Assembly (NCBI GenBank): GCA_015061985.1
Contig: SUVN01000006.1
Location: 1 to 64,000, forward strand
DNA: 64,000 bases
Direction: 5' to 3'
From: Akkermansiaceae bacterium
GTDB lineage: Bacteria > Verrucomicrobiota > Verrucomicrobiia > Verrucomicrobiales > Akkermansiaceae
In this document: piece by piece, positions 1 through 64,000 of the stretch
How positions within the stretch are numbered: position 1 is the first letter of the stretch
Layout: every line of letters starts with the position of its first letter
Program-made: the position numbers and the translations under genes
Notes under the pieces: generated by a model
Told to the model about the DNA's origin: nothing
The model's input: only the letters and a program-made list of their open reading frames with translations
Database searches by the model: none

Positions 1-9889: not shown

Positions 9890-9917
9890 TTAAATTCATC
9901 ATAAATGATGAATTTAA
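9890..9917. promoter_or_regulatory. 12-bp-arm perfect palindrome, candidate HipB operator
   Basis: TTAAATTCATCA TAAA TGATGAATTTAA. Confidence 0.6.
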
Positions 9918-9952
9918 TAGAAAAATTGCTTGCAAAACACAAAAAAAACACT

Positions 9953-9976
9953 AAAATCACCGTATATGGTGATTTT
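9953..9976. promoter_or_regulatory. 9-bp-arm palindrome overlapping the hipB-like start codon
   Basis: AAAATCACC GTATAT GGTGATTTT. Confidence 0.6.
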
Positions 9977-10184
9977 GAGCAATGCAGCAGAATTAGGAAA
10001 AGAAATACGCTTTCGACGGGAATCGTTGGGGGTAACGTTGCAACAACTGGCAGATTTGACAGGAATAGGCATCAACACACTTAGCCGTTTGGAGCGTGGT
10101 GTGGGCGGAGTTACTCTGAAAACACTGCTTGTGGTGCTGCAAACGCTGGGTTTGAAATTGGGAATGGAAACAGAAAGGAGCTGA
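9966..10184 (+). CDS. HipB-like helix-turn-helix regulator
   Basis: XRE-type HTH LGKEIRFRRESLGVTLQQLADLTGIGINTLSRLERG. Confidence 0.85.
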   Translation: MVILSNAAELGKEIRFRRESLGVTLQQLADLTGIGINTLSRLERGVGGVTLKTLLVVLQTLGLKLGMETERS

Positions 10185-10191
10185 GAGATAA

Positions 10192-10530
10192 ATGGAACGC
10201 CGAGCTACTGTTTTTGTCAACAAAATTGCAGCTGCAACACTTTTTAAACACGAACAAGCTGATGCACGGAGATATGAATTGCGTTATCTACCGGACTACC
10301 TGACGCTCCCGCAGGCAACAGGCGTAAGTTTGCTGCTACCTCTGCGGAGCGAGCCTTATTATAGCGATTGCCTGTTTCCCATTTTTGATAACATGTTACC
10401 GGAAGGGGAGTACAGACGCAGCATCTGTCTGCGGCTCCGTTTGGATGAGTCAGATTCTTTCGGTTTACTGTTAGCCTTGGCGCAGTATGATTCCATTGGA
10501 GCCGTCACGGTTAAGGAGGATATACAATGA
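10192..10530 (+). CDS. HipS-like protein (HipA N-terminal subdomain 1)
   Basis: Short ORF with FDNMLPEGEYRRSI and DSFGLLLALAQYDSIGAV, typical of the HipA N-subdomain 1. Confidence 0.8.
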   Translation: MERRATVFVNKIAAATLFKHEQADARRYELRYLPDYLTLPQATGVSLLLPLRSEPYYSDCLFPIFDNMLPEGEYRRSICLRLRLDESDSFGLLLALAQYDSIGAVTVKEDIQ

Positions 10531-11480
10531 ATACCCCTCTTTTTTCAGAGTATAGTCCGGCTGATTGCCGTCGGTTGTTTGACGGGCAGAATATCAGCCC
10601 GATTTTACCGTACGAAAGCTCTCCTTTCAACGATGAGGAAAGTGAGACTGATAGCCCCGGCTGCATATCTGTATCCGGAGCGCAGGAAAAATACTCTCTG
10701 GTATCGGATGGCCATTTTCTGCGCTACGCAAAACAAGGTGAGCAAGGACTCTATATTTTGAAGCCGCGGCCGCACCGTATGAAGTTACGGATGGATATGC
10801 CGGTAAACGAATGGCAGAGCATGCGCTGGGCTAGGGAATTATTCGGGCTTCCCGTAGCAGAATGTTCTCTCTGTTTTTACGGGGATGGCGAACCGGCGTA
10901 TCTGGTGAGACGCTTCGATGTGAAACCGGACGGCAGCAAGCGCAGAATGGAAGATTTGGCTGCGTTGGGAAATATTCCCACACAGGGAAACAGCGGCAGT
11001 AAATACGAAGGCAGCTATGAGGAACTTGCCTCCATCATTGCTTGTTATTCCGTTGCACCGCGTATTCAGCTCATGCTCTTCTTTCAATATGTTGTGGTGA
11101 ATTATCTGCTGTGCAATGGGGATGCGCACATGAAGAATTTTGCCCTCTTGGAGGATGACTCCGGAGGAATGGTACTGGCTCCGGCCTACGATGTCATGAA
11201 TACTCGCCTGCATGTGGAAGACTCTGACTTTGCTTTAAGCCGCGGTTTATTTGCCGATGGTCAATCTGTTTCTCGGTCAGGTATGGGCGCTCATTTTCTC
11301 TATTGGGCAGAAAGAATAGGACTCCCCCGTAAAGCTGCGGTTCGTTATTTGAGGAAAGCGCTCTCTCAACAGAAGAAACTGGAACAGCAAATACATGCTT
11401 CTCTGCTCAGCAAGAAGGCTCTTCATTCCTACCTGTACCACATCCGCGAGCGTTTCTTGCATCTGCAGAAAGGACTGTGA
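10527..11480 (+). CDS. HipT-like Ser/Thr kinase (HipA core and C-terminal domain)
   Basis: ISVSGAQEKYSL loop, NGDAHMKNFAL catalytic loop, LAPAYDVMNT metal-binding motif. Confidence 0.85.
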   Translation: MNTPLFSEYSPADCRRLFDGQNISPILPYESSPFNDEESETDSPGCISVSGAQEKYSLVSDGHFLRYAKQGEQGLYILKPRPHRMKLRMDMPVNEWQSMRWARELFGLPVAECSLCFYGDGEPAYLVRRFDVKPDGSKRRMEDLAALGNIPTQGNSGSKYEGSYEELASIIACYSVAPRIQLMLFFQYVVVNYLLCNGDAHMKNFALLEDDSGGMVLAPAYDVMNTRLHVEDSDFALSRGLFADGQSVSRSGMGAHFLYWAERIGLPRKAAVRYLRKALSQQKKLEQQIHASLLSKKALHSYLYHIRERFLHLQKGL

Positions 11481-11562
11481 ATGTCTCTTCAATAAAGAAA
11501 ATAAGACCGCTGCCGGTGAAAAAGCAGCGGCCTAGATTGATAGGTAAACTAAAAGCAATAAA

Positions 11563-12336
11563 TTACTTTCTGCGACGGCGAGCGGCGAGACCAGCCAGAG
11601 CCAGCAGGCTCAGCGTAGCCGCGGTCGGCTCAGGAACTGCGGTAGTTGTGATAGCTTTGACAGCAGCAGAGTCTAACGCACGATCCCAGATGGTTACATT
11701 GTCAATAGTAAATGCCCCATTCTCGCCGATACCGCGCCCACCACCGAAGCGCTGACCAAACTGAATACCGCCGATGCCACCATCACTAGTCCAGTTTGTC
11801 CACTGCCCAACCTGGTTTCCATTCACATAGCCTGTAAAAGTCTTCGCCGTGACATCGGAGACAAATGTGAAAGTGTAAATATCCGCTGCAACCATAGTTG
11901 TTGTGATACCCAGTTCCATGTTTGTTGCAGAAGCATCACCATTGCCGTTGAAGAGGGTGCTACCGGTGTTGTACATGTACAGCATGCCGTCATTGTTGGC
12001 TTGAAGCTGCAGTTTGCGCTCATCGGAGTTGGGATGAGCATTTACGGTAGAGGCAAGGCAGAGAACATCCTGCCACGCGGAGACGTTCAGATCCGTAATA
12101 TCAAAAGAAATCGTGAAAGAAGCACCGGTGGTAACATTGGCCCAAGGGGCATCTGAGTATGTCAGGGTGCCGTTTGCTACCGTGCCGCCACTCAGCGCTC
12201 CCTTGGAATCCGAACCGTTCCAATCCAGCCCCATCACAACTCCTTCCTTTTGAGTGCTGCTCATCTCGGAATAACCAATGGAGGCTGCTGATGCCATGCC
12301 GCCAAGAGCCAAAAGTACAATAATTGTCTTTTTCAT
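11563..12336 (-). CDS. PEP-CTERM sorting domain protein, LamG-like
   Basis: MKKTIIVLLALGGMASA signal; C-term VPEPTAATLSLLALAGLAARRRRK. Confidence 0.85.
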   Translation of the reverse strand: MKKTIIVLLALGGMASAASIGYSEMSSTQKEGVVMGLDWNGSDSKGALSGGTVANGTLTYSDAPWANVTTGASFTISFDITDLNVSAWQDVLCLASTVNAHPNSDERKLQLQANNDGMLYMYNTGSTLFNGNGDASATNMELGITTTMVAADIYTFTFVSDVTAKTFTGYVNGNQVGQWTNWTSDGGIGGIQFGQRFGGGRGIGENGAFTIDNVTIWDRALDSAAVKAITTTAVPEPTAATLSLLALAGLAARRRRK

Positions 12337-12344
12337 TTGTTTAG

Positions 12345-12463
12345 TAATAAGTTACAGTTTGTTAGGTTTAAAGTTGCACGACATCTGTCTCCGGCTTCCT
12401 CGCGCACTGGAATGGCTCGGTTCCGCGACTCGTGCGCGAGTAGTATATCGCATTTCTAATGCG
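12345..12463 (-). promoter_or_regulatory. Shared PEP-CTERM promoter/leader
   Basis: CGCATTAGAAATGCGATATACTACTCGCGCAC...GTGCGCGAGG leader before 12336. Confidence 0.6.
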
Positions 12464-12559
12464 AAGCTGCACCTCACTATCAAAACCACCCTGCGCTATC
12501 TGCAGGGTAAAAAGCCCTTACCCGTCAAATCCGCACCCGCGAAAAATGAATGCAGCAAA

Positions 12560-12590
12560 AAGCGCTCCCCTCACACAAGGGAAGCGCTTT
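12560..12590 (-). terminator. Rho-independent terminator
   Basis: AAGCGCTTCCCTTGTGTGAGGGGAGCGCTTTTT on the minus strand. Confidence 0.7.
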
Positions 12591-12652
12591 GTATAACAAT
12601 TAAATGTTACAACACTAAATTACTTTCTGCGGCTGCTTGTCACGCCATAGCT

Positions 12653-13420
12653 TTAGCGACGGCGGCGGCGGGAAGCCAGACCTGCCAGAGCCAGCAAGGA
12701 AAGAGTAGCGGTAGTGGGCTCGGGAATGGTGGTCACCTTAAGCTGAATATCATTGACATGACCGACAAATGATGAGTCACCATCGAACGTAGCGGTTATG
12801 GCATTAACGCTAAATGTTTCACCAAGATCAATTTTTGCGGTATAGCCATCGTATGCCAGAGTGCCGACAAACTGTGACGAGGTGGTGTTATATGCCACAG
12901 TAAAGGTTACATCATTAGTATTTACAGTACTGCCGCTGTTTACTACAAATGTTACGCTGTTTGCATTCTCTCCCGCTCCGTCTTTAAGGGCGGTATAACT
13001 TGTGATGTTGGCTACTGCTCCAGAATTATTTGTACTACCAAAGGCATACCCTCGTGCAACAGCATCTCCCGTATCGGTTGTAGTACCCAGACGTACTTCA
13101 TTGCCATAGGTTTTACCCATTACCACTGCGCCATTGTTATTAGCAAGAGCAAGTGTGAGAACAGAGTTGCTGCTACTAAAGTCGCATGAATACGAGAACT
13201 CCAGCACCTGATTCAGACCAAGGGTTATGGATTGAGTGAGTGTACCTGTTGGTCCATTGACCCACCAGCCACCACCGCTGTATGTCAGATTGCCGCTGTT
13301 TACCGTAGTACAGTCCTTGTTAGGGGCTGAAACATCCCACGTGAGGTCGGCTCCGGTGATAACCGTATCAGCCGCAGCCACACCTGCCAGCGCCATAAGA
13401 GCAATAATCGTCTTTTTCAT
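12653..13420 (-). CDS. PEP-CTERM sorting domain protein
   Basis: MKKTIIALMALAGVAAA signal; IPEPTTATLSLLALAGLASRRRRR. Confidence 0.85.
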   Translation of the reverse strand: MKKTIIALMALAGVAAADTVITGADLTWDVSAPNKDCTTVNSGNLTYSGGGWWVNGPTGTLTQSITLGLNQVLEFSYSCDFSSSNSVLTLALANNNGAVVMGKTYGNEVRLGTTTDTGDAVARGYAFGSTNNSGAVANITSYTALKDGAGENANSVTFVVNSGSTVNTNDVTFTVAYNTTSSQFVGTLAYDGYTAKIDLGETFSVNAITATFDGDSSFVGHVNDIQLKVTTIPEPTTATLSLLALAGLASRRRRR

Positions 13421-13429
13421 CGTTATGTA

Positions 13430-13546
13430 ATAAGTTATAGTTTGTTAGGTTTAAGGTTGCACAATATCTGTCACCGGCTTCCTTGCGCACTGGAATGGCT
13501 CGGCTCCGTGACTCGTGCGCGAGCAGTATATCGCATTTCTAATGCG
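13430..13546 (-). promoter_or_regulatory. Shared PEP-CTERM promoter/leader
   Basis: Same dyad, TATACT and leader as at 12345..12463. Confidence 0.6.
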
Positions 13547-13710
13547 AAGCTGCACCTCACTATCAAAACCACCCTGCGCCATCCGCAGGGTAAAAAGCCC
13601 TTACCCGTCAAATCCGCACCCGCGAAAAATGAATGCAGCAAAAAGCGCCGCCCTCATCACAAGGGAAGCGCTCGGAAGAAATAATTTCTCGTTGTGACCT
13701 GACCAACGCC

Positions 13711-14517
13711 TTACTTGCGGCGACGGCGGGCGGCCAAACTGGCCAGTGCCAGCAGACTCATCGTAGCTGTGGTCGGCTCGGGAACCATGATAGCACCACG
13801 ATGGAATGAAACATTAGAAAACGTCCCATCAATTCCATCACCGCCGAATGTATAGGAAGTGATCCAGGATTGACCGTAATTCTGAGTGAACACTTCAGTT
13901 TCCAATGCCAGCTGACCATCGACAAACAAGGTTATTACATGCGCATTAGCATCAGAAACTCCAGAGTTTTCAAAGTTAATCGGTGAGGCCCATGAAAGAA
14001 CGTATTCATGTTCTCCAACAAGATTTACAGAGCTCATCCCTTTTACAGACGGCGTGCCATATCCTGTACTGGTAATCCCGTTTAATAGGCCATCAGTACC
14101 CACATTTATTGTGTACGACCAGTTAGAGGCTTCGCCAAATGTAAGGAGACGTCCCGTGGAATTCTCTGCCATATTGGCAGTAAACGATACCGTAATATCC
14201 CCGGCATTCACATCAAAAAGGCTACCCATCTTCACTGTGGCTCCGGCTTTGGTAGTAAAGCTTCCATTCTCGCCTACGGTATACGTACCACTAAAAGATA
14301 CAGTGCCTCTATTCGTCACATCGCCATTTCCCCAAGCTGCATCAATATGAGTTTCTCTCGACACACTCAAACCTCCATCTGTGGTAGTGAGCGTAACTGC
14401 GGCTCCCAGCTCAGCAACGGCATCCGCTCCACCCCAAATGTGAGGAACGTTTGTCGTAGGCGTTTCGGCAAACGCCACGCCAGACAACGATAAAAGAACA
14501 ATAATCGTCTTTTTCAT
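13711..14517 (-). CDS. PEP-CTERM sorting domain protein, LamG-like
   Basis: MKKTIIVLLSLSGVAFA signal; VPEPTTATMSLLALASLAARRRRK. Confidence 0.85.
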   Translation of the reverse strand: MKKTIIVLLSLSGVAFAETPTTNVPHIWGGADAVAELGAAVTLTTTDGGLSVSRETHIDAAWGNGDVTNRGTVSFSGTYTVGENGSFTTKAGATVKMGSLFDVNAGDITVSFTANMAENSTGRLLTFGEASNWSYTINVGTDGLLNGITSTGYGTPSVKGMSSVNLVGEHEYVLSWASPINFENSGVSDANAHVITLFVDGQLALETEVFTQNYGQSWITSYTFGGDGIDGTFSNVSFHRGAIMVPEPTTATMSLLALASLAARRRRK

Positions 14518-14524
14518 TTGTTTG

Positions 14525-14643
14525 TAATAAGTTATAGTTTGTTAGGTTTAAGGTTGCACGACATCTGTCTCCGGCTTCCTCGCGCACTGGAATGGCTCGG
14601 TTCCGCGACTCGTGCGCGAGTAGTATATCGCATTTCTAATGCG
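14525..14643 (-). promoter_or_regulatory. Shared PEP-CTERM promoter/leader
   Basis: Near-identical to 12345..12463. Confidence 0.6.
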
Positions 14644-15261
14644 AAGCTGCCCGGGGGCATGAAAGCAACTGATTATGAATTTTATCTGACGGCACTGAAG
14701 TGATTGTTGCGTTGTTGATGAGGATGGCATTTGCTGCTAACTGAAGTGGAGAAAGTATGATGCTTGGGATTTTTTATCAAACAGACAGAATAATCATCAG
14801 ATTTATTGTTGTGTCGGTAGTATTGACATCTCCTCATTTCAGATGTTGTTATGTTGCTGTTTTTATGCGGCAAGTGGTATTGAAGCGCTACAACCTGTAT
14901 GTGTGTGGCTTCCGCAGTCTGCTTTTGTGGTGTTTGTTCTCCCTTTGAGCGGTTTCCCTGTTTCGCTGTTTATCCGGGACCTTCTACTTTTTGTCGTTGT
15001 GAAATAAGGGTGGATTTTTGTAGGATTTTGACCTGTATATTTCATCATGGAAGAAAGCAAAATACCCGTACGTCCTCGCAATCTCAGAACAAAAAGACAA
15101 AATCGTATAATAGCTGCCTTTATAAAAATCCGAACTTTTGAAAAAATTAACAACGAGTATATCTGATATGTTTTTTTCAAAGAGGCGATTTTTGGCTTCT
15201 TCATTATCTCCCTACCACCTCTCCGAAGTGCACTTTTTTAAACATTTTATACAAAAAAGTC

Positions 15262-15394
15262 TGTACACAGCATTAGAAATGCGATATACTACTCGCGCAC
15301 GAGTCGCGGAACCGAGCCATTCCAGTGCGCGAGGAAGCCGGAGACAGATGTCGTGCAACCTTAAAACTAACAAACTATAACTTATTACATAACG
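15262..15394 (+). promoter_or_regulatory. Shared PEP-CTERM promoter/leader
   Basis: TGTACA, 17 bp containing GCATTAGAAATGC, then TATACT (15285..15290) and the conserved leader. Confidence 0.65.
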
Positions 15395-16165
15395 ATGAAA
15401 AAGACAATTATTGCTCTTTTCGCACTGGCCGGTGTGGCATCCGCTGATACCATCTCGCCGATTACCGATACAGCATCAGGTTCTTGGACAACACACGGTA
15501 CTGCCCAGGTAAAAGACGGTGTCATCTCTGCCACGAATACTAATTGGCAGGTCGATGCTGCCACTTACACGCTGTCAAGCTCACTGAATTATGCCACAAC
15601 TGATACGCTGAGCTTCTCCTTTAATGCCACGAACAACGGTACCGGCAACAGCTGCCTTACCCTTGCCCTTATCGGAAGCACCAACGCTATCGTGCTGGGG
15701 CACGGCAGCTATGATAAACCCGCCGATGAGATTCAGGTGGCCGTAACGAGTGATGTTTCCGTCACAGGTGGCTATGTATTCGCTAACACCAATCCTACTG
15801 ATGACCTGACCCTGACAGCCGCAGATACACTGAGCGGAGGCATGCCTGCCAATGGTTCTACCTCCACGATCTCCGGTTCTATTTCCTGGGACGGTGATTC
15901 CTGGGCTCTTGAGCTTGGTTCTTCTGCTACTAGCGCCACTCTCTCCTATGACTTGGGGATTACAACACTCGGTGTATCCAAAATTATGGTAACTATCGAA
16001 GGTGGTGGAGCTCCCGATAACGGCAACACGGCGTGGCAGACTCCCACCATGAGCAATCTGAGCATCAGTACCCCCTCCGTTGCACCTGCCGTCCCGGAGC
16101 CGACCACGGCTACGCTGAGCCTGTTGGCTCTGGCAGGTCTGGCTGCCCGTCGCCGCCGTCGCTAA
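15395..16165 (+). CDS. PEP-CTERM sorting domain protein
   Basis: MKKTIIALFALAGVASA signal; VPEPTTATLSLLALAGLAARRRRR. Confidence 0.85.
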   Translation: MKKTIIALFALAGVASADTISPITDTASGSWTTHGTAQVKDGVISATNTNWQVDAATYTLSSSLNYATTDTLSFSFNATNNGTGNSCLTLALIGSTNAIVLGHGSYDKPADEIQVAVTSDVSVTGGYVFANTNPTDDLTLTAADTLSGGMPANGSTSTISGSISWDGDSWALELGSSATSATLSYDLGITTLGVSKIMVTIEGGGAPDNGNTAWQTPTMSNLSISTPSVAPAVPEPTTATLSLLALAGLAARRRRR

Positions 16166-16222
16166 AGCTATGGCGTGACAAGCCGCCGCAAGTAAGCCTT
16201 TCTGAACAGGCTATATCATTTC

Positions 16223-16259
16223 AAACGCTGCTGCCATTCTCCGGTGGCAGCGTTTTTTT
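16223..16259 (+). terminator. Rho-independent terminator
   Basis: AACGCTGC...GCAGCGTTTTTTT. Confidence 0.8.
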
Positions 16260-16355
16260 GCAGCCGAATAGATGCTGCCGCCGATACGTTTTTCGGGAAG
16301 TTATGCTAAATAGATTGAATTTTCAGCACGGGAGCGCTATCATACCGACAGAGCT

Positions 16356-16775
16356 ATGGATTCTACTCCGGAAAAAGACCGCCCCGGTATCCCCTTCTTC
16401 AACGAAACCGTTGCCGCCGGCTTCCCCAGCCCGGCCATGGGTGAGCTCAACGGCACGCTCGATTTGAATGAGCTCTGCATCCGCCACCCGGCTGCCACCT
16501 ACTTTATCCGCGCACGCGGCGAGAGCATGATAGGAGCCGGCATAGGCGACGGAGATATTCTGGTAGTGGATCGCAGTCTCACCGCCCGCAATGGTGATAT
16601 CATCATCGCCGCCGTCAGCGGAGAATTCACCGTCAAGCGCCTCGACATGCGACCCGACTCACCCGTCCGACTCCTTCCGGAGAACCCCGCCTATTCCCCC
16701 ATCACCCTCACCCCGGAGCTCGAGGCTGAATTCTTCGGCGTTGTCACCCACTGTCTCAAAAATCTGAGGAACTAG
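16356..16775 (+). CDS. UmuD-like S24 peptidase
   Basis: FFNETVAAGFPSPA cleavage region, RARGESMIGAGIGDGDILVVDRS Ser motif, VKRLDM Lys motif. Confidence 0.85.
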   Translation: MDSTPEKDRPGIPFFNETVAAGFPSPAMGELNGTLDLNELCIRHPAATYFIRARGESMIGAGIGDGDILVVDRSLTARNGDIIIAAVSGEFTVKRLDMRPDSPVRLLPENPAYSPITLTPELEAEFFGVVTHCLKNLRN

Positions 16776-17602
16776 TTCTTACGGGATTTTACCCAGCAGA
16801 TTCCCTTACGGACAAGGCTGCTGATACAGAAGTAACAGATAAGGGAGAGAATGAGTATAACAGCCAGTGATTGACCTCCCTCATTCGAGTCTTTGAACAG
16901 CTCCGGGTCTGCGGCCAGATTGAGCCGCGCCATCAGTGCCCTTGCCGCGAAAAACAGGATGACAAGCGCCGGAAGCAGGCTCCACAAGGTCGGGCGCTCC
17001 GCCGGGGCGGTTTCGGGCTCCTGCACCTTGGGCGGAGCATCCGGCAAATGGGTATGAATGGCGTACTCCAGTTCGTGCACATTCTGCACAAAGAGAAAGC
17101 CCAGCGGGATGCAGTGACCGCCATGTGCCCATAACTGCTCCATGACAATATCACCGCAGCCGCGACCGTATTCCCGCACTTCCTTGATTAAATCATGTGC
17201 CAGCGGGTAGCTTCGGGCAACAGGGCGGCGGCGGAAGGTGGAGGGCCGCAACACCAGAGCGCGTTTGTCGGTGAGCACATACACGGTGCGGCGGTCCAGC
17301 GACCGCTCCCACCACGGGCTGATGAGAAATCCCACCCCCACCAGGACAAAGGGCAACAGGAGAAGCAAACACACAAGAAGCGGCAGACGGACTGCCGCAT
17401 TATTCCAATGAGAGACTATGCCCAGAAAAGCGAGCGAGAGCGTCCCATTCCATAATAAGGCAAAGAACATACGGTAAGCATAGCCCGGTTTCCAGAGCGA
17501 GGTCATGGGCTTCTGCACCAGGAGCAACTGCTCATCCGCTGTTAGTTCCCGTTCAATCCACGCCCTGTCCTGTACGGGCAATTCCGTATCGCTGAGTTTC
17601 AT
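16772..17602 (-). CDS. Membrane protein with bacterial-PH-like domain
   Basis: Two TM segments then RRTVYVLTDKRALVLRP. Confidence 0.55.
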   Translation of the reverse strand: MKLSDTELPVQDRAWIERELTADEQLLLVQKPMTSLWKPGYAYRMFFALLWNGTLSLAFLGIVSHWNNAAVRLPLLVCLLLLLPFVLVGVGFLISPWWERSLDRRTVYVLTDKRALVLRPSTFRRRPVARSYPLAHDLIKEVREYGRGCGDIVMEQLWAHGGHCIPLGFLFVQNVHELEYAIHTHLPDAPPKVQEPETAPAERPTLWSLLPALVILFFAARALMARLNLAADPELFKDSNEGGQSLAVILILSLICYFCISSLVRKGICWVKSRKN

Positions 17603-17666
17603 TGGTAAGCCCTTATACCATATTTATTCGAACAAACAAAGGAAAAAGCAGAGAAACCTTATCCCG

Positions 17667-18407
17667 TCAGAACACCTTGGGTTCTTTCGTGATGGTGCGG
17701 AAACGGCGTTGGAAGGCGGGGGGAAGGGTGTGCCAGGGTTGGGTGAGGAGGGTGGCAGTATAAGAGTCTCGTGCACCGGAGGTGATGATTTCCAGACGCC
17801 CGGGGCGATGGCGGAGGCGGATGAGGCCGTCCTTATCGCGATAGGTGAGGCGGATGTGGCCGGTGCGGGCGGCGCGACCACCGGCATCCCGGCAGATGCG
17901 GCGCAGCTGTTCTTCCACGTCTGCCAGGGTGGTGCCGGGGCGGGCAAGAGCCACGGCAAGCTCATACTGGCGGCTGATGAGGTTGCCCATGGCGACCGGG
18001 CGCGGAGGATTGGCATGCACACGGCCGATGACGGCAGGAGCGGGGCGCGCCGTCAGGGTGACATTGACGGTGAACTGTTCTTCCCCACGACGCAGCTGCA
18101 GTTGCAGGACATCCCCTGCCCCGCTGTGCCGCATGCACAGGAAGAGCCCCTCGCGGCTTTGCACCTTGTGGCCGTTGACGCTCAGCAGAGCGTCTCCGCT
18201 GCGGATATCAGCGCGGGCAGCGGGGCTGTCGGGCGCGACCTCAGACACATACAGATGCTGCGTCCGCTCATCGACACGGGTTCGGATACCCAGGAAAACA
18301 TCGCTCGTAATCATTCTCTGCGGGGCGGACACAGTAAGGCTGTTGCCTGCACCGCCGGGAAGAGCGGCGAGGAGGAACATGCTCAGAATGATTAAGAGGC
18401 GATTCAT
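17667..18407 (-). CDS. Secreted PDZ-domain protein
   Basis: Signal peptide; DVFLGIRTRV...VAPDSPAARADIRSGDALLSVNGHKV. Confidence 0.75.
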   Translation of the reverse strand: MNRLLIILSMFLLAALPGGAGNSLTVSAPQRMITSDVFLGIRTRVDERTQHLYVSEVAPDSPAARADIRSGDALLSVNGHKVQSREGLFLCMRHSGAGDVLQLQLRRGEEQFTVNVTLTARPAPAVIGRVHANPPRPVAMGNLISRQYELAVALARPGTTLADVEEQLRRICRDAGGRAARTGHIRLTYRDKDGLIRLRHRPGRLEIITSGARDSYTATLLTQPWHTLPPAFQRRFRTITKEPKVF

Positions 18408-18421
18408 GGTATCAGCTCAGA

Positions 18422-18844
18422 TTAAAGGAAGCAGTCGTTGATGGTGAAGGGCAACTCTTCCTCGGTTTCGATGTGGAATTCAATGCCGTGGCGAGTGACG
18501 GCTTCGCGTTCCGGTGCGGGTGGGAAATGTTTATCCCAATCAGCGGCGGCAATGGTCTGCACTTCTGCGGGCGGGAGTGCGGCAAGGCCGGGAGTGGATG
18601 CCGCATCCGGCTCCGGCAGGTCAAGCAGCACGAGGCAGCCGAGAGCCAGCATGAGGGCGGCGGCACAGGCCAGCAGACGACTGCGGGTATAGCCACGTTC
18701 CGCGAGCCTTCTGAAGCGGGAATCCAGCCGGGATTCCAGGCGAGCGGTCATGGCAGCATCCATCTTCACGGAGCGCAGCTCGTGAGCAGCCAGCTCACGG
18801 AGCATTTGCTCCATGTCGTGAATCTGATGTGACGGATTGTTCAT
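18422..18844 (-). CDS. Single-TM protein, candidate anti-sigma factor
   Basis: Cytosolic N-term plus TM LLACAAALMLALGCLVLL; directly downstream of an ECF-type sigma gene. Confidence 0.45.
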   Translation of the reverse strand: MNNPSHQIHDMEQMLRELAAHELRSVKMDAAMTARLESRLDSRFRRLAERGYTRSRLLACAAALMLALGCLVLLDLPEPDAASTPGLAALPPAEVQTIAAADWDKHFPPAPEREAVTRHGIEFHIETEEELPFTINDCFL

Positions 18845-18859
18845 GGCGTTGTCGAGAGG

Positions 18860-19393
18860 TTATGATTCGTTCATCATCTGTTTCAGTTTGCGGAGTGCGG
18901 CATCATAGCGGGCGCGTACCGTGGACTCACCGACACCGAGCATGCGCCCGATTTCGGCAAAGCTGAGGTCTTCCCAGAGATGCAGGGTAACGACTTCTGC
19001 CTGTTTTTCCGGCAGACGGGAAAGAAGGGTGCTGAGGCGGAGGTGGGAATCCTCTGCGGGGGTGGTCGCCGGGGCAGATGCCATCGGCTGGCGGCTGCTG
19101 TAGCGGGCTTCTGCCCTGCGGCGGCGACTTTCGGCCATGCTCATCTTCATGGCCTCATTCGAGAGTGCCCGCAGCGTGTAGGGCAGAAGCGATTCCTCAT
19201 CTGCGGCAACTCTGCCGTGGTAAACGGCCTCCGCGACCCGCTCCAGCGTGCGTGACAGCAGCAACTCCACATCCGCAGAGCTGTCTGCCCTGCGGCGGGC
19301 ATAGAGGTAGAGACGGTGGCGCACGGCATGAAACCAGCTGCGGCACTGCTGCCGCGCGGCTTCATCACCTTTTCTGTGCCACCAGTTGAACAT
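18860..19393 (-). CDS. ECF-like RNA polymerase sigma factor
   Basis: Sigma4 region LPEKQAEVVTLHLWEDLSFAEIGRMLGVGESTVRARYDAALRKLKQ. Confidence 0.8.
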   Translation of the reverse strand: MFNWWHRKGDEAARQQCRSWFHAVRHRLYLYARRRADSSADVELLLSRTLERVAEAVYHGRVAADEESLLPYTLRALSNEAMKMSMAESRRRRAEARYSSRQPMASAPATTPAEDSHLRLSTLLSRLPEKQAEVVTLHLWEDLSFAEIGRMLGVGESTVRARYDAALRKLKQMMNES

Positions 19394-19527
19394 GGGTCAG
19401 TTGCATCTTGCAGAAGCGGTCTCCGCGCTGTCGCCCTGCCCGCTCCCGTACGGGAGCAGACAGGTGAATCGCGGCAGGCAGCGGAGTGTCGTCTTCATGG
19501 GTATGGCGTGTGACTCAGGGTAGAAAG

Positions 19528-20496
19528 TTAAAGCATATCCTGCACTACGTCCGGCAGCGTCTGCACCGGCGCTTTGGCATCATCTTTCCAGATTTTGATT
19601 TTCAGCATCGGCTCCGGCAGCTTCTCCGGCGCTTTCTCCACGGAGCGCTTCTTTTTGGTGCTCCACGGCTGGTTATCGTAAAATGCCTGCTGCGGGCCGG
19701 AGAGGCGGGACATGAGCTGCTCCCGGCGCTTCTGTTCGGCCTCGCGGCGCTGCTGCTTCTCAGCGTCAAGCCCTGCCACAGCCTCTGCCGGCACCCAGAA
19801 GGTCCAGCTGCGGCCGGGCGGGATATGCTCACTCATCAGCCGGATGGGTTCCGGCAGCTCCGCAAAGGCCATTTTGCGCGTGGTTCGGGTGTAGAAAGCA
19901 ACGCCGGTTTCCCGCGTGCCGCGATTGATATCGCGCAGGGCATCTGTCCCCGGTTCCACCAGCATCTGCACCCCGTTGGGCAGCACCGTCACCCCCGCCC
20001 GCTGACGGTTGGCCGCCAGAATCTGCTTTTCCTTCTCTGCCTCCCGCAGCCGCAGGACGGGGCGATAGGCCGCCGCCATGCGGTTATAGAGCTTCATGTA
20101 CGCTTCCCATTGCCGTTCCTTTTCCTCATCCGTGGCGGGAGCGGGCAGCGCGGCCAGCTCCTGCAGACGCGCAAGGGCGGCTTCCGCATCAAAGTCACGC
20201 GGTTCAAAGCGTTTGAGGGCATCATTGGCGATATCGGCCGCCATGGGGCAACGCGTCTGCGAGATATCCTCCACCGGCTGTCCGGTGCGCAACACCGTAG
20301 ACAGCGTTTCCACAAAAATCTGCTGATTGAATGCCTCTGCCAGACCGCTGCGGAGACGTTGCAGACGCGCCGCTGCATCCTGCGCCACCACCTCCGTGAT
20401 GTCGCGGCGCAGCTCCGGTGTCACCTCCTGCGCGGGCAGGACACATGTGCCCCCCGCCAGCAGCAATAACATGCTCAAATATGTTCGTATGGCCAT
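19528..20496 (-). CDS. Hypothetical secreted protein, faintly FKBP/Mip-like
   Basis: Signal peptide; AGVTVLPNGVQMLVEPGTD resembles the entry of Mip-type FKBP domains. Confidence 0.4.
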   Translation of the reverse strand: MAIRTYLSMLLLLAGGTCVLPAQEVTPELRRDITEVVAQDAAARLQRLRSGLAEAFNQQIFVETLSTVLRTGQPVEDISQTRCPMAADIANDALKRFEPRDFDAEAALARLQELAALPAPATDEEKERQWEAYMKLYNRMAAAYRPVLRLREAEKEKQILAANRQRAGVTVLPNGVQMLVEPGTDALRDINRGTRETGVAFYTRTTRKMAFAELPEPIRLMSEHIPPGRSWTFWVPAEAVAGLDAEKQQRREAEQKRREQLMSRLSGPQQAFYDNQPWSTKKKRSVEKAPEKLPEPMLKIKIWKDDAKAPVQTLPDVVQDML

Positions 20497-20577
20497 AGAA
20501 CGAGTGCTGTCTACCTATAGTAATCCACGCCGCGCCGCAATCCGCAACTTTTTTCTGTTTTTTTTCTGATTTTCCGT

Positions 20578-20612
20578 AAAAAAACCGCCGCAGAAGCCTG
20601 CGGCGGTCGTAA
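20578..20612 (-). terminator. Rho-independent terminator after infC
   Basis: ACCGCCGCAG/CTGCGGCGGT stem with a T-run on the minus strand. Confidence 0.8.
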
Positions 20613-20642
20613 AAAATCGGGAAACGGTGCAAAAAAGGCTCT

Positions 20643-21296
20643 TTATTCGTCGCCCTCGGCATCGAATTCCTCGGAATCGGCATCGAAATCCTCTTCCTCG
20701 TACTTCTTGAACTTGCGCACACGCTGGGCAGCGGGCAGCGGAGCCAGCACCATGGTGACGGTGTTGCCGGCAAGCTTGGCGGGCTGATCCACCTGGCCCA
20801 TGGTCTTCATATCCTCCACCACCTTGGCCATCACATCCAGACCGAGCTCGCGGTGGGCGTTCTCGCGGTTGCGGAAGCGAAGCTGGAAGCGAACCTTGTG
20901 ACCATGGTCAAGGAACTGCTCGGTGCGGCTCATCTTGACGTTGTAGTCATTGACATCCGTACCGACTCGGAGTTTGACCTCCTTCATCTTGACGGCTTTG
21001 GTCTTGTTGTTCTTCTGCAGCTTGGCCTGCATGTACTTGTACTTGCCGTAGTCGATGAGACGGCAGACAGGCGGATCTGCATTCGGCGCGACCTCTACGA
21101 GGTCGAGACCAATTTCCTTGGCCTTGGCGAGAGCATCGCGGGTGGCCATGACACCGAGCTGGTCCCCCTTGGCGGTGACAACTCGTACTTTCGGAGCGCG
21201 GATGCGGTCATTGACGCGAATCTGCGGAGCTTTGCCGGCCTGGTCGCGACGATTGTTGCGGTTGGCGGGCTTGGTTGGTTTCTGTGGTGCGGGCAC
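20643..21296 (-). CDS. infC: Translation initiation factor IF-3
   Basis: IRVNDRIRAPKVRVV, DLVEVAPNADPPVCRLIDYGKYKY; GTG start; acidic C-terminal tail. Confidence 0.95.
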   Translation of the reverse strand: MPAPQKPTKPANRNNRRDQAGKAPQIRVNDRIRAPKVRVVTAKGDQLGVMATRDALAKAKEIGLDLVEVAPNADPPVCRLIDYGKYKYMQAKLQKNNKTKAVKMKEVKLRVGTDVNDYNVKMSRTEQFLDHGHKVRFQLRFRNRENAHRELGLDVMAKVVEDMKTMGQVDQPAKLAGNTVTMVLAPLPAAQRVRKFKKYEEEDFDADSEEFDAEGDE

Positions 21297-21390
21297 GTGT
21301 GTGTGTTCTGGTGTTTGACAGCCCCGGCGGGGTCAGATGCGCCGTCTTGCGAATCCGGCGCCGGGGCGGAAGAGAGTTACGATAGTAGGT

Positions 21391-23316
21391 TTACTGCTTA
21401 TCAGCGGGTGTTTCGGGCTGCAGTGCGGGGCGAATAAGACGTTCAGAGATTTCTGCCGTGACCGCCTCCACAAAGGCATCCACGGTCATGGTGCCGATGA
21501 CATCCAGCTCGCGGTGGCGGATGGAGACAAGCCCCTGCTCTGCCTCGCGCTGACCAACCACGACCATGTAGGGCACGCGATCCAGACGGGCATTGCGAAT
21601 CTTGGCACCAATCTTGTCCGGGTCGGCATCCAGCTTGACGCGGACGCGAGCTTCAGCAAGCTTCGTGCGCACCATTTCGGCAAAGTCTGCCACCTTGTCG
21701 GAGATGGGCAGCACGCGCACCTGCTCGGGGGCGAGCCAGGTGGGGAACTTGCCGGCAAAGTGCTCGATGAGCAAGCCGGTGAAACGCTCCATGGAGCCGA
21801 AGGGCGCACGGTGAATCATCACCGGACGGTGAGGCTTGTTGTCTGCCCCCGTGTAGGAGAGGTCGAAACGCTCCGGCAGGTTGTAGTCCACCTGCACGGT
21901 ACCCAGCTGCCAGTCGCGGCCGATGACATCGCGCACAATGAAGTCAATCTTGGGGCCATAGAAAGCGGCCTCGTTCTCCGCCTCAATGTACTCGAAACCG
22001 CTTTCGGCCAGCACCTCTCGGAGGGCAGTCTCTGCCAGTTTCCAGTTCTCATAGGTGCCGACGTACTTCGGGTCGGAGTAGTCCTTGTCGCGCAGGGAGA
22101 GACGGACACGGAAGTCGGTCATCTCCAGTGTGCCGAGGATGTGCTTGACGATACCGATGCACTGTGCCACCTCCTGCTTAATCTGGTCGGGGCGGCAGAA
22201 GATGTGAGCATCGTCCTGAGTGAAGCCGCGCACGCGGGTCATGCCGCCCAGCTCGCCGCTCTGTTCCCAGCGGTACACGGTGCCGAACTCTGCCAGACGC
22301 ACGGGTAGGTCGCGATAGGAATGCGGTTCATTAGCATAGATGCGGATGTGGTGCGGGCAGTTCATGGGCTTGAGCATGAAGCCCGTGATGGTGCGGGTGT
22401 CCAGCGCGTTGAAGAGGTCGGCACAGCTGGCGTTCTCATCGCGCAGTTTCTTGAAGTCGTCCGGATCGGGGATGGGAGGGAACTGGCTCTCCTTGTAATG
22501 CTCCCAATGGCCGGAAGTCATGTAGAGGTCCAGCTTGCCGATGTGGGGGGTGAACACCTGGGAGTAGCCGATGCGGTCCAGCTCCTCGGTGATGAAGTCC
22601 TGAAGCTCGCGGCGGATGATGGAGCCCTTGGGCTTCCACAGCACGAGCCCCTGCCCCACCATCTCATCAATGGTGAAGAGCCCCATCTCGCGGCCAAGCT
22701 TGCGGTGATCGCGCTTGCGGGCTTCCTCCAGACGGGCGAGGTGCTCATCCAGCTGGGTGCGGTTCGGGAAACAGGTGCCGTACACACGCTGCAAACGCGG
22801 GCCGTTGGCATCACCCTGATAATAAGCAGAAGCAACGCTCATCACCTTGAATGCCTTGCAATTGCCGGTACGCCCCACATGAGGCCCGGCGCAGAGGTCG
22901 GTGAAGTCACCGTTGCGGTAGATGGAGATTTCCTCCCCCTCGGGAATACGGTTGAGGAGATCCACCTTGAACTTGGAGGCCACATCGCGCGGGCCCACGG
23001 AGCCGAGCTCACCGCTCTGAGCCATCTGCATGGCTTCATCGCGGGAAACGGTAGTTCGCTCAAAGGTCTGGTTCTCCTTGACAATCTTCTTCATCTCCGC
23101 CTCAATCAGCTCAAACTCGGCGGTGGTGATGTTGTGATCCAGCTCAATATCATAGTAGAAGCCGTTCTCAATGGCGGGGCCGGCGGCAAGCTGGGCCTGA
23201 GGCCAGATACGGCAGATGGCAGCAGCCAGAACGTGTGCGCAGGAGTGACGCAGACGCTCCAGATCGCTGGCCTGATTTCTTTCTTCCAGAGTCTTTCGTT
23301 CTTTCTGTTCAGACAT
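21391..23316 (-). CDS. thrS: Threonyl-tRNA synthetase
   Basis: Class II motifs; MKPMNCPHHIRIY, YRDLPVRLAEFGTVYRWEQSGELGGMTRVRGFTQDDAHIFC. Confidence 0.97.
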   Translation of the reverse strand: MSEQKERKTLEERNQASDLERLRHSCAHVLAAAICRIWPQAQLAAGPAIENGFYYDIELDHNITTAEFELIEAEMKKIVKENQTFERTTVSRDEAMQMAQSGELGSVGPRDVASKFKVDLLNRIPEGEEISIYRNGDFTDLCAGPHVGRTGNCKAFKVMSVASAYYQGDANGPRLQRVYGTCFPNRTQLDEHLARLEEARKRDHRKLGREMGLFTIDEMVGQGLVLWKPKGSIIRRELQDFITEELDRIGYSQVFTPHIGKLDLYMTSGHWEHYKESQFPPIPDPDDFKKLRDENASCADLFNALDTRTITGFMLKPMNCPHHIRIYANEPHSYRDLPVRLAEFGTVYRWEQSGELGGMTRVRGFTQDDAHIFCRPDQIKQEVAQCIGIVKHILGTLEMTDFRVRLSLRDKDYSDPKYVGTYENWKLAETALREVLAESGFEYIEAENEAAFYGPKIDFIVRDVIGRDWQLGTVQVDYNLPERFDLSYTGADNKPHRPVMIHRAPFGSMERFTGLLIEHFAGKFPTWLAPEQVRVLPISDKVADFAEMVRTKLAEARVRVKLDADPDKIGAKIRNARLDRVPYMVVVGQREAEQGLVSIRHRELDVIGTMTVDAFVEAVTAEISERLIRPALQPETPADKQ

Positions 23317-23414
23317 ATTTTACTTGGTGAAGCTTTACTATGGCGTGTTTGCGCTCATTTTTCAAGTCTAATCCGCGCCACATAGGCAAAAATCAATAAA
23401 AACAAGCGTTTTGC

Positions 23415-24290
23415 CTATTTTTTCTTCTTCCTGTGTCCGGGGAAGCCCCCACGCAGCGCACGTCTGTGCGTGCGAATGGAGTTCAGGTAAATCTTCAGGC
23501 GGCGCAGCGGATAGGACAACAGATGCAACACCCCCGCCAGCGATGCGTAACTGTATGGCTGCTGAGTTTTGGAAAAATGCTCAGTACTGGTATAAGTGGC
23601 AGCAATACTGGATATCCCATCCACATGTTCAATCAAATCCGGCTGAACCATATAAATGCTCACCCCGGGCAGCGCAGCAATATTGTCGCGATAAAATGAA
23701 TCCACTGCTCTATAGATGGACAGCCACTCCCACGCATTCTCCTCTGTCGGCATCATCGACAAAATCGTATCATACATGCTCTGAGGAACAAGGTAGCCAT
23801 ACCCGGCCAATACCCCTTCTGTTTTCCAGAGGGAATGGCTTCCTTCCGTATATACTTTACGGCCATAGGGGGTTGGACGACTGTATCCGAGATAGAGCAT
23901 ATATTTGCCCTGCAGGTTATCCAAGGCATACTGCATGATACGGAGAGCACCTTGTTCATCCAGCACCCGCACATCATCCTCCAGCACCAACACGTTCCGC
24001 CACCCTTCCATCTTTGCGCGCTCAATTGCACGGCGATGCGAAAGGGCACATCCCGCAGTCCCCCCCCAGAAATGGGCGCGTTCCATGGTGCGGGGCATGA
24101 ACCACGGCGGCTTACCGTAACCCGGCAATTTTCTCCCGTCTACAGCTACCAGCCGATGCACCTTCTCCGCAGGTATTTTCCCGTCATTTCCGGAGATGAA
24201 AGATTCCATTCGCTCGGGAAAATTATCCAAATTAATTACCAGGATGCCGTCAACTTTGTCCCATGCCTGATGTACTTTCTTTTCGGACAT
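23415..24290 (-). CDS. Glycosyltransferase family 25 (LPS biosynthesis type)
   Basis: VINLDNFPERMESF, GCALSHRRAIERA, VLVLEDDVRVLD. Confidence 0.8.
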   Translation of the reverse strand: MSEKKVHQAWDKVDGILVINLDNFPERMESFISGNDGKIPAEKVHRLVAVDGRKLPGYGKPPWFMPRTMERAHFWGGTAGCALSHRRAIERAKMEGWRNVLVLEDDVRVLDEQGALRIMQYALDNLQGKYMLYLGYSRPTPYGRKVYTEGSHSLWKTEGVLAGYGYLVPQSMYDTILSMMPTEENAWEWLSIYRAVDSFYRDNIAALPGVSIYMVQPDLIEHVDGISSIAATYTSTEHFSKTQQPYSYASLAGVLHLLSYPLRRLKIYLNSIRTHRRALRGGFPGHRKKKK

Positions 24291-24385
24291 ACAACCTAAT
24301 TACTATGATTTATACTACGCGTGCTTCAATCTCTGATGAAACAATCACCTGCCACCGCCCCTATGATATCTGTTCCCCTTCGATT

Positions 24386-24805
24386 TTATTTGTTAAGTCC
24401 TTGTCGAATGCTGGTGGTGGAGCGCTCCGGAAGATTACCATGCGGAATGCGGGAACTGGTGATAAGACGAATTCCCTTGGACTCCACGAAAGCTCTCTTC
24501 TCATCACTGATACCGTCTGCATTCACAAAGAAGATATCCGGTTTCACCTCATCCAACAGGGGAGCGAAATCGAGATGCTTCCCGGTATCCGGGCCTATGT
24601 ACACCTTCTTGACATAGCGAATGGCTTCCAACATATACTTACGCTCCTCTTCCGTATACATGGTCTTGCGGTTCTTGAGCGCCATTACTGTGGCGTCAGA
24701 ACCGATGGAAACGTAGACATCGCCATAACTCGCAGCTTCTTCGAGGAACGCGATATGGCCGCTGTGCAGCACATCAAAACAACCGGAAACAAATACTTTA
24801 GGCAT
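24386..24805 (-). CDS. Cytidylyltransferase-like nucleotidyltransferase
   Basis: MPKVFVSGCFDVLHSGHIAFLEEA. Confidence 0.85.
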   Translation of the reverse strand: MPKVFVSGCFDVLHSGHIAFLEEAASYGDVYVSIGSDATVMALKNRKTMYTEEERKYMLEAIRYVKKVYIGPDTGKHLDFAPLLDEVKPDIFFVNADGISDEKRAFVESKGIRLITSSRIPHGNLPERSTTSIRQGLNK

Positions 24806-24830
24806 ATCAATGCTATGATTTGAGATACTA

Positions 24831-25985
24831 TTATTCAATGACACCACGCTTTCGGAGGCGCTCCAGGTATTTCGGGGACCACTCCACGGCTTCATCCTTA
24901 CCGAACGTGCGGCAATAGGGTTCGATGGGGTACAAATCCTCGCAGGCTTCCAGCGCTTCTTCACGGGCTTCGGGAGTCTCATACAGATAGACGGCGTAAC
25001 CACCATGACCGCCGCCGCAGTATTTATGCGCCAGACAATCGCCAATCTTCGGCAGCGGGAGCATCCCTTCCTCCAACTGAAGCTTGTAGCTCATCTGTAC
25101 ACCTATGGACAGCACGGTAATATCCTGCTCCTGCACGCCCAGACGTGCCACGCGCCCGGCTTTGGCTATCTTGCTGAAATTGCGTTCCAGACAGACCAGC
25201 CCGGGGGTATTGTGCTCAATCCGGGTATCATACACAGCCATACGGCCACGGAGGAATTCGCCTGTATTCTTGAAATCCAGTACGGGTTTCTCCCCGGATT
25301 TCCACACACAAGCTCCGGTCTCTGCTATCACGGCCGGGTCCTGCCAGCCCACGCCAAGGCCAAGCTCAGAAGCAACCGGATCCCAGCCGTTCAGCACGCT
25401 CCAGCCGCCGCTGCCGCCCAAACCGGCACCCTTGCGGTACAACCATTCCTTGAGCGAAACCGTGGGAGATATGGAGCAGTTGACAATGAACTCACCGGGG
25501 ATGGCATTCTCCGGCACATCCAGCCAGCCACCGGCAAAATCCACCCGCAAAGGCGCATGAGTGGGAGCCTTGATACGGTTCAACATCTCCACGCTGCTGG
25601 CGGTTTTGCCTTCGGGAGCGGCTTTTTCCAGCACCACGAACTCCACACCGTTCTCTACACAGAACCGGCGTTTTTCTTCCTTGTACCTATCATCCGTGGT
25701 CACCGCCAGAATATCCGGCTTCACCTGTAAAAAGACAGTTTCAAACGAGAGCGCAGCGTCTTCATCAGTAGAAAGCACCACCTCATCCACCTGTTCGAGG
25801 GAAGAAATAACGGCCAGTTTATCTGCATCATCCAGCAGGGATTTACGACCATACAAACGCCACAGCAAATCAGAGGGTGGATAGGAAACAATCAAATAAT
25901 CCCCCAGCGCCCGCGCATCCTGAAAAAACTTCACATGACCGGCATGCAACACGTGAAACGCACCCGTTACAAACACCTTTTTCAT
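24831..25985 (-). CDS. Fused cytidylyltransferase-like and GHMP-kinase-like protein
   Basis: N-term MKKVFVTGAFHVLHAGHVKFF; C-term APLRVDFAGGWLDVPE, GAGLGGSGGWSVLNG, KYCGGGHGGYAVYLY. Confidence 0.75.
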   Translation of the reverse strand: MKKVFVTGAFHVLHAGHVKFFQDARALGDYLIVSYPPSDLLWRLYGRKSLLDDADKLAVISSLEQVDEVVLSTDEDAALSFETVFLQVKPDILAVTTDDRYKEEKRRFCVENGVEFVVLEKAAPEGKTASSVEMLNRIKAPTHAPLRVDFAGGWLDVPENAIPGEFIVNCSISPTVSLKEWLYRKGAGLGGSGGWSVLNGWDPVASELGLGVGWQDPAVIAETGACVWKSGEKPVLDFKNTGEFLRGRMAVYDTRIEHNTPGLVCLERNFSKIAKAGRVARLGVQEQDITVLSIGVQMSYKLQLEEGMLPLPKIGDCLAHKYCGGGHGGYAVYLYETPEAREEALEACEDLYPIEPYCRTFGKDEAVEWSPKYLERLRKRGVIE

Positions 25986-26005
25986 TATTCAAACGGTTCT
26001 TACAT

Positions 26006-26446
26006 TTATTTTTGCAAACCCAACCAACGGTAAAACATCCCATTGATATCCGGCAGAGAAAATCGAGCAGGTGTCGGCTTCTGCGCCGGTTCGGAGTCAG
26101 CCACGACAGGCTGAGCAGATGTCTGAGAAATTAACCAGCGCTGCAACAGGGGGATAGCAAGAGCGGAGAGCGCTTGCAACGCCACGGTACTTCCCTTCAG
26201 CTCCGCTTTCTGAGGCATCTTCTTAGTTTTCTTTCCGGAAAGTTTCTTCGCCACAACCCCGGCAATCACGAGACCGGTCAACACACCGCCACCCACCTTG
26301 AGAGCCGTACCGGATAAGGGAAACGCACGCACACACCCCCGCACACCGCGACGAACGGACTCCACAGAGTCCACCATACGTACGCGGCTTGCAGCCACTC
26401 GAGTCAGGGCTTGTTGGCGTCGGGCTTGATCATTAACGCAAGACAT
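26006..26446 (-). CDS. Small membrane protein, possibly YqjK-like
   Basis: N-terminal positively charged helix, central TM; downstream of YqjE/YqjD-like genes. Confidence 0.4.
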   Translation of the reverse strand: MSCVNDQARRQQALTRVAASRVRMVDSVESVRRGVRGCVRAFPLSGTALKVGGGVLTGLVIAGVVAKKLSGKKTKKMPQKAELKGSTVALQALSALAIPLLQRWLISQTSAQPVVADSEPAQKPTPARFSLPDINGMFYRWLGLQK

Positions 26447-26844
26447 TGCTTATCATTCTTTAATTCCTGAATCGTGGCGGGAGCGAAGGGCATCCTTCCG
26501 TACTTTCCGGCAAGCAGAATCAACACACAAGCCCCGAGCAAATGCAATACCAGCACCGTGCTCAACGCCCCAATCCACCCCAGCCAGAGCTGTAGTACAA
26601 CGCTCAACAGGGCACAGGCCACCAGATATGCCCCGGCAAGCAGCACACAGGCTGCCGCCAGCAAACAGATACGGCGTACCTGTACCTGCATGTATTCCTG
26701 AAGCTCTGCAGCAAACAGTTCTGAAAGAGCCCCCAGATGCTCCGACACCTGAGCGGCTGCTGCGCGCACCCCCTCAAAGGCCGACATTGCCTGCTGCTTA
26801 TATTCAGCAGGGGGAGCCGGTTTGTTTTTGAATAAGCCGAACAT
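26404..26844 (-). CDS. Holin-superfamily/YqjE-like membrane protein
   Basis: Soluble N-term plus two TM helices as in Phage_holin_3_6 proteins. Confidence 0.6.
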   Translation of the reverse strand: MFGLFKNKPAPPAEYKQQAMSAFEGVRAAAAQVSEHLGALSELFAAELQEYMQVQVRRICLLAAACVLLAGAYLVACALLSVVLQLWLGWIGALSTVLVLHLLGACVLILLAGKYGRMPFAPATIQELKNDKQCLALMIKPDANKP

Positions 26845-26912
26845 ATCAACTGCAAGCCCCGCCGAGTGATTACAGGACGTAATCACTCAACGGAAGAAAT
26901 ACCAACCCTCAC

Positions 26913-27242
26913 TCAGCGCTTAGAGACACCCAGAAGCAGCCCGATGAGCACACCCACACCGAGAGCGCCCAGCATGGAGCCGGTCGGGTTCTCTTTCACA
27001 TACTCCTCACCGGCTTTGTGAAGTTCCTTGGCCTTGCTGCAAGTCACATCCCAACCCTCGTTCACCTGCTGGCGGGCCTGTTCCGTGTAGTTACGCACAC
27101 TTTCCATCTGTTCCGACGCAACGGCGCGAAGCTTCTCGTACTGCTCGCAGGCATATTTGCGGGCGGCGGTCAGGCGATCGCAGGCATCTGTCGTGGGAGC
27201 AGGAGCCGGCACAGGGGTCTCAATTTTTTCTTCGTTTTCCAT
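26913..27242 (-). CDS. DUF883 (YqjD/ElaB)-like membrane-anchored protein
   Basis: Long helix then YVKENPTGSMLGALGVGVLIGLLLG. Confidence 0.75.
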   Translation of the reverse strand: MENEEKIETPVPAPAPTTDACDRLTAARKYACEQYEKLRAVASEQMESVRNYTEQARQQVNEGWDVTCSKAKELHKAGEEYVKENPTGSMLGALGVGVLIGLLLGVSKR

Positions 27243-27405
27243 GATGAGGTTGTGATTTATTTTTTACTGAAAAGGTTCAACTCTGAGAGTCATAATCTCC
27301 CTCGTTCCATACTATATATCACATACTCTCACAGAATGCAAGCCGTCAGGACATAAATATGTCTTTTTTCCGTCAATACTTTCAAGAAGGGGGCGCACAA
27401 ACGAT

Positions 27406-28410
27406 TCACACCGGCTTTTCCAGCAAGCGCGCCACATGGAAATGACTGCGGCAAAGTTTACGGGTAATGCGGGCGCGGCGCAGGCCTTTGAAGGGGATGA
27501 GGAGCGCCTGGATGACGGCGCGGCGGCGAAGGCGGCGCACAATCTTGCGACGAATAATGGGGCGAATCACCCGGCTGAGCCCGCAGAGAAGCGTATCGAG
27601 TGCCCGGAGGGTATCGTTTGCCACCGGCCAGTCACATCGGACGGCGTGGCGCAGGATTTCATGCACGGTTCGCACGGCGTAGGAAGGATGCGCTTTGCAC
27701 TGCATCAGGATTTCCTCACGATGGGATGCGATGAAGCGCAGGAAATCCACATGAAGCGCCTCTTGCTCTTCCCGTTCCGGGCGCAGATATTGGCGACAGG
27801 TGCTCAGTGAAGCCACCCGGTACGCCGCATCTGCCGCCAGCACGCGGTGCATCATATCCACATCTGCCAGGGCGGGGTAGCGCTGCCGGTCAAAGCCACC
27901 CAACCGGCGCAGGAGGGAGGATGCGCAGAAAAAGGCCGCGTGATTGCAGGGGGGACGCAGGAAGAGGTGTTCCGGATTGGGAGTCTGCGGGCGGTGGCGG
28001 CCGTTATCAGGGTTCACCTGCACCGCCGTAGAGAACACGCACTCCGCCTCCCCCCGCAGGATAGGGACACAGCAGGCGGCCGTATTCTCCACCATCAGCT
28101 CCGTCTCCGGCGTGATGAAGAGGCATACCCTGCCCTGCGCCAGCTGCAGGCCGCGGTTCATCGCCTCGAAGCGGTTTGTCAATGTTTCCGATACAAATCC
28201 GCTGATATGCCATCGGTCTCGCTCGGCTGCCAGATAGTCCTGAGAACCATCGGCAGAATCCATATCCACCACCAGACACTCCACGCGAAGCTCCCCCTGC
28301 ATCATCAGCGGCTGCACCGCGCCAACGCAGTTAGGCAGCACCGCCATGGAGTCCCGGCAGATGATGATGAGAGAGAGGTCGAAATCCGCGTTTCGGTCAG
28401 CAGCAGACAT
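27406..28410 (-). CDS. Glycosyltransferase family 2
   Basis: DLSLIIICRDSMAVL, CLVVDMDSADGSQDYL, RFEAMNRGLQLAQGRVCLFITPE. Confidence 0.75.
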   Translation of the reverse strand: MSAADRNADFDLSLIIICRDSMAVLPNCVGAVQPLMMQGELRVECLVVDMDSADGSQDYLAAERDRWHISGFVSETLTNRFEAMNRGLQLAQGRVCLFITPETELMVENTAACCVPILRGEAECVFSTAVQVNPDNGRHRPQTPNPEHLFLRPPCNHAAFFCASSLLRRLGGFDRQRYPALADVDMMHRVLAADAAYRVASLSTCRQYLRPEREEQEALHVDFLRFIASHREEILMQCKAHPSYAVRTVHEILRHAVRCDWPVANDTLRALDTLLCGLSRVIRPIIRRKIVRRLRRRAVIQALLIPFKGLRRARITRKLCRSHFHVARLLEKPV

Positions 28411-28566
28411 AGCTTATCAGGTACGGAACTGAGTGTACCGCAACCCGGTTGTATTAACAAGGAAAATGACGCATTTCCGCTGCTATTTTGTTACATGCTC
28501 CCCCGCAGCTTTCGCCATACGGCGCAAAACGTAGCGAGTCACAATTTATTCGCCGGGTTCGAACCT

Positions 28567-28761
28567 TCATTCACCTGTACATACATCACAGCCCCGATGC
28601 CTCCCGGCAATGAAAGCATACCGCATAAAAAAAAGCAATCCGCTCGTCACCGTCCACAGACGGGGTTTGGGTTGTCCCACCCAGAGCAACTCCTCATCTT
28701 TTTTGAGAGCTCCCTGCAACACCGCCCGCTCCGGCGGATTCAAATCATCTATATTCATAAG
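28567..28761 (-). pseudogene. Truncated paralog of the PH-like membrane protein at 16772..17602
   Basis: ERAVLQGALKKDEELLWVGQPKPRLWT resembles ERELTADEQLLLVQKPMTSLWK, then stops. Confidence 0.4.
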
Positions 28762-28826
28762 GCATTCCGGTAAACACAAAGCGCCCGCAGATGCAGAAAC
28801 GCAGCTGCGGGCGGCAAAAGATGGTG

Positions 28827-30410
28827 TTAGTGGATGCGCTTGAGCAGCCAGGGCAGCAGCTCCTTGACAGCCACACGCTCCTGCTCCATGGAATCGCGGT
28901 GGCGGATGGTCACCGTATCCTTGAGCGCGGGGTCGCCCTCCTCACCCAGCGTCTCAAAGTCCACCGTGATGCAGAAGGGTGTGCCGACCTCGTCCTGGCG
29001 GCGATAGCGGCGTCCCACAGCCCCCGTCTCGTCGTAGAACACATTCATGAACGGGCGCAGTTCTGCCTCAATCTCGCGGGCAATGCGCACCTGTTCCGCG
29101 TTCTTCTTGAGCAGCGGGAAGATAGCGGCCTTGATGGGAGCCATGCGCGGGTGGAAACGCATCACGGTGCGGATGTCGCTCTTGCCGTCCTTGCCGAGCT
29201 CTTCCTCATCGAAGGCCTCACAAATGACGGCCAGCACCGTACGGTCGCAACCGGCAGAGGGCTCCACCACGTGGGGAATAAACTTCTCGCGGGTCACCTC
29301 GTCGAAGTACTCCATGGGCTTGCCGGAGCCCTTCTGGTGGGTGGAGAGGTCATAATCGGTGCGGTAGGCGATACCCTGCAACTCCTGCACACCGAAGGGG
29401 AACTGGTACTCCAGGTCATATGTCTTTTTGGAGTAGAAGGCCAACTCATCCTTGGGCACGTCCAGGATATGAATCTTGTCGCGGGGGATACCGATGTTCT
29501 CGTAGAACACCAGGCAGTTCTCCAGCCACTCATCCGTCAGGCGGAAGCCATCCTCCTCGCGGCAGAAGTATTCGATCTCCATCTGCTCGAACTCACGGGA
29601 ACGGAAGGTGAAGTTGCGCGGGTTAATCTCGTTGCGGAAAGACTTGCCAATCTGGGCGATACCGAAAGGCACTTTCATGCGGGATGAATCCAGAATGTTC
29701 TTGTACTGGCAGAAGATGCTCTGAGCCGTCTCGGGGCGCAGCCAGCCCGTGGCCGAGGGGTCATTTTCATCCGACGTGGCACCGATGGTGGTCTTGAACA
29801 TCAGGTTGAACGAGCGGGCCTCCGTCACCAGAGAACCGTTGGCGGGGTTGTAACGCACAGAATCCGTCACTTCCTCCGTTGTCTCCTCTGCCAGCTCGAT
29901 ATCGGCCGCCTGCAACTTCTTGCCGGAAATCTGGGCGTAGTACTGGGCCGCCCCCTTGCGAGCGGTCTTGGCGCTCTTTTCATCCGTGCCCGGCACCAGC
30001 ATGGAGAACTCCTTCTTCGTGCTCCAGGAACCGTCCTTGGCGGAAGCGCCCTTCCACCAGTAGGCCACGCCGCTCTGGGCGGGAATCTGGTCAGCACGCA
30101 GGCGCTCCTTGGTGAGCAGACAGTCGCAGAGCGGGTCAGTAAAGCCGTTCACGTGACCGGAAGCCTCCAACACGGAGTTGTGCGTGAGGATGGCACCATC
30201 CATACCCACGATATCGGGGCGTTCCTGCACGTGCACACGCCACCAGTAGTCCTTGAGATTGCGCTTCAGCTCAGCACCGAGAGGACCGTAGTCCCAGCAG
30301 CCGTTGAGGCCGCCGTAAATCTCTGCTGCCTGAAAAATGAAGCCTCTGCGCTTGCAAAGGCTGACGATTTTTTCCATTCGGACGGGATCCGTCTGCGTAC
30401 GATCTGCCAT
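28827..30410 (-). CDS. glyS: Glycyl-tRNA synthetase, single-chain type
   Basis: VSLCKRRGFIFQAAEIYGGLNGCWDYGPLGAELK; EPSAGCDRTVLAVICEAF. Confidence 0.95.
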   Translation of the reverse strand: MADRTQTDPVRMEKIVSLCKRRGFIFQAAEIYGGLNGCWDYGPLGAELKRNLKDYWWRVHVQERPDIVGMDGAILTHNSVLEASGHVNGFTDPLCDCLLTKERLRADQIPAQSGVAYWWKGASAKDGSWSTKKEFSMLVPGTDEKSAKTARKGAAQYYAQISGKKLQAADIELAEETTEEVTDSVRYNPANGSLVTEARSFNLMFKTTIGATSDENDPSATGWLRPETAQSIFCQYKNILDSSRMKVPFGIAQIGKSFRNEINPRNFTFRSREFEQMEIEYFCREEDGFRLTDEWLENCLVFYENIGIPRDKIHILDVPKDELAFYSKKTYDLEYQFPFGVQELQGIAYRTDYDLSTHQKGSGKPMEYFDEVTREKFIPHVVEPSAGCDRTVLAVICEAFDEEELGKDGKSDIRTVMRFHPRMAPIKAAIFPLLKKNAEQVRIAREIEAELRPFMNVFYDETGAVGRRYRRQDEVGTPFCITVDFETLGEEGDPALKDTVTIRHRDSMEQERVAVKELLPWLLKRIH

Positions 30411-30472
30411 AACGCAGGCTATTCTATCCTAAATTACAGCGCTTGCCAAGCCAAAAGCAGGTTCTCAGCGCC

Positions 30473-31291
30473 TCATTTCTGCGACACCGTCACCACCTCC
30501 AGGTCGTCCGGCACCAGAATGTTGCCGGCAAAATGCTGCGAGGCCTCTGCTGTGTATGCCGTCTTGCGCGTTGCCAGCGTGGCATCCTCCGTGTGGTAAA
30601 GCAGCAGATTCCGCACCCCTAGCTGCGCAGCCAGTCGCCCGGCATCCAGCGCGGTGCTGTGGTGTTTTTCATAGGGACGGAAGCGCTCCCGGTCGGCATA
30701 CAGACAGAAAGCCTCGCAAAGCAACCAGTCTGCCCCCTCCACGTGCTCCCGCGTACGCTCCGCATACGGTTCATCCCCCAGACACACCAAGCGCTGCCCA
30801 TCCGGCAGCTGCAAACGGAAGCCGAACTGCTTCGTCTTCGTCGAGCCGATATCAAATGCCACCCCCGGCATCCCCAGCACAGTGAACGCATCGCCATCCG
30901 CCAGCGGACAGAGCAGAATATCCCCCCCGAAATGAGCACACACCTTCCCCGGCAGCGTGCGGCGGCAAATCCATTCCAGCGTCTCCAGCGCCTCCTCATG
31001 CCCGAATACGCGGAGCCTGCCCGCGTACTTCCCGGCATTCATGGCCTGAGCAATCATCCGCACCACCCAGACCACACCGAGGATATGGTCCGTGTGGGCA
31101 TGCGTCACGAACAACTCATGAATCCGAGTGAGCGGGAGCTGTGCCTCCTGCAGGCGGGACAGGATTCCGTTGCCGCCTCCGGCATCCGTCAGGAACACCT
31201 CCTCCCCGCAACGAAGCGCAAAGCAGGTGTTGTAACAACGGGTCACGGCGGCATTCCCCGTGCCCAACATCGTGAGCGTGATATCGTGCAT
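30473..31291 (-). CDS. Metallo-beta-lactamase fold hydrolase (RNase Z-like)
   Basis: LLGTGNAA-type N-term, FVTHAHTDHILG. Confidence 0.8.
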   Translation of the reverse strand: MHDITLTMLGTGNAAVTRCYNTCFALRCGEEVFLTDAGGGNGILSRLQEAQLPLTRIHELFVTHAHTDHILGVVWVVRMIAQAMNAGKYAGRLRVFGHEEALETLEWICRRTLPGKVCAHFGGDILLCPLADGDAFTVLGMPGVAFDIGSTKTKQFGFRLQLPDGQRLVCLGDEPYAERTREHVEGADWLLCEAFCLYADRERFRPYEKHHSTALDAGRLAAQLGVRNLLLYHTEDATLATRKTAYTAEASQHFAGNILVPDDLEVVTVSQK

Positions 31292-31572
31292 GCGGACATG
31301 TTACACCTCTTCCCCCCGCTTTTCAACCACAAAGGAAGAGAGATTCCGCTTCTGAGATTGAATTTCAACACCGTTCTTCAAAAGCTCCCTCTTTTACCAG
31401 ACAAAGTGCAGAATTTCGCTCACTTTGCTCGCATGTTGACACCTTGCAACCAACACGTTTCCCTACTGCAAGCCGGAGGTTCGCCGAACTTTTCCTCGTC
31501 CATTGTTCTTCGTCCATCGTCCCTTCAAAGTCCTATCTTTTTCGGGCAAATCAGTGGGGCACTGTATGCGTT

Positions 31573-32790
31573 TCAACGCATGGTCACGGGATCTGCCACC
31601 GGGGCGACGGTGGAGCTGCCGTCGGCGTGCAGGCTCAGACAATAGGGCTGACCGTCGGGGCTGCGGGCATAGCGTTTCTCGCAGCAGTCGGCGTGGGAAC
31701 CATCCGCCCGCCAGAAGTATTCATAAGACTTGCTTCCGTCCGTGGAATAGAGACTCACTTTCTCCGCATACCCCTTGGCCGGGTTATCGCGCGGCAGGCC
31801 ATCCGGCCCGGCATAGCATTCCCACTCCGGCTGCCCCCCGGAAGTATGGCGCACCAGATGCTCCGTCCATCCATCAGGTGCAGGAGAAGGCGCTCCGCCG
31901 TTCATCTGCAAGAAGCTGCGCCTCATCCGGGTGGCGGGATAGTATTCCTGCACCACAGCAGAAGCCCCCACCTGCGGATGCACCACCGGCTTTCCCTCCG
32001 CATCCATCCACTCGCGCCGCAATTCCTGCCCATCTTTGTTGCGAACGATGCGTTGCACCGCCACGCCGCCGTCATTGTTCGCCGGAAAATCATGCACAAA
32101 GTTACGCCGACTTTCGACCCCGTAGGTATCATCGTATTCGTAGCGCACCGTCTCCTCTCCGGCAGAATCGGGTTTTGCCAGGCCGTTCACCCCCAGATTC
32201 CGAACCATCAGCGGCCGGCCCTTGGCATCATACACCGTCCGCTGCTCCGCAATGGCCGTGGGGTGCGCCACCGTCGGCTGCCCCTGCGCATTGCGATATG
32301 ATGTACGCACCAGATTCCCGTTGCCATCATAGGCGAACTCACGCACCGCCACCCCGGCAGCATCCTCTGCGGGTTTTCCATTCGCATCCAGATTCATGCG
32401 GCGGGTTACCCGCCCGGCCTCATCATACTCTACCGTCTGGGTGGCCACCCGGCTCCCCGGCAGGGCGTGCGGCTTCCCGTCTGCATTCACGAAGCGAGCC
32501 TCTACGGTGCGCCCCTCTGCATTCTGTCGCATCTGCACATGCGCCACGTTGGGCACAGCCCCTTTACCCAGCACCCCAACGGGCTGAGGCGGCAGAGGGG
32601 CAGCAGGATTACTCAATCCGACGCAGCAGACAACATTCGCGGGCTGCTCATGCAGCCTGAACACCCGCAATACACCGCTGCCCAGGGTTCCCCCCAGCAC
32701 CGCCACAACGGCCAGCGTGCCGGTATACCCCCACACCTGTTCCACCCAGCGCCAGTAACGGGGTGCCTGCTGCAATTCTTCCTCCTCCAT
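31573..32790 (-). CDS. Membrane-anchored YD/RHS-like repeat protein
   Basis: N-terminal TM; repeated VEYDEAGRVTRRMNLDANGKP / FAYDGNGNLVRTSYRNAQGQP / VYDAKGRPLMVRN. Confidence 0.55.
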   Translation of the reverse strand: MEEEELQQAPRYWRWVEQVWGYTGTLAVVAVLGGTLGSGVLRVFRLHEQPANVVCCVGLSNPAAPLPPQPVGVLGKGAVPNVAHVQMRQNAEGRTVEARFVNADGKPHALPGSRVATQTVEYDEAGRVTRRMNLDANGKPAEDAAGVAVREFAYDGNGNLVRTSYRNAQGQPTVAHPTAIAEQRTVYDAKGRPLMVRNLGVNGLAKPDSAGEETVRYEYDDTYGVESRRNFVHDFPANNDGGVAVQRIVRNKDGQELRREWMDAEGKPVVHPQVGASAVVQEYYPATRMRRSFLQMNGGAPSPAPDGWTEHLVRHTSGGQPEWECYAGPDGLPRDNPAKGYAEKVSLYSTDGSKSYEYFWRADGSHADCCEKRYARSPDGQPYCLSLHADGSSTVAPVADPVTMR

Positions 32791-32862
32791 ACCTCAGAGG
32801 AAACATTTCATTTGCAATAAGTTCGATAACAACTAGTATACCATTCGATAAATAACTGGGCG

Positions 32863-33276
32863 CTAGTATATCGTTCTGCAAATAATTCCACAAGTTTACA
32901 AAGAATAAATGGGAATTTGTAGAGGGAAGATGTGCGGGCAAGCCCGCACGCGAAATTGCCCTGACAGGCAGCGAAATTCATGGCTGGAGCCATGAGCGAA
33001 ATTATCCACTACGTGGATAGCGAAATTACCGCCGGAACGGCGGTAGTGAAAAAGAATGGCAGCCCAAAGGGCTGCGGAACTCTATCACTGCTGCCGGAGG
33101 CAGCAATTTCGCTGACAGCGTAAGCTGTTAATTTCGCTCGGCGAAAGCCGAATTTCGTTCGCGCCGCAGGCGAGAATTTCACTTCGCTCTTCAGAGCGAA
33201 CTTCCTCGACAAATTCCCATTGATCTACCGATGTGTCTATTTCTGCTGTTTAGCTATTTATCGAACGCTATACTAG
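32863..33276. mobile_element. MITE-like element with terminal inverted repeats carrying a hairpin array
   Basis: CTAGTATATCGTTC (32863) versus reverse complement CTAGTATAGCGTTC of 33263..33276. Confidence 0.65.
32932..33200. repeat. Hairpin array with GCGAAATT linkers (AATTTCGC in the right half)
   Basis: GTGCGGGC/GCCCGCAC, CATGGCT/AGCCATG, ATCCAC/GTGGAT, ACCGCCG/CGGCGGT, GCAGCCC/GGGCTGC, GCTGCC/GGCAGC, ACAGC/GCTGT, CGGC/GCCG, CGCTCT/AGAGCG stems. Confidence 0.85.
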
Positions 33277-33454
33277 TCTGACTTTCAACCGCTGAAACAC
33301 CTCTTCTGTTCAAACAAAATCCCCTGTTTTGCCGCCACTTTTCGCGTTCATCAGAATCTTTAGCCTTGAAACCTCATGAAAAAGAGTATAAAATGCCCGC
33401 GCGGAGCAGTAGAACAAGCTGATTCCGATAAACTTCCAACAAAATAACACAACT

Positions 33455-34657
33455 ATGGCAAAACTGACTGTTCGCGACCTCGACGTCGCCGGTAAGGAAG
33501 TCCTCATGCGCGTGGACTTCAACGTTCCCATGAAAGACGGCGTCATCACCAACGATGCCCGTATCGTGGCCGCCCTGCCCACCATCAAGTACCTGGTGGA
33601 AGGCGGTGCCCGCCTCGTGCTCTGCTCTCACCTCGGCCGCCCGGAGGGCACCGGCTATCAGGCCGAGTTCTCCCTGAAGGCTGCCGCTGAGTGCCTGTCC
33701 GGCCACCTGGGCAAGACGGTTGCTTTCGTTCCCGAGACCATCGGCGAGGCCGCCACGGCAGCCCGTGCTGCGCTGCAGGACGGCGATGTGCTTCTGCTGG
33801 ACAATGTTCGCTTCGACAAGAAAGAAAAGAAGAATGACCCCGAGTTCGCCAAGGCTCTTCTGGGCAACGCCACGCTGTATGTGAACGACGCATTCGGCTC
33901 TGCCCACCGCGCTCACGCCTCCACGGAGGGTGTGACCCACTTCGCCGAGAAGTCTGCCATGGGCTTCCTCATCGAGCACGAGCTCGAGTATCTGGAAGGC
34001 AAGCTGGAGACTCCCGAGCAGCCCTTCGTCGTCATCATGGGCGGCGCCAAGGTATCCGACAAGATTCAGGTGCTCTCCAAGCTCATGGAGAAGAGCCAGA
34101 CCTTCATCATCGGCGGTGCCATGGCCAACACCTTCCTGGCTGCTCAGGGCCACAACGTGGGCAACTCCAAGATTGAGGCCGACAAGCTGGACCTCGCCAA
34201 CGAGATTCTGGCCGATGCCAAGGCTCGCGGCGTGAAGTTCATCCTGCCCGTTGACACCCGCTATTCCTTCAAGTTCGAGGAAGGCGCAGAGACTTTCTGC
34301 ACCGCTCCCTGGGCAGAGGGCGGCGAGGTACCGGAAGGCGGCATGGGCATCGACATCGGCGACAAGGCCATCGAAAACATCTGCTCCATCCTGAAGAGCG
34401 CCAAGACCGTCCTCTGGAACGGCCCCATGGGCGTGTTCGAGCTGGATTCTTTCGCCGCCGGCACCAAGGCTGTGGCAGAGTGTCTGGCAGAGGCCGACTG
34501 CACCTCCATCGTGGGTGGCGGCGACTCTGTGACGGCTGCCAAGAAGTTCAAGGTGGCTGACAAGCTTTCCTTCTGCTCCACGGGCGGCGGCGCTTCCCTC
34601 GAGCTGCTGGAAGGCAAGGTTCTGCCCGGCATCGGCTCCCTGACCGACAAGGCATAA
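33455..34657 (+). CDS. pgk: Phosphoglycerate kinase
   Basis: VLMRVDFNVPMKDG, LVLCSHLGRPEG, WNGPMGVFE, IVGGGDSV. Confidence 0.97.
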   Translation: MAKLTVRDLDVAGKEVLMRVDFNVPMKDGVITNDARIVAALPTIKYLVEGGARLVLCSHLGRPEGTGYQAEFSLKAAAECLSGHLGKTVAFVPETIGEAATAARAALQDGDVLLLDNVRFDKKEKKNDPEFAKALLGNATLYVNDAFGSAHRAHASTEGVTHFAEKSAMGFLIEHELEYLEGKLETPEQPFVVIMGGAKVSDKIQVLSKLMEKSQTFIIGGAMANTFLAAQGHNVGNSKIEADKLDLANEILADAKARGVKFILPVDTRYSFKFEEGAETFCTAPWAEGGEVPEGGMGIDIGDKAIENICSILKSAKTVLWNGPMGVFELDSFAAGTKAVAECLAEADCTSIVGGGDSVTAAKKFKVADKLSFCSTGGGASLELLEGKVLPGIGSLTDKA

Positions 34658-34683
34658 TCGCCCCGGAACAAGCTATTTCAACT

Positions 34684-34718
34684 ATCGGCAGTCTGCATCA
34701 TCAGGCTGCCGATTTTTT
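34684..34718 (+). terminator. Rho-independent terminator after pgk
   Basis: ATCGGCAG...CTGCCGATTTTTT. Confidence 0.75.
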
Positions 34719-34728
34719 CGCCCCATAC

Positions 34729-35175
34729 TCAATCACGGTGGTAAGGAGAGCCGGCAAGGAGCGTATGGATGCGGTAAATCTGCTCCAGAAGAACCACAAG
34801 CGCCAGCTCATGCTGCATCGTATGGCGGCCGAGGCAGAGCACTTCATCACAAGTATCGCGCAGCGCCTGCGTATGCCCGTCTGCAGCACCGATAAGGAAC
34901 GCCACATGCTTGACGGAATGCAGCTGCCACCGACGCACCCGGCTCTCAAACTCGCGCGTGGTCCAATTCTGCCCGCGCTCATCCATGGCGATGCGCAGAC
35001 ACCCCTCACTGGCCTGCAGTAGCCGGGCAGACACCTCCTCAGAGCTGCCGGCCTTCACATAGCGCAGCTCCACCTTACCCAGCGGTTTCAGGCGCTCCTC
35101 AAAGAACCGAACGCCGTCGCGGGCATAAGCGATGGACGGTCTGGCCGCCGCTATGATACGAAAATCCACGGGCAC
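34729..35175 (-). CDS. rlmH: 23S rRNA (pseudouridine1915-N3)-methyltransferase RlmH
   Basis: [52 protein letters not shown]. Confidence 0.9.
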
Positions 35176-35289
35176 AGCTTACCGCATCCCTTTTCCCAAG
35201 GCAAGTAAAATCATAACCGAGCCTCCGGCGAAGCACAAAAGATAGCACATGCGCTTGAATAGTCAACACCGCTCTTCGTGAAGCCCCCG

Positions 35290-35430
35290 TTGCCCGATAA
35301 ATAGATATGAATGTAATGCACGAGGAACGAAGTACGATGTACAAGGTGAATGTTCGGCGAGCAAAGCAAGTGAAATTTTGACTTTGTACTTCTCGTTAAC
35401 TTCCCATCTATCAGGCGAATCTCCCGGACA
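35290..35430. repeat. Intergenic repeat of the 5284/7398 family
   Basis: ACGAGGA ACGAAGT ACGATGT ACAAGGT tract; GATGGGAAGTTAACGAGAAGTACAAAGTCAAA on the minus strand. Confidence 0.6.
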
Positions 35431-35536
35431 TAAGCATCCGCAAAAACCTGTTAGTTCAGATTTTTCGTCTGCCTGAATTATAGCCTTGCCATTCCCGCGC
35501 GGGTGCGCTATAATGCCACGGCTTCAAATAACTGGC

Positions 35537-36673
35537 ATGAAAGCAATTCTTGCACTCGAAAACGGAATTATCTTCGAAGGCACCTCATTCGGTGCCACCG
35601 GTACTGTCACCGGTGAACTCGCATTCAACACCGCCGTTGTAGGCTATCAGGAGCTCCTCACCGACCCCTCCTGGAAAGGACTTTTCCTTACCTATACCTA
35701 CACCCACATCGGCAGCTACGGCATCAATGAGGAGGACAACGAAAGCGACCGCCCACAGGCCGCCGCCGTCATTGCCACCGAGCTTTCCCGCCTGCACTCC
35801 AACTGGCGCTCCACGGAATCCCTGAGCGATTGGCTTGCACGCTACGGCGTTCCTGGCATTGAGGGGGTCGACACCCGCCGGCTCACCCTCATTATCCGCG
35901 AACAGGGTTCTCTGCGCGCCTGTCTCAGCACGGAGCTGAGTGCAGAGGAAGCCATTGCCGCCGCCAAGGCCGCCCCCACGGTGGTCGGCAGCGATTTGGC
36001 AAGCACCGTCTCCGCACCCGCCGCTTATCACTGGGACGGCGAATCCCGCGGCTGGAAGCTGCCGAACAAATCCCGAGGCGACCTTTCCTACTACACCGAG
36101 CTCCCCGCAGCCACCCGCAAGGCCGTGGTTCTGGATCTGGGCGTACAGCGCAGCGTGCTGGCCACCCTGCGCCGCGACGGCTTTGATGTGACCGTTGTAC
36201 CCGCTACCACATCTGCCGCTGATATTATGGCTCTGGGTGCCGACGGTCTCTTCCTTTCCCACGGCCCCGGCGACCCCGCCGCCCTCAGCGGCATTGCTGC
36301 AGAAGTAGCTCAACTCATCGGCAAACTGCCCATTTACGCCATGGGGCTGGGGCATCAGGTGCTGTCCATGGCACTGGGCTGCAAAACCGTGAAGCTTCCC
36401 TTCGGCCACCACGGCGGCAACTATGCCGTGCGCGACCTGCGCAACGATGCCGTCTCCATCACCACGCAGAACAACCTCTTTGCCGTGGATTCCGACTCCG
36501 TGACCGGTGATGCCGTCATCACCCACACCAACCTGAGCGACGGCACCGTGGCCGGCGTGGCAAGCAAGAGCGCACCCGCCGCAGGCGTGCAGTTCCTGCC
36601 TGTTCCCCCTCCCTCCGATGCTTCCCGCACCTTTGCGGAGTTCATCGACATGGTTGACACTTTCAAGAAATAA
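35537..36673 (+). CDS. carA: Carbamoyl-phosphate synthase small subunit, glutaminase triad apparently lost
   Basis: Full-length CarA homology (ALENGIIFEGTSFGATG, GVDTRRLTLIIREQGSLRA, KLPFGHHGGNYAVRD) but PIYAMGLGHQ replaces GICLGHQ. Confidence 0.9.
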   Translation: MKAILALENGIIFEGTSFGATGTVTGELAFNTAVVGYQELLTDPSWKGLFLTYTYTHIGSYGINEEDNESDRPQAAAVIATELSRLHSNWRSTESLSDWLARYGVPGIEGVDTRRLTLIIREQGSLRACLSTELSAEEAIAAAKAAPTVVGSDLASTVSAPAAYHWDGESRGWKLPNKSRGDLSYYTELPAATRKAVVLDLGVQRSVLATLRRDGFDVTVVPATTSAADIMALGADGLFLSHGPGDPAALSGIAAEVAQLIGKLPIYAMGLGHQVLSMALGCKTVKLPFGHHGGNYAVRDLRNDAVSITTQNNLFAVDSDSVTGDAVITHTNLSDGTVAGVASKSAPAAGVQFLPVPPPSDASRTFAEFIDMVDTFKK

Positions 36674-36708
36674 TCCCGCCCCCACAGGGGCTCAAGCAGC
36701 ACTACATC

Positions 36709-37983
36709 ATGAACACACTCGTTATCGGCTCCCAGTGGGGCGATGAAGGCAAGGGCAAGGTCATCGACTTCCTGACCGAGACTGCTGACTTCGTTGTCCG
36801 CAGCCAGGGCGGCAGCAATGCCGGCCACACCGTCATTGCCAACGGAAAGAAATACGTCCTCCACCTGGTGCCCTCCGGCATCCTGTGGCCGGGAAAAGTG
36901 AACGTCATCGGCAACGGTGTCGTCATCAACCCCACCTCACTGGTGGAAGAAATGACCTATCTGCGTGACCTCGGCGTTTCCATCACCCCGGAGAACCTCA
37001 TCATCTCCGACCGCGCCCACGTGGTGCTGCCCATCCACAAAGAAATCGATGCCGCCCAGGAGGAAGCCCTCGGCGAGCACAAAATCGGCACCACCAAACA
37101 GGGTATCGGGCCCACCTATGCCGACAAGGCTCGCCGCATCGGCATCCGCATGATTGACCTGGCAGACCCCGAGCGTCTCCGCAAGGTGCTGGAAGCCCGC
37201 ATCGAGACCGCCAACGATGAGCTGGCCCGCCTCGGCTGGCCGAAAGCTGACCCTCAGGTGACCATGGATGCCGTGATGGCCGCAGCCGACGTGCTGCGCC
37301 CGCACATCACCAACACCATCCCCGCCCTCAACAAAGCCATCAAGGCCGGGAAGACCGTTCTCTTCGAGGGTGCACAGGGCGCCATGCTCGACATCGACTT
37401 CGGCACCTATCCCTTTGTCACCAGCTCCAACACCAGCGCCGGCGGCTGCTGCACCGGCTCCGGTGTAGCTCCCACCCGCATCGACAAGATTATCGGTGTC
37501 TGCAAGGCCTACACCACCCGCGTGGGTGAGGGCCCCATGGTCACGGAGGATGCCGAGATTGCTGATTACCTGCACGGGCTGGGTCGCGAGTTCGGTGCCA
37601 CCACCGGGCGTCCCCGCCGCTGCGGCTGGGCAGACGGCGTGGTGCTGCGCTACTCTGCCATGTTCAACGGCTTCGACGAGATGGCCATGACCAATCTGGA
37701 TGGCCTCGACGAGTGCGACACCATTAAGATTTGCACCGGCTACCGCTGCGGCGATGAAGTGCTGGAGTACCCCCCTGCCCTCATGGACGACTGGGCCAGG
37801 TGCGAGCCCGTGTATGAGTCCGTCCCCGGCTGGAAGCAGGACATTTCCAAGTGTACCACATGGGAAGAGCTGCCCGAGGCTTGCAAGGCGTATGTCAAGC
37901 GCTTCGGCGAGGTCATCGGCTGCCCCGTGGGCACCGTGGGTGTAGGCCCTGACCGCGAGCAGACCATCGCTGTTCCCTACTGA
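36709..37983 (+). CDS. purA: Adenylosuccinate synthetase
   Basis: VIGSQWGDEGKGKVIDFLTE, GGSNAGHTV, EGAQGAMLDIDFGTYPFVTSSN. Confidence 0.97.
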   Translation: MNTLVIGSQWGDEGKGKVIDFLTETADFVVRSQGGSNAGHTVIANGKKYVLHLVPSGILWPGKVNVIGNGVVINPTSLVEEMTYLRDLGVSITPENLIISDRAHVVLPIHKEIDAAQEEALGEHKIGTTKQGIGPTYADKARRIGIRMIDLADPERLRKVLEARIETANDELARLGWPKADPQVTMDAVMAAADVLRPHITNTIPALNKAIKAGKTVLFEGAQGAMLDIDFGTYPFVTSSNTSAGGCCTGSGVAPTRIDKIIGVCKAYTTRVGEGPMVTEDAEIADYLHGLGREFGATTGRPRRCGWADGVVLRYSAMFNGFDEMAMTNLDGLDECDTIKICTGYRCGDEVLEYPPALMDDWARCEPVYESVPGWKQDISKCTTWEELPEACKAYVKRFGEVIGCPVGTVGVGPDREQTIAVPY

Positions 37984-38010
37984 TAGCTTCGAAATCAGTA
38001 CTTTTTTCTC

Positions 38011-38047
38011 AACGCCGTGTTCCCCTCCCTGCGGAACACGGCGTTTT
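38011..38047 (+). terminator. Rho-independent terminator after purA
   Basis: CGCCGTGTTCC...GGAACACGGCGTTTT. Confidence 0.8.
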
Positions 38048-38135
38048 GCCATTTTTTCATTATGTAACAACTTAACCTTGCGTTAGCGAGAGCAATATGC
38101 TAGTCTGCGCTGTAAACAATTCTCTCCTCCGCATC

Positions 38136-39377
38136 ATGAGCAACACGCCGGAACCGCCTGCCGATATTGACTATTCTACCGTCACCGTACCCCAAAGCAA
38201 AAGGCGTTCATTTGCCAACATGCTCTTTCTGATGCTGGGATTCACCTTCTGCTCGTCCAGCATGATGGTGGGAGCCCAGCTGGGCAACGGCTTTGACCTC
38301 CCAAACTTTCTGCTGGTCATTCTGCTGGGAGGTCTTCTGCTGTCGGCCTACACGGGGATGCTGGGCTACATCGGCAGCCGCACGGGGTATTCTCTGGATT
38401 TACTCTGTCGCAGAGCCTTTGGACGTGTGGGCTCTTACCTGCCCTCCACCATCATTGTCATCACACAAATTGGCTGGTTCGGCGTGGTGCTGGGACTCTT
38501 TTCCGTGCCCACAGCAGAAGTGCTGCACATTAATCCCTGGTGGGTGGTCATCATCGGTGGTGTGCTGATGACCGCATCGTCCTACTACGGAGTCAAAGGG
38601 CTGATTATCATCAGCGCCATATCCGTACCGCTGGTCGTGCTGCTGGGCTGTTATTCCGTGGGAGCAGCCACCATAGCGGGCGGCGGTATCGTGGAAGTTT
38701 TCGCAAAAAAATCGGGTGGTCTTTCTTTCATGATTGGTATCGATCTGGTAGTTGCCTCCTTTGTGAGCGGCGGCACTACCACACCGAACTTCACACGCTA
38801 TTCCCGCACACCGCTGGGAGGCTTGATGGTGACGGTAGCGGCTTTCCTCTTCGGCAACTCTCTCATGTTCATCTTCGGGGCCGCAGGCGGTGCCTTTACC
38901 GGGAAGAATGATATCTTCTATGTCATGATTGCGCAGGGTCTGATTATTCCAGCTCTGTTCGTTCTCGGCACCAACACATGGACAACCAATGACAACTCAC
39001 TGTATTCCTGCGGTCTGGGTCTGGCCAACCTGACCCGCCGCAATCCGCGCCCGCTGATTCTCATCGCCGGTATCATCGGAACACTTGCCTCGCTCTGGCT
39101 GCGTGACAACTTTGTCAACTGGCTCATCTTCCTCTCAGCCATTCTGCCGCCCATCGGCATGGTGCTGATACTCGACTACTTTGTCCACCGCAAGCGCTAT
39201 CAGCCGAAAACACGTCCCTATCGCGGTGTCTTCATCGGCCCGGTACTTTCCGTCGGCGCCGGCGTAATAGCAGGCACCGTCCTGAAGGGGTACGGCATCA
39301 GCGCCATTAATGGCATGGTTGTTTCCTCCGTTGTGTATCTGCTCTGGTCCTATACCGCCAAGCTGAAGAAAGAATGA
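38136..39377 (+). CDS. CodB-like cytosine/purine permease (NCS1)
   Basis: Twelve-TM permease with GNGFDLPNFLLVILLGGLLL, GGTTTPNFTRYSRT, NDNSLYSCGLGLANL. Confidence 0.8.
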   Translation: MSNTPEPPADIDYSTVTVPQSKRRSFANMLFLMLGFTFCSSSMMVGAQLGNGFDLPNFLLVILLGGLLLSAYTGMLGYIGSRTGYSLDLLCRRAFGRVGSYLPSTIIVITQIGWFGVVLGLFSVPTAEVLHINPWWVVIIGGVLMTASSYYGVKGLIIISAISVPLVVLLGCYSVGAATIAGGGIVEVFAKKSGGLSFMIGIDLVVASFVSGGTTTPNFTRYSRTPLGGLMVTVAAFLFGNSLMFIFGAAGGAFTGKNDIFYVMIAQGLIIPALFVLGTNTWTTNDNSLYSCGLGLANLTRRNPRPLILIAGIIGTLASLWLRDNFVNWLIFLSAILPPIGMVLILDYFVHRKRYQPKTRPYRGVFIGPVLSVGAGVIAGTVLKGYGISAINGMVVSSVVYLLWSYTAKLKKE

Positions 39378-39411
39378 CCCCAACACAGCGTGTCAACACA
39401 CGCGGACATCA

Positions 39412-39440
39412 TTGACAGAGTGTGCCCGGCATGGTATGAT
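39412..39440 (+). promoter_or_regulatory. Consensus sigma70-like promoter of tyrS
   Basis: TTGACA (39412) - 17 bp - TATGAT (39435..39440). Confidence 0.7.
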
Positions 39441-39465
39441 GCCGGGCACACCACTTTTCCACGAT

Positions 39466-40689
39466 ATGACCTTTTACGAAGAGCTTGAATGGCGCGGTCT
39501 GGTAAACCAGATTTCCAGCCCGGATTTGATTGAGAAACTCAACCGGGGCGGACTGACGTTCTACATCGGCACGGATCCCACGGCCGACAGCCTGCATCTG
39601 GGGCACTATTCCAGCTTTCTGGTCACCCGCCGCCTGAAAGCCGCCGGCCACCATCCCATTCTGCTGGTCGGTCTGGCAACGGGGCTGATTGGTGACCCGC
39701 GCGGCACCGTGGAGCGCGAACTGAAGCAGAAGGAAGAAGTGTTCCGCAACTACGAAGCCCTGCGCGCGCAGGTGGAGAAAGTATTCGGGTTCGAGGTGGT
39801 GAACAACTACGACTGGGTCAAGGATATCAGCGTCATCGACTTCTTCCGCGACTACGGCAAGTACATCAACGTGGGCTACATGCTGTCCAAGGACCATGTG
39901 CGCCGCCAGATGGAGACGGGCATCTCTTACGCCGAATTCTCCTACATGCTGATTCAGGCGCTCGACTTCAAGCACCTGCACGAAACACGCGGAGTGGACT
40001 TGCAGGTGGCCGGCAGCGACCAGTGGGGCAACATCACCACAGGTATTGAGCTGATTCGCAAGACGACGGGTGACGAGGTGTATGCCCTCACCATGCCGCT
40101 GGTCACGGATGCCCAGGGCAACAAGTTCGGAAAGAGCGAGGGCAACGCCCTCTGGCTGGACAAGAACAAGACTTCCTCCTATGAGCTGTACCAATTCCTG
40201 CTCAATTCGGATGATGCCTGCGTCATCACCTATCTGAAGCGTCTGACCTTCCTGACACCGGAGCAGATTATGGACATCGAGGCACAGCACAAGGAGCACC
40301 CCGAGCTGCGCCTGGCACAGAAAGCTCTCGCCAGAGAAATCATCACCGATTTGCACGGAGCGGAAGAGTTCGCCCACGCCGTAGAAATCAGCGAAAAACT
40401 CTTTGCCGGAGATTTCCGAAGCCTCAGCCTCCGCGACATCAAGGCCGGCATGAAAAATGTGCCGCAGGTGCCCCTGACCACCGGACCGCTGGCCGATGTG
40501 CTGGTTGCTGCCAAGGTATGCAGCTCCAAGCGCGAGGCACGCGAATTCATCGGCAACGGCGCTATTTCGCTCAATGGCGAGGTAGTGAAAGACGCAGCCT
40601 TTGAGGTATCGCCCGCCATGGCTCTGGGCGGCGAGCTTGTCATCATCCGCCGAGGCAAGAAGAAGTTCTACATGGGTCTGTTTGCCTGA
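39466..40689 (+). CDS. tyrS: Tyrosyl-tRNA synthetase
   Basis: DSLHLGHYSSF (HIGH), KFGKSEGNALWL (KMSKS), C-terminal S4-like domain. Confidence 0.95.
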   Translation: MTFYEELEWRGLVNQISSPDLIEKLNRGGLTFYIGTDPTADSLHLGHYSSFLVTRRLKAAGHHPILLVGLATGLIGDPRGTVERELKQKEEVFRNYEALRAQVEKVFGFEVVNNYDWVKDISVIDFFRDYGKYINVGYMLSKDHVRRQMETGISYAEFSYMLIQALDFKHLHETRGVDLQVAGSDQWGNITTGIELIRKTTGDEVYALTMPLVTDAQGNKFGKSEGNALWLDKNKTSSYELYQFLLNSDDACVITYLKRLTFLTPEQIMDIEAQHKEHPELRLAQKALAREIITDLHGAEEFAHAVEISEKLFAGDFRSLSLRDIKAGMKNVPQVPLTTGPLADVLVAAKVCSSKREAREFIGNGAISLNGEVVKDAAFEVSPAMALGGELVIIRRGKKKFYMGLFA

Positions 40690-41555
40690 TGCGACTCGGA
40701 TTGACAGGCCTATTGGTACTGCTGGCAGGCGGGTGTCCGGCCAACGATGAGATGCCCCCGGCTCTCCAGGCAGTTCTGGATATCGAACCCTATGCGGAAT
40801 ACGCACAGGCCGATGTTCCCCTGCCCCCGACATCCACACAGATGGAGGCCATGCCCCGGCAACTATTTATCGCGCGCGCTGACGCGATAAAAAAGGTACT
40901 GTATCACGGCATGGCCCGCACCCGTGCCAACCGATGGCGCGAAACCGACAGCAATCTGGCGGCTATGGCGAGAGAGGCAGAATCGCTCGCGGATGCACCG
41001 CCGGAGTTTGTTGCGCTGCTGAAAATACGGGCGACCGGCAACTTACCGAGGACAAGAGCTTACACTCTCCGCAAAGCGCAGGAACATCTGCTGCAAATGT
41101 ATGCCGTGGATGAGCTGCAGATGCGGCTGCTGCTCGATTGCGCGGATGCCGATGAGAAAACGGCAGACGAGCTCCTGCAACACCTTCCGCTGCATGCCGT
41201 GTTCAATATGGTACCGCAAACGCCCCCCACGCGGGCTCAGATTACGGCGGATTTGCAGCTCTACGCCGATATTCTCCATAGCGCAGCCGGGCTACTGGAA
41301 AAGGTGCAGGATGAGGAAAGCGCCCGAGCGATTCTGCCGGAGTTGAAACGCCTGCTCCTGCTCCATGATACCACGCTTGTTACCCGTGCCCAGCTGCTGC
41401 AGGGACTCATCCGGCCCGATTCGGTGGAAATGAAAACTGCAGCCGCCGCGCTGACCAAGGCCGAAAAGGAACTCCGCACACAGCGAGTGCGGCTGACGGA
41501 GAATAACTGGTTCGGCAGCAAAGAGCTCCGGGCGCTTGATTACCTGCTCAACTAA
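40689..41555 (+). CDS. Hypothetical lipoprotein
   Basis: Signal with lipobox LLAGGC; start overlaps the tyrS stop. Confidence 0.6.
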   Translation: MRLGLTGLLVLLAGGCPANDEMPPALQAVLDIEPYAEYAQADVPLPPTSTQMEAMPRQLFIARADAIKKVLYHGMARTRANRWRETDSNLAAMAREAESLADAPPEFVALLKIRATGNLPRTRAYTLRKAQEHLLQMYAVDELQMRLLLDCADADEKTADELLQHLPLHAVFNMVPQTPPTRAQITADLQLYADILHSAAGLLEKVQDEESARAILPELKRLLLLHDTTLVTRAQLLQGLIRPDSVEMKTAAAALTKAEKELRTQRVRLTENNWFGSKELRALDYLLN

Positions 41556-41689
41556 TAGGGAGGCAACGCAAGCATAAAATGCTCGATACACAGATATTTG
41601 CGTCATTGCAGATTCTGTGCTTGCCTTTTACACCCCCTTGAGGCATAATCGGCACGCATTTTTTTACAGTTTTCTAACTCCACCATACC

Positions 41690-42997
41690 ATGGATATCAG
41701 CATCAACAAGACCAGCGATTGCCAGGCAACGCTTACTGCCACCGCCTCCGCTCAGGAAGTGTCCTCCATGAAGGACAGCATCATTGCCACCTATTCCAAG
41801 AGCGCCCGCATCCCCGGCTTCCGTCCCGGTAAGGCCCCCAAGAGCGTGATTGCCAAGCGCTACGCCTCCGCCATTGCAGAGGAAATGGACTACCGCATCA
41901 AGTCCGATGTGCAGGAGCAGGCCCTGGAGCAGAATCCCGACATGAAGGTGCTTGACTTCGGCACCCCCTCCGTCACCAACAATGAAGACGGCTCCACCAC
42001 CCTGACCTCCACCCTCACCATCGTGCCGGATTTCGAATTGCCCGAGTACATGGGTATCGAGGTGTCCGTCCCCTCCACGGAAGTGAGCGATGAAGAAGTG
42101 CAGGAAACGCTGCAGAAGTACGCAGAGTCCTCTGCCCGCCACGAAATCGTGGAGCGCGCCGGCGCCAAGGGCGATATCGCCGTGATTGATTTCAAGACCA
42201 CCATCGAGGGCAAGCCCACCGCCGAATACTGCGGCAAGCCCGTCGGCTTCATGGAAGGCCGCGACGGCCACTGGATGGCTCTGGAAGAAGACTCCTTTGT
42301 TCCCGGCCTGCCCGAGGGACTCATCGGCCTCTCTGCCGGCGACTCCAAGGACATTGTCGTCACCATGAAAGAAGATTTCCCCATCTCTGATCTGGCCGGC
42401 AAGGAGGTGACTTTCTCCTGCACGGTGAAAGAAGTGCGCGAGAAGCAGGTGCCGGAAATCACAGAGGAACTCTTCGCCGCCGCCCTGCCCGGCAAGTCCC
42501 TTGACGAAATCAAGGACATCGTCCGCGAAAACCTCAAGAGCAACAAGGAGCGCGCTAACGATGAAGCCAAGGCTGACCAGATTTCTGAGAAGATTGCCGA
42601 CCAGCTCACTTTCGCCCTTCCTGCTGACCTCGTGGAGCGCGAAAACGACAACACCGTCCAGCGCAAGGTATACGCCGCCATTCAGGCAGGCAACTACGAC
42701 ATCGCTAAGGACATGGATGCCCTCCGCGCCGATTCCGTGAAAGAAACGGAGCGCAATCTGCGCGTCTATTTCGCACTGCAGGAGATTGCCGCCAAGGAGA
42801 ACGTCACGGTGACTGATCAGGAGCTGCTGGAGGCTATGTCCCGCATGGCTGAGCAGGCTCAGGAGAAGAACCTCAAGAACTTCATCCGCAAGATGTATCG
42901 CGAGAACCGCGTGACGGGCATCCGTCTCTCCATCGTCACCTCCAAGGTGCTTGACCTCCTGGCTCGCAATGCCAAGGTCACGGTAAAGGAAGACTAA
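41690..42997 (+). CDS. tig: Trigger factor
   Basis: IPGFRPGKAPKSVIAKRY; FKBP region and C-terminal chaperone domain. Confidence 0.93.
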   Translation: MDISINKTSDCQATLTATASAQEVSSMKDSIIATYSKSARIPGFRPGKAPKSVIAKRYASAIAEEMDYRIKSDVQEQALEQNPDMKVLDFGTPSVTNNEDGSTTLTSTLTIVPDFELPEYMGIEVSVPSTEVSDEEVQETLQKYAESSARHEIVERAGAKGDIAVIDFKTTIEGKPTAEYCGKPVGFMEGRDGHWMALEEDSFVPGLPEGLIGLSAGDSKDIVVTMKEDFPISDLAGKEVTFSCTVKEVREKQVPEITEELFAAALPGKSLDEIKDIVRENLKSNKERANDEAKADQISEKIADQLTFALPADLVERENDNTVQRKVYAAIQAGNYDIAKDMDALRADSVKETERNLRVYFALQEIAAKENVTVTDQELLEAMSRMAEQAQEKNLKNFIRKMYRENRVTGIRLSIVTSKVLDLLARNAKVTVKED

Positions 42998-43020
42998 GCC
43001 CCCTCTTCTCTCGGATTTTC

Positions 43021-43060
43021 GCCCCGATGCGCGGTCTCTCACCGCCATCGGGGCCTTTTT
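43021..43060 (+). terminator. Rho-independent terminator after tig
   Basis: GCCCCGATG...CATCGGGGCCTTTTT. Confidence 0.85.
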
Positions 43061-43114
43061 ATTTATCCTGGCGCATTTGATGCTAATTATCTTCCGTTTT
43101 GGTCTCTTTTGAGC

Positions 43115-43142
43115 TTGACTCTATAATCCGATAGGGTAGAAT
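43115..43142 (+). promoter_or_regulatory. Candidate promoter of the autotransporter gene
   Basis: TTGACT - 16 bp - TAGAAT. Confidence 0.45.
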
Positions 43143-43263
43143 GGACAAAGTAGAGATTTTGTTGTGCACTTTGTGCCCCGGAAGATGCATGAAGCCGCGC
43201 AACAAACTTCTCCCCGGCCTGACTCCGGGCATCTATCTTCCGACATTTCAACAACATACATAT

Positions 43264-46200
43264 ATGAAACCACACCTCCCCGTGTCTCTGCTTCGAGCAC
43301 TTGTTACTGCCGCGATTGCTTTCCCTGCGTTTGTATCCGGCGGGACAGCAGATATCCCCAGTGACTACACTCAAATCATTGCTACCACGACGAGCGACGT
43401 TGCAGGTTCGCAACCCAAGATGGCTTTTACATTGAAGCCAGCCAACCTGAGCACGGTTACCAACCCCACCATGACGTGGAATCCGGCAACTACCCTGCCC
43501 ATCACTCCCAGAGTAGACATCCTTTTCACCAGCTTTGATGATGGCAATAAATGCAGCATCAATATGTCTTCCGGCGGTTTTTTGATGACCGTGGGAGATG
43601 CTACATTTGTCAGTCTGTACAATGTCACGTTTGACAGCAATAACGCATCAGTCAAGTCAGATAATAACATTACAGGCTATGGCGGTACCATTATTTCCGG
43701 AGGCATGACGCACGATGCGGAAGGATTTCTGGAAGGGTATGAAATGCCTGACGGAGATGTAACATTCCGCAATAACCGCAATCTTTCTATCACCAGAAGC
43801 AGCCTGAGTGTTGCAGCGGAAAACGGGACAAAAATGGTGCGGGCCTACGGCTTCGGTGGTGTCATCATGTCGCCCACAACTGTCATTACCGGCAATAAGG
43901 ATATATACCTCGAAGCCAACACCCTGTCGGTTAAATCCAGCTCCAATCAAGCGAGCGAGGCCTACGGCTTCGGTGGTGTCATCTACGGCTCCGATATTTC
44001 CATTACCAATAATGAAGATGTCTATATTCAAGGCAATCGGCTGGATGTGACCACGTCCGGCGCGGCCGGCAGAGCCGGCGGAGCTGCACTCTTCTCCAAT
44101 CATACCGTGAGTATTGAGGGTAACACCTCAGTGACCATCCGTAACAATATCGTTCACTACAAGGACAGAACGCAAGAACATTCCTATCTTGAAAGTATCT
44201 GCATTGACTCCGAGCATCAGGGGCAGCTGAAACTTGCAGCCGGGGCTAACACAACTATCTCCCTCTTCGACCCGATAACCGTTGACTGCAATGTATCCAT
44301 CAATGCCAACTTCACCAATTCCGCCGGTGATTCTGAAAAGGCTGTGGGTGATGTCATGTTCTCCGCTCTGCACGCGGAAGCCGATTTGACAGCATTCCTC
44401 AAGGGGCTGCTGGGTGAAGGAAACGAACAGCCTTCGGTTGATGATCTTCTGCTCTCCCGCACCTCTCTGGTTCAGGGGACAACAACTCTTCATTCAGGCC
44501 GCATGATGCTGTGCGATGGTGCCAGATATGAAGGCGCAGGCTTTGTTGGTCTTGCCGGGTCTACCCTGTACATGCGTTCTTCCTCCATGTACGGAATCCT
44601 TGACCCGGATGCCGTGATTGCGTTCGGCGACGGACGGATTGTATTCCAATCCGGTGCCAATCTGTACCTGAAAAGCACCTCCAGCATGATTGATGCGGTA
44701 GAAACCAATTTTGCAGGTACCAACAAGGTGACGTTTGATATATCGTCCACCAATCTGACAGCCTCCAGCCTGTTCGTTAACGGGGAGCTCACCTTCAATG
44801 CCGGGACAACCCTTTACATCACTTCCGACAATCAGTTAACGGAAGGCGTATACACGCTCCTGAACACTACTGACCTCAATATTGAGGGGTGGAGCTCTGC
44901 CAATGTGACAGTCACGAGCAACGAAGATATCGGCTTTGATGCCACTTATGCCAACCTGCGTTGGGAGATTGTAAATAACGTCAATACACTGTACTACTAC
45001 ACCTCCATGCCGCCCTTACTGGACGCAACCTGGACTAATGAAGATGGGGACTTTGTGTGGAGTTCAACCGCTATCAACTGGGAGCAGATGGGACAGGCCT
45101 ATGCGTTCTCCAATGGTGCAACCGCTACTTTCACGGATGATGGATGCGGCACAATTCATCTGAAAGGCACTCTCCGCCCTTCAGAAGTACTGGTGGACAA
45201 CACTCTGGGCAAAGACTACGAATGGGTTGCTCATGCTGACGGCGGCAAACTTGCAGGTGACATGACCCTCACAAAGCGCGGTGCCGGCAAGCTCACAATT
45301 TCTTTGGCCAACGAATACACAGGCGGCACTTTTGTGGAGGATGGCACTCTGGTTGCCGGACACATTCAAGCTTTCGGCACGGGTGATATAACGGTAAAGG
45401 GAGGCAGTCTGGATTTGCAGAATCTGGCAGTCACCAATAAGGTAACGGTCAATGCAGGCTCGTTCATAGGCACAGCCTACGATGGTATTCTTACCGTTAC
45501 GGGTGATGCTACCCTCGGTGACAACACCACCGCGGCATCCATCAACCTCAAAGCTGCCTACATCAAAGGTGGTTCCATCGTCAGTACGAACATCACTGCA
45601 GAGGAGGCCACCATTGAAACCATCATCGCAGGGACTACGAACCTGACCGTCAATGGCAATACTACCATGCGCGGTGACCACACCTCCACAGGCACCTTTA
45701 CCGTCAATGGCGGAACGCTGCGAGTGGAAGGCTCCACATCTGCTGATCTGAACCTGAAAGGAGGCTCCTTTGTTGTGGAAACGCCTATGGTTCTCACTCA
45801 GGGACAGGATGTCACCTTCAACGGCGGCAATATGGTGGGTTCGCTGGAAACAGCCAATGGTTCAACTCTGAAGATCTCTGCCTCTTCTTCCATTTCCGAA
45901 GACCTGACGCTGAACGGCGGCACCGTCACTCCGGGCGGCTCCGGAATCAGCCTGAAAATCGGTGGTGATTTGATTATCCTCGGAAACACGACTATTGATG
46001 TTAACGCGTACGTTGATGAAGGCACCTATGTGCTGATGTCCGCTACCAGCATCAGCGATAATCTTGACCTGCTCACCGCTGTCACGGATACACGTAATGA
46101 AAACACTCTTGACGTGAGCGGCTCCAGCCTGGTTCTCAAGGTAAAGGAAAACCCTGCGACCCTCGCGTGGGACGCAGGCGCAGAGGGTATCTGGAGCACC

Positions 46201-48330
46201 CAGTCGGAGCAGGAATGGATTGTCGTGGACGGCGGCACAGACCCCAATCCTGATTCCTCTTTCTATAATCGAGATAAAGTCGTGTTCGACAAGGGTGGCG
46301 CGGCCGAAATCGTCGGCGAAGTGAAACCTGAATCCATTTCCGTGACCGGGACTGAGGATGTTTCATTCTCCGGCTCCGGTTCCATCGTCGGCGATGCTTC
46401 GCTTGTGAAGGAGGGAAGCGGCACGCTGAACATGAATGCCTCCAATGCCTACCTGGGTGGCACCGTCATCAAGGAAGGTACGGTTAATGCAGGCGGCAAA
46501 GACTCGTTCGGCCGTGCAGTCGGAGAGGATGGGAAAGTTCAGCTCGGCGCTATTGAGCTTCAGGGCGGACATCTCAACATGGGCGATTATGCGGTTGAAA
46601 ATGACGTGATGGCCTCCGGCGGCAAGTTCACCGGCACGGCTTACGACGGTGAGCTGACCGTGAAAGGCAATATCTCCGTAGGCGATAACACGACCGCTGC
46701 CGCCATTGCTCTGAAAGAAGGCTCCATCAAGGATGGTTCCCTCAAGGATACGTCCATTACGACTAGTGGTGATGCCGCCATTGAGTCTGCACTCAAGGGC
46801 ACGACTTCCCTCACGGTTGAAGACGGCGAAACTATCCTCAGGGGCAAGAATTCCTCTTCCGGCGATACCACCGTCAACGGTGGAGCTCTGCGCATTGCCC
46901 GCGATGAAGCCTTTGGCCCCGGCAATATCTACCTCAACAACGGTCGCATGATTGCAGAAGACAGCACCACGCTGGCGCTCTCCGGTAAGCAGGCGCTCTA
47001 TTTCCGTGGTGGCAGCATCACAGGCAACGTGGGCTCCGGCAACTCCACCGCCATCGTACTGGATCGCAATGGCGATATCGACGGCAATCTGCGCCTCAAC
47101 GGCGGCACCGTTTACTTCAACGGCAAGGCAGCCGCCCCGGCGGCAAGAACCGCTCAGGCTCGAAGCATGGCCGTCAAGTCCAATGGTTGCACCCTCTCCG
47201 TCTCCGGCAGCATTACGCTGACAGCAGACACGCTGGTTGAGCTGGAGGCCGGGCAGTACGCCGATGGCGACATTCTTATGGAAGCCGACAGTCTGACGGG
47301 CGATTTCGGCCAGCTAGTTCTCAACTATGACGATGGTAACCCCAACACGGAATACGCCCTTGCCCTGAAGGAAACTGATGGTAAGGTGCAGGTCTGGCTC
47401 GACCTTGACAAGGTTTATGAACACACCGATGGCAAGTGGGATATTTCCAACGGCGATCTCCGCGACCTGCTCGTGCAGAGCAACTGGGGAATGTTCGCCT
47501 CCTCCCATGCGTTCTCCGATGCCATGCAGGGCCAGCGTTCTGCCTCCGGCGTGGTGGGCAGCAAGGGGGTCATGGTCTGGGCCTCCGCTCTCTACAACCA
47601 CATGTCCGTAAATGATGACGGCACGAAGAACGGCGGCGACACCGACACCATGGGCGCTGCCGTAGGTATCGAAACCATGATTGGTTCCCGCAGCTGCATC
47701 GGTCTGGCCGTGGGCGTGACTTCCTCGGACATCAGCGTTGGTAACATTGCCGACGAGATGGAGCAGGACGGCACCTACATCGGCCTCTACGGTGCAACGG
47801 TGCTCTCCAGCAACGACATCAGCGGTCTGACTCTCAGCTGGTCTGCTGCCTACGGTGCTGTGGATTCCTCTCCCTCCGGTGCAGCCTCCAGCATTGAGTG
47901 GCAGCAGGACAGCTTCCAGCTCAACGGACGTCTGGATTGGAGCCGCAGCATCAGCGACCGCACCACGGTCAACGTGTTCGCCGGGCTGGAGTACTTCATG
48001 ACCACGGCTGATGAAGTGGCCGGGGTGGACAGCGGCGAAATCAGCAATCTGCGCGCCGAACTGGGTGCCGGCATTACCCGCCGCTACGCCTCCTCCGTGC
48101 TGTATGCAGAGGCTCGACTTCTGGGCGACATCATGCGCGATGATCCCACTCCCACCATCAACGGCTGGAGCGAGGAAGGTGCCAATCCCGGCACCGTGGG
48201 TGCAGGCTTCCGCGTGGGTGCCGCCTACGACATCAATGAGTTCTGGAGCATCGGTGCTAATGCCGGCGTAGAAATCATGGGCGATGCCACGAGCGCCGGT
48301 GCAAACGTGGGCGCTTCCCTCAAGTTCTGA
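43264..48330 (+). CDS. Autotransporter (beta-strand-repeat passenger and C-terminal beta-barrel)
   Basis: Signal peptide from MKPHLPVSLLRALVTAAIAFPAFVSG; repeated GTLNM..SNAYLGGTVIKEGTV; C-terminal barrel ending in LKF. Confidence 0.9.
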   Translation: MKPHLPVSLLRALVTAAIAFPAFVSGGTADIPSDYTQIIATTTSDVAGSQPKMAFTLKPANLSTVTNPTMTWNPATTLPITPRVDILFTSFDDGNKCSINMSSGGFLMTVGDATFVSLYNVTFDSNNASVKSDNNITGYGGTIISGGMTHDAEGFLEGYEMPDGDVTFRNNRNLSITRSSLSVAAENGTKMVRAYGFGGVIMSPTTVITGNKDIYLEANTLSVKSSSNQASEAYGFGGVIYGSDISITNNEDVYIQGNRLDVTTSGAAGRAGGAALFSNHTVSIEGNTSVTIRNNIVHYKDRTQEHSYLESICIDSEHQGQLKLAAGANTTISLFDPITVDCNVSINANFTNSAGDSEKAVGDVMFSALHAEADLTAFLKGLLGEGNEQPSVDDLLLSRTSLVQGTTTLHSGRMMLCDGARYEGAGFVGLAGSTLYMRSSSMYGILDPDAVIAFGDGRIVFQSGANLYLKSTSSMIDAVETNFAGTNKVTFDISSTNLTASSLFVNGELTFNAGTTLYITSDNQLTEGVYTLLNTTDLNIEGWSSANVTVTSNEDIGFDATYANLRWEIVNNVNTLYYYTSMPPLLDATWTNEDGDFVWSSTAINWEQMGQAYAFSNGATATFTDDGCGTIHLKGTLRPSEVLVDNTLGKDYEWVAHADGGKLAGDMTLTKRGAGKLTISLANEYTGGTFVEDGTLVAGHIQAFGTGDITVKGGSLDLQNLAVTNKVTVNAGSFIGTAYDGILTVTGDATLGDNTTAASINLKAAYIKGGSIVSTNITAEEATIETIIAGTTNLTVNGNTTMRGDHTSTGTFTVNGGTLRVEGSTSADLNLKGGSFVVETPMVLTQGQDVTFNGGNMVGSLETANGSTLKISASSSISEDLTLNGGTVTPGGSGISLKIGGDLIILGNTTIDVNAYVDEGTYVLMSATSISDNLDLLTAVTDTRNENTLDVSGSSLVLKVKENPATLAWDAGAEGIWSTQSEQEWIVVDGGTDPNPDSSFYNRDKVVFDKGGAAEIVGEVKPESISVTGTEDVSFSGSGSIVGDASLVKEGSGTLNMNASNAYLGGTVIKEGTVNAGGKDSFGRAVGEDGKVQLGAIELQGGHLNMGDYAVENDVMASGGKFTGTAYDGELTVKGNISVGDNTTAAAIALKEGSIKDGSLKDTSITTSGDAAIESALKGTTSLTVEDGETILRGKNSSSGDTTVNGGALRIARDEAFGPGNIYLNNGRMIAEDSTTLALSGKQALYFRGGSITGNVGSGNSTAIVLDRNGDIDGNLRLNGGTVYFNGKAAAPAARTAQARSMAVKSNGCTLSVSGSITLTADTLVELEAGQYADGDILMEADSLTGDFGQLVLNYDDGNPNTEYALALKETDGKVQVWLDLDKVYEHTDGKWDISNGDLRDLLVQSNWGMFASSHAFSDAMQGQRSASGVVGSKGVMVWASALYNHMSVNDDGTKNGGDTDTMGAAVGIETMIGSRSCIGLAVGVTSSDISVGNIADEMEQDGTYIGLYGATVLSSNDISGLTLSWSAAYGAVDSSPSGAASSIEWQQDSFQLNGRLDWSRSISDRTTVNVFAGLEYFMTTADEVAGVDSGEISNLRAELGAGITRRYASSVLYAEARLLGDIMRDDPTPTINGWSEEGANPGTVGAGFRVGAAYDINEFWSIGANAGVEIMGDATSAGANVGASLKF

Positions 48331-48355
48331 TAACGCGCTCCCGCAATTCTCATCA

Positions 48356-48391
48356 GCGTGCTGTATCGATTATCGGTACAGCACGCTTTTT
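48356..48391 (+). terminator. Rho-independent terminator after the autotransporter
   Basis: GCGTGCTGTA...TACAGCACGCTTTTTAT. Confidence 0.85.
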
Positions 48392-48412
48392 ATATCCCCC
48401 TGCCCTGCGGGC

Positions 48413-48450
48413 AAAAAAAAGCCCTCTGCGCGGCTGCAGGCGCAGAGGGC
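48413..48450 (-). terminator. Rho-independent terminator after galE
   Basis: GCCCTCTGCGC...GCGCAGAGGGCTTTTTTTT on the minus strand. Confidence 0.85.
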
Positions 48451-48479
48451 AATCGTTGTAAGGATTTTTACCGGCAGTA

Positions 48480-49469
48480 TCAATAATGGCCGCCACGGGG
48501 GCCATTGTGCCACTTCCAGGCGGTTTCCACAATCTGGGTCACATCCTGATACTTGGGAATCCAGCCAAGGATTTCCGCCGCCTTACGGGAATCGGCAATC
48601 AGACGAGGCGGGTCACCCTCGCGACGCGGGCCGTAGGAGACCGGAGCCTTCATGCCCGTCACCTTCTCCGCAGCATCGATAATCTGTTTCACGGAGAATC
48701 CGTTGCCGGTTCCCAGATTGAACCAGTTGGTCTCGCCGCCCTTCATCAGGTAATCCAGTGCGCGCAGGTGGGCATCAGCCAAATCATCCACGTGGATATA
48801 GTCGCGGATGCAGGTGCCGTCCGGGGTATCATAATCCGTACCGAACACGGTGATACCCGGGCGCTCGCCCTTAATGGCCTGCAGAATCACGGGGATGAGG
48901 TGACTCTCCGGCTCATGATCTTCGCCGATGGCGCCATCCACGGAGGAGCCGGAGGCATTGAAGTAACGCAGGAACACGCTCTTGAGGCCGTAGGCGCGGT
49001 CGCAATCCTTGCACACCTTTTCCAGCATGAACTTGGAACCACCGTAGGGGTTGATGGGATCCTGCTTCTCGGTTTCGGGAATCGGTATCTGCGTGGGCTC
49101 ACCATAGGTGGCACAGGTGGAGGAGAACACGAAGCGCTTGGTGCCCGCCAGTATCATGGCACGCAGCAGCACCAGCGGCTTGGCGATATTGTTCTCGTAA
49201 TACTTCAGCGGGTCTGTCACAGACTCACCCACCTGAATGAAGGCGGCAAAGTGAACCACGGCATCGAACTTGCCGTTGATGAGCAGCGGGTACACCACAG
49301 CGGGGTCACCCAAATCACCTTTCACCAGGGTCACTTCCTTGTCTACAATGGCAGCCTGATGCCCGTAGACCATGCTATCCAGCACCGTCACGTCTGCTCC
49401 GGCTTTCACCAGCTGACGCACCGTGTGGGAACCAATATATCCGGCACCGCCGGTTACTAGTACTTTCAT
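48480..49469 (-). CDS. galE: UDP-glucose 4-epimerase
   Basis: VTGGAGYIGSHTVRQL, FSSTCATYGEP, NPYGGSKFMLE. Confidence 0.93.
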   Translation of the reverse strand: MKVLVTGGAGYIGSHTVRQLVKAGADVTVLDSMVYGHQAAIVDKEVTLVKGDLGDPAVVYPLLINGKFDAVVHFAAFIQVGESVTDPLKYYENNIAKPLVLLRAMILAGTKRFVFSSTCATYGEPTQIPIPETEKQDPINPYGGSKFMLEKVCKDCDRAYGLKSVFLRYFNASGSSVDGAIGEDHEPESHLIPVILQAIKGERPGITVFGTDYDTPDGTCIRDYIHVDDLADAHLRALDYLMKGGETNWFNLGTGNGFSVKQIIDAAEKVTGMKAPVSYGPRREGDPPRLIADSRKAAEILGWIPKYQDVTQIVETAWKWHNGPRGGHY

Positions 49470-49502
49470 CGTTTGATTCAGATTGAAGTTAATAATGTAA
49501 AA

Positions 49503-50459
49503 TTACAGCATGGATGCCAGCAGAGCCTCCAGCTTGCGGATATCAGCAGAGAACTTGCGGATACCCTCTGCCGTCTTTTCCGTGGCCATAGCGTCCTCAT
49601 TGAAGAGGAAGCGGAAGCTCTTCTCATCAGCCGGGATGCGCTCAATATCGCTGGCCTGCGCAGCCTCCGGTGTCAGCACCGGTGTCACGGGCTCCTCACT
49701 GCCGGCCAGCTCTGCCAGCAGGTTCGGAGAAATCGTCAGCAGGTCGCAACCGGCCAGCGCCAGAATCTCACCCGTGTTGCGGAAAGATGCGCCCATAATC
49801 TGCACCGGGTAGCCAAACTTCTTGTAGTAATTGTAAATCGTGCGCACAGAGATGACACCGGGGTCGGTCTCTGCGGTGTAGTCCTGCCCGGTACTGCTCT
49901 TGTACCAGTCCAGAATACGCCCTACAAACGGAGAGATGAGACGCACGCCGGCCTCTGCGCAGGCCACGGCCTGCACCAGGCTGAACAACAGCGTGAGGTT
50001 GCAGTGAATACCCTCCTGCTCCAGCTGTCGGGCAGCCTGTATGCCCTCCCAGGTGGAAGCTATCTTAATCAGCACGCGTTCGCGCGGAATCCCGGCGGAC
50101 TCGTACAGCGCCATAATCTCGCGAGCCTTGGCCACCGTCCCCTCGGTATCGAAGGAAAGGCGGGCATCCACCTCGCTGGACACACGACCGGGCACGCGCT
50201 TGAGAATCTCCAGACCGAACGCCACAATCACGCGATCCATCAACTCACCCACGCGCTCAGCGGGATTGCTCACCGTAGCCTTGAATTCGGCCACCACTGC
50301 ATCCAGAATAGGACGATACTCCGGCTTGGCTGCTGCGGCCAGAATAAGGGAGGGATTCGTCGTAGCATCCTGCGGAGAGAACTCCTCCATCTGACGGAAA
50401 TCACCCGTGTCTGCCACTACGGTCGTATATTTCTTCAATTGCTCAAGCTGTGTTGCCAT
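49503..50459 (-). CDS. tal: Transaldolase
   Basis: [61 protein letters not shown]. Confidence 0.95.
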
Positions 50460-51898
50460 AACGTACTGATTTGAGGTTGGCTCATTGTAACATAATTGAG
50501 CGCCTACTTCAAGCCTGCAACTCCTCTGTGCCTCTTTTCTGTTCAGATTCTGTATCGGTGCTGAACTGTGATTATTCGGTTTTGTGTCGCGAATATCGTT
50601 TTCTGCGTGTCTGTTTCTATCAATCAGAAGCCTTGAAATAATCATCGCAAATTCTCATATCGCGCGATTTTTATTCATACCTGCAATAATTTTTTACAGC
50701 AAGAAGAAAGTTAGTCTCCATAATCCATCTTTATTTTCTATAAAATAATTTATTATTCCTGTAATTTTCATTATAATAACAGCAGCTAATATTTTTTGAT
50801 ATTATTTCTTTCGCCTTTTTATTTAATCTTGGTAATTGCTATCGTTTCTTAACTCTATTTTTTTACTCTTTTACTGCATCGAGAAACATCCCGCAAAAGC
50901 GCTCCTCCCGCAAAAACTCGGCACTCTTGCGCCACTCAATAAACAGACCGCAAACAATCAAATAAACAACGCCCAAAATCCACGAACTTTACCCCCGACC
51001 ATGTGCGCATTCAGGCAAGCGGAGCATTCTTCCTATTAACAGAAACAAGATACCCTACAAAGGGCAACGCAAAAGAAATATAACTTCTGTTATATATTCT
51101 TGCTCTGCTTCTTATGTTTTCTTATTCCCGACCGTTTCTCTTTCTTTAATTTCTATAATTGTTTTCGTTGTTAAAGCTTAATCAAGCGTAGAATTTTGCA
51201 CCGAACAAGCGCTCCTTTTATCCTCAGCAAAACATCACGATGATTCGTCCTTGTCAGCAGGAAAAAGCTCTCAAAACAGACGAGTAAAGCTAAAATAATC
51301 CTCTCAACAAGGCTCTATTTCCCGCTGAATCGCCCCTTCCATTTACGAACCCAAGGACCATAAAAAGTAAATTTTCGCGAAATTTTGAATATTTCTAGTT
51401 ATATGTTGATTTAATTTGCTAATATAACACACTATTAACATTCTCACAATCGTTTCTTTCGTTTTATTATATCGGATAGATTAGACTATCAAAATACCTC
51501 TGCCTCTATTATTTGTACATACGCCCAAATACCTATCAAGCAAAACTCACCTTGCAACAGCTTAAGCTTCTCCGATACGAAGACTAAACACCATACAGTC
51601 CCCCTTAGCCCCGGCAAAATCTCCTTTTTTAGCACACCTGAGGCACTTTTCGCCGAAACAACTAAAAGTAAGCACTCTATGACAAATATCAAAAATACCC
51701 GCGAGAATCGCATATTCCGTACAGAATCACGGGCGCGTTTCAAATTTTCGATTCTCGCGGCACTTTAAATCCCGAAGAAATCCGCTGAATTCCCCCTTCA
51801 GGACGTTTCCCGGGACTCAACTTCCGCCGACATCCCATGAAGCACAGGCACCCACAGAATTGGACTGGTACATTTCAATGGTAGGGAGCGAATTGATT

Positions 51899-52399
51899 TT
51901 ACAGCTCACGGAAGAACTCTTCAACCGGCACAGAGGAACCCGGAATCGGCATATTGCCCAAATCTATCACGGTTTCGTTCTTAAAATCGAAGAGATGCAG
52001 CGCACCGGATTTCTGGCGAAGGTACAGCTCCGTGGGGTATTTTTTCCAGGCAGCCTCACCGCCCTGAAAGCCGATGCAGGTATACCATGGCTCAGGCCCA
52101 TCACTCAACCCTTCTGTCGGGTGGACGTTGACGCTGTAGAAAGTTGTGCCATCAATGTCATACGTGTGCATATACCAGCGGCGTTCCCCTCCGCTGTATA
52201 GTGTCTTACTGCCGAAAAGCGAGCCGATGATACTCCCCAGAACCACCAGACAAAGCACGCCGAAACACCCCAGAGAACACCCATGCGAACACCCGCTCTT
52301 CTTCCCTTGCAGACGCATAGTTATCAACGCCCGCCCAATGATGACCAACGCTACCACGGCCGCCACAGGCATCACATAAGGAGCAATTTCGTACCACAT
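51899..52399 (-). CDS. Hypothetical membrane protein
   Basis: Two TM segments; no recognised family. Confidence 0.4.
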   Translation of the reverse strand: MWYEIAPYVMPVAAVVALVIIGRALITMRLQGKKSGCSHGCSLGCFGVLCLVVLGSIIGSLFGSKTLYSGGERRWYMHTYDIDGTTFYSVNVHPTEGLSDGPEPWYTCIGFQGGEAAWKKYPTELYLRQKSGALHLFDFKNETVIDLGNMPIPGSSVPVEEFFREL

Positions 52400-52437
52400 A
52401 TTATCAAGCACAAAAGGTTTGTTCCGACGCTGTTTCC

Positions 52438-53670
52438 TCACATAGCAGATATGGGAAACGCCTTATGCCCTTTACCGATGGAGAACATCTCCCTTGCGGT
52501 ACAGAGAACGACACCCGGCTGCATTTCGGCATTGCCAGTGGGGATGCCGCCCACCGCTTTTAAATCAGCCGATGTCGGACTGCTACTCCGCTTGACTTCC
52601 ATGGGATAGATTTTCCCGCTGTGTTCCAGCAGGAAGTCCACTTCGGCTCCATTGCTGTCCCGATAGTAACTCAGGCGAGAACGCAGCCCGCGGCTGCCCA
52701 GAGCCCGATATAATTGCCCGAACACCCAGGTTTCCAGGATAGCTCCACTCATGGCTCCGCTTTGCAAAGAGGCCGGAGTAGGCCAGCTGCAAAGCCACGC
52801 ACAAAGGCCGGTATCCATGAAATATAACTTGGGGGATTTGCTCAGACGCTTAATCGTATTGATAGAATAGGGCTGCAGCAGAGTGACGATACCACTCGCT
52901 TCCAGAATACTTACCCAGCTTTTTGCCGTCTTGGGAGAAATCCCGGCATCTTTTGCCAAATCGGCATACACAAGCTGCTGCCCAGTACGCGCGGCAGCAG
53001 ATTGCATGAGCACCATAAACGCGTTTTTGTCACCTACCTGAGTCAATGCCTGAACATCTCTCTCCAGATACGTTTGCAGATAGGAATCAAAATATTGGTC
53101 TACATTTCGATTGAGATCCCGGTGCAGTGCCGGATAGCCCCCGCGCCAGATGCGTGCATAGAGTTCATTGATATCGCACGAACGACGCGCCGGCATCAAT
53201 TCAGTCATCCGCTCAAGCGTGGGAAAAAAGTCGGCCTCGTTGCTTGTACGGGTTATTTCGCGCTGGGAGAGAGTGCAAAGCTCCAGAATCCCCACTCGCC
53301 CGGCCAGGCTTTCACTCACCCCCTTCATCATGTGAAACCGCTGGGAACCGGTCAGCCAATACATGCCCGGGCGGTCTTCCTTATCCACCATCCACTTGAT
53401 GGCTCTCAGCAGTTCCGGTGCATACTGCACCTCATCGATACAGAGCGGTGTCCCCTTCTCTTCAAGATACCCGATAGGATCATTTTTGGCCTGTCGTAGC
53501 TCTCGAAAATCATCGAGATTAACATAATTCATATCCCCGGGCATGATTTGCTTCAACATCGTCGATTTGCCCACCTGCCGAGCACCGGTTATCAGCACGC
53601 ATGGAAAGCTGCGGCTCATTTCCTCAACCGTAGAAAGTGCTTTTCTGGGAATGTATTCGTTCTCGTTCAT
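52438..53670 (-). CDS. AAA ATPase, DUF4143-type
   Basis: LITGARQVGKSTMLKQ Walker A, LCIDEVQYAP Walker B, GAEVDFLLEHSGKIYPMEVKRSS. Confidence 0.88.
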   Translation of the reverse strand: MNENEYIPRKALSTVEEMSRSFPCVLITGARQVGKSTMLKQIMPGDMNYVNLDDFRELRQAKNDPIGYLEEKGTPLCIDEVQYAPELLRAIKWMVDKEDRPGMYWLTGSQRFHMMKGVSESLAGRVGILELCTLSQREITRTSNEADFFPTLERMTELMPARRSCDINELYARIWRGGYPALHRDLNRNVDQYFDSYLQTYLERDVQALTQVGDKNAFMVLMQSAAARTGQQLVYADLAKDAGISPKTAKSWVSILEASGIVTLLQPYSINTIKRLSKSPKLYFMDTGLCAWLCSWPTPASLQSGAMSGAILETWVFGQLYRALGSRGLRSRLSYYRDSNGAEVDFLLEHSGKIYPMEVKRSSSPTSADLKAVGGIPTGNAEMQPGVVLCTAREMFSIGKGHKAFPISAM

Positions 53671-53730
53671 CTTCCTGTCCCATTCTGCCCCCGCCCGCAG
53701 AAATTGTCAAGCAAAATGAACTCCGCTTCT

Positions 53731-53825
53731 ATGCAAAACAGGAATCTGATTCCCGTTTTGCATAAAATTTTACCAAATTGGCTCTCCTTTTTATGTAATA
53801 ATGGAATTAGATTCCCGTTTTGCAT
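53731..53825. repeat. Two 33-bp palindromic repeats
   Basis: ATGCAAAACAGGAATCTGATTCCCGTTTTGCAT (53731..53763) and degenerate ATGTAATAATGGAATTAGATTCCCGTTTTGCAT (53793..53825). Confidence 0.8.
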
Positions 53826-53842
53826 AAAATCAACCAGGTCAT

Positions 53843-54829
53843 TCAGCTTAAATTCCAGTACGCCTTGGCCTGCTTCACCTGTGGCAGATTCAGGTAACGG
53901 CTCAGGAGCAAATTGGCACTGCGGTGCCCCATCTCCAACTGCAGCGCCCCCAAATCCTGAAAATACGCCGCATGATAGCTCGCAAAGGTATGTCGGCACA
54001 CATCCGGCACCCACCGGCCCGGGGCAAAACCGGCAGCGCGGCGCAGCCGCCTCCAGCGGTTTTCCCAGTTTCCGGGAATACGCAGCGGCACACCGCGCAG
54101 CTTCCCCCTGTTGCGCAGCGGAACGGCGCGGCCACCGCCGGTCTTGCTACTGCTCGGCGGCACTATGACCCTGCCCTGCTCCGCTTGAATACGGCTTTCA
54201 TCCAAACGAGCCACCTCCTGCGGACGCAGCCCGCAATACAGCATCAAATGCAGCGACAGCCGCATCGCCCGGTGCTCCGGCTGCTGCGCCGCCGCCTCCA
54301 ACCGCTTGATTTCTTCCGGACTCAGGGGGCGGATTTCCTGCTCCCTCACCTGTCGGCATTCTATGCGTGACACAGGATTTTCGCTACACCACTCCTGCCG
54401 CAAACCAAAAGAAAAGATACTGTGAAGAATAGCCCGTCCTTTGTTATAGCTATGCACACTTCCACCGAAAGCCGCCTGCAACAGCTCCCGACACTCACGG
54501 GTAGACATCGCCCGCAGCGGTCGCTCTGCCACCCCCTCCACCCGCAGCATGCGCCGCACAAAATGCCGCAAATCGCGCAGCGTCACCGGCCGCCGTCCCG
54601 CCCTCGCCTGCACACTCGCCCATGCTGCCGTCTCAAAAGAAACCGTATGCTCCTCTGCCCTGATTGCCGACACCCCGGCATGCAGCACCCGCCGCATCAA
54701 CCGCATCATTTCTCCCCTCTCCATCCCGACACACCGCTCCCCCAGCTCCTCCGCCGTCTCCATCACCAGACGAGCTATATCGTTGAGATTCAACGGCAAC
54801 TCCTTAATAATTTCCTTTGCTGTTTTCAT
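53843..54829 (-). CDS. Tyrosine recombinase/integrase
   Basis: YCGLRPQEVARLDE, SKTGGGRAVPL, DVCRHTFASYHAAYFQDLGALQLEMGHRSANLLLSRYLNL. Confidence 0.9.
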   Translation of the reverse strand: MKTAKEIIKELPLNLNDIARLVMETAEELGERCVGMERGEMMRLMRRVLHAGVSAIRAEEHTVSFETAAWASVQARAGRRPVTLRDLRHFVRRMLRVEGVAERPLRAMSTRECRELLQAAFGGSVHSYNKGRAILHSIFSFGLRQEWCSENPVSRIECRQVREQEIRPLSPEEIKRLEAAAQQPEHRAMRLSLHLMLYCGLRPQEVARLDESRIQAEQGRVIVPPSSSKTGGGRAVPLRNRGKLRGVPLRIPGNWENRWRRLRRAAGFAPGRWVPDVCRHTFASYHAAYFQDLGALQLEMGHRSANLLLSRYLNLPQVKQAKAYWNLS

Positions 54830-54849
54830 AGTCTTTTCGGTAGGTGGTT

Positions 54850-55022
54850 CAGCATTTCATATGCTGTATAAACCTGTAAGCTTACGACTTACTCATACTA
54901 CGGGCATGAAATGAATACGAATGATTTTTCTTGCGCGCACATGGTTCACATAGTACTGTACATATTGCAGCATTTAAACGGGCAAAACAGATTTTTCTGC
55001 TTGACCAGCATATGAAATGCTG
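54850..55022. repeat. Inverted 17-bp repeats flanking the integrase/restriction gene spacer
   Basis: CAGCATTTCATATGCTG (54850..54866) and its exact reverse complement CAGCATATGAAATGCTG (55006..55022). Confidence 0.85.
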
Positions 55023-55036
55023 ATAAATAGAGGCAT

Positions 55037-58000
55037 GTGAAATCCTCTCTCCGCACTATCCTTGATGACATTCGCTCCGCCACTTTAGACCTCTCCGAAG
55101 CCGATAAAGGGCATCGTTTTGAGGTGCTCATGAAGCGGTACTTACAAACTGACCCCATCTACAAAGCGCGATTCTCGGATGTCCGGCTTTGGAACGAGTG
55201 GACTTACGCCAAAGGTCATGATGTGGGCATTGACCTCGTGGCCAAGGAGGCTGATTCTGACCGTTATGTAGCCATTCAATGCAAGTTCTACGAGCCTACG
55301 CACCTGATGAACGCTCACGATGTGGATACCTTCTTCATGGCGCTCAACTCCACTATCAAAACAGAGCATAGTGACAAGGATTCTTTTGTAAGCGGCATCA
55401 TCATAGCCACGACTGACCATTGGAATCTGGTGTTGCAGGATGCCATGTTCAAGCAGCACATCCCCTGTCAGCGTATCGGTTTATCAGACTTGGAAGAAGC
55501 CGCTGTTGATTGGGCTGCCATCAGCAAAGGTAATGCAGGAGAACTGCCCAAGTATGAAGCTCTCCCCCATCAGCGTGAAGCCATTGATGCAGTGAAAGAG
55601 GGTTTCAAGTCTGCCAATCGTGGCAAACTCATCATGGCTTGTGGCACAGGCAAGACTTTCACCGCGCTCCGATTGACGGAAGAATACACCTATGGCAAGG
55701 GTTGTGTCCTGTTCCTTGCACCCAGTATCGCCCTTGTGGCTCAAAGTCTGCGTGAATGGATGAGCCAGACCACCTGCAAAATCCACCCCATTGCCGTGTG
55801 TTCGGATGGTGAAGCATCCTCCATTGATGACCTCAATGACCTCTCTGCTCGTGACCTCCCCGCACGTGCTACCACAGACCCCACGACTATCGCGCAACTG
55901 TATGCCAAGTTCAAGGATAGCCATCTGACGGTTATCTTCTCCACCTACCAGTCCATTGAGAAGTTGCATACGGCTCAAAAGGTCGGTGCTCTGCCTGAAT
56001 TTGACCTCTGCATCTGTGATGAAGCCCACCGCACAACAGGAGTATCACTTTATGATGAGAAGAAAGGTAAGCACAATGAATCACACTTCACAGAAATTCA
56101 TAAGCAGGACTATCTTGCATGCCGTAGGCGCATCTACATGACCGCTACGCCCAAGATTTATGCAGAATCCGCACGACAGAAAGCCAAAGATGCCAATGCG
56201 TTGTTGGCTTCCATGGATGACCGCTCCTACTTTGGTGATGAGTTCTTCCGACTTCCGTTCTCGCGTGCCGTCCGTAAGGGATTGCTTACGGATTACAAGG
56301 TGCTTATCCTTTGTGTAGATGAGGATTATGTCAAAGAGGTGTTAGACGAACATCTCCAACAGGATGAAACAGGTGCTATTGAATTGGATGAAGCCGTGCG
56401 TCTTGTCGGTTGCTACAATGGCTTGCGTAAGAAGGTAAAACTTCCCAAGAAGCCTGATGCCACCAATGAAGATGCTGCATACGACCCATCTCTACCCGAT
56501 TTGTTGGCTCATGATGAAGACTTCCTTATCTCCGACCCCGCACCCATGAATCGTGCCGTTGCTTTTGCTAACAAGATAGCAGTCTCCAAGCACTATACCG
56601 AGATGTGGAAAGATGTTGTGGAGGCTATCCGTAAGCACGATGAAGAAGATACCACTTTCATTGATAGCGAGATGCAGCATGTGGATGGAAACATGGACAT
56701 GGGTGAGCGTGCTGCTCTGCTCTCGTGGCTCAAAGGTAATGCAGGAACAAACGCCAATCATGGTGTACCCGAATGTCGTATTCTCTCCAATGCTCGCTGC
56801 TTGTCAGAAGGTGTGGATGTTCCGTCCTTGGATGCGGTCATGTTCCTTGCCCCTCGTAAATCGCAGGTGGATGTAGTGCAGTCCGTGGGGCGTGTGATGC
56901 GCCGTGCAGCGGGTAAGAAGTTCGGTTACATCATTCTGCCCATCGGTATATCTCCCAGGGATAAGCCCGAAGAAGTCCTTGATAAGGATGAGAAATACAA
57001 GGTTGTGTGGGATGTCCTGCAAGCACTCCGCTCCCATGATGACCGCTTCAACGCTGAAATCAACTCCATTGAACTCAACAAAGGTCGTGGTAAGCGTTTT
57101 GTGGTGGGTGGTGTCACAGGTAAGAAGAAAGGCCAGAAGCGCACAGGTAAAGATAAGGGTGATGAAAAGGAGGATAAGCCTGATGATACATTCATCCAGC
57201 CTGACCTTGACTTGGAATTTGAGAAAGAACTCTCCTCTTGGACTGATGGTATCCTCGTCAGAACCGTCCAGAAGTGCGGTGACAGGCGTTACTGGGAGGA
57301 TTGGGCAAAGAACATCGCCAAGATTGCAGAGCGTCAAATAAAGGCTATCAGCGACCTTCTTGACAAGGGTATCGGATTAGAGGAGTTCCAACTCTTCCTG
57401 TCAGGTCTGCGTGAGAATACGAACCCTGCCATTACGGAAGCAGATGCTATTGAAATGTTGGCACAGCAGTTCATCAGCCGACCTGTCTTCAACGCTCTCT
57501 TTGAGAAGTATCAGTTCGCAGAGAACAATCCTGTCTCCAAGACCATGAACGACATGCTTGACATCGTTCATGATAACACTGATGCCGATGATTTGCGAGA
57601 ACTACGCCGTTTCTACGATTCGGTGAAAGACCGTGCCCAGAGCATTGATAACGCTGCTGGTCGTCAGCAGGTAGTTGTGGAACTTTACGACAAGTTCTTC
57701 AAGCAAGCATTCCCCAAGATGTCCGAGAAACTGGGCATTGTCTATACCCCCATCCCTGTGGTGGATTTCATTGTTCATTCCGTTCATGAGGTTCTGAAAA
57801 AGGAATTCGGGGTCAAAGATGGCATCGGAGCGCAGGGGGTGAAGATACTTGACCCCTTTACAGGCACAGGCACATTCATCGTCCGAGCCATCCAGAGCGG
57901 TCTTATCAAGCGTAGCCAACTGCCATACAAATACCGTAATGAACTCTTTGCTTGTGAGATAGTGCTGCTTGCCTACTACATCGCCTGTGTGAATGTGGAG

Positions 58001-64000: not shown

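Follow-up and report, generated by a model that had tools for sequence, protein, structure and literature searches.

A hairpin array upstream of pgk in a gut Akkermansia genome, best read as the cargo of a palindromic MITE-like element that recasts Gut-1

Between pgk and a divergent upstream gene lies a dense run of hairpins, here called array B, and the question is whether it is a conserved folded element in its own right, such as a noncoding RNA, or part of something larger. The window (the whole stretch of DNA that was analysed, 64 kb) contains dense hairpin clusters, defined as five perfect stems of at least 6 bp each within 170 bp, at two places only, array A and array B. The stretch 32820-33290 (471 nt) folds much more stably than its own shuffles (z = -11.1), none of 100 being as good. 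The sequence-only reading had described array B as a set of hairpins with linkers and a core, homologous to array A and supported by covariation as a conserved folded element. The hairpins, linkers and core were confirmed at 32932-33200 on the plus strand, and comparison within the window bore out the homology with array A. The compensatory change in stem 3 from G:C to A:T was exact, ATCCGC-TTG-GCGGAT in array A corresponding to ATCCAC-TAC-GTGGAT in array B. The structure given was only partial; the right half (33089-33200) with its inverted linkers and the two enclosing nested inverted repeats went unmentioned. In our best reading the fold of array B is conserved and the array belongs to a mobile palindromic DNA element, non-autonomous and of the MITE kind, which recasts Gut-1. 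Array B is, we consider it likely, the cargo of a 446-bp non-autonomous MITE-like element that inserted at CTAG in the spacer separating pgk from its divergent upstream neighbour.

The whole element runs from 32832 to 33277 (446 bp), is palindromic and has CTAG at both ends. From the outside inwards come the outer inverted repeats and an inner inverted repeat (AAATGGGAAnTTGT); within them a central hairpin is preceded by five hairpins and followed by five more in reverse order, about ten small hairpins in total. A repeat search returned the two nested inverted repeats as 32832-32857/33252-33277 and 32905-32925/33204-33224, the outer terminal repeats being 26 bp long and 88% complementary. Pattern searches in the own genome placed the left outer terminal repeat (CTAGTATACCATTCGATAAAT, one mismatch) at 32833-32853 on the plus strand and the right one (CTAGTATAGCGTTCGATAAAT) at 33256-33276 on the minus strand. 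A second, internal left-type terminal repeat (CTAGTATATCGTTCTGCAAAT) is present at 32863-32883 on the plus strand, and this double left end recurs at C22 with another cargo. The inner repeats, found by both repeat and pattern searches, lie at 32907-32925 (AAATGGGAATTTGTAGAGG, plus strand) and 33204-33222 (minus strand).

Within the inner repeats, the left half contains hairpin 0 (GTGCGGGC/GCCCGCAC, 32932-32949), the imperfect hairpin 1 (GCCCTGACAGGC, 32958-32969), hairpin 2 (CATGGC/GCCATG, 32979-32994), hairpin 3, which bears the compensatory pair (33004-33018), and hairpin 4 (ACCGCC/GGCGGT, 33028-33044). The central hairpin or core (GGCAGCCC...GGGCTGC) is at 33058-33076. Hairpin 5 (TGCTGCC/GGCAGCA, 33089-33105) opens the inverted right half, followed by hairpins 6-9 at 33113-33200 with the separators AATTTCGC, AATTTCGT and AATTTCAC. 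Four left linkers (GCGAAATT, plus strand) start at 32950, 32971, 32996 and 33020 (span 32950-33027), and four right linkers of the reverse complement type (minus strand) are found at 33105, 33130, 33151 and 33175 (span 33105-33182). The left linkers, GYGAAATT, are complementary to the right linkers, AATTTCRC. The inner unit (AAATGGGAAnTTGT repeats, five hairpins, core, five hairpins) forms a giant palindrome in which left linkers can pair with right linkers. There is no gene inside the element, and pgk itself, encoding phosphoglycerate kinase (33455-34657, plus strand, Pfam PF00162), starts approximately 180 bp downstream of its end.

The linkers connect the array to a known family. Gut-1 (Rfam RF01706) was described by Weinberg et al. 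(2010; PMC2864571) as a probable noncoding RNA from the human gut with an unknown host, and it consists of three hairpins with the same linkers as the arrays. Array A (903-1170) matches the Gut-1 covariance model at 903-987 on the plus strand (58.9 bits) and at 1089-1170 on the minus strand (43.9 bits); array B matches it at 32969-33057 on the plus strand (36.1 bits) and at 33126-33208 on the minus strand (35.4 bits). With a gathering score of 50 bits, array A reaches the cut-off with its plus-strand match and array B stays below it. The array B element holds two head-to-head Gut-1 matches, both sub-threshold. The own genome as a whole has 36 Gut-1 matches at E ≤ 1, ten of them above the cut-off. 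Of 34 matches, 23 have an opposite-strand partner within 300 bp, and in 11 cases a minus-strand match follows a plus-strand one in head-to-head order. Gut-1 matches at E ≤ 1e-4 were found in 16 of 246 genomes of the family, all 16 belonging to this genus (77 genomes); the large, complete or near-complete genomes listed for the genus, of about 3 Mb, gave no Gut-1 match. Judged from sequence comparison, Gut-1 here looks like half of a palindromic mobile DNA repeat of uncultured herbivore-gut Akkermansia. The shared features are the linkers and three consecutive hairpins; the differences are that here it is half of a mobile palindrome, occurs twice head to head and belongs to an uncultured Akkermansia instead of an unknown human-gut organism.

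Comparison with relatives shows that the element was inserted at the pgk site, because two genomes with the same gene neighbours at pgk, G198 and G249, both lack it. G198 is 90% identical to the own genome over the upstream gene and 97% around the pgk start; for G249 these values are 67% and 93%. Where the window reads GATAACAA-CTAG-element-CTAG-TC, G198 reads GATAACAACTAGTC, and the left junction is exact (...GATAACAA-CTAG-TC). On the pgk side, the own genome and G198 have diverged over approximately 60-90 bp of spacer beyond the second CTAG, in length as well as in sequence, and the right junction is therefore less certain. CTAG on both sides of the filled site and a single CTAG in the empty one fit a duplication of either TA or CTAG, with the left junction as the exact one. 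For the copy at C23 the right junction is exact; G198 has no element there either and reads TTAG. Each of these two sites thus provides one exact junction, left at pgk and right at C23. At C26, C49 and C35 global alignments were too divergent for defining junctions.

The ends of the element are dispersed through the genome. The outer repeat CTAGTATANCGTTCGNTAAAT has 17 matches in the 2.37-Mb own genome (up to 3 mismatches) versus 1 for the reversed control; for the inner repeat AAATGGGAAGTTGTNGGGG the numbers are 26 matches and 4 in the control. Paired outer ends are approximately 280-450 bp apart, which leaves too little room for a transposase gene. Terminal inverted repeats, empty sites in relatives and no transposase gene inside, the features that mark a MITE, were all found for the array B element. 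A transposase of the IS630/Tc1-mariner type, inserting at TA within CTAG, probably acts in trans on the outer repeats CTAGTATANCGTTCGNTAAAT; the CTAG ends and the lack of an internal gene suggest this type. IS630 prefers TA in CTAG, according to the passage of PMC2170065 that cites Tenzen and Ohtsubo (1991). Neither the 17 repeat matches (in a draft genome broken at repeats) nor the inspected GTDB stretches contained a transposase with these terminal repeats. The element had no match among phage and plasmid records, and a literature search found no paper on such repeats in Akkermansia.

Full copies, with both repeats and the array, are present at C23 and C25, the latter as two neighbouring copies with one CTAG in common, and a damaged copy is present at C49. 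The inner unit occurs without these outer ends at C8 and C26. Array A and the copies at C38, C11 and C6 are also not within outer repeats, so that the array must also spread by another route. Inside the outer ends both orientations exist: next to the left-type outer repeat stands hairpin GTGCGGGC in the window, L331 and L341 (orientation B) and hairpin TTCGCTC in C23, C25 and C49. Since it also occurs without the outer ends and faces either way within them, the inner unit behaves as an exchangeable, invertible module, and exchange or inversion may proceed through its inner inverted repeats. The outer ends in turn enclose other cargoes. The left end of array B (88 bp) has a 98% identical counterpart at C22, which encloses a different hairpin cargo, and further hairpin-rich, gene-free cargoes between the same outer ends were seen at C3, C33, window 7402-7688, L331:340-640 and L340. 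At window 7402-7688, L262:1505-1780 and L331:351-628 the same outer terminal repeats enclose the palindromic cargo GGACGATGGACAAGG...CCTTCGTCCATTGTTC, a high-copy repeat with more than 20 matches in G249. Named Akkermansia MAGs from cattle, goat and roe deer carry the outer repeat, in goat with the array inside. The outer terminal repeat was also found exactly in Clostridia-type records, namely Bacterium 1XD21-13 (twice, once within a 55-bp palindrome) and MGBC000113 (L336:6228-6248, L345:2789-2843, L338:403-423). These sequence matches suggest that the outer repeat family crosses phyla.

The covariation on which the sequence-only reading relied held for stem 3; the mobile context, the opposed half-arrays and the identity of one half as Gut-1 had been missed. 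In 24 aligned copies 96% of the stem 3 cells are paired, and one pair occurs in three Watson-Crick states (A:T in 9, G:C in 7 and T:A in 6 copies). The covariation score was 0.090; shuffles gave 0.032 (sd 0.006), and sliding the stem gave no more than 0.024. The copies are related, so their counts are not independent. Stem 4 and the core are uninformative on covariation, because the pattern that collected the 24 copies selected them. In 126 distinct module sequences, picked solely by their position between two linkers, a stem of at least 5 bp was present in 61% versus 2.5% after shuffling, and a stem of at least 6 bp in 38% versus 0.25%. Pairing is strongly conserved while the sequence changes.

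Compensatory pairing is no proof of a functional RNA, because both strands fold equally and template switching could yield it; covariation alone does not distinguish whether an RNA function, the folding of the DNA or template switching during replication lies behind it. The compensatory pairs could have arisen mainly from template switching in inverted repeats during replication, in which case the covariation would reflect the mechanics of mutation and not selection on the fold. We regard this as a serious possibility, though less likely than not. Such a process makes and repairs perfect hairpins and can introduce both changes of a compensatory pair in one step (PMC8794818), and mismatches in the modules are rare, 97 of 160 being perfect and 22 of 160 having one internal mismatch. 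However, switching within a stem cannot explain why the linkers and core are conserved too or why stem families recur at fixed positions. This reading is about how the covariation arose and can hold alongside a MITE-like element.

That Gut-1 is a genuine noncoding RNA, the arrays being its genes and selection maintaining the folded RNA, appears unlikely. Its listing as a probable noncoding RNA by Weinberg et al. (2010; PMC2864571), the match of array A above the gathering score and the preservation of pairing through large sequence change all speak for it. Against this, the Gut-1 matches occur in opposed pairs within one palindromic element, the copies are mobile and missing from sister genomes, and the two strands of the whole element fold alike as RNA (-200.0 and -201.3 kcal/mol). 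Single internal mismatches on the linker strand were A.C in 9 cases and G.T in 2, small numbers that run opposite to the expectation for a G.U-tolerant RNA read from that strand. As a test of RNA versus DNA, wobble asymmetry was dropped, the mismatches being too few. In the MITE-like reading the fold would act as DNA, either as a cruciform or as a single strand, and not as RNA.

A further proposal is that the inner array is a recognised module of folded DNA that a dedicated enzyme swaps and inverts between the ends of different mobile elements by way of the AAATGGGAAnTTGT repeats, with an S23-type four-helix-bundle protein or a neighbouring tyrosine recombinase as candidate partner. We hold this to be improbable; if true, a single transposon shell could carry swappable palindromic cargoes. 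In the lineage, 13 of 40 S23-family loci have a hairpin array no more than 600 bp away, versus none in 400 kb of mid-contig DNA, a control that is biased low. Given this bias and a comparable tendency among RAYT genes, the S23 four-helix-bundle gene stays a lead and not a driver. Tyrosine recombinase was likewise rejected as a driver and kept as a lead, its copies often lying away from arrays.

Still less credible is a model in which the array is the recombination site of a nearby tyrosine recombinase, comparable to a folded attC, with the S23-type gene as the cassette. Homologues of one tyrosine recombinase are found approximately 0.1-2 kb from the arrays at array A, C11, C28 and C4, the same proximity is seen in G198 and G235, and 13 of 40 S23-family loci are close to hairpin arrays. 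But such recombinase matches number 16 in the own genome, many of them distant from arrays, RAYT genes have hairpin arrays nearby at a similar rate (4 of 17), and the mid-contig S23 control is biased low. Genes of the Phage_integrase family occur near some arrays, and neither these nor any other recombinase lies beside the carrier of array B.

Mobilisation of the array as a REP/REPIN/BIME-type element by a RAYT (Y1 tyrosine transposase) is very doubtful: the inverted hairpin pairs resemble BIMEs and one RAYT gene (C11:47303-47842) sits within the densest array cluster, but it is flanked by its own, different palindromes, Gut-1-type linkers in regular series were found at only that 1 of 17 RAYT loci examined in the genus, the array stems are joined by GYGAAATT without the unpaired GTAG (or CGTC) tag at the 5' stem foot that marks RAYT-linked REPs (GTAG; PMC3733652), and CTAG-flanked inverted repeats are unlike an IS200-type insertion. 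RAYT was rejected as the driver, the other RAYTs of the genus being without these arrays. RAYT, the S23-type gene and the tyrosine recombinases are none of them consistently tied to the array.

The MITE-like element resembles several known systems. With RUP of pneumococcus, an IS630-related MITE (PMC2229807), and with other IS630-related MITEs it shares a short, gene-free structure, terminal inverted repeats, a probable TA insertion (here within CTAG) and a large stem fold. RUP, however, is 107 bp, and the array B element is four times longer, with about ten different hairpins, complementary linkers and exchangeable cargo; unlike for IS630-related MITEs, no matching IS630 was found. REP, REPIN and BIME sequences are likewise intergenic palindromic hairpins in opposed orientation, but the array B element has up to ten distinct hairpins per unit, no GTAG/CGTC tag and no consistent RAYT neighbour, and it is enclosed by CTAG-flanked repeats. 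The Correia/NEMIS elements of Neisseria are also small non-autonomous repeats with inverted ends at TA, and their transcript, as here, would be highly base-paired; they differ in being stem-loop elements of approximately 107-155 bp and not hairpin arrays.

For the orphan Rfam family Gut-1, the MITE-like reading would provide a host and another identity, half of a mobile palindromic DNA repeat in place of an independent RNA gene. The case also warns clearly that mobile inverted repeats can produce strong covariation. In one species the element has changed the region ahead of pgk, which two relatives have without it. Arrays are also found where tandem amplification has occurred, with three tandem copies at C6 versus one in G198, and at a genome rearrangement: G237 has the left flank of the C35 array fused to the C38 array and its flank, with the breakpoint at an array. 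Because of the change upstream of pgk and these coincidences, the arrays may shape genome plasticity in gut Akkermansia.

Other repeats and genes were noted in the surroundings of the arrays. The densest Gut-1 cluster of the own genome (L034:2062-6659, G000:C11:46061-50658) consists of several elements interleaved with genes, encoding a XerC-like recombinase, the RAYT (Y1_Tnp), an S23-type four-helix-bundle protein (PF05635) and another tyrosine recombinase. Other S23-family genes in Akkermansia are flanked by arrays with different linkers (GATATAAC, GTGATATT), at L105:11750-12700, L112:8000-9350, L374, L376 and L381. A second RAYT adjoins tandem palindromic units of approximately 60 bp (AAGCCTGCRCCCTGCCGGGCGCTTGCGCAGGCGATGGCAACGGC) that reach the contig end (L035:2820-3367, the end of G000:C40). 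The left flank of array A (window 770-870) is similar to an S23-type gene at its 3' end and appears to be a decayed copy; a tyrosine recombinase fragment 90% identical to the one at C11 ends approximately 340 bp before array A. Shortly before array A, at window 651-736, there is also a 33-bp tandem repeat (CCCACATTTTCTGAACGACTTTTCCACCAATCC) in 2.6 copies.

Follow-up and report, generated by a model that had tools for sequence, protein, structure and literature searches.

The intergenic element at positions 32833..33276 of the window (the whole 64,000-nucleotide stretch analysed) and its relatives are best explained as MITEs of the IS630/Tc1-mariner kind that are probably mobilised in trans and carry replaceable cassettes, bounded by a short inner repeat and exchanged across several families of outer ends. 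The sequence directly gives the paired ends, the types of cargo and their two orientations, the mismatched ends, one empty site, and an IS630 element with ends of the same type. What is new is a cargo common to end families that differ in target duplication and in transposase class, the elements with mismatched ends, and the placement of the Gut-1 RNA among them. The existence of one cargo pool across the MITEs of mechanistically different transposases opens to study the replacement of MITE interiors, a process usually invisible because MITEs resemble insertion sequences with the middle deleted, and the orphan Gut-1 family gains a genomic setting and a nature open to testing.

The whole E-type MITE, including CTAG at either end, was delimited by its terminal repeats and by the double-end layout of other copies. 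It opens with the outer terminal repeat CTAGTATACCATTCGATAAATAACT (32833..32857, plus strand), recognised by its match to the end consensus, by complementarity and by BLAST, and resembling the right end of an IS630 element of the genome G087. It is followed by the E2 end (CTAGTATATCGTTCTGCAAATAATTCCACAAGTTTACAAAGAAT; 32863..32906, plus strand), the hairpin-array cassette of 316 bp with the inner inverted repeat AAATGGGAATTTG at both limits (32907..33222), as established by inner-end pairing, other carriers and the fold, and the E1 end (CTAGTATAGCGTTCGATAAATAGCTAAACAGCAGAAATAGACACATCGGTAGAT; 33223..33276, minus strand), the two ends being assigned by BLAST and comparison with other copies. The terminal repeats (32832-32857 and 33252-33277) are 26 nt long and 88% complementary, and the same tandem-end layout recurs in C22, C3, G034:C32, G009:C90 and G009:C70. 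A sequence-only reading had confined the element to 32863-33276 and noticed a further end-like sequence beside its left end; the right limit and the presence of that sequence hold, whereas the start has to be moved to 32833, because the sequence supposed to lie outside is the outer terminal repeat of the element itself. The neighbours are a minus-strand gene without a confident family (31573-32790) and pgk (33455-34657), so that the element lies between divergent genes.

The second E-type MITE of the window, in the opposite orientation and with CCGG at both ends, occupies 7401..7680 by end-consensus matches and BLAST, which corrects the formerly given limits of 7398..7683 and gives CCGG flanks instead of CTAG, the presence of the copy being upheld. 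The comparison of interiors and inner ends assigned to it a heptamer cassette of 180 bp (7455..7634). As had been proposed, both ends are common to the two elements in opposite orientation, since BLAST finds E1 as well as E2 at each of the two sites, and the interiors are unlike, namely heptamers at 7455-7634 and GYGAAATT hairpins at 32907-33222. The 19-base terminal consensus has five matches in the window with at most three mismatches (7404+, 7659-, 32836+, 32866+ and 33255-), as compared with 0.01 expected in shuffles. The window elements, of 280-440 bp, occur in many copies, have inverted ends and contain no transposase gene.

The E family is characterized by the terminal repeat GTATAGCGTTCGATAAATA and the target preference CTAG. 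At least 14 complete E1-E2 elements were found in G000, G007, G009 and G034, with three types of cargo, namely the hairpin array, the heptamer array and the GTGGTGACAGC module, which bears out the suggestion of modular cargo within common terminal sequences. The window genome (2.37 Mb in 53 contigs) is an Akkermansia, in the same genus as the goat and roe-deer gut MAGs in which these ends recur; most genomes compared are fragmentary MAGs, and many element copies sit at contig ends. Diverged E-type elements with hairpin or heptamer-like cargo are present in another Akkermansia species, G079, while the E1 pattern gave no match in viral contigs. Among the 67 distinct E end sequences, the terminal dinucleotide (TA in 49, TG in 9 and CG in 5) is preceded by C in 62, and the first element base is G in 65. 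Two copies stand in CTAA sites (G007:C27 and G007:C67), which a 2-bp TA duplication fits better than a 4-bp one, and a duplication of TA at the target is probable from these flanks. The CTGG or CCGG flanks (14/67 ends) lie outside the fit with the TA duplication, and at G034:C32 the left flank is CTGG and the right flank CCAG, so that the two form an inverted, not direct, repeat.

The copy in G009:C90 interrupts a gene, and its flanks, joined over one CTAG, give an open frame that aligns with the intact gene of G079 at 77% identity and gap-free at the junction; this was the one copy tested for an empty site, and it indicates insertion with target duplication. The common ends could otherwise be conserved promoters or terminators belonging to the host, in agreement with the intergenic position of both window copies and with the few terminator-like hairpins in the array of 32833..33276. 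Such an origin is, however, highly improbable, as the ends are paired and inverted around different interiors, and it is contradicted by the G009:C90 copy. The sequence-only reading had itself stated that its interpretation would fail if the ends never occurred together with their opposite partner, and the pattern found is that of paired E1 and E2.

A candidate for the transposase that could act in trans, for which the same reading had advised a search, was found between E-type ends in a relative and not in the E-bearing genomes. The searches with DDE_3 and DDE_Tnp_1 gave no E-flanked transposase in the window genome and other E-bearing genomes, DDE_3 being absent from G000, whereas the genus-wide DDE_3 search disclosed in another Akkermansia (G087:C26) an IS630-family transposase located between two E-type ends within CTAG (NCBIfam IS630, 8.6e-48 in one open frame and 9.6e-13 in the other; DDE_3, 2.1e-29). 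The right end of this element closely resembles the outer ends of the E elements, which thereby share their ends with an IS630-family element. The target preference of IS630 is TA in CTAG, according to the title of Tenzen and Ohtsubo (1991) as cited in PMC2170065. Since the G087 element has matching E-type ends, we infer that the E1 and E2 ends (about 40-55 bp) would hold the transposase sites, and that an IS630-family enzyme would cut and paste the E elements in trans into CTAG or CTAA, with duplication of TA. The conditional is kept because no E-flanked transposase was found in the E-bearing genomes and because the G087 transposase reads in two separate frames, so that this copy may be inactive; the E elements might be active at the present day.

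Two other enzymes were considered and rejected as partners of the E ends. The C-terminus of an IS110-type transposase adjoins E2 at G000:C49, but the same interior also abuts E1 at C11, and IS110 therefore seems to be an insertion inside cassettes. In the corresponding locus L028 (G000:C49:1-270), where this C-terminus stands beside a cassette, the downstream interior is also found at C11 and C6. The IS5-type transposase of G079 is flanked by ends of another kind (GGGGACCTCTAAAAACTC), corresponding to the J ends described below. A lone relic end at G009:C50:37039 has no adjoining transposase.

Nearly every interior starts and ends with a form of the inner inverted repeat AAATGGGAAnTTGnnGGG, whose 13-base core matches G000 exactly at 18 sites as against none for the reversed control, and whose longer form occurs in 9 of 59 Akkermansia genomes, with none for the control. 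This inner boundary is surrounded by various outer ends, namely E, F, J and H. The F ends (TATTGCTCCGGCAAT) are of the IS630 type with TA and also flank other IS630 transposases; the J ends (GGGGACTTCTAAAAACTC) are of the IS5 type with a 4-bp duplication (ATTT in L194) and match the ends of an IS5-type element in L237; the H ends (CACRCGTGTCCCAAAG) are associated with a duplication of about 9 bp, such as the 9-bp GATAAGCAA in L203 (G011:C119). Elements with mismatched ends were also found, of the kinds E1-F4, F2-E2, F4-E2 and H-J (two). The heptamer cassette of the H-like carrier in G000:C49 is 99.4% identical to that of an E carrier in a different species (G007:C67) and 87.8% identical to the E-carried copy of the window at 7401. 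The hairpin cassette is inverted in C23 and C25 relative to the window copy, and the heptamer cassette in C33 relative to the copy at 7401.

The common cassettes in both orientations, the mismatched ends, and the identity of 99.4% versus 87.8% require an exchange of cassettes. The cassette between the ends is described here as a replaceable unit bounded by AAATGGGAAnTTGnnGGG, which would become inverted within the E elements and be swapped between them and the F, H and J MITEs, which depend on other classes of transposase, most likely by template switching or recombination, both at the inner repeats and inside the common cassette sequence. The main rival to recombination at the inner repeats is a dedicated cassette enzyme, i.e. 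the inner cassette would itself be mobile, its hairpin-forming ends CGACAAAT-GGGA-ATTTGTCG being recognised by a recombinase or a single-strand transposase, and would have entered many MITEs without target duplication. The identical inner boundary within many unrelated outer ends agrees with such mobility, as do the copies without a recognised outer end (e.g., G000 C8 and C10 and those of G019), some of which, however, may have outer ends so far unrecognised. With no enzyme associated, no target duplication at the cassette boundary and no cassette-free carrier among the E elements found, a mobile cassette is considered possible but unlikely, and recombination at the inner repeats is preferred as the probable route. 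In three loci of G019 (L153, L146 and L161), a TACTAKG-heptamer cassette has nearly bare palindromic ends of the same form, and in L153 it directly follows a stop codon.

The hairpin cassette forms a branched tree over its whole length (z of -10.9 as RNA and -12.7 as DNA against shuffles), because the linkers GCGAAATT of the left half pair with AATTTCGC of the right half. Its two halves match the full model of the Gut-1 RNA (RF01706), one on each strand: 32969..33057 on the plus strand (36.1 bits, E 1.3e-5) and 33126..33208 on the minus strand (35.4 bits, E 1.9e-5), both below the gathering score of 50, which is exceeded by related arrays of the window genome with up to 62.9 bits. Gut-1 matches were found in 27 of 77 Akkermansia genomes, in 16 of them above the cut-off, while of 291 genomes drawn across the class just 2, both of Akkermansia, had a match above it. 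The arrays are comparable with REP/BIME repeats, which are intergenic palindrome arrays with RAYT transposases; both are arrays of palindromes, but those of Akkermansia differ in having GYGAAATT linkers. Gut-1 was proposed in 2010 as a noncoding RNA from environmental sequences only and from the human gut only (PMC2864571), its hairpins being connected through G[CU]GAAAU as in the hairpin cargo; in contrast to the noncoding human-gut RNA of that description, the Akkermansia arrays are inverted, and some lie in mobile elements. It may be tentatively supposed, with somewhat less than even confidence, that a pool of hairpin-ended cassettes is common to Akkermansia MITEs of four or more end families, which three or more classes of transposase would serve, and that Gut-1 is one DNA cassette of this pool and not a dedicated RNA gene.

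In 80% of the 92 distinct segments between the linkers, stems reach 4 pairs or more, as compared with 24% of shuffles, and this excess, together with the fold far better than that of shuffles and the original proposal of Gut-1 as a noncoding RNA, could mean that the Gut-1 arrays are functional RNAs, a useful cargo of the MITEs whose hairpins are kept by selection at the transcript level. We regard this as quite unlikely, as Gut-1 matches both strands of the array, itself an extensive inverted repeat, such arrays are oriented either way and also stand in tandem clusters, and the element 32833..33276 contains no promoter-like site. DNA-level correction of palindromes would likewise keep the hairpins, and either this or RNA-level selection would give the excess of stems. 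Apart from the E elements, the window contains at 903-987 (plus strand) a Gut-1 match of 58.9 bits, above the gathering score, and at 1089-1170 its weaker mirror half (minus strand, 43.9 bits), the two forming another inverted hairpin array, here without E ends. About ten Gut-1 matches of alternating orientation are gathered within 2.6 kb at G000:C11:47004-49583 (L011 and L018).

The nearest precedents are the pneumococcal RUP and the BOX of Streptococcus suis. The RUP of Streptococcus pneumoniae is a 107-bp unit with terminal repeats like those of an IS630-family insertion sequence, for which movement in trans has been proposed (PMC3049150); it is, like E, a short repeat with IS630-related ends, but a simple unit, whereas the E ends hold several kinds of interchangeable cassettes. 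The BOX elements of S. pneumoniae and S. suis are modular, and in S. suis the boxA/C and boxE/F pairs surround the same boxB modules (PMC3049150), i.e. two end pairs share one interior module as in Akkermansia; however, both pairs belong to one repeat class, while the Akkermansia ends are of different transposase families and target duplications and form mismatched-end elements. BrickBuilt and MITE464/PgRS of Porphyromonas gingivalis combine similar terminal repeats with unrelated tandem-repeat interiors (PMC4596501), but their ends are of the IS5 type, and cargo common to different end families is not reported for them. The TIMEs are mosaic, Tn3-derived, non-autonomous ends with different core modules (PMC4133298) and differ from E by 38-bp Tn3 ends, 5-6 bp duplications and larger cores from composite transposition. 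No paper on Akkermansia MITEs was found in the open-access literature searched.

A second small repeat, with the ends TGTCTCGTC and GACGAGACA, was observed at CTAG sites beside E ends in L066 (G009:C90, within 936-1070), and also in L027 (G000:C33), to the right of the E element. Inside an E-type element of G079 (L218:1380-1418, G079:C77), there is a weak match to Acido-Lenti-1, another orphan Rfam family, with 29.7 bits against the gathering score of 37.

Follow-up and report, generated by a model that had tools for sequence, protein, structure and literature searches.

A clade of Akkermansia carries a carbamoyl-phosphate synthase small subunit that has lost its glutaminase triad, probably within an ammonia-using enzyme

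The window analysed here is a stretch of 64,000 nucleotides at the start of contig SUVN01000006.1 of an Akkermansiaceae bacterium (assembly GCA_015061985.1). It contains an intact open reading frame for carA, which encodes the small subunit of carbamoyl-phosphate synthase (CPS; 378 amino acids). Upstream lie pgk and a SPOUT methyltransferase gene and downstream lies purA, pgk and purA being identified from their translations. Directly after purA, and thus close to carA, positions 38097–39377 encode a cytosine/purine permease-type transporter (PF02133). The features of carA are as follows.

35537–36673, + strand: carA, CPS small subunit without glutaminase catalytic residues (PF00988 and PF00117; TIGR01368; AlphaFold2 model)
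35537–35986, + strand: N-terminal CPSase domain, about residues 1–150, CarB-docking and conserved (PF00988 match, 5–129)
36125–36601, + strand: class-I GATase-like domain, inactive (PF00117 match)
36344–36346, + strand: GGG, Gly270 at the position of the nucleophile Cys269 (alignment)
36473–36478, + strand: Asn313-Leu314 replacing His312-Gly313 of the glutamine pocket (alignment)
36596–36598, + strand: CTG, Leu354 at the position of His353, with the Glu355 position inside a two-residue deletion just after it (alignment)

An earlier note on this DNA had claimed that CarA lost its whole glutaminase triad, with a GGG codon at 36344 in place of that for Cys269. Alignment with E. coli CarA confirmed both points, with Gly270 opposite Cys269, and showed that the loss extends further. 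The nucleophile elbow reads AMGLGHQ instead of GICLGHQ, and the stretch around His353 and Glu355 reads VQFLP--VPPPSDAS instead of VQYHPEAAPGPKDA, two residues shorter than in relatives. In E. coli numbering, Cys269 is replaced by Gly, His353 by Leu and Glu355 by a gap, and in the glutamine pocket His312 is replaced by Asn and Gly313 by Leu; Ser47, Gln273 and Asn311 are retained. Although the protein scores 364.8 bits against TIGR01368, the model for the glutamine-hydrolysing small subunit of CPS II (curated cut-off 307.35), it has Gly, Leu and a gap where that class has its Cys-His-Glu triad. With CPS I it shares an inactive GATase-like domain without the catalytic Cys, but CPS I is one fused polypeptide, whereas here carA lies in the window and carB separately on another contig of the genome (G000:C14).

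The note had also suggested a comparison with CarA of close relatives. Proteins with 98, 92 and 87% identity to window CarA, from separate assemblies (goat colon, roe deer rectum and goat cecum, the goat colon genome being the closest), carry identical changes. Pairwise dN/dS among window CarA and these three relatives was 0.07–0.11 (0.08–0.10 for the GATase half), inside the range of about 0.02–0.16 seen for canonical CarA pairs, and native carA is thus under purifying selection. The AlphaFold2 model of window CarA (pLDDT 92.3) matched E. coli CarA (1a9x_B) with a TM score of 0.90 at 39% identity, and human CPS1 with TM scores of 0.82–0.83. Structures of E. coli CarA are 1a9x and, for the C269S mutant, 1c30; those of human CPS1 are 5dot and 5dou. 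Conservation was scored within the clade described below over 155 columns that are invariant in canonical CarAs: 41 of 65 such columns in the N-terminal domain were still at least 90% conserved, compared with 26 of 88 in the GATase domain, and the worst-degraded columns mainly surround the glutamine pocket. CarA appears to be retained for a structural or allosteric reason.

We surveyed the genus by searching 77 genomes, then fetching loci and aligning them. Within one Akkermansia clade, all 37 native CarAs that could be read (36 full-length or near full-length proteins and one fragment, from G190) lacked the nucleophile, compared with none of 62 canonical CarAs of the family. The clade has 38 members, including G216, which was placed by CarB as its assembly has no CarA. 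Among the 36 longer proteins the nucleophile position holds Gly in 33 and Ser in three, while His353 survives in three and Glu355 in ten. A sheep rectum metagenome-assembled genome (MAG), RGIG6293, shows a third replacement, Ala (GIALGAQ; L264:6001–7137). CarA is canonical in the remaining 39 species of the genus and in every other genus of the family that was aligned. In a CarA tree built without the motif columns, all 36 proteins fell on one branch (support 98/95), corresponding to a single change. A tree of CarB, a separate gene, likewise united the 32 CarBs from the clade (support 99), so shared decay does not account for the grouping. Loss of the triad therefore arose once, in the ancestor of the clade. 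We found no described bacterial CarA without the triad in the open-licence literature searched.

According to record titles, which are the sole source for the host pattern, the 29 titled clade loci come mostly from the hindgut of goat, sheep, cattle, buffalo, yak, roe deer and water deer; one is from horse faeces and a few titles name no host (S28M, S33M, S38M, S3M and SIG71). Named clade members are MAGs, mostly from the ruminant hindgut. Among the canonical species are A. glycaniphila, one MAG from horse faeces and MAGs with the label 'Lapin', a word that points to rabbit. The trait may be linked to an ammonia-rich habitat.

The window genome has one intact CarB (1,069 amino acids), which aligns over its full length with E. 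coli CarB, and comparison of clade CarBs revealed no striking clade-specific change that might compensate for the altered CarA. Both carbamoyltransferase-family genes, assigned as PyrB and ArgF by their number and family, were present in 76 of 77 genomes (G214 shows one), and glutamate dehydrogenase scored above its family cut-off in 73 of 77. GOGAT differed between the two groups: of 39 canonical species, 37 have its large-subunit gene gltB and two lack it, compared with 11 and 27 of the 38 clade members. TGA codons flagged as in-frame in the gltB genes of G198, G220 and G202 proved to be ordinary C-terminal stops. The near-complete genomes of ∼3 Mb, taken as A. muciniphila-like (G027-like, L109–L119), have one carA and two carB genes, with a carB-carA pair that adjoins glnN and gltB.

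A second, canonical carA (carA2) was found in 12 clade members (G124, G128, G136, G184, G198, G200, G201, G202, G203, G209, G210 and G220) and in none of the canonical Akkermansia species among the 77 genomes. On contigs that allow a reading, it belongs to an operon glnN(GSIII)-purF-carA2-nadE-carB2-dapF, with dapF named from its translation and the purF match below the curated cut-off of its family; in G128 a long overlapping frame blurs the reading of the operon, but carA2 and carB2 were nonetheless found. CarA2 is ∼40–45% identical to native CarA over the matched parts. Its relatives, at 65–71% identity, are in Verrucomicrobiota of other classes. A Bacteroidota origin of the operon was considered at first, but these are the nearest relatives found in a search of the phylum Verrucomicrobiota. 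In the tree, carA2 of G128 separates from the ten further copies sampled, which suggests that the operon was acquired at least twice. In the same phylum search, many genomes of one genus of another class (g67 of family f17) gave no CarA match at all; these bacteria may be auxotrophic for arginine and pyrimidines or may rely on a different CPS.

In 23 clade members, neither carA2, carB2 nor gltB was found. Fourteen of these genomes are 92–99% complete, so incompleteness alone is unlikely to explain the missing second copy, although metagenome assemblies are prone to break at conserved segments that have been transferred. A CPS fed by ammonia alone is plausible for these 23 members, which make the strongest case for it.

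For the window organism itself the situation is probably different. The earlier note had implied that a second carA is absent, and a search of the assembly (∼90% complete) indeed found none. However, a 7,687-base contig of this genome (G000:C9, L195) carries a sigma-54 activator gene and beside it, at 1286–7687, gltB and a divergent glnN (GSIII) that is truncated by the contig end. This stretch is 99.3–99.4% identical to its counterparts in G203 and G204, whereas the window genome and G203 are only 86% identical at the carA locus and 90% at the carB locus, which points to a recent transfer of the nitrogen locus between species. In G204 and G203 the contigs continue from glnN into purF, and another G203 contig carries purF-carA2-nadE-carB2 with a canonical triad. 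The contig break thus falls inside glnN of the operon that holds the canonical copy in relatives. The gene carA2 is probably present in the window organism yet unassembled, in which case native CarAB would be the ammonia-using one of two CPS enzymes, beside a glutamine-using CarA2-CarB2.

In E. coli CPS, the glutaminase delivers ammonia through a tunnel to CarB. E. coli CPS can also use ammonia directly, albeit at very high concentrations (PMC6245113). In the clade, free NH3 would reach CarB either directly or through the old tunnel or a side entrance like the one suggested for human CPS1, and there attack carboxyphosphate; the dead CarA may be kept for assembly, allostery or sealing of the tunnel. 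Two precedents are known. A tunnel-blocked E. coli CPS retains ammonia activity, according to work cited in PMC4655335. In tetrapod CPS1, where the nucleophile Cys has become Ser, ammonia is the sole nitrogen donor, and a side entrance for it has been proposed (PMC4655335; PMC7657897). The simplest reading would be that the clade has this arrangement split over two bacterial subunits. Given that no other CPS was found in 23 clade members, an ammonia-dependent CPS is the best reading, and we consider it likely that CarA is a glutaminase-dead, structurally required subunit of such an enzyme. Counted against this are the very high ammonia need of E. coli CPS and the lack of any recognisable compensating change in CarB. 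The earlier note had drawn the same parallel with animal CPS1: for the gene and the clade this remains the best-supported view, whereas sole dependence of the window organism on ammonia is unsupported in light of its truncated glnN and the G203 operon.

Could CarA instead be a decaying pseudogene or the product of an assembly error? Many conserved columns are indeed lost in its GATase half, but intact reading frames recur in separate assemblies, dN/dS is about 0.1, the predicted structure keeps the fold and the triad loss is clade-wide. On these grounds we rejected decay and sequencing error, which have almost no probability left. General decay of GATases was likewise ruled out: PyrG and HisH, two other GATases of the window genome, retain their Cys and HPE, so the loss in CarA is not general in this genome. 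It is only marginally more probable, and still very improbable, that another residue took over glutamine hydrolysis. In ten clade members a Cys stands close to the nucleophile elbow, in the place formerly taken by His272 (GxGLGCQ); this Cys is absent from window CarA and most others, His353 and Glu355 are lost too, and the pocket columns vary freely.

A more serious alternative, though still an unlikely one, is that CarA2-CarB2 makes the carbamoyl phosphate, with native CarAB as a leftover or regulator, or with native CarB borrowing CarA2. The canonical pair in 12 clade members and the start of the carA2 locus in the window genome fit this idea. The 23 members without a second copy, however, retain PyrB and ArgF (G214 shows a single one), native carA is under purifying selection, and the low identity between CarA2 and native CarA makes cross-docking doubtful. 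In species that bear carA2, native CarAB might serve otherwise or be dispensable. With less confidence than for the ammonia-using enzyme itself, we favour a broader scenario in which a bacterial ammonia-only CPS evolved once, kept its glutaminase subunit as a scaffold and converged with CPS1; the clade would have diversified with this enzyme, most members would have lost GOGAT, and some would have regained a glutamine-dependent CPS at least twice, through a nitrogen operon from Verrucomicrobiota of another class.

Compared with known systems, window CarA shares with its E. coli counterpart the fold and the division into two subunits, its CarB being intact, but E. coli CarA has Cys269, His353, Glu355 and an intact pocket, whereas window CarA has lost all three residues and part of the pocket. 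Like vertebrate CPS I (human and frog CPS1), it keeps an inactive glutaminase-like domain without the nucleophile Cys, with ammonia here the presumed substrate. Unlike CPS1, a single mitochondrial chain that requires N-acetylglutamate and has Ser at the nucleophile position, it is encoded in bacteria by a gene apart from carB; the clade has Gly (33), Ser (3) or, in the one further MAG, Ala, has usually lost His and Glu as well, and has an independent origin. Free ammonia as the physiological nitrogen donor would be shared with bacterial single-domain NadE and other ammonia-using amidotransferases (PMC3376133), but in single-domain NadE the glutaminase subunit is wholly absent, whereas here a dead subunit is retained.

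The automatic label 'glutamine-hydrolyzing' would be misleading for such a CarA. In dozens of gut species, CPS is scored as glutamine-hydrolysing although it lacks the residues needed, which would introduce wrong reactions into metabolic models of the herbivore hindgut. The vertebrate urea cycle evolved in part through a switch of CPS from glutamine to ammonia, and an independent bacterial switch, with canonical sister species and regained copies, would allow it to be dissected.
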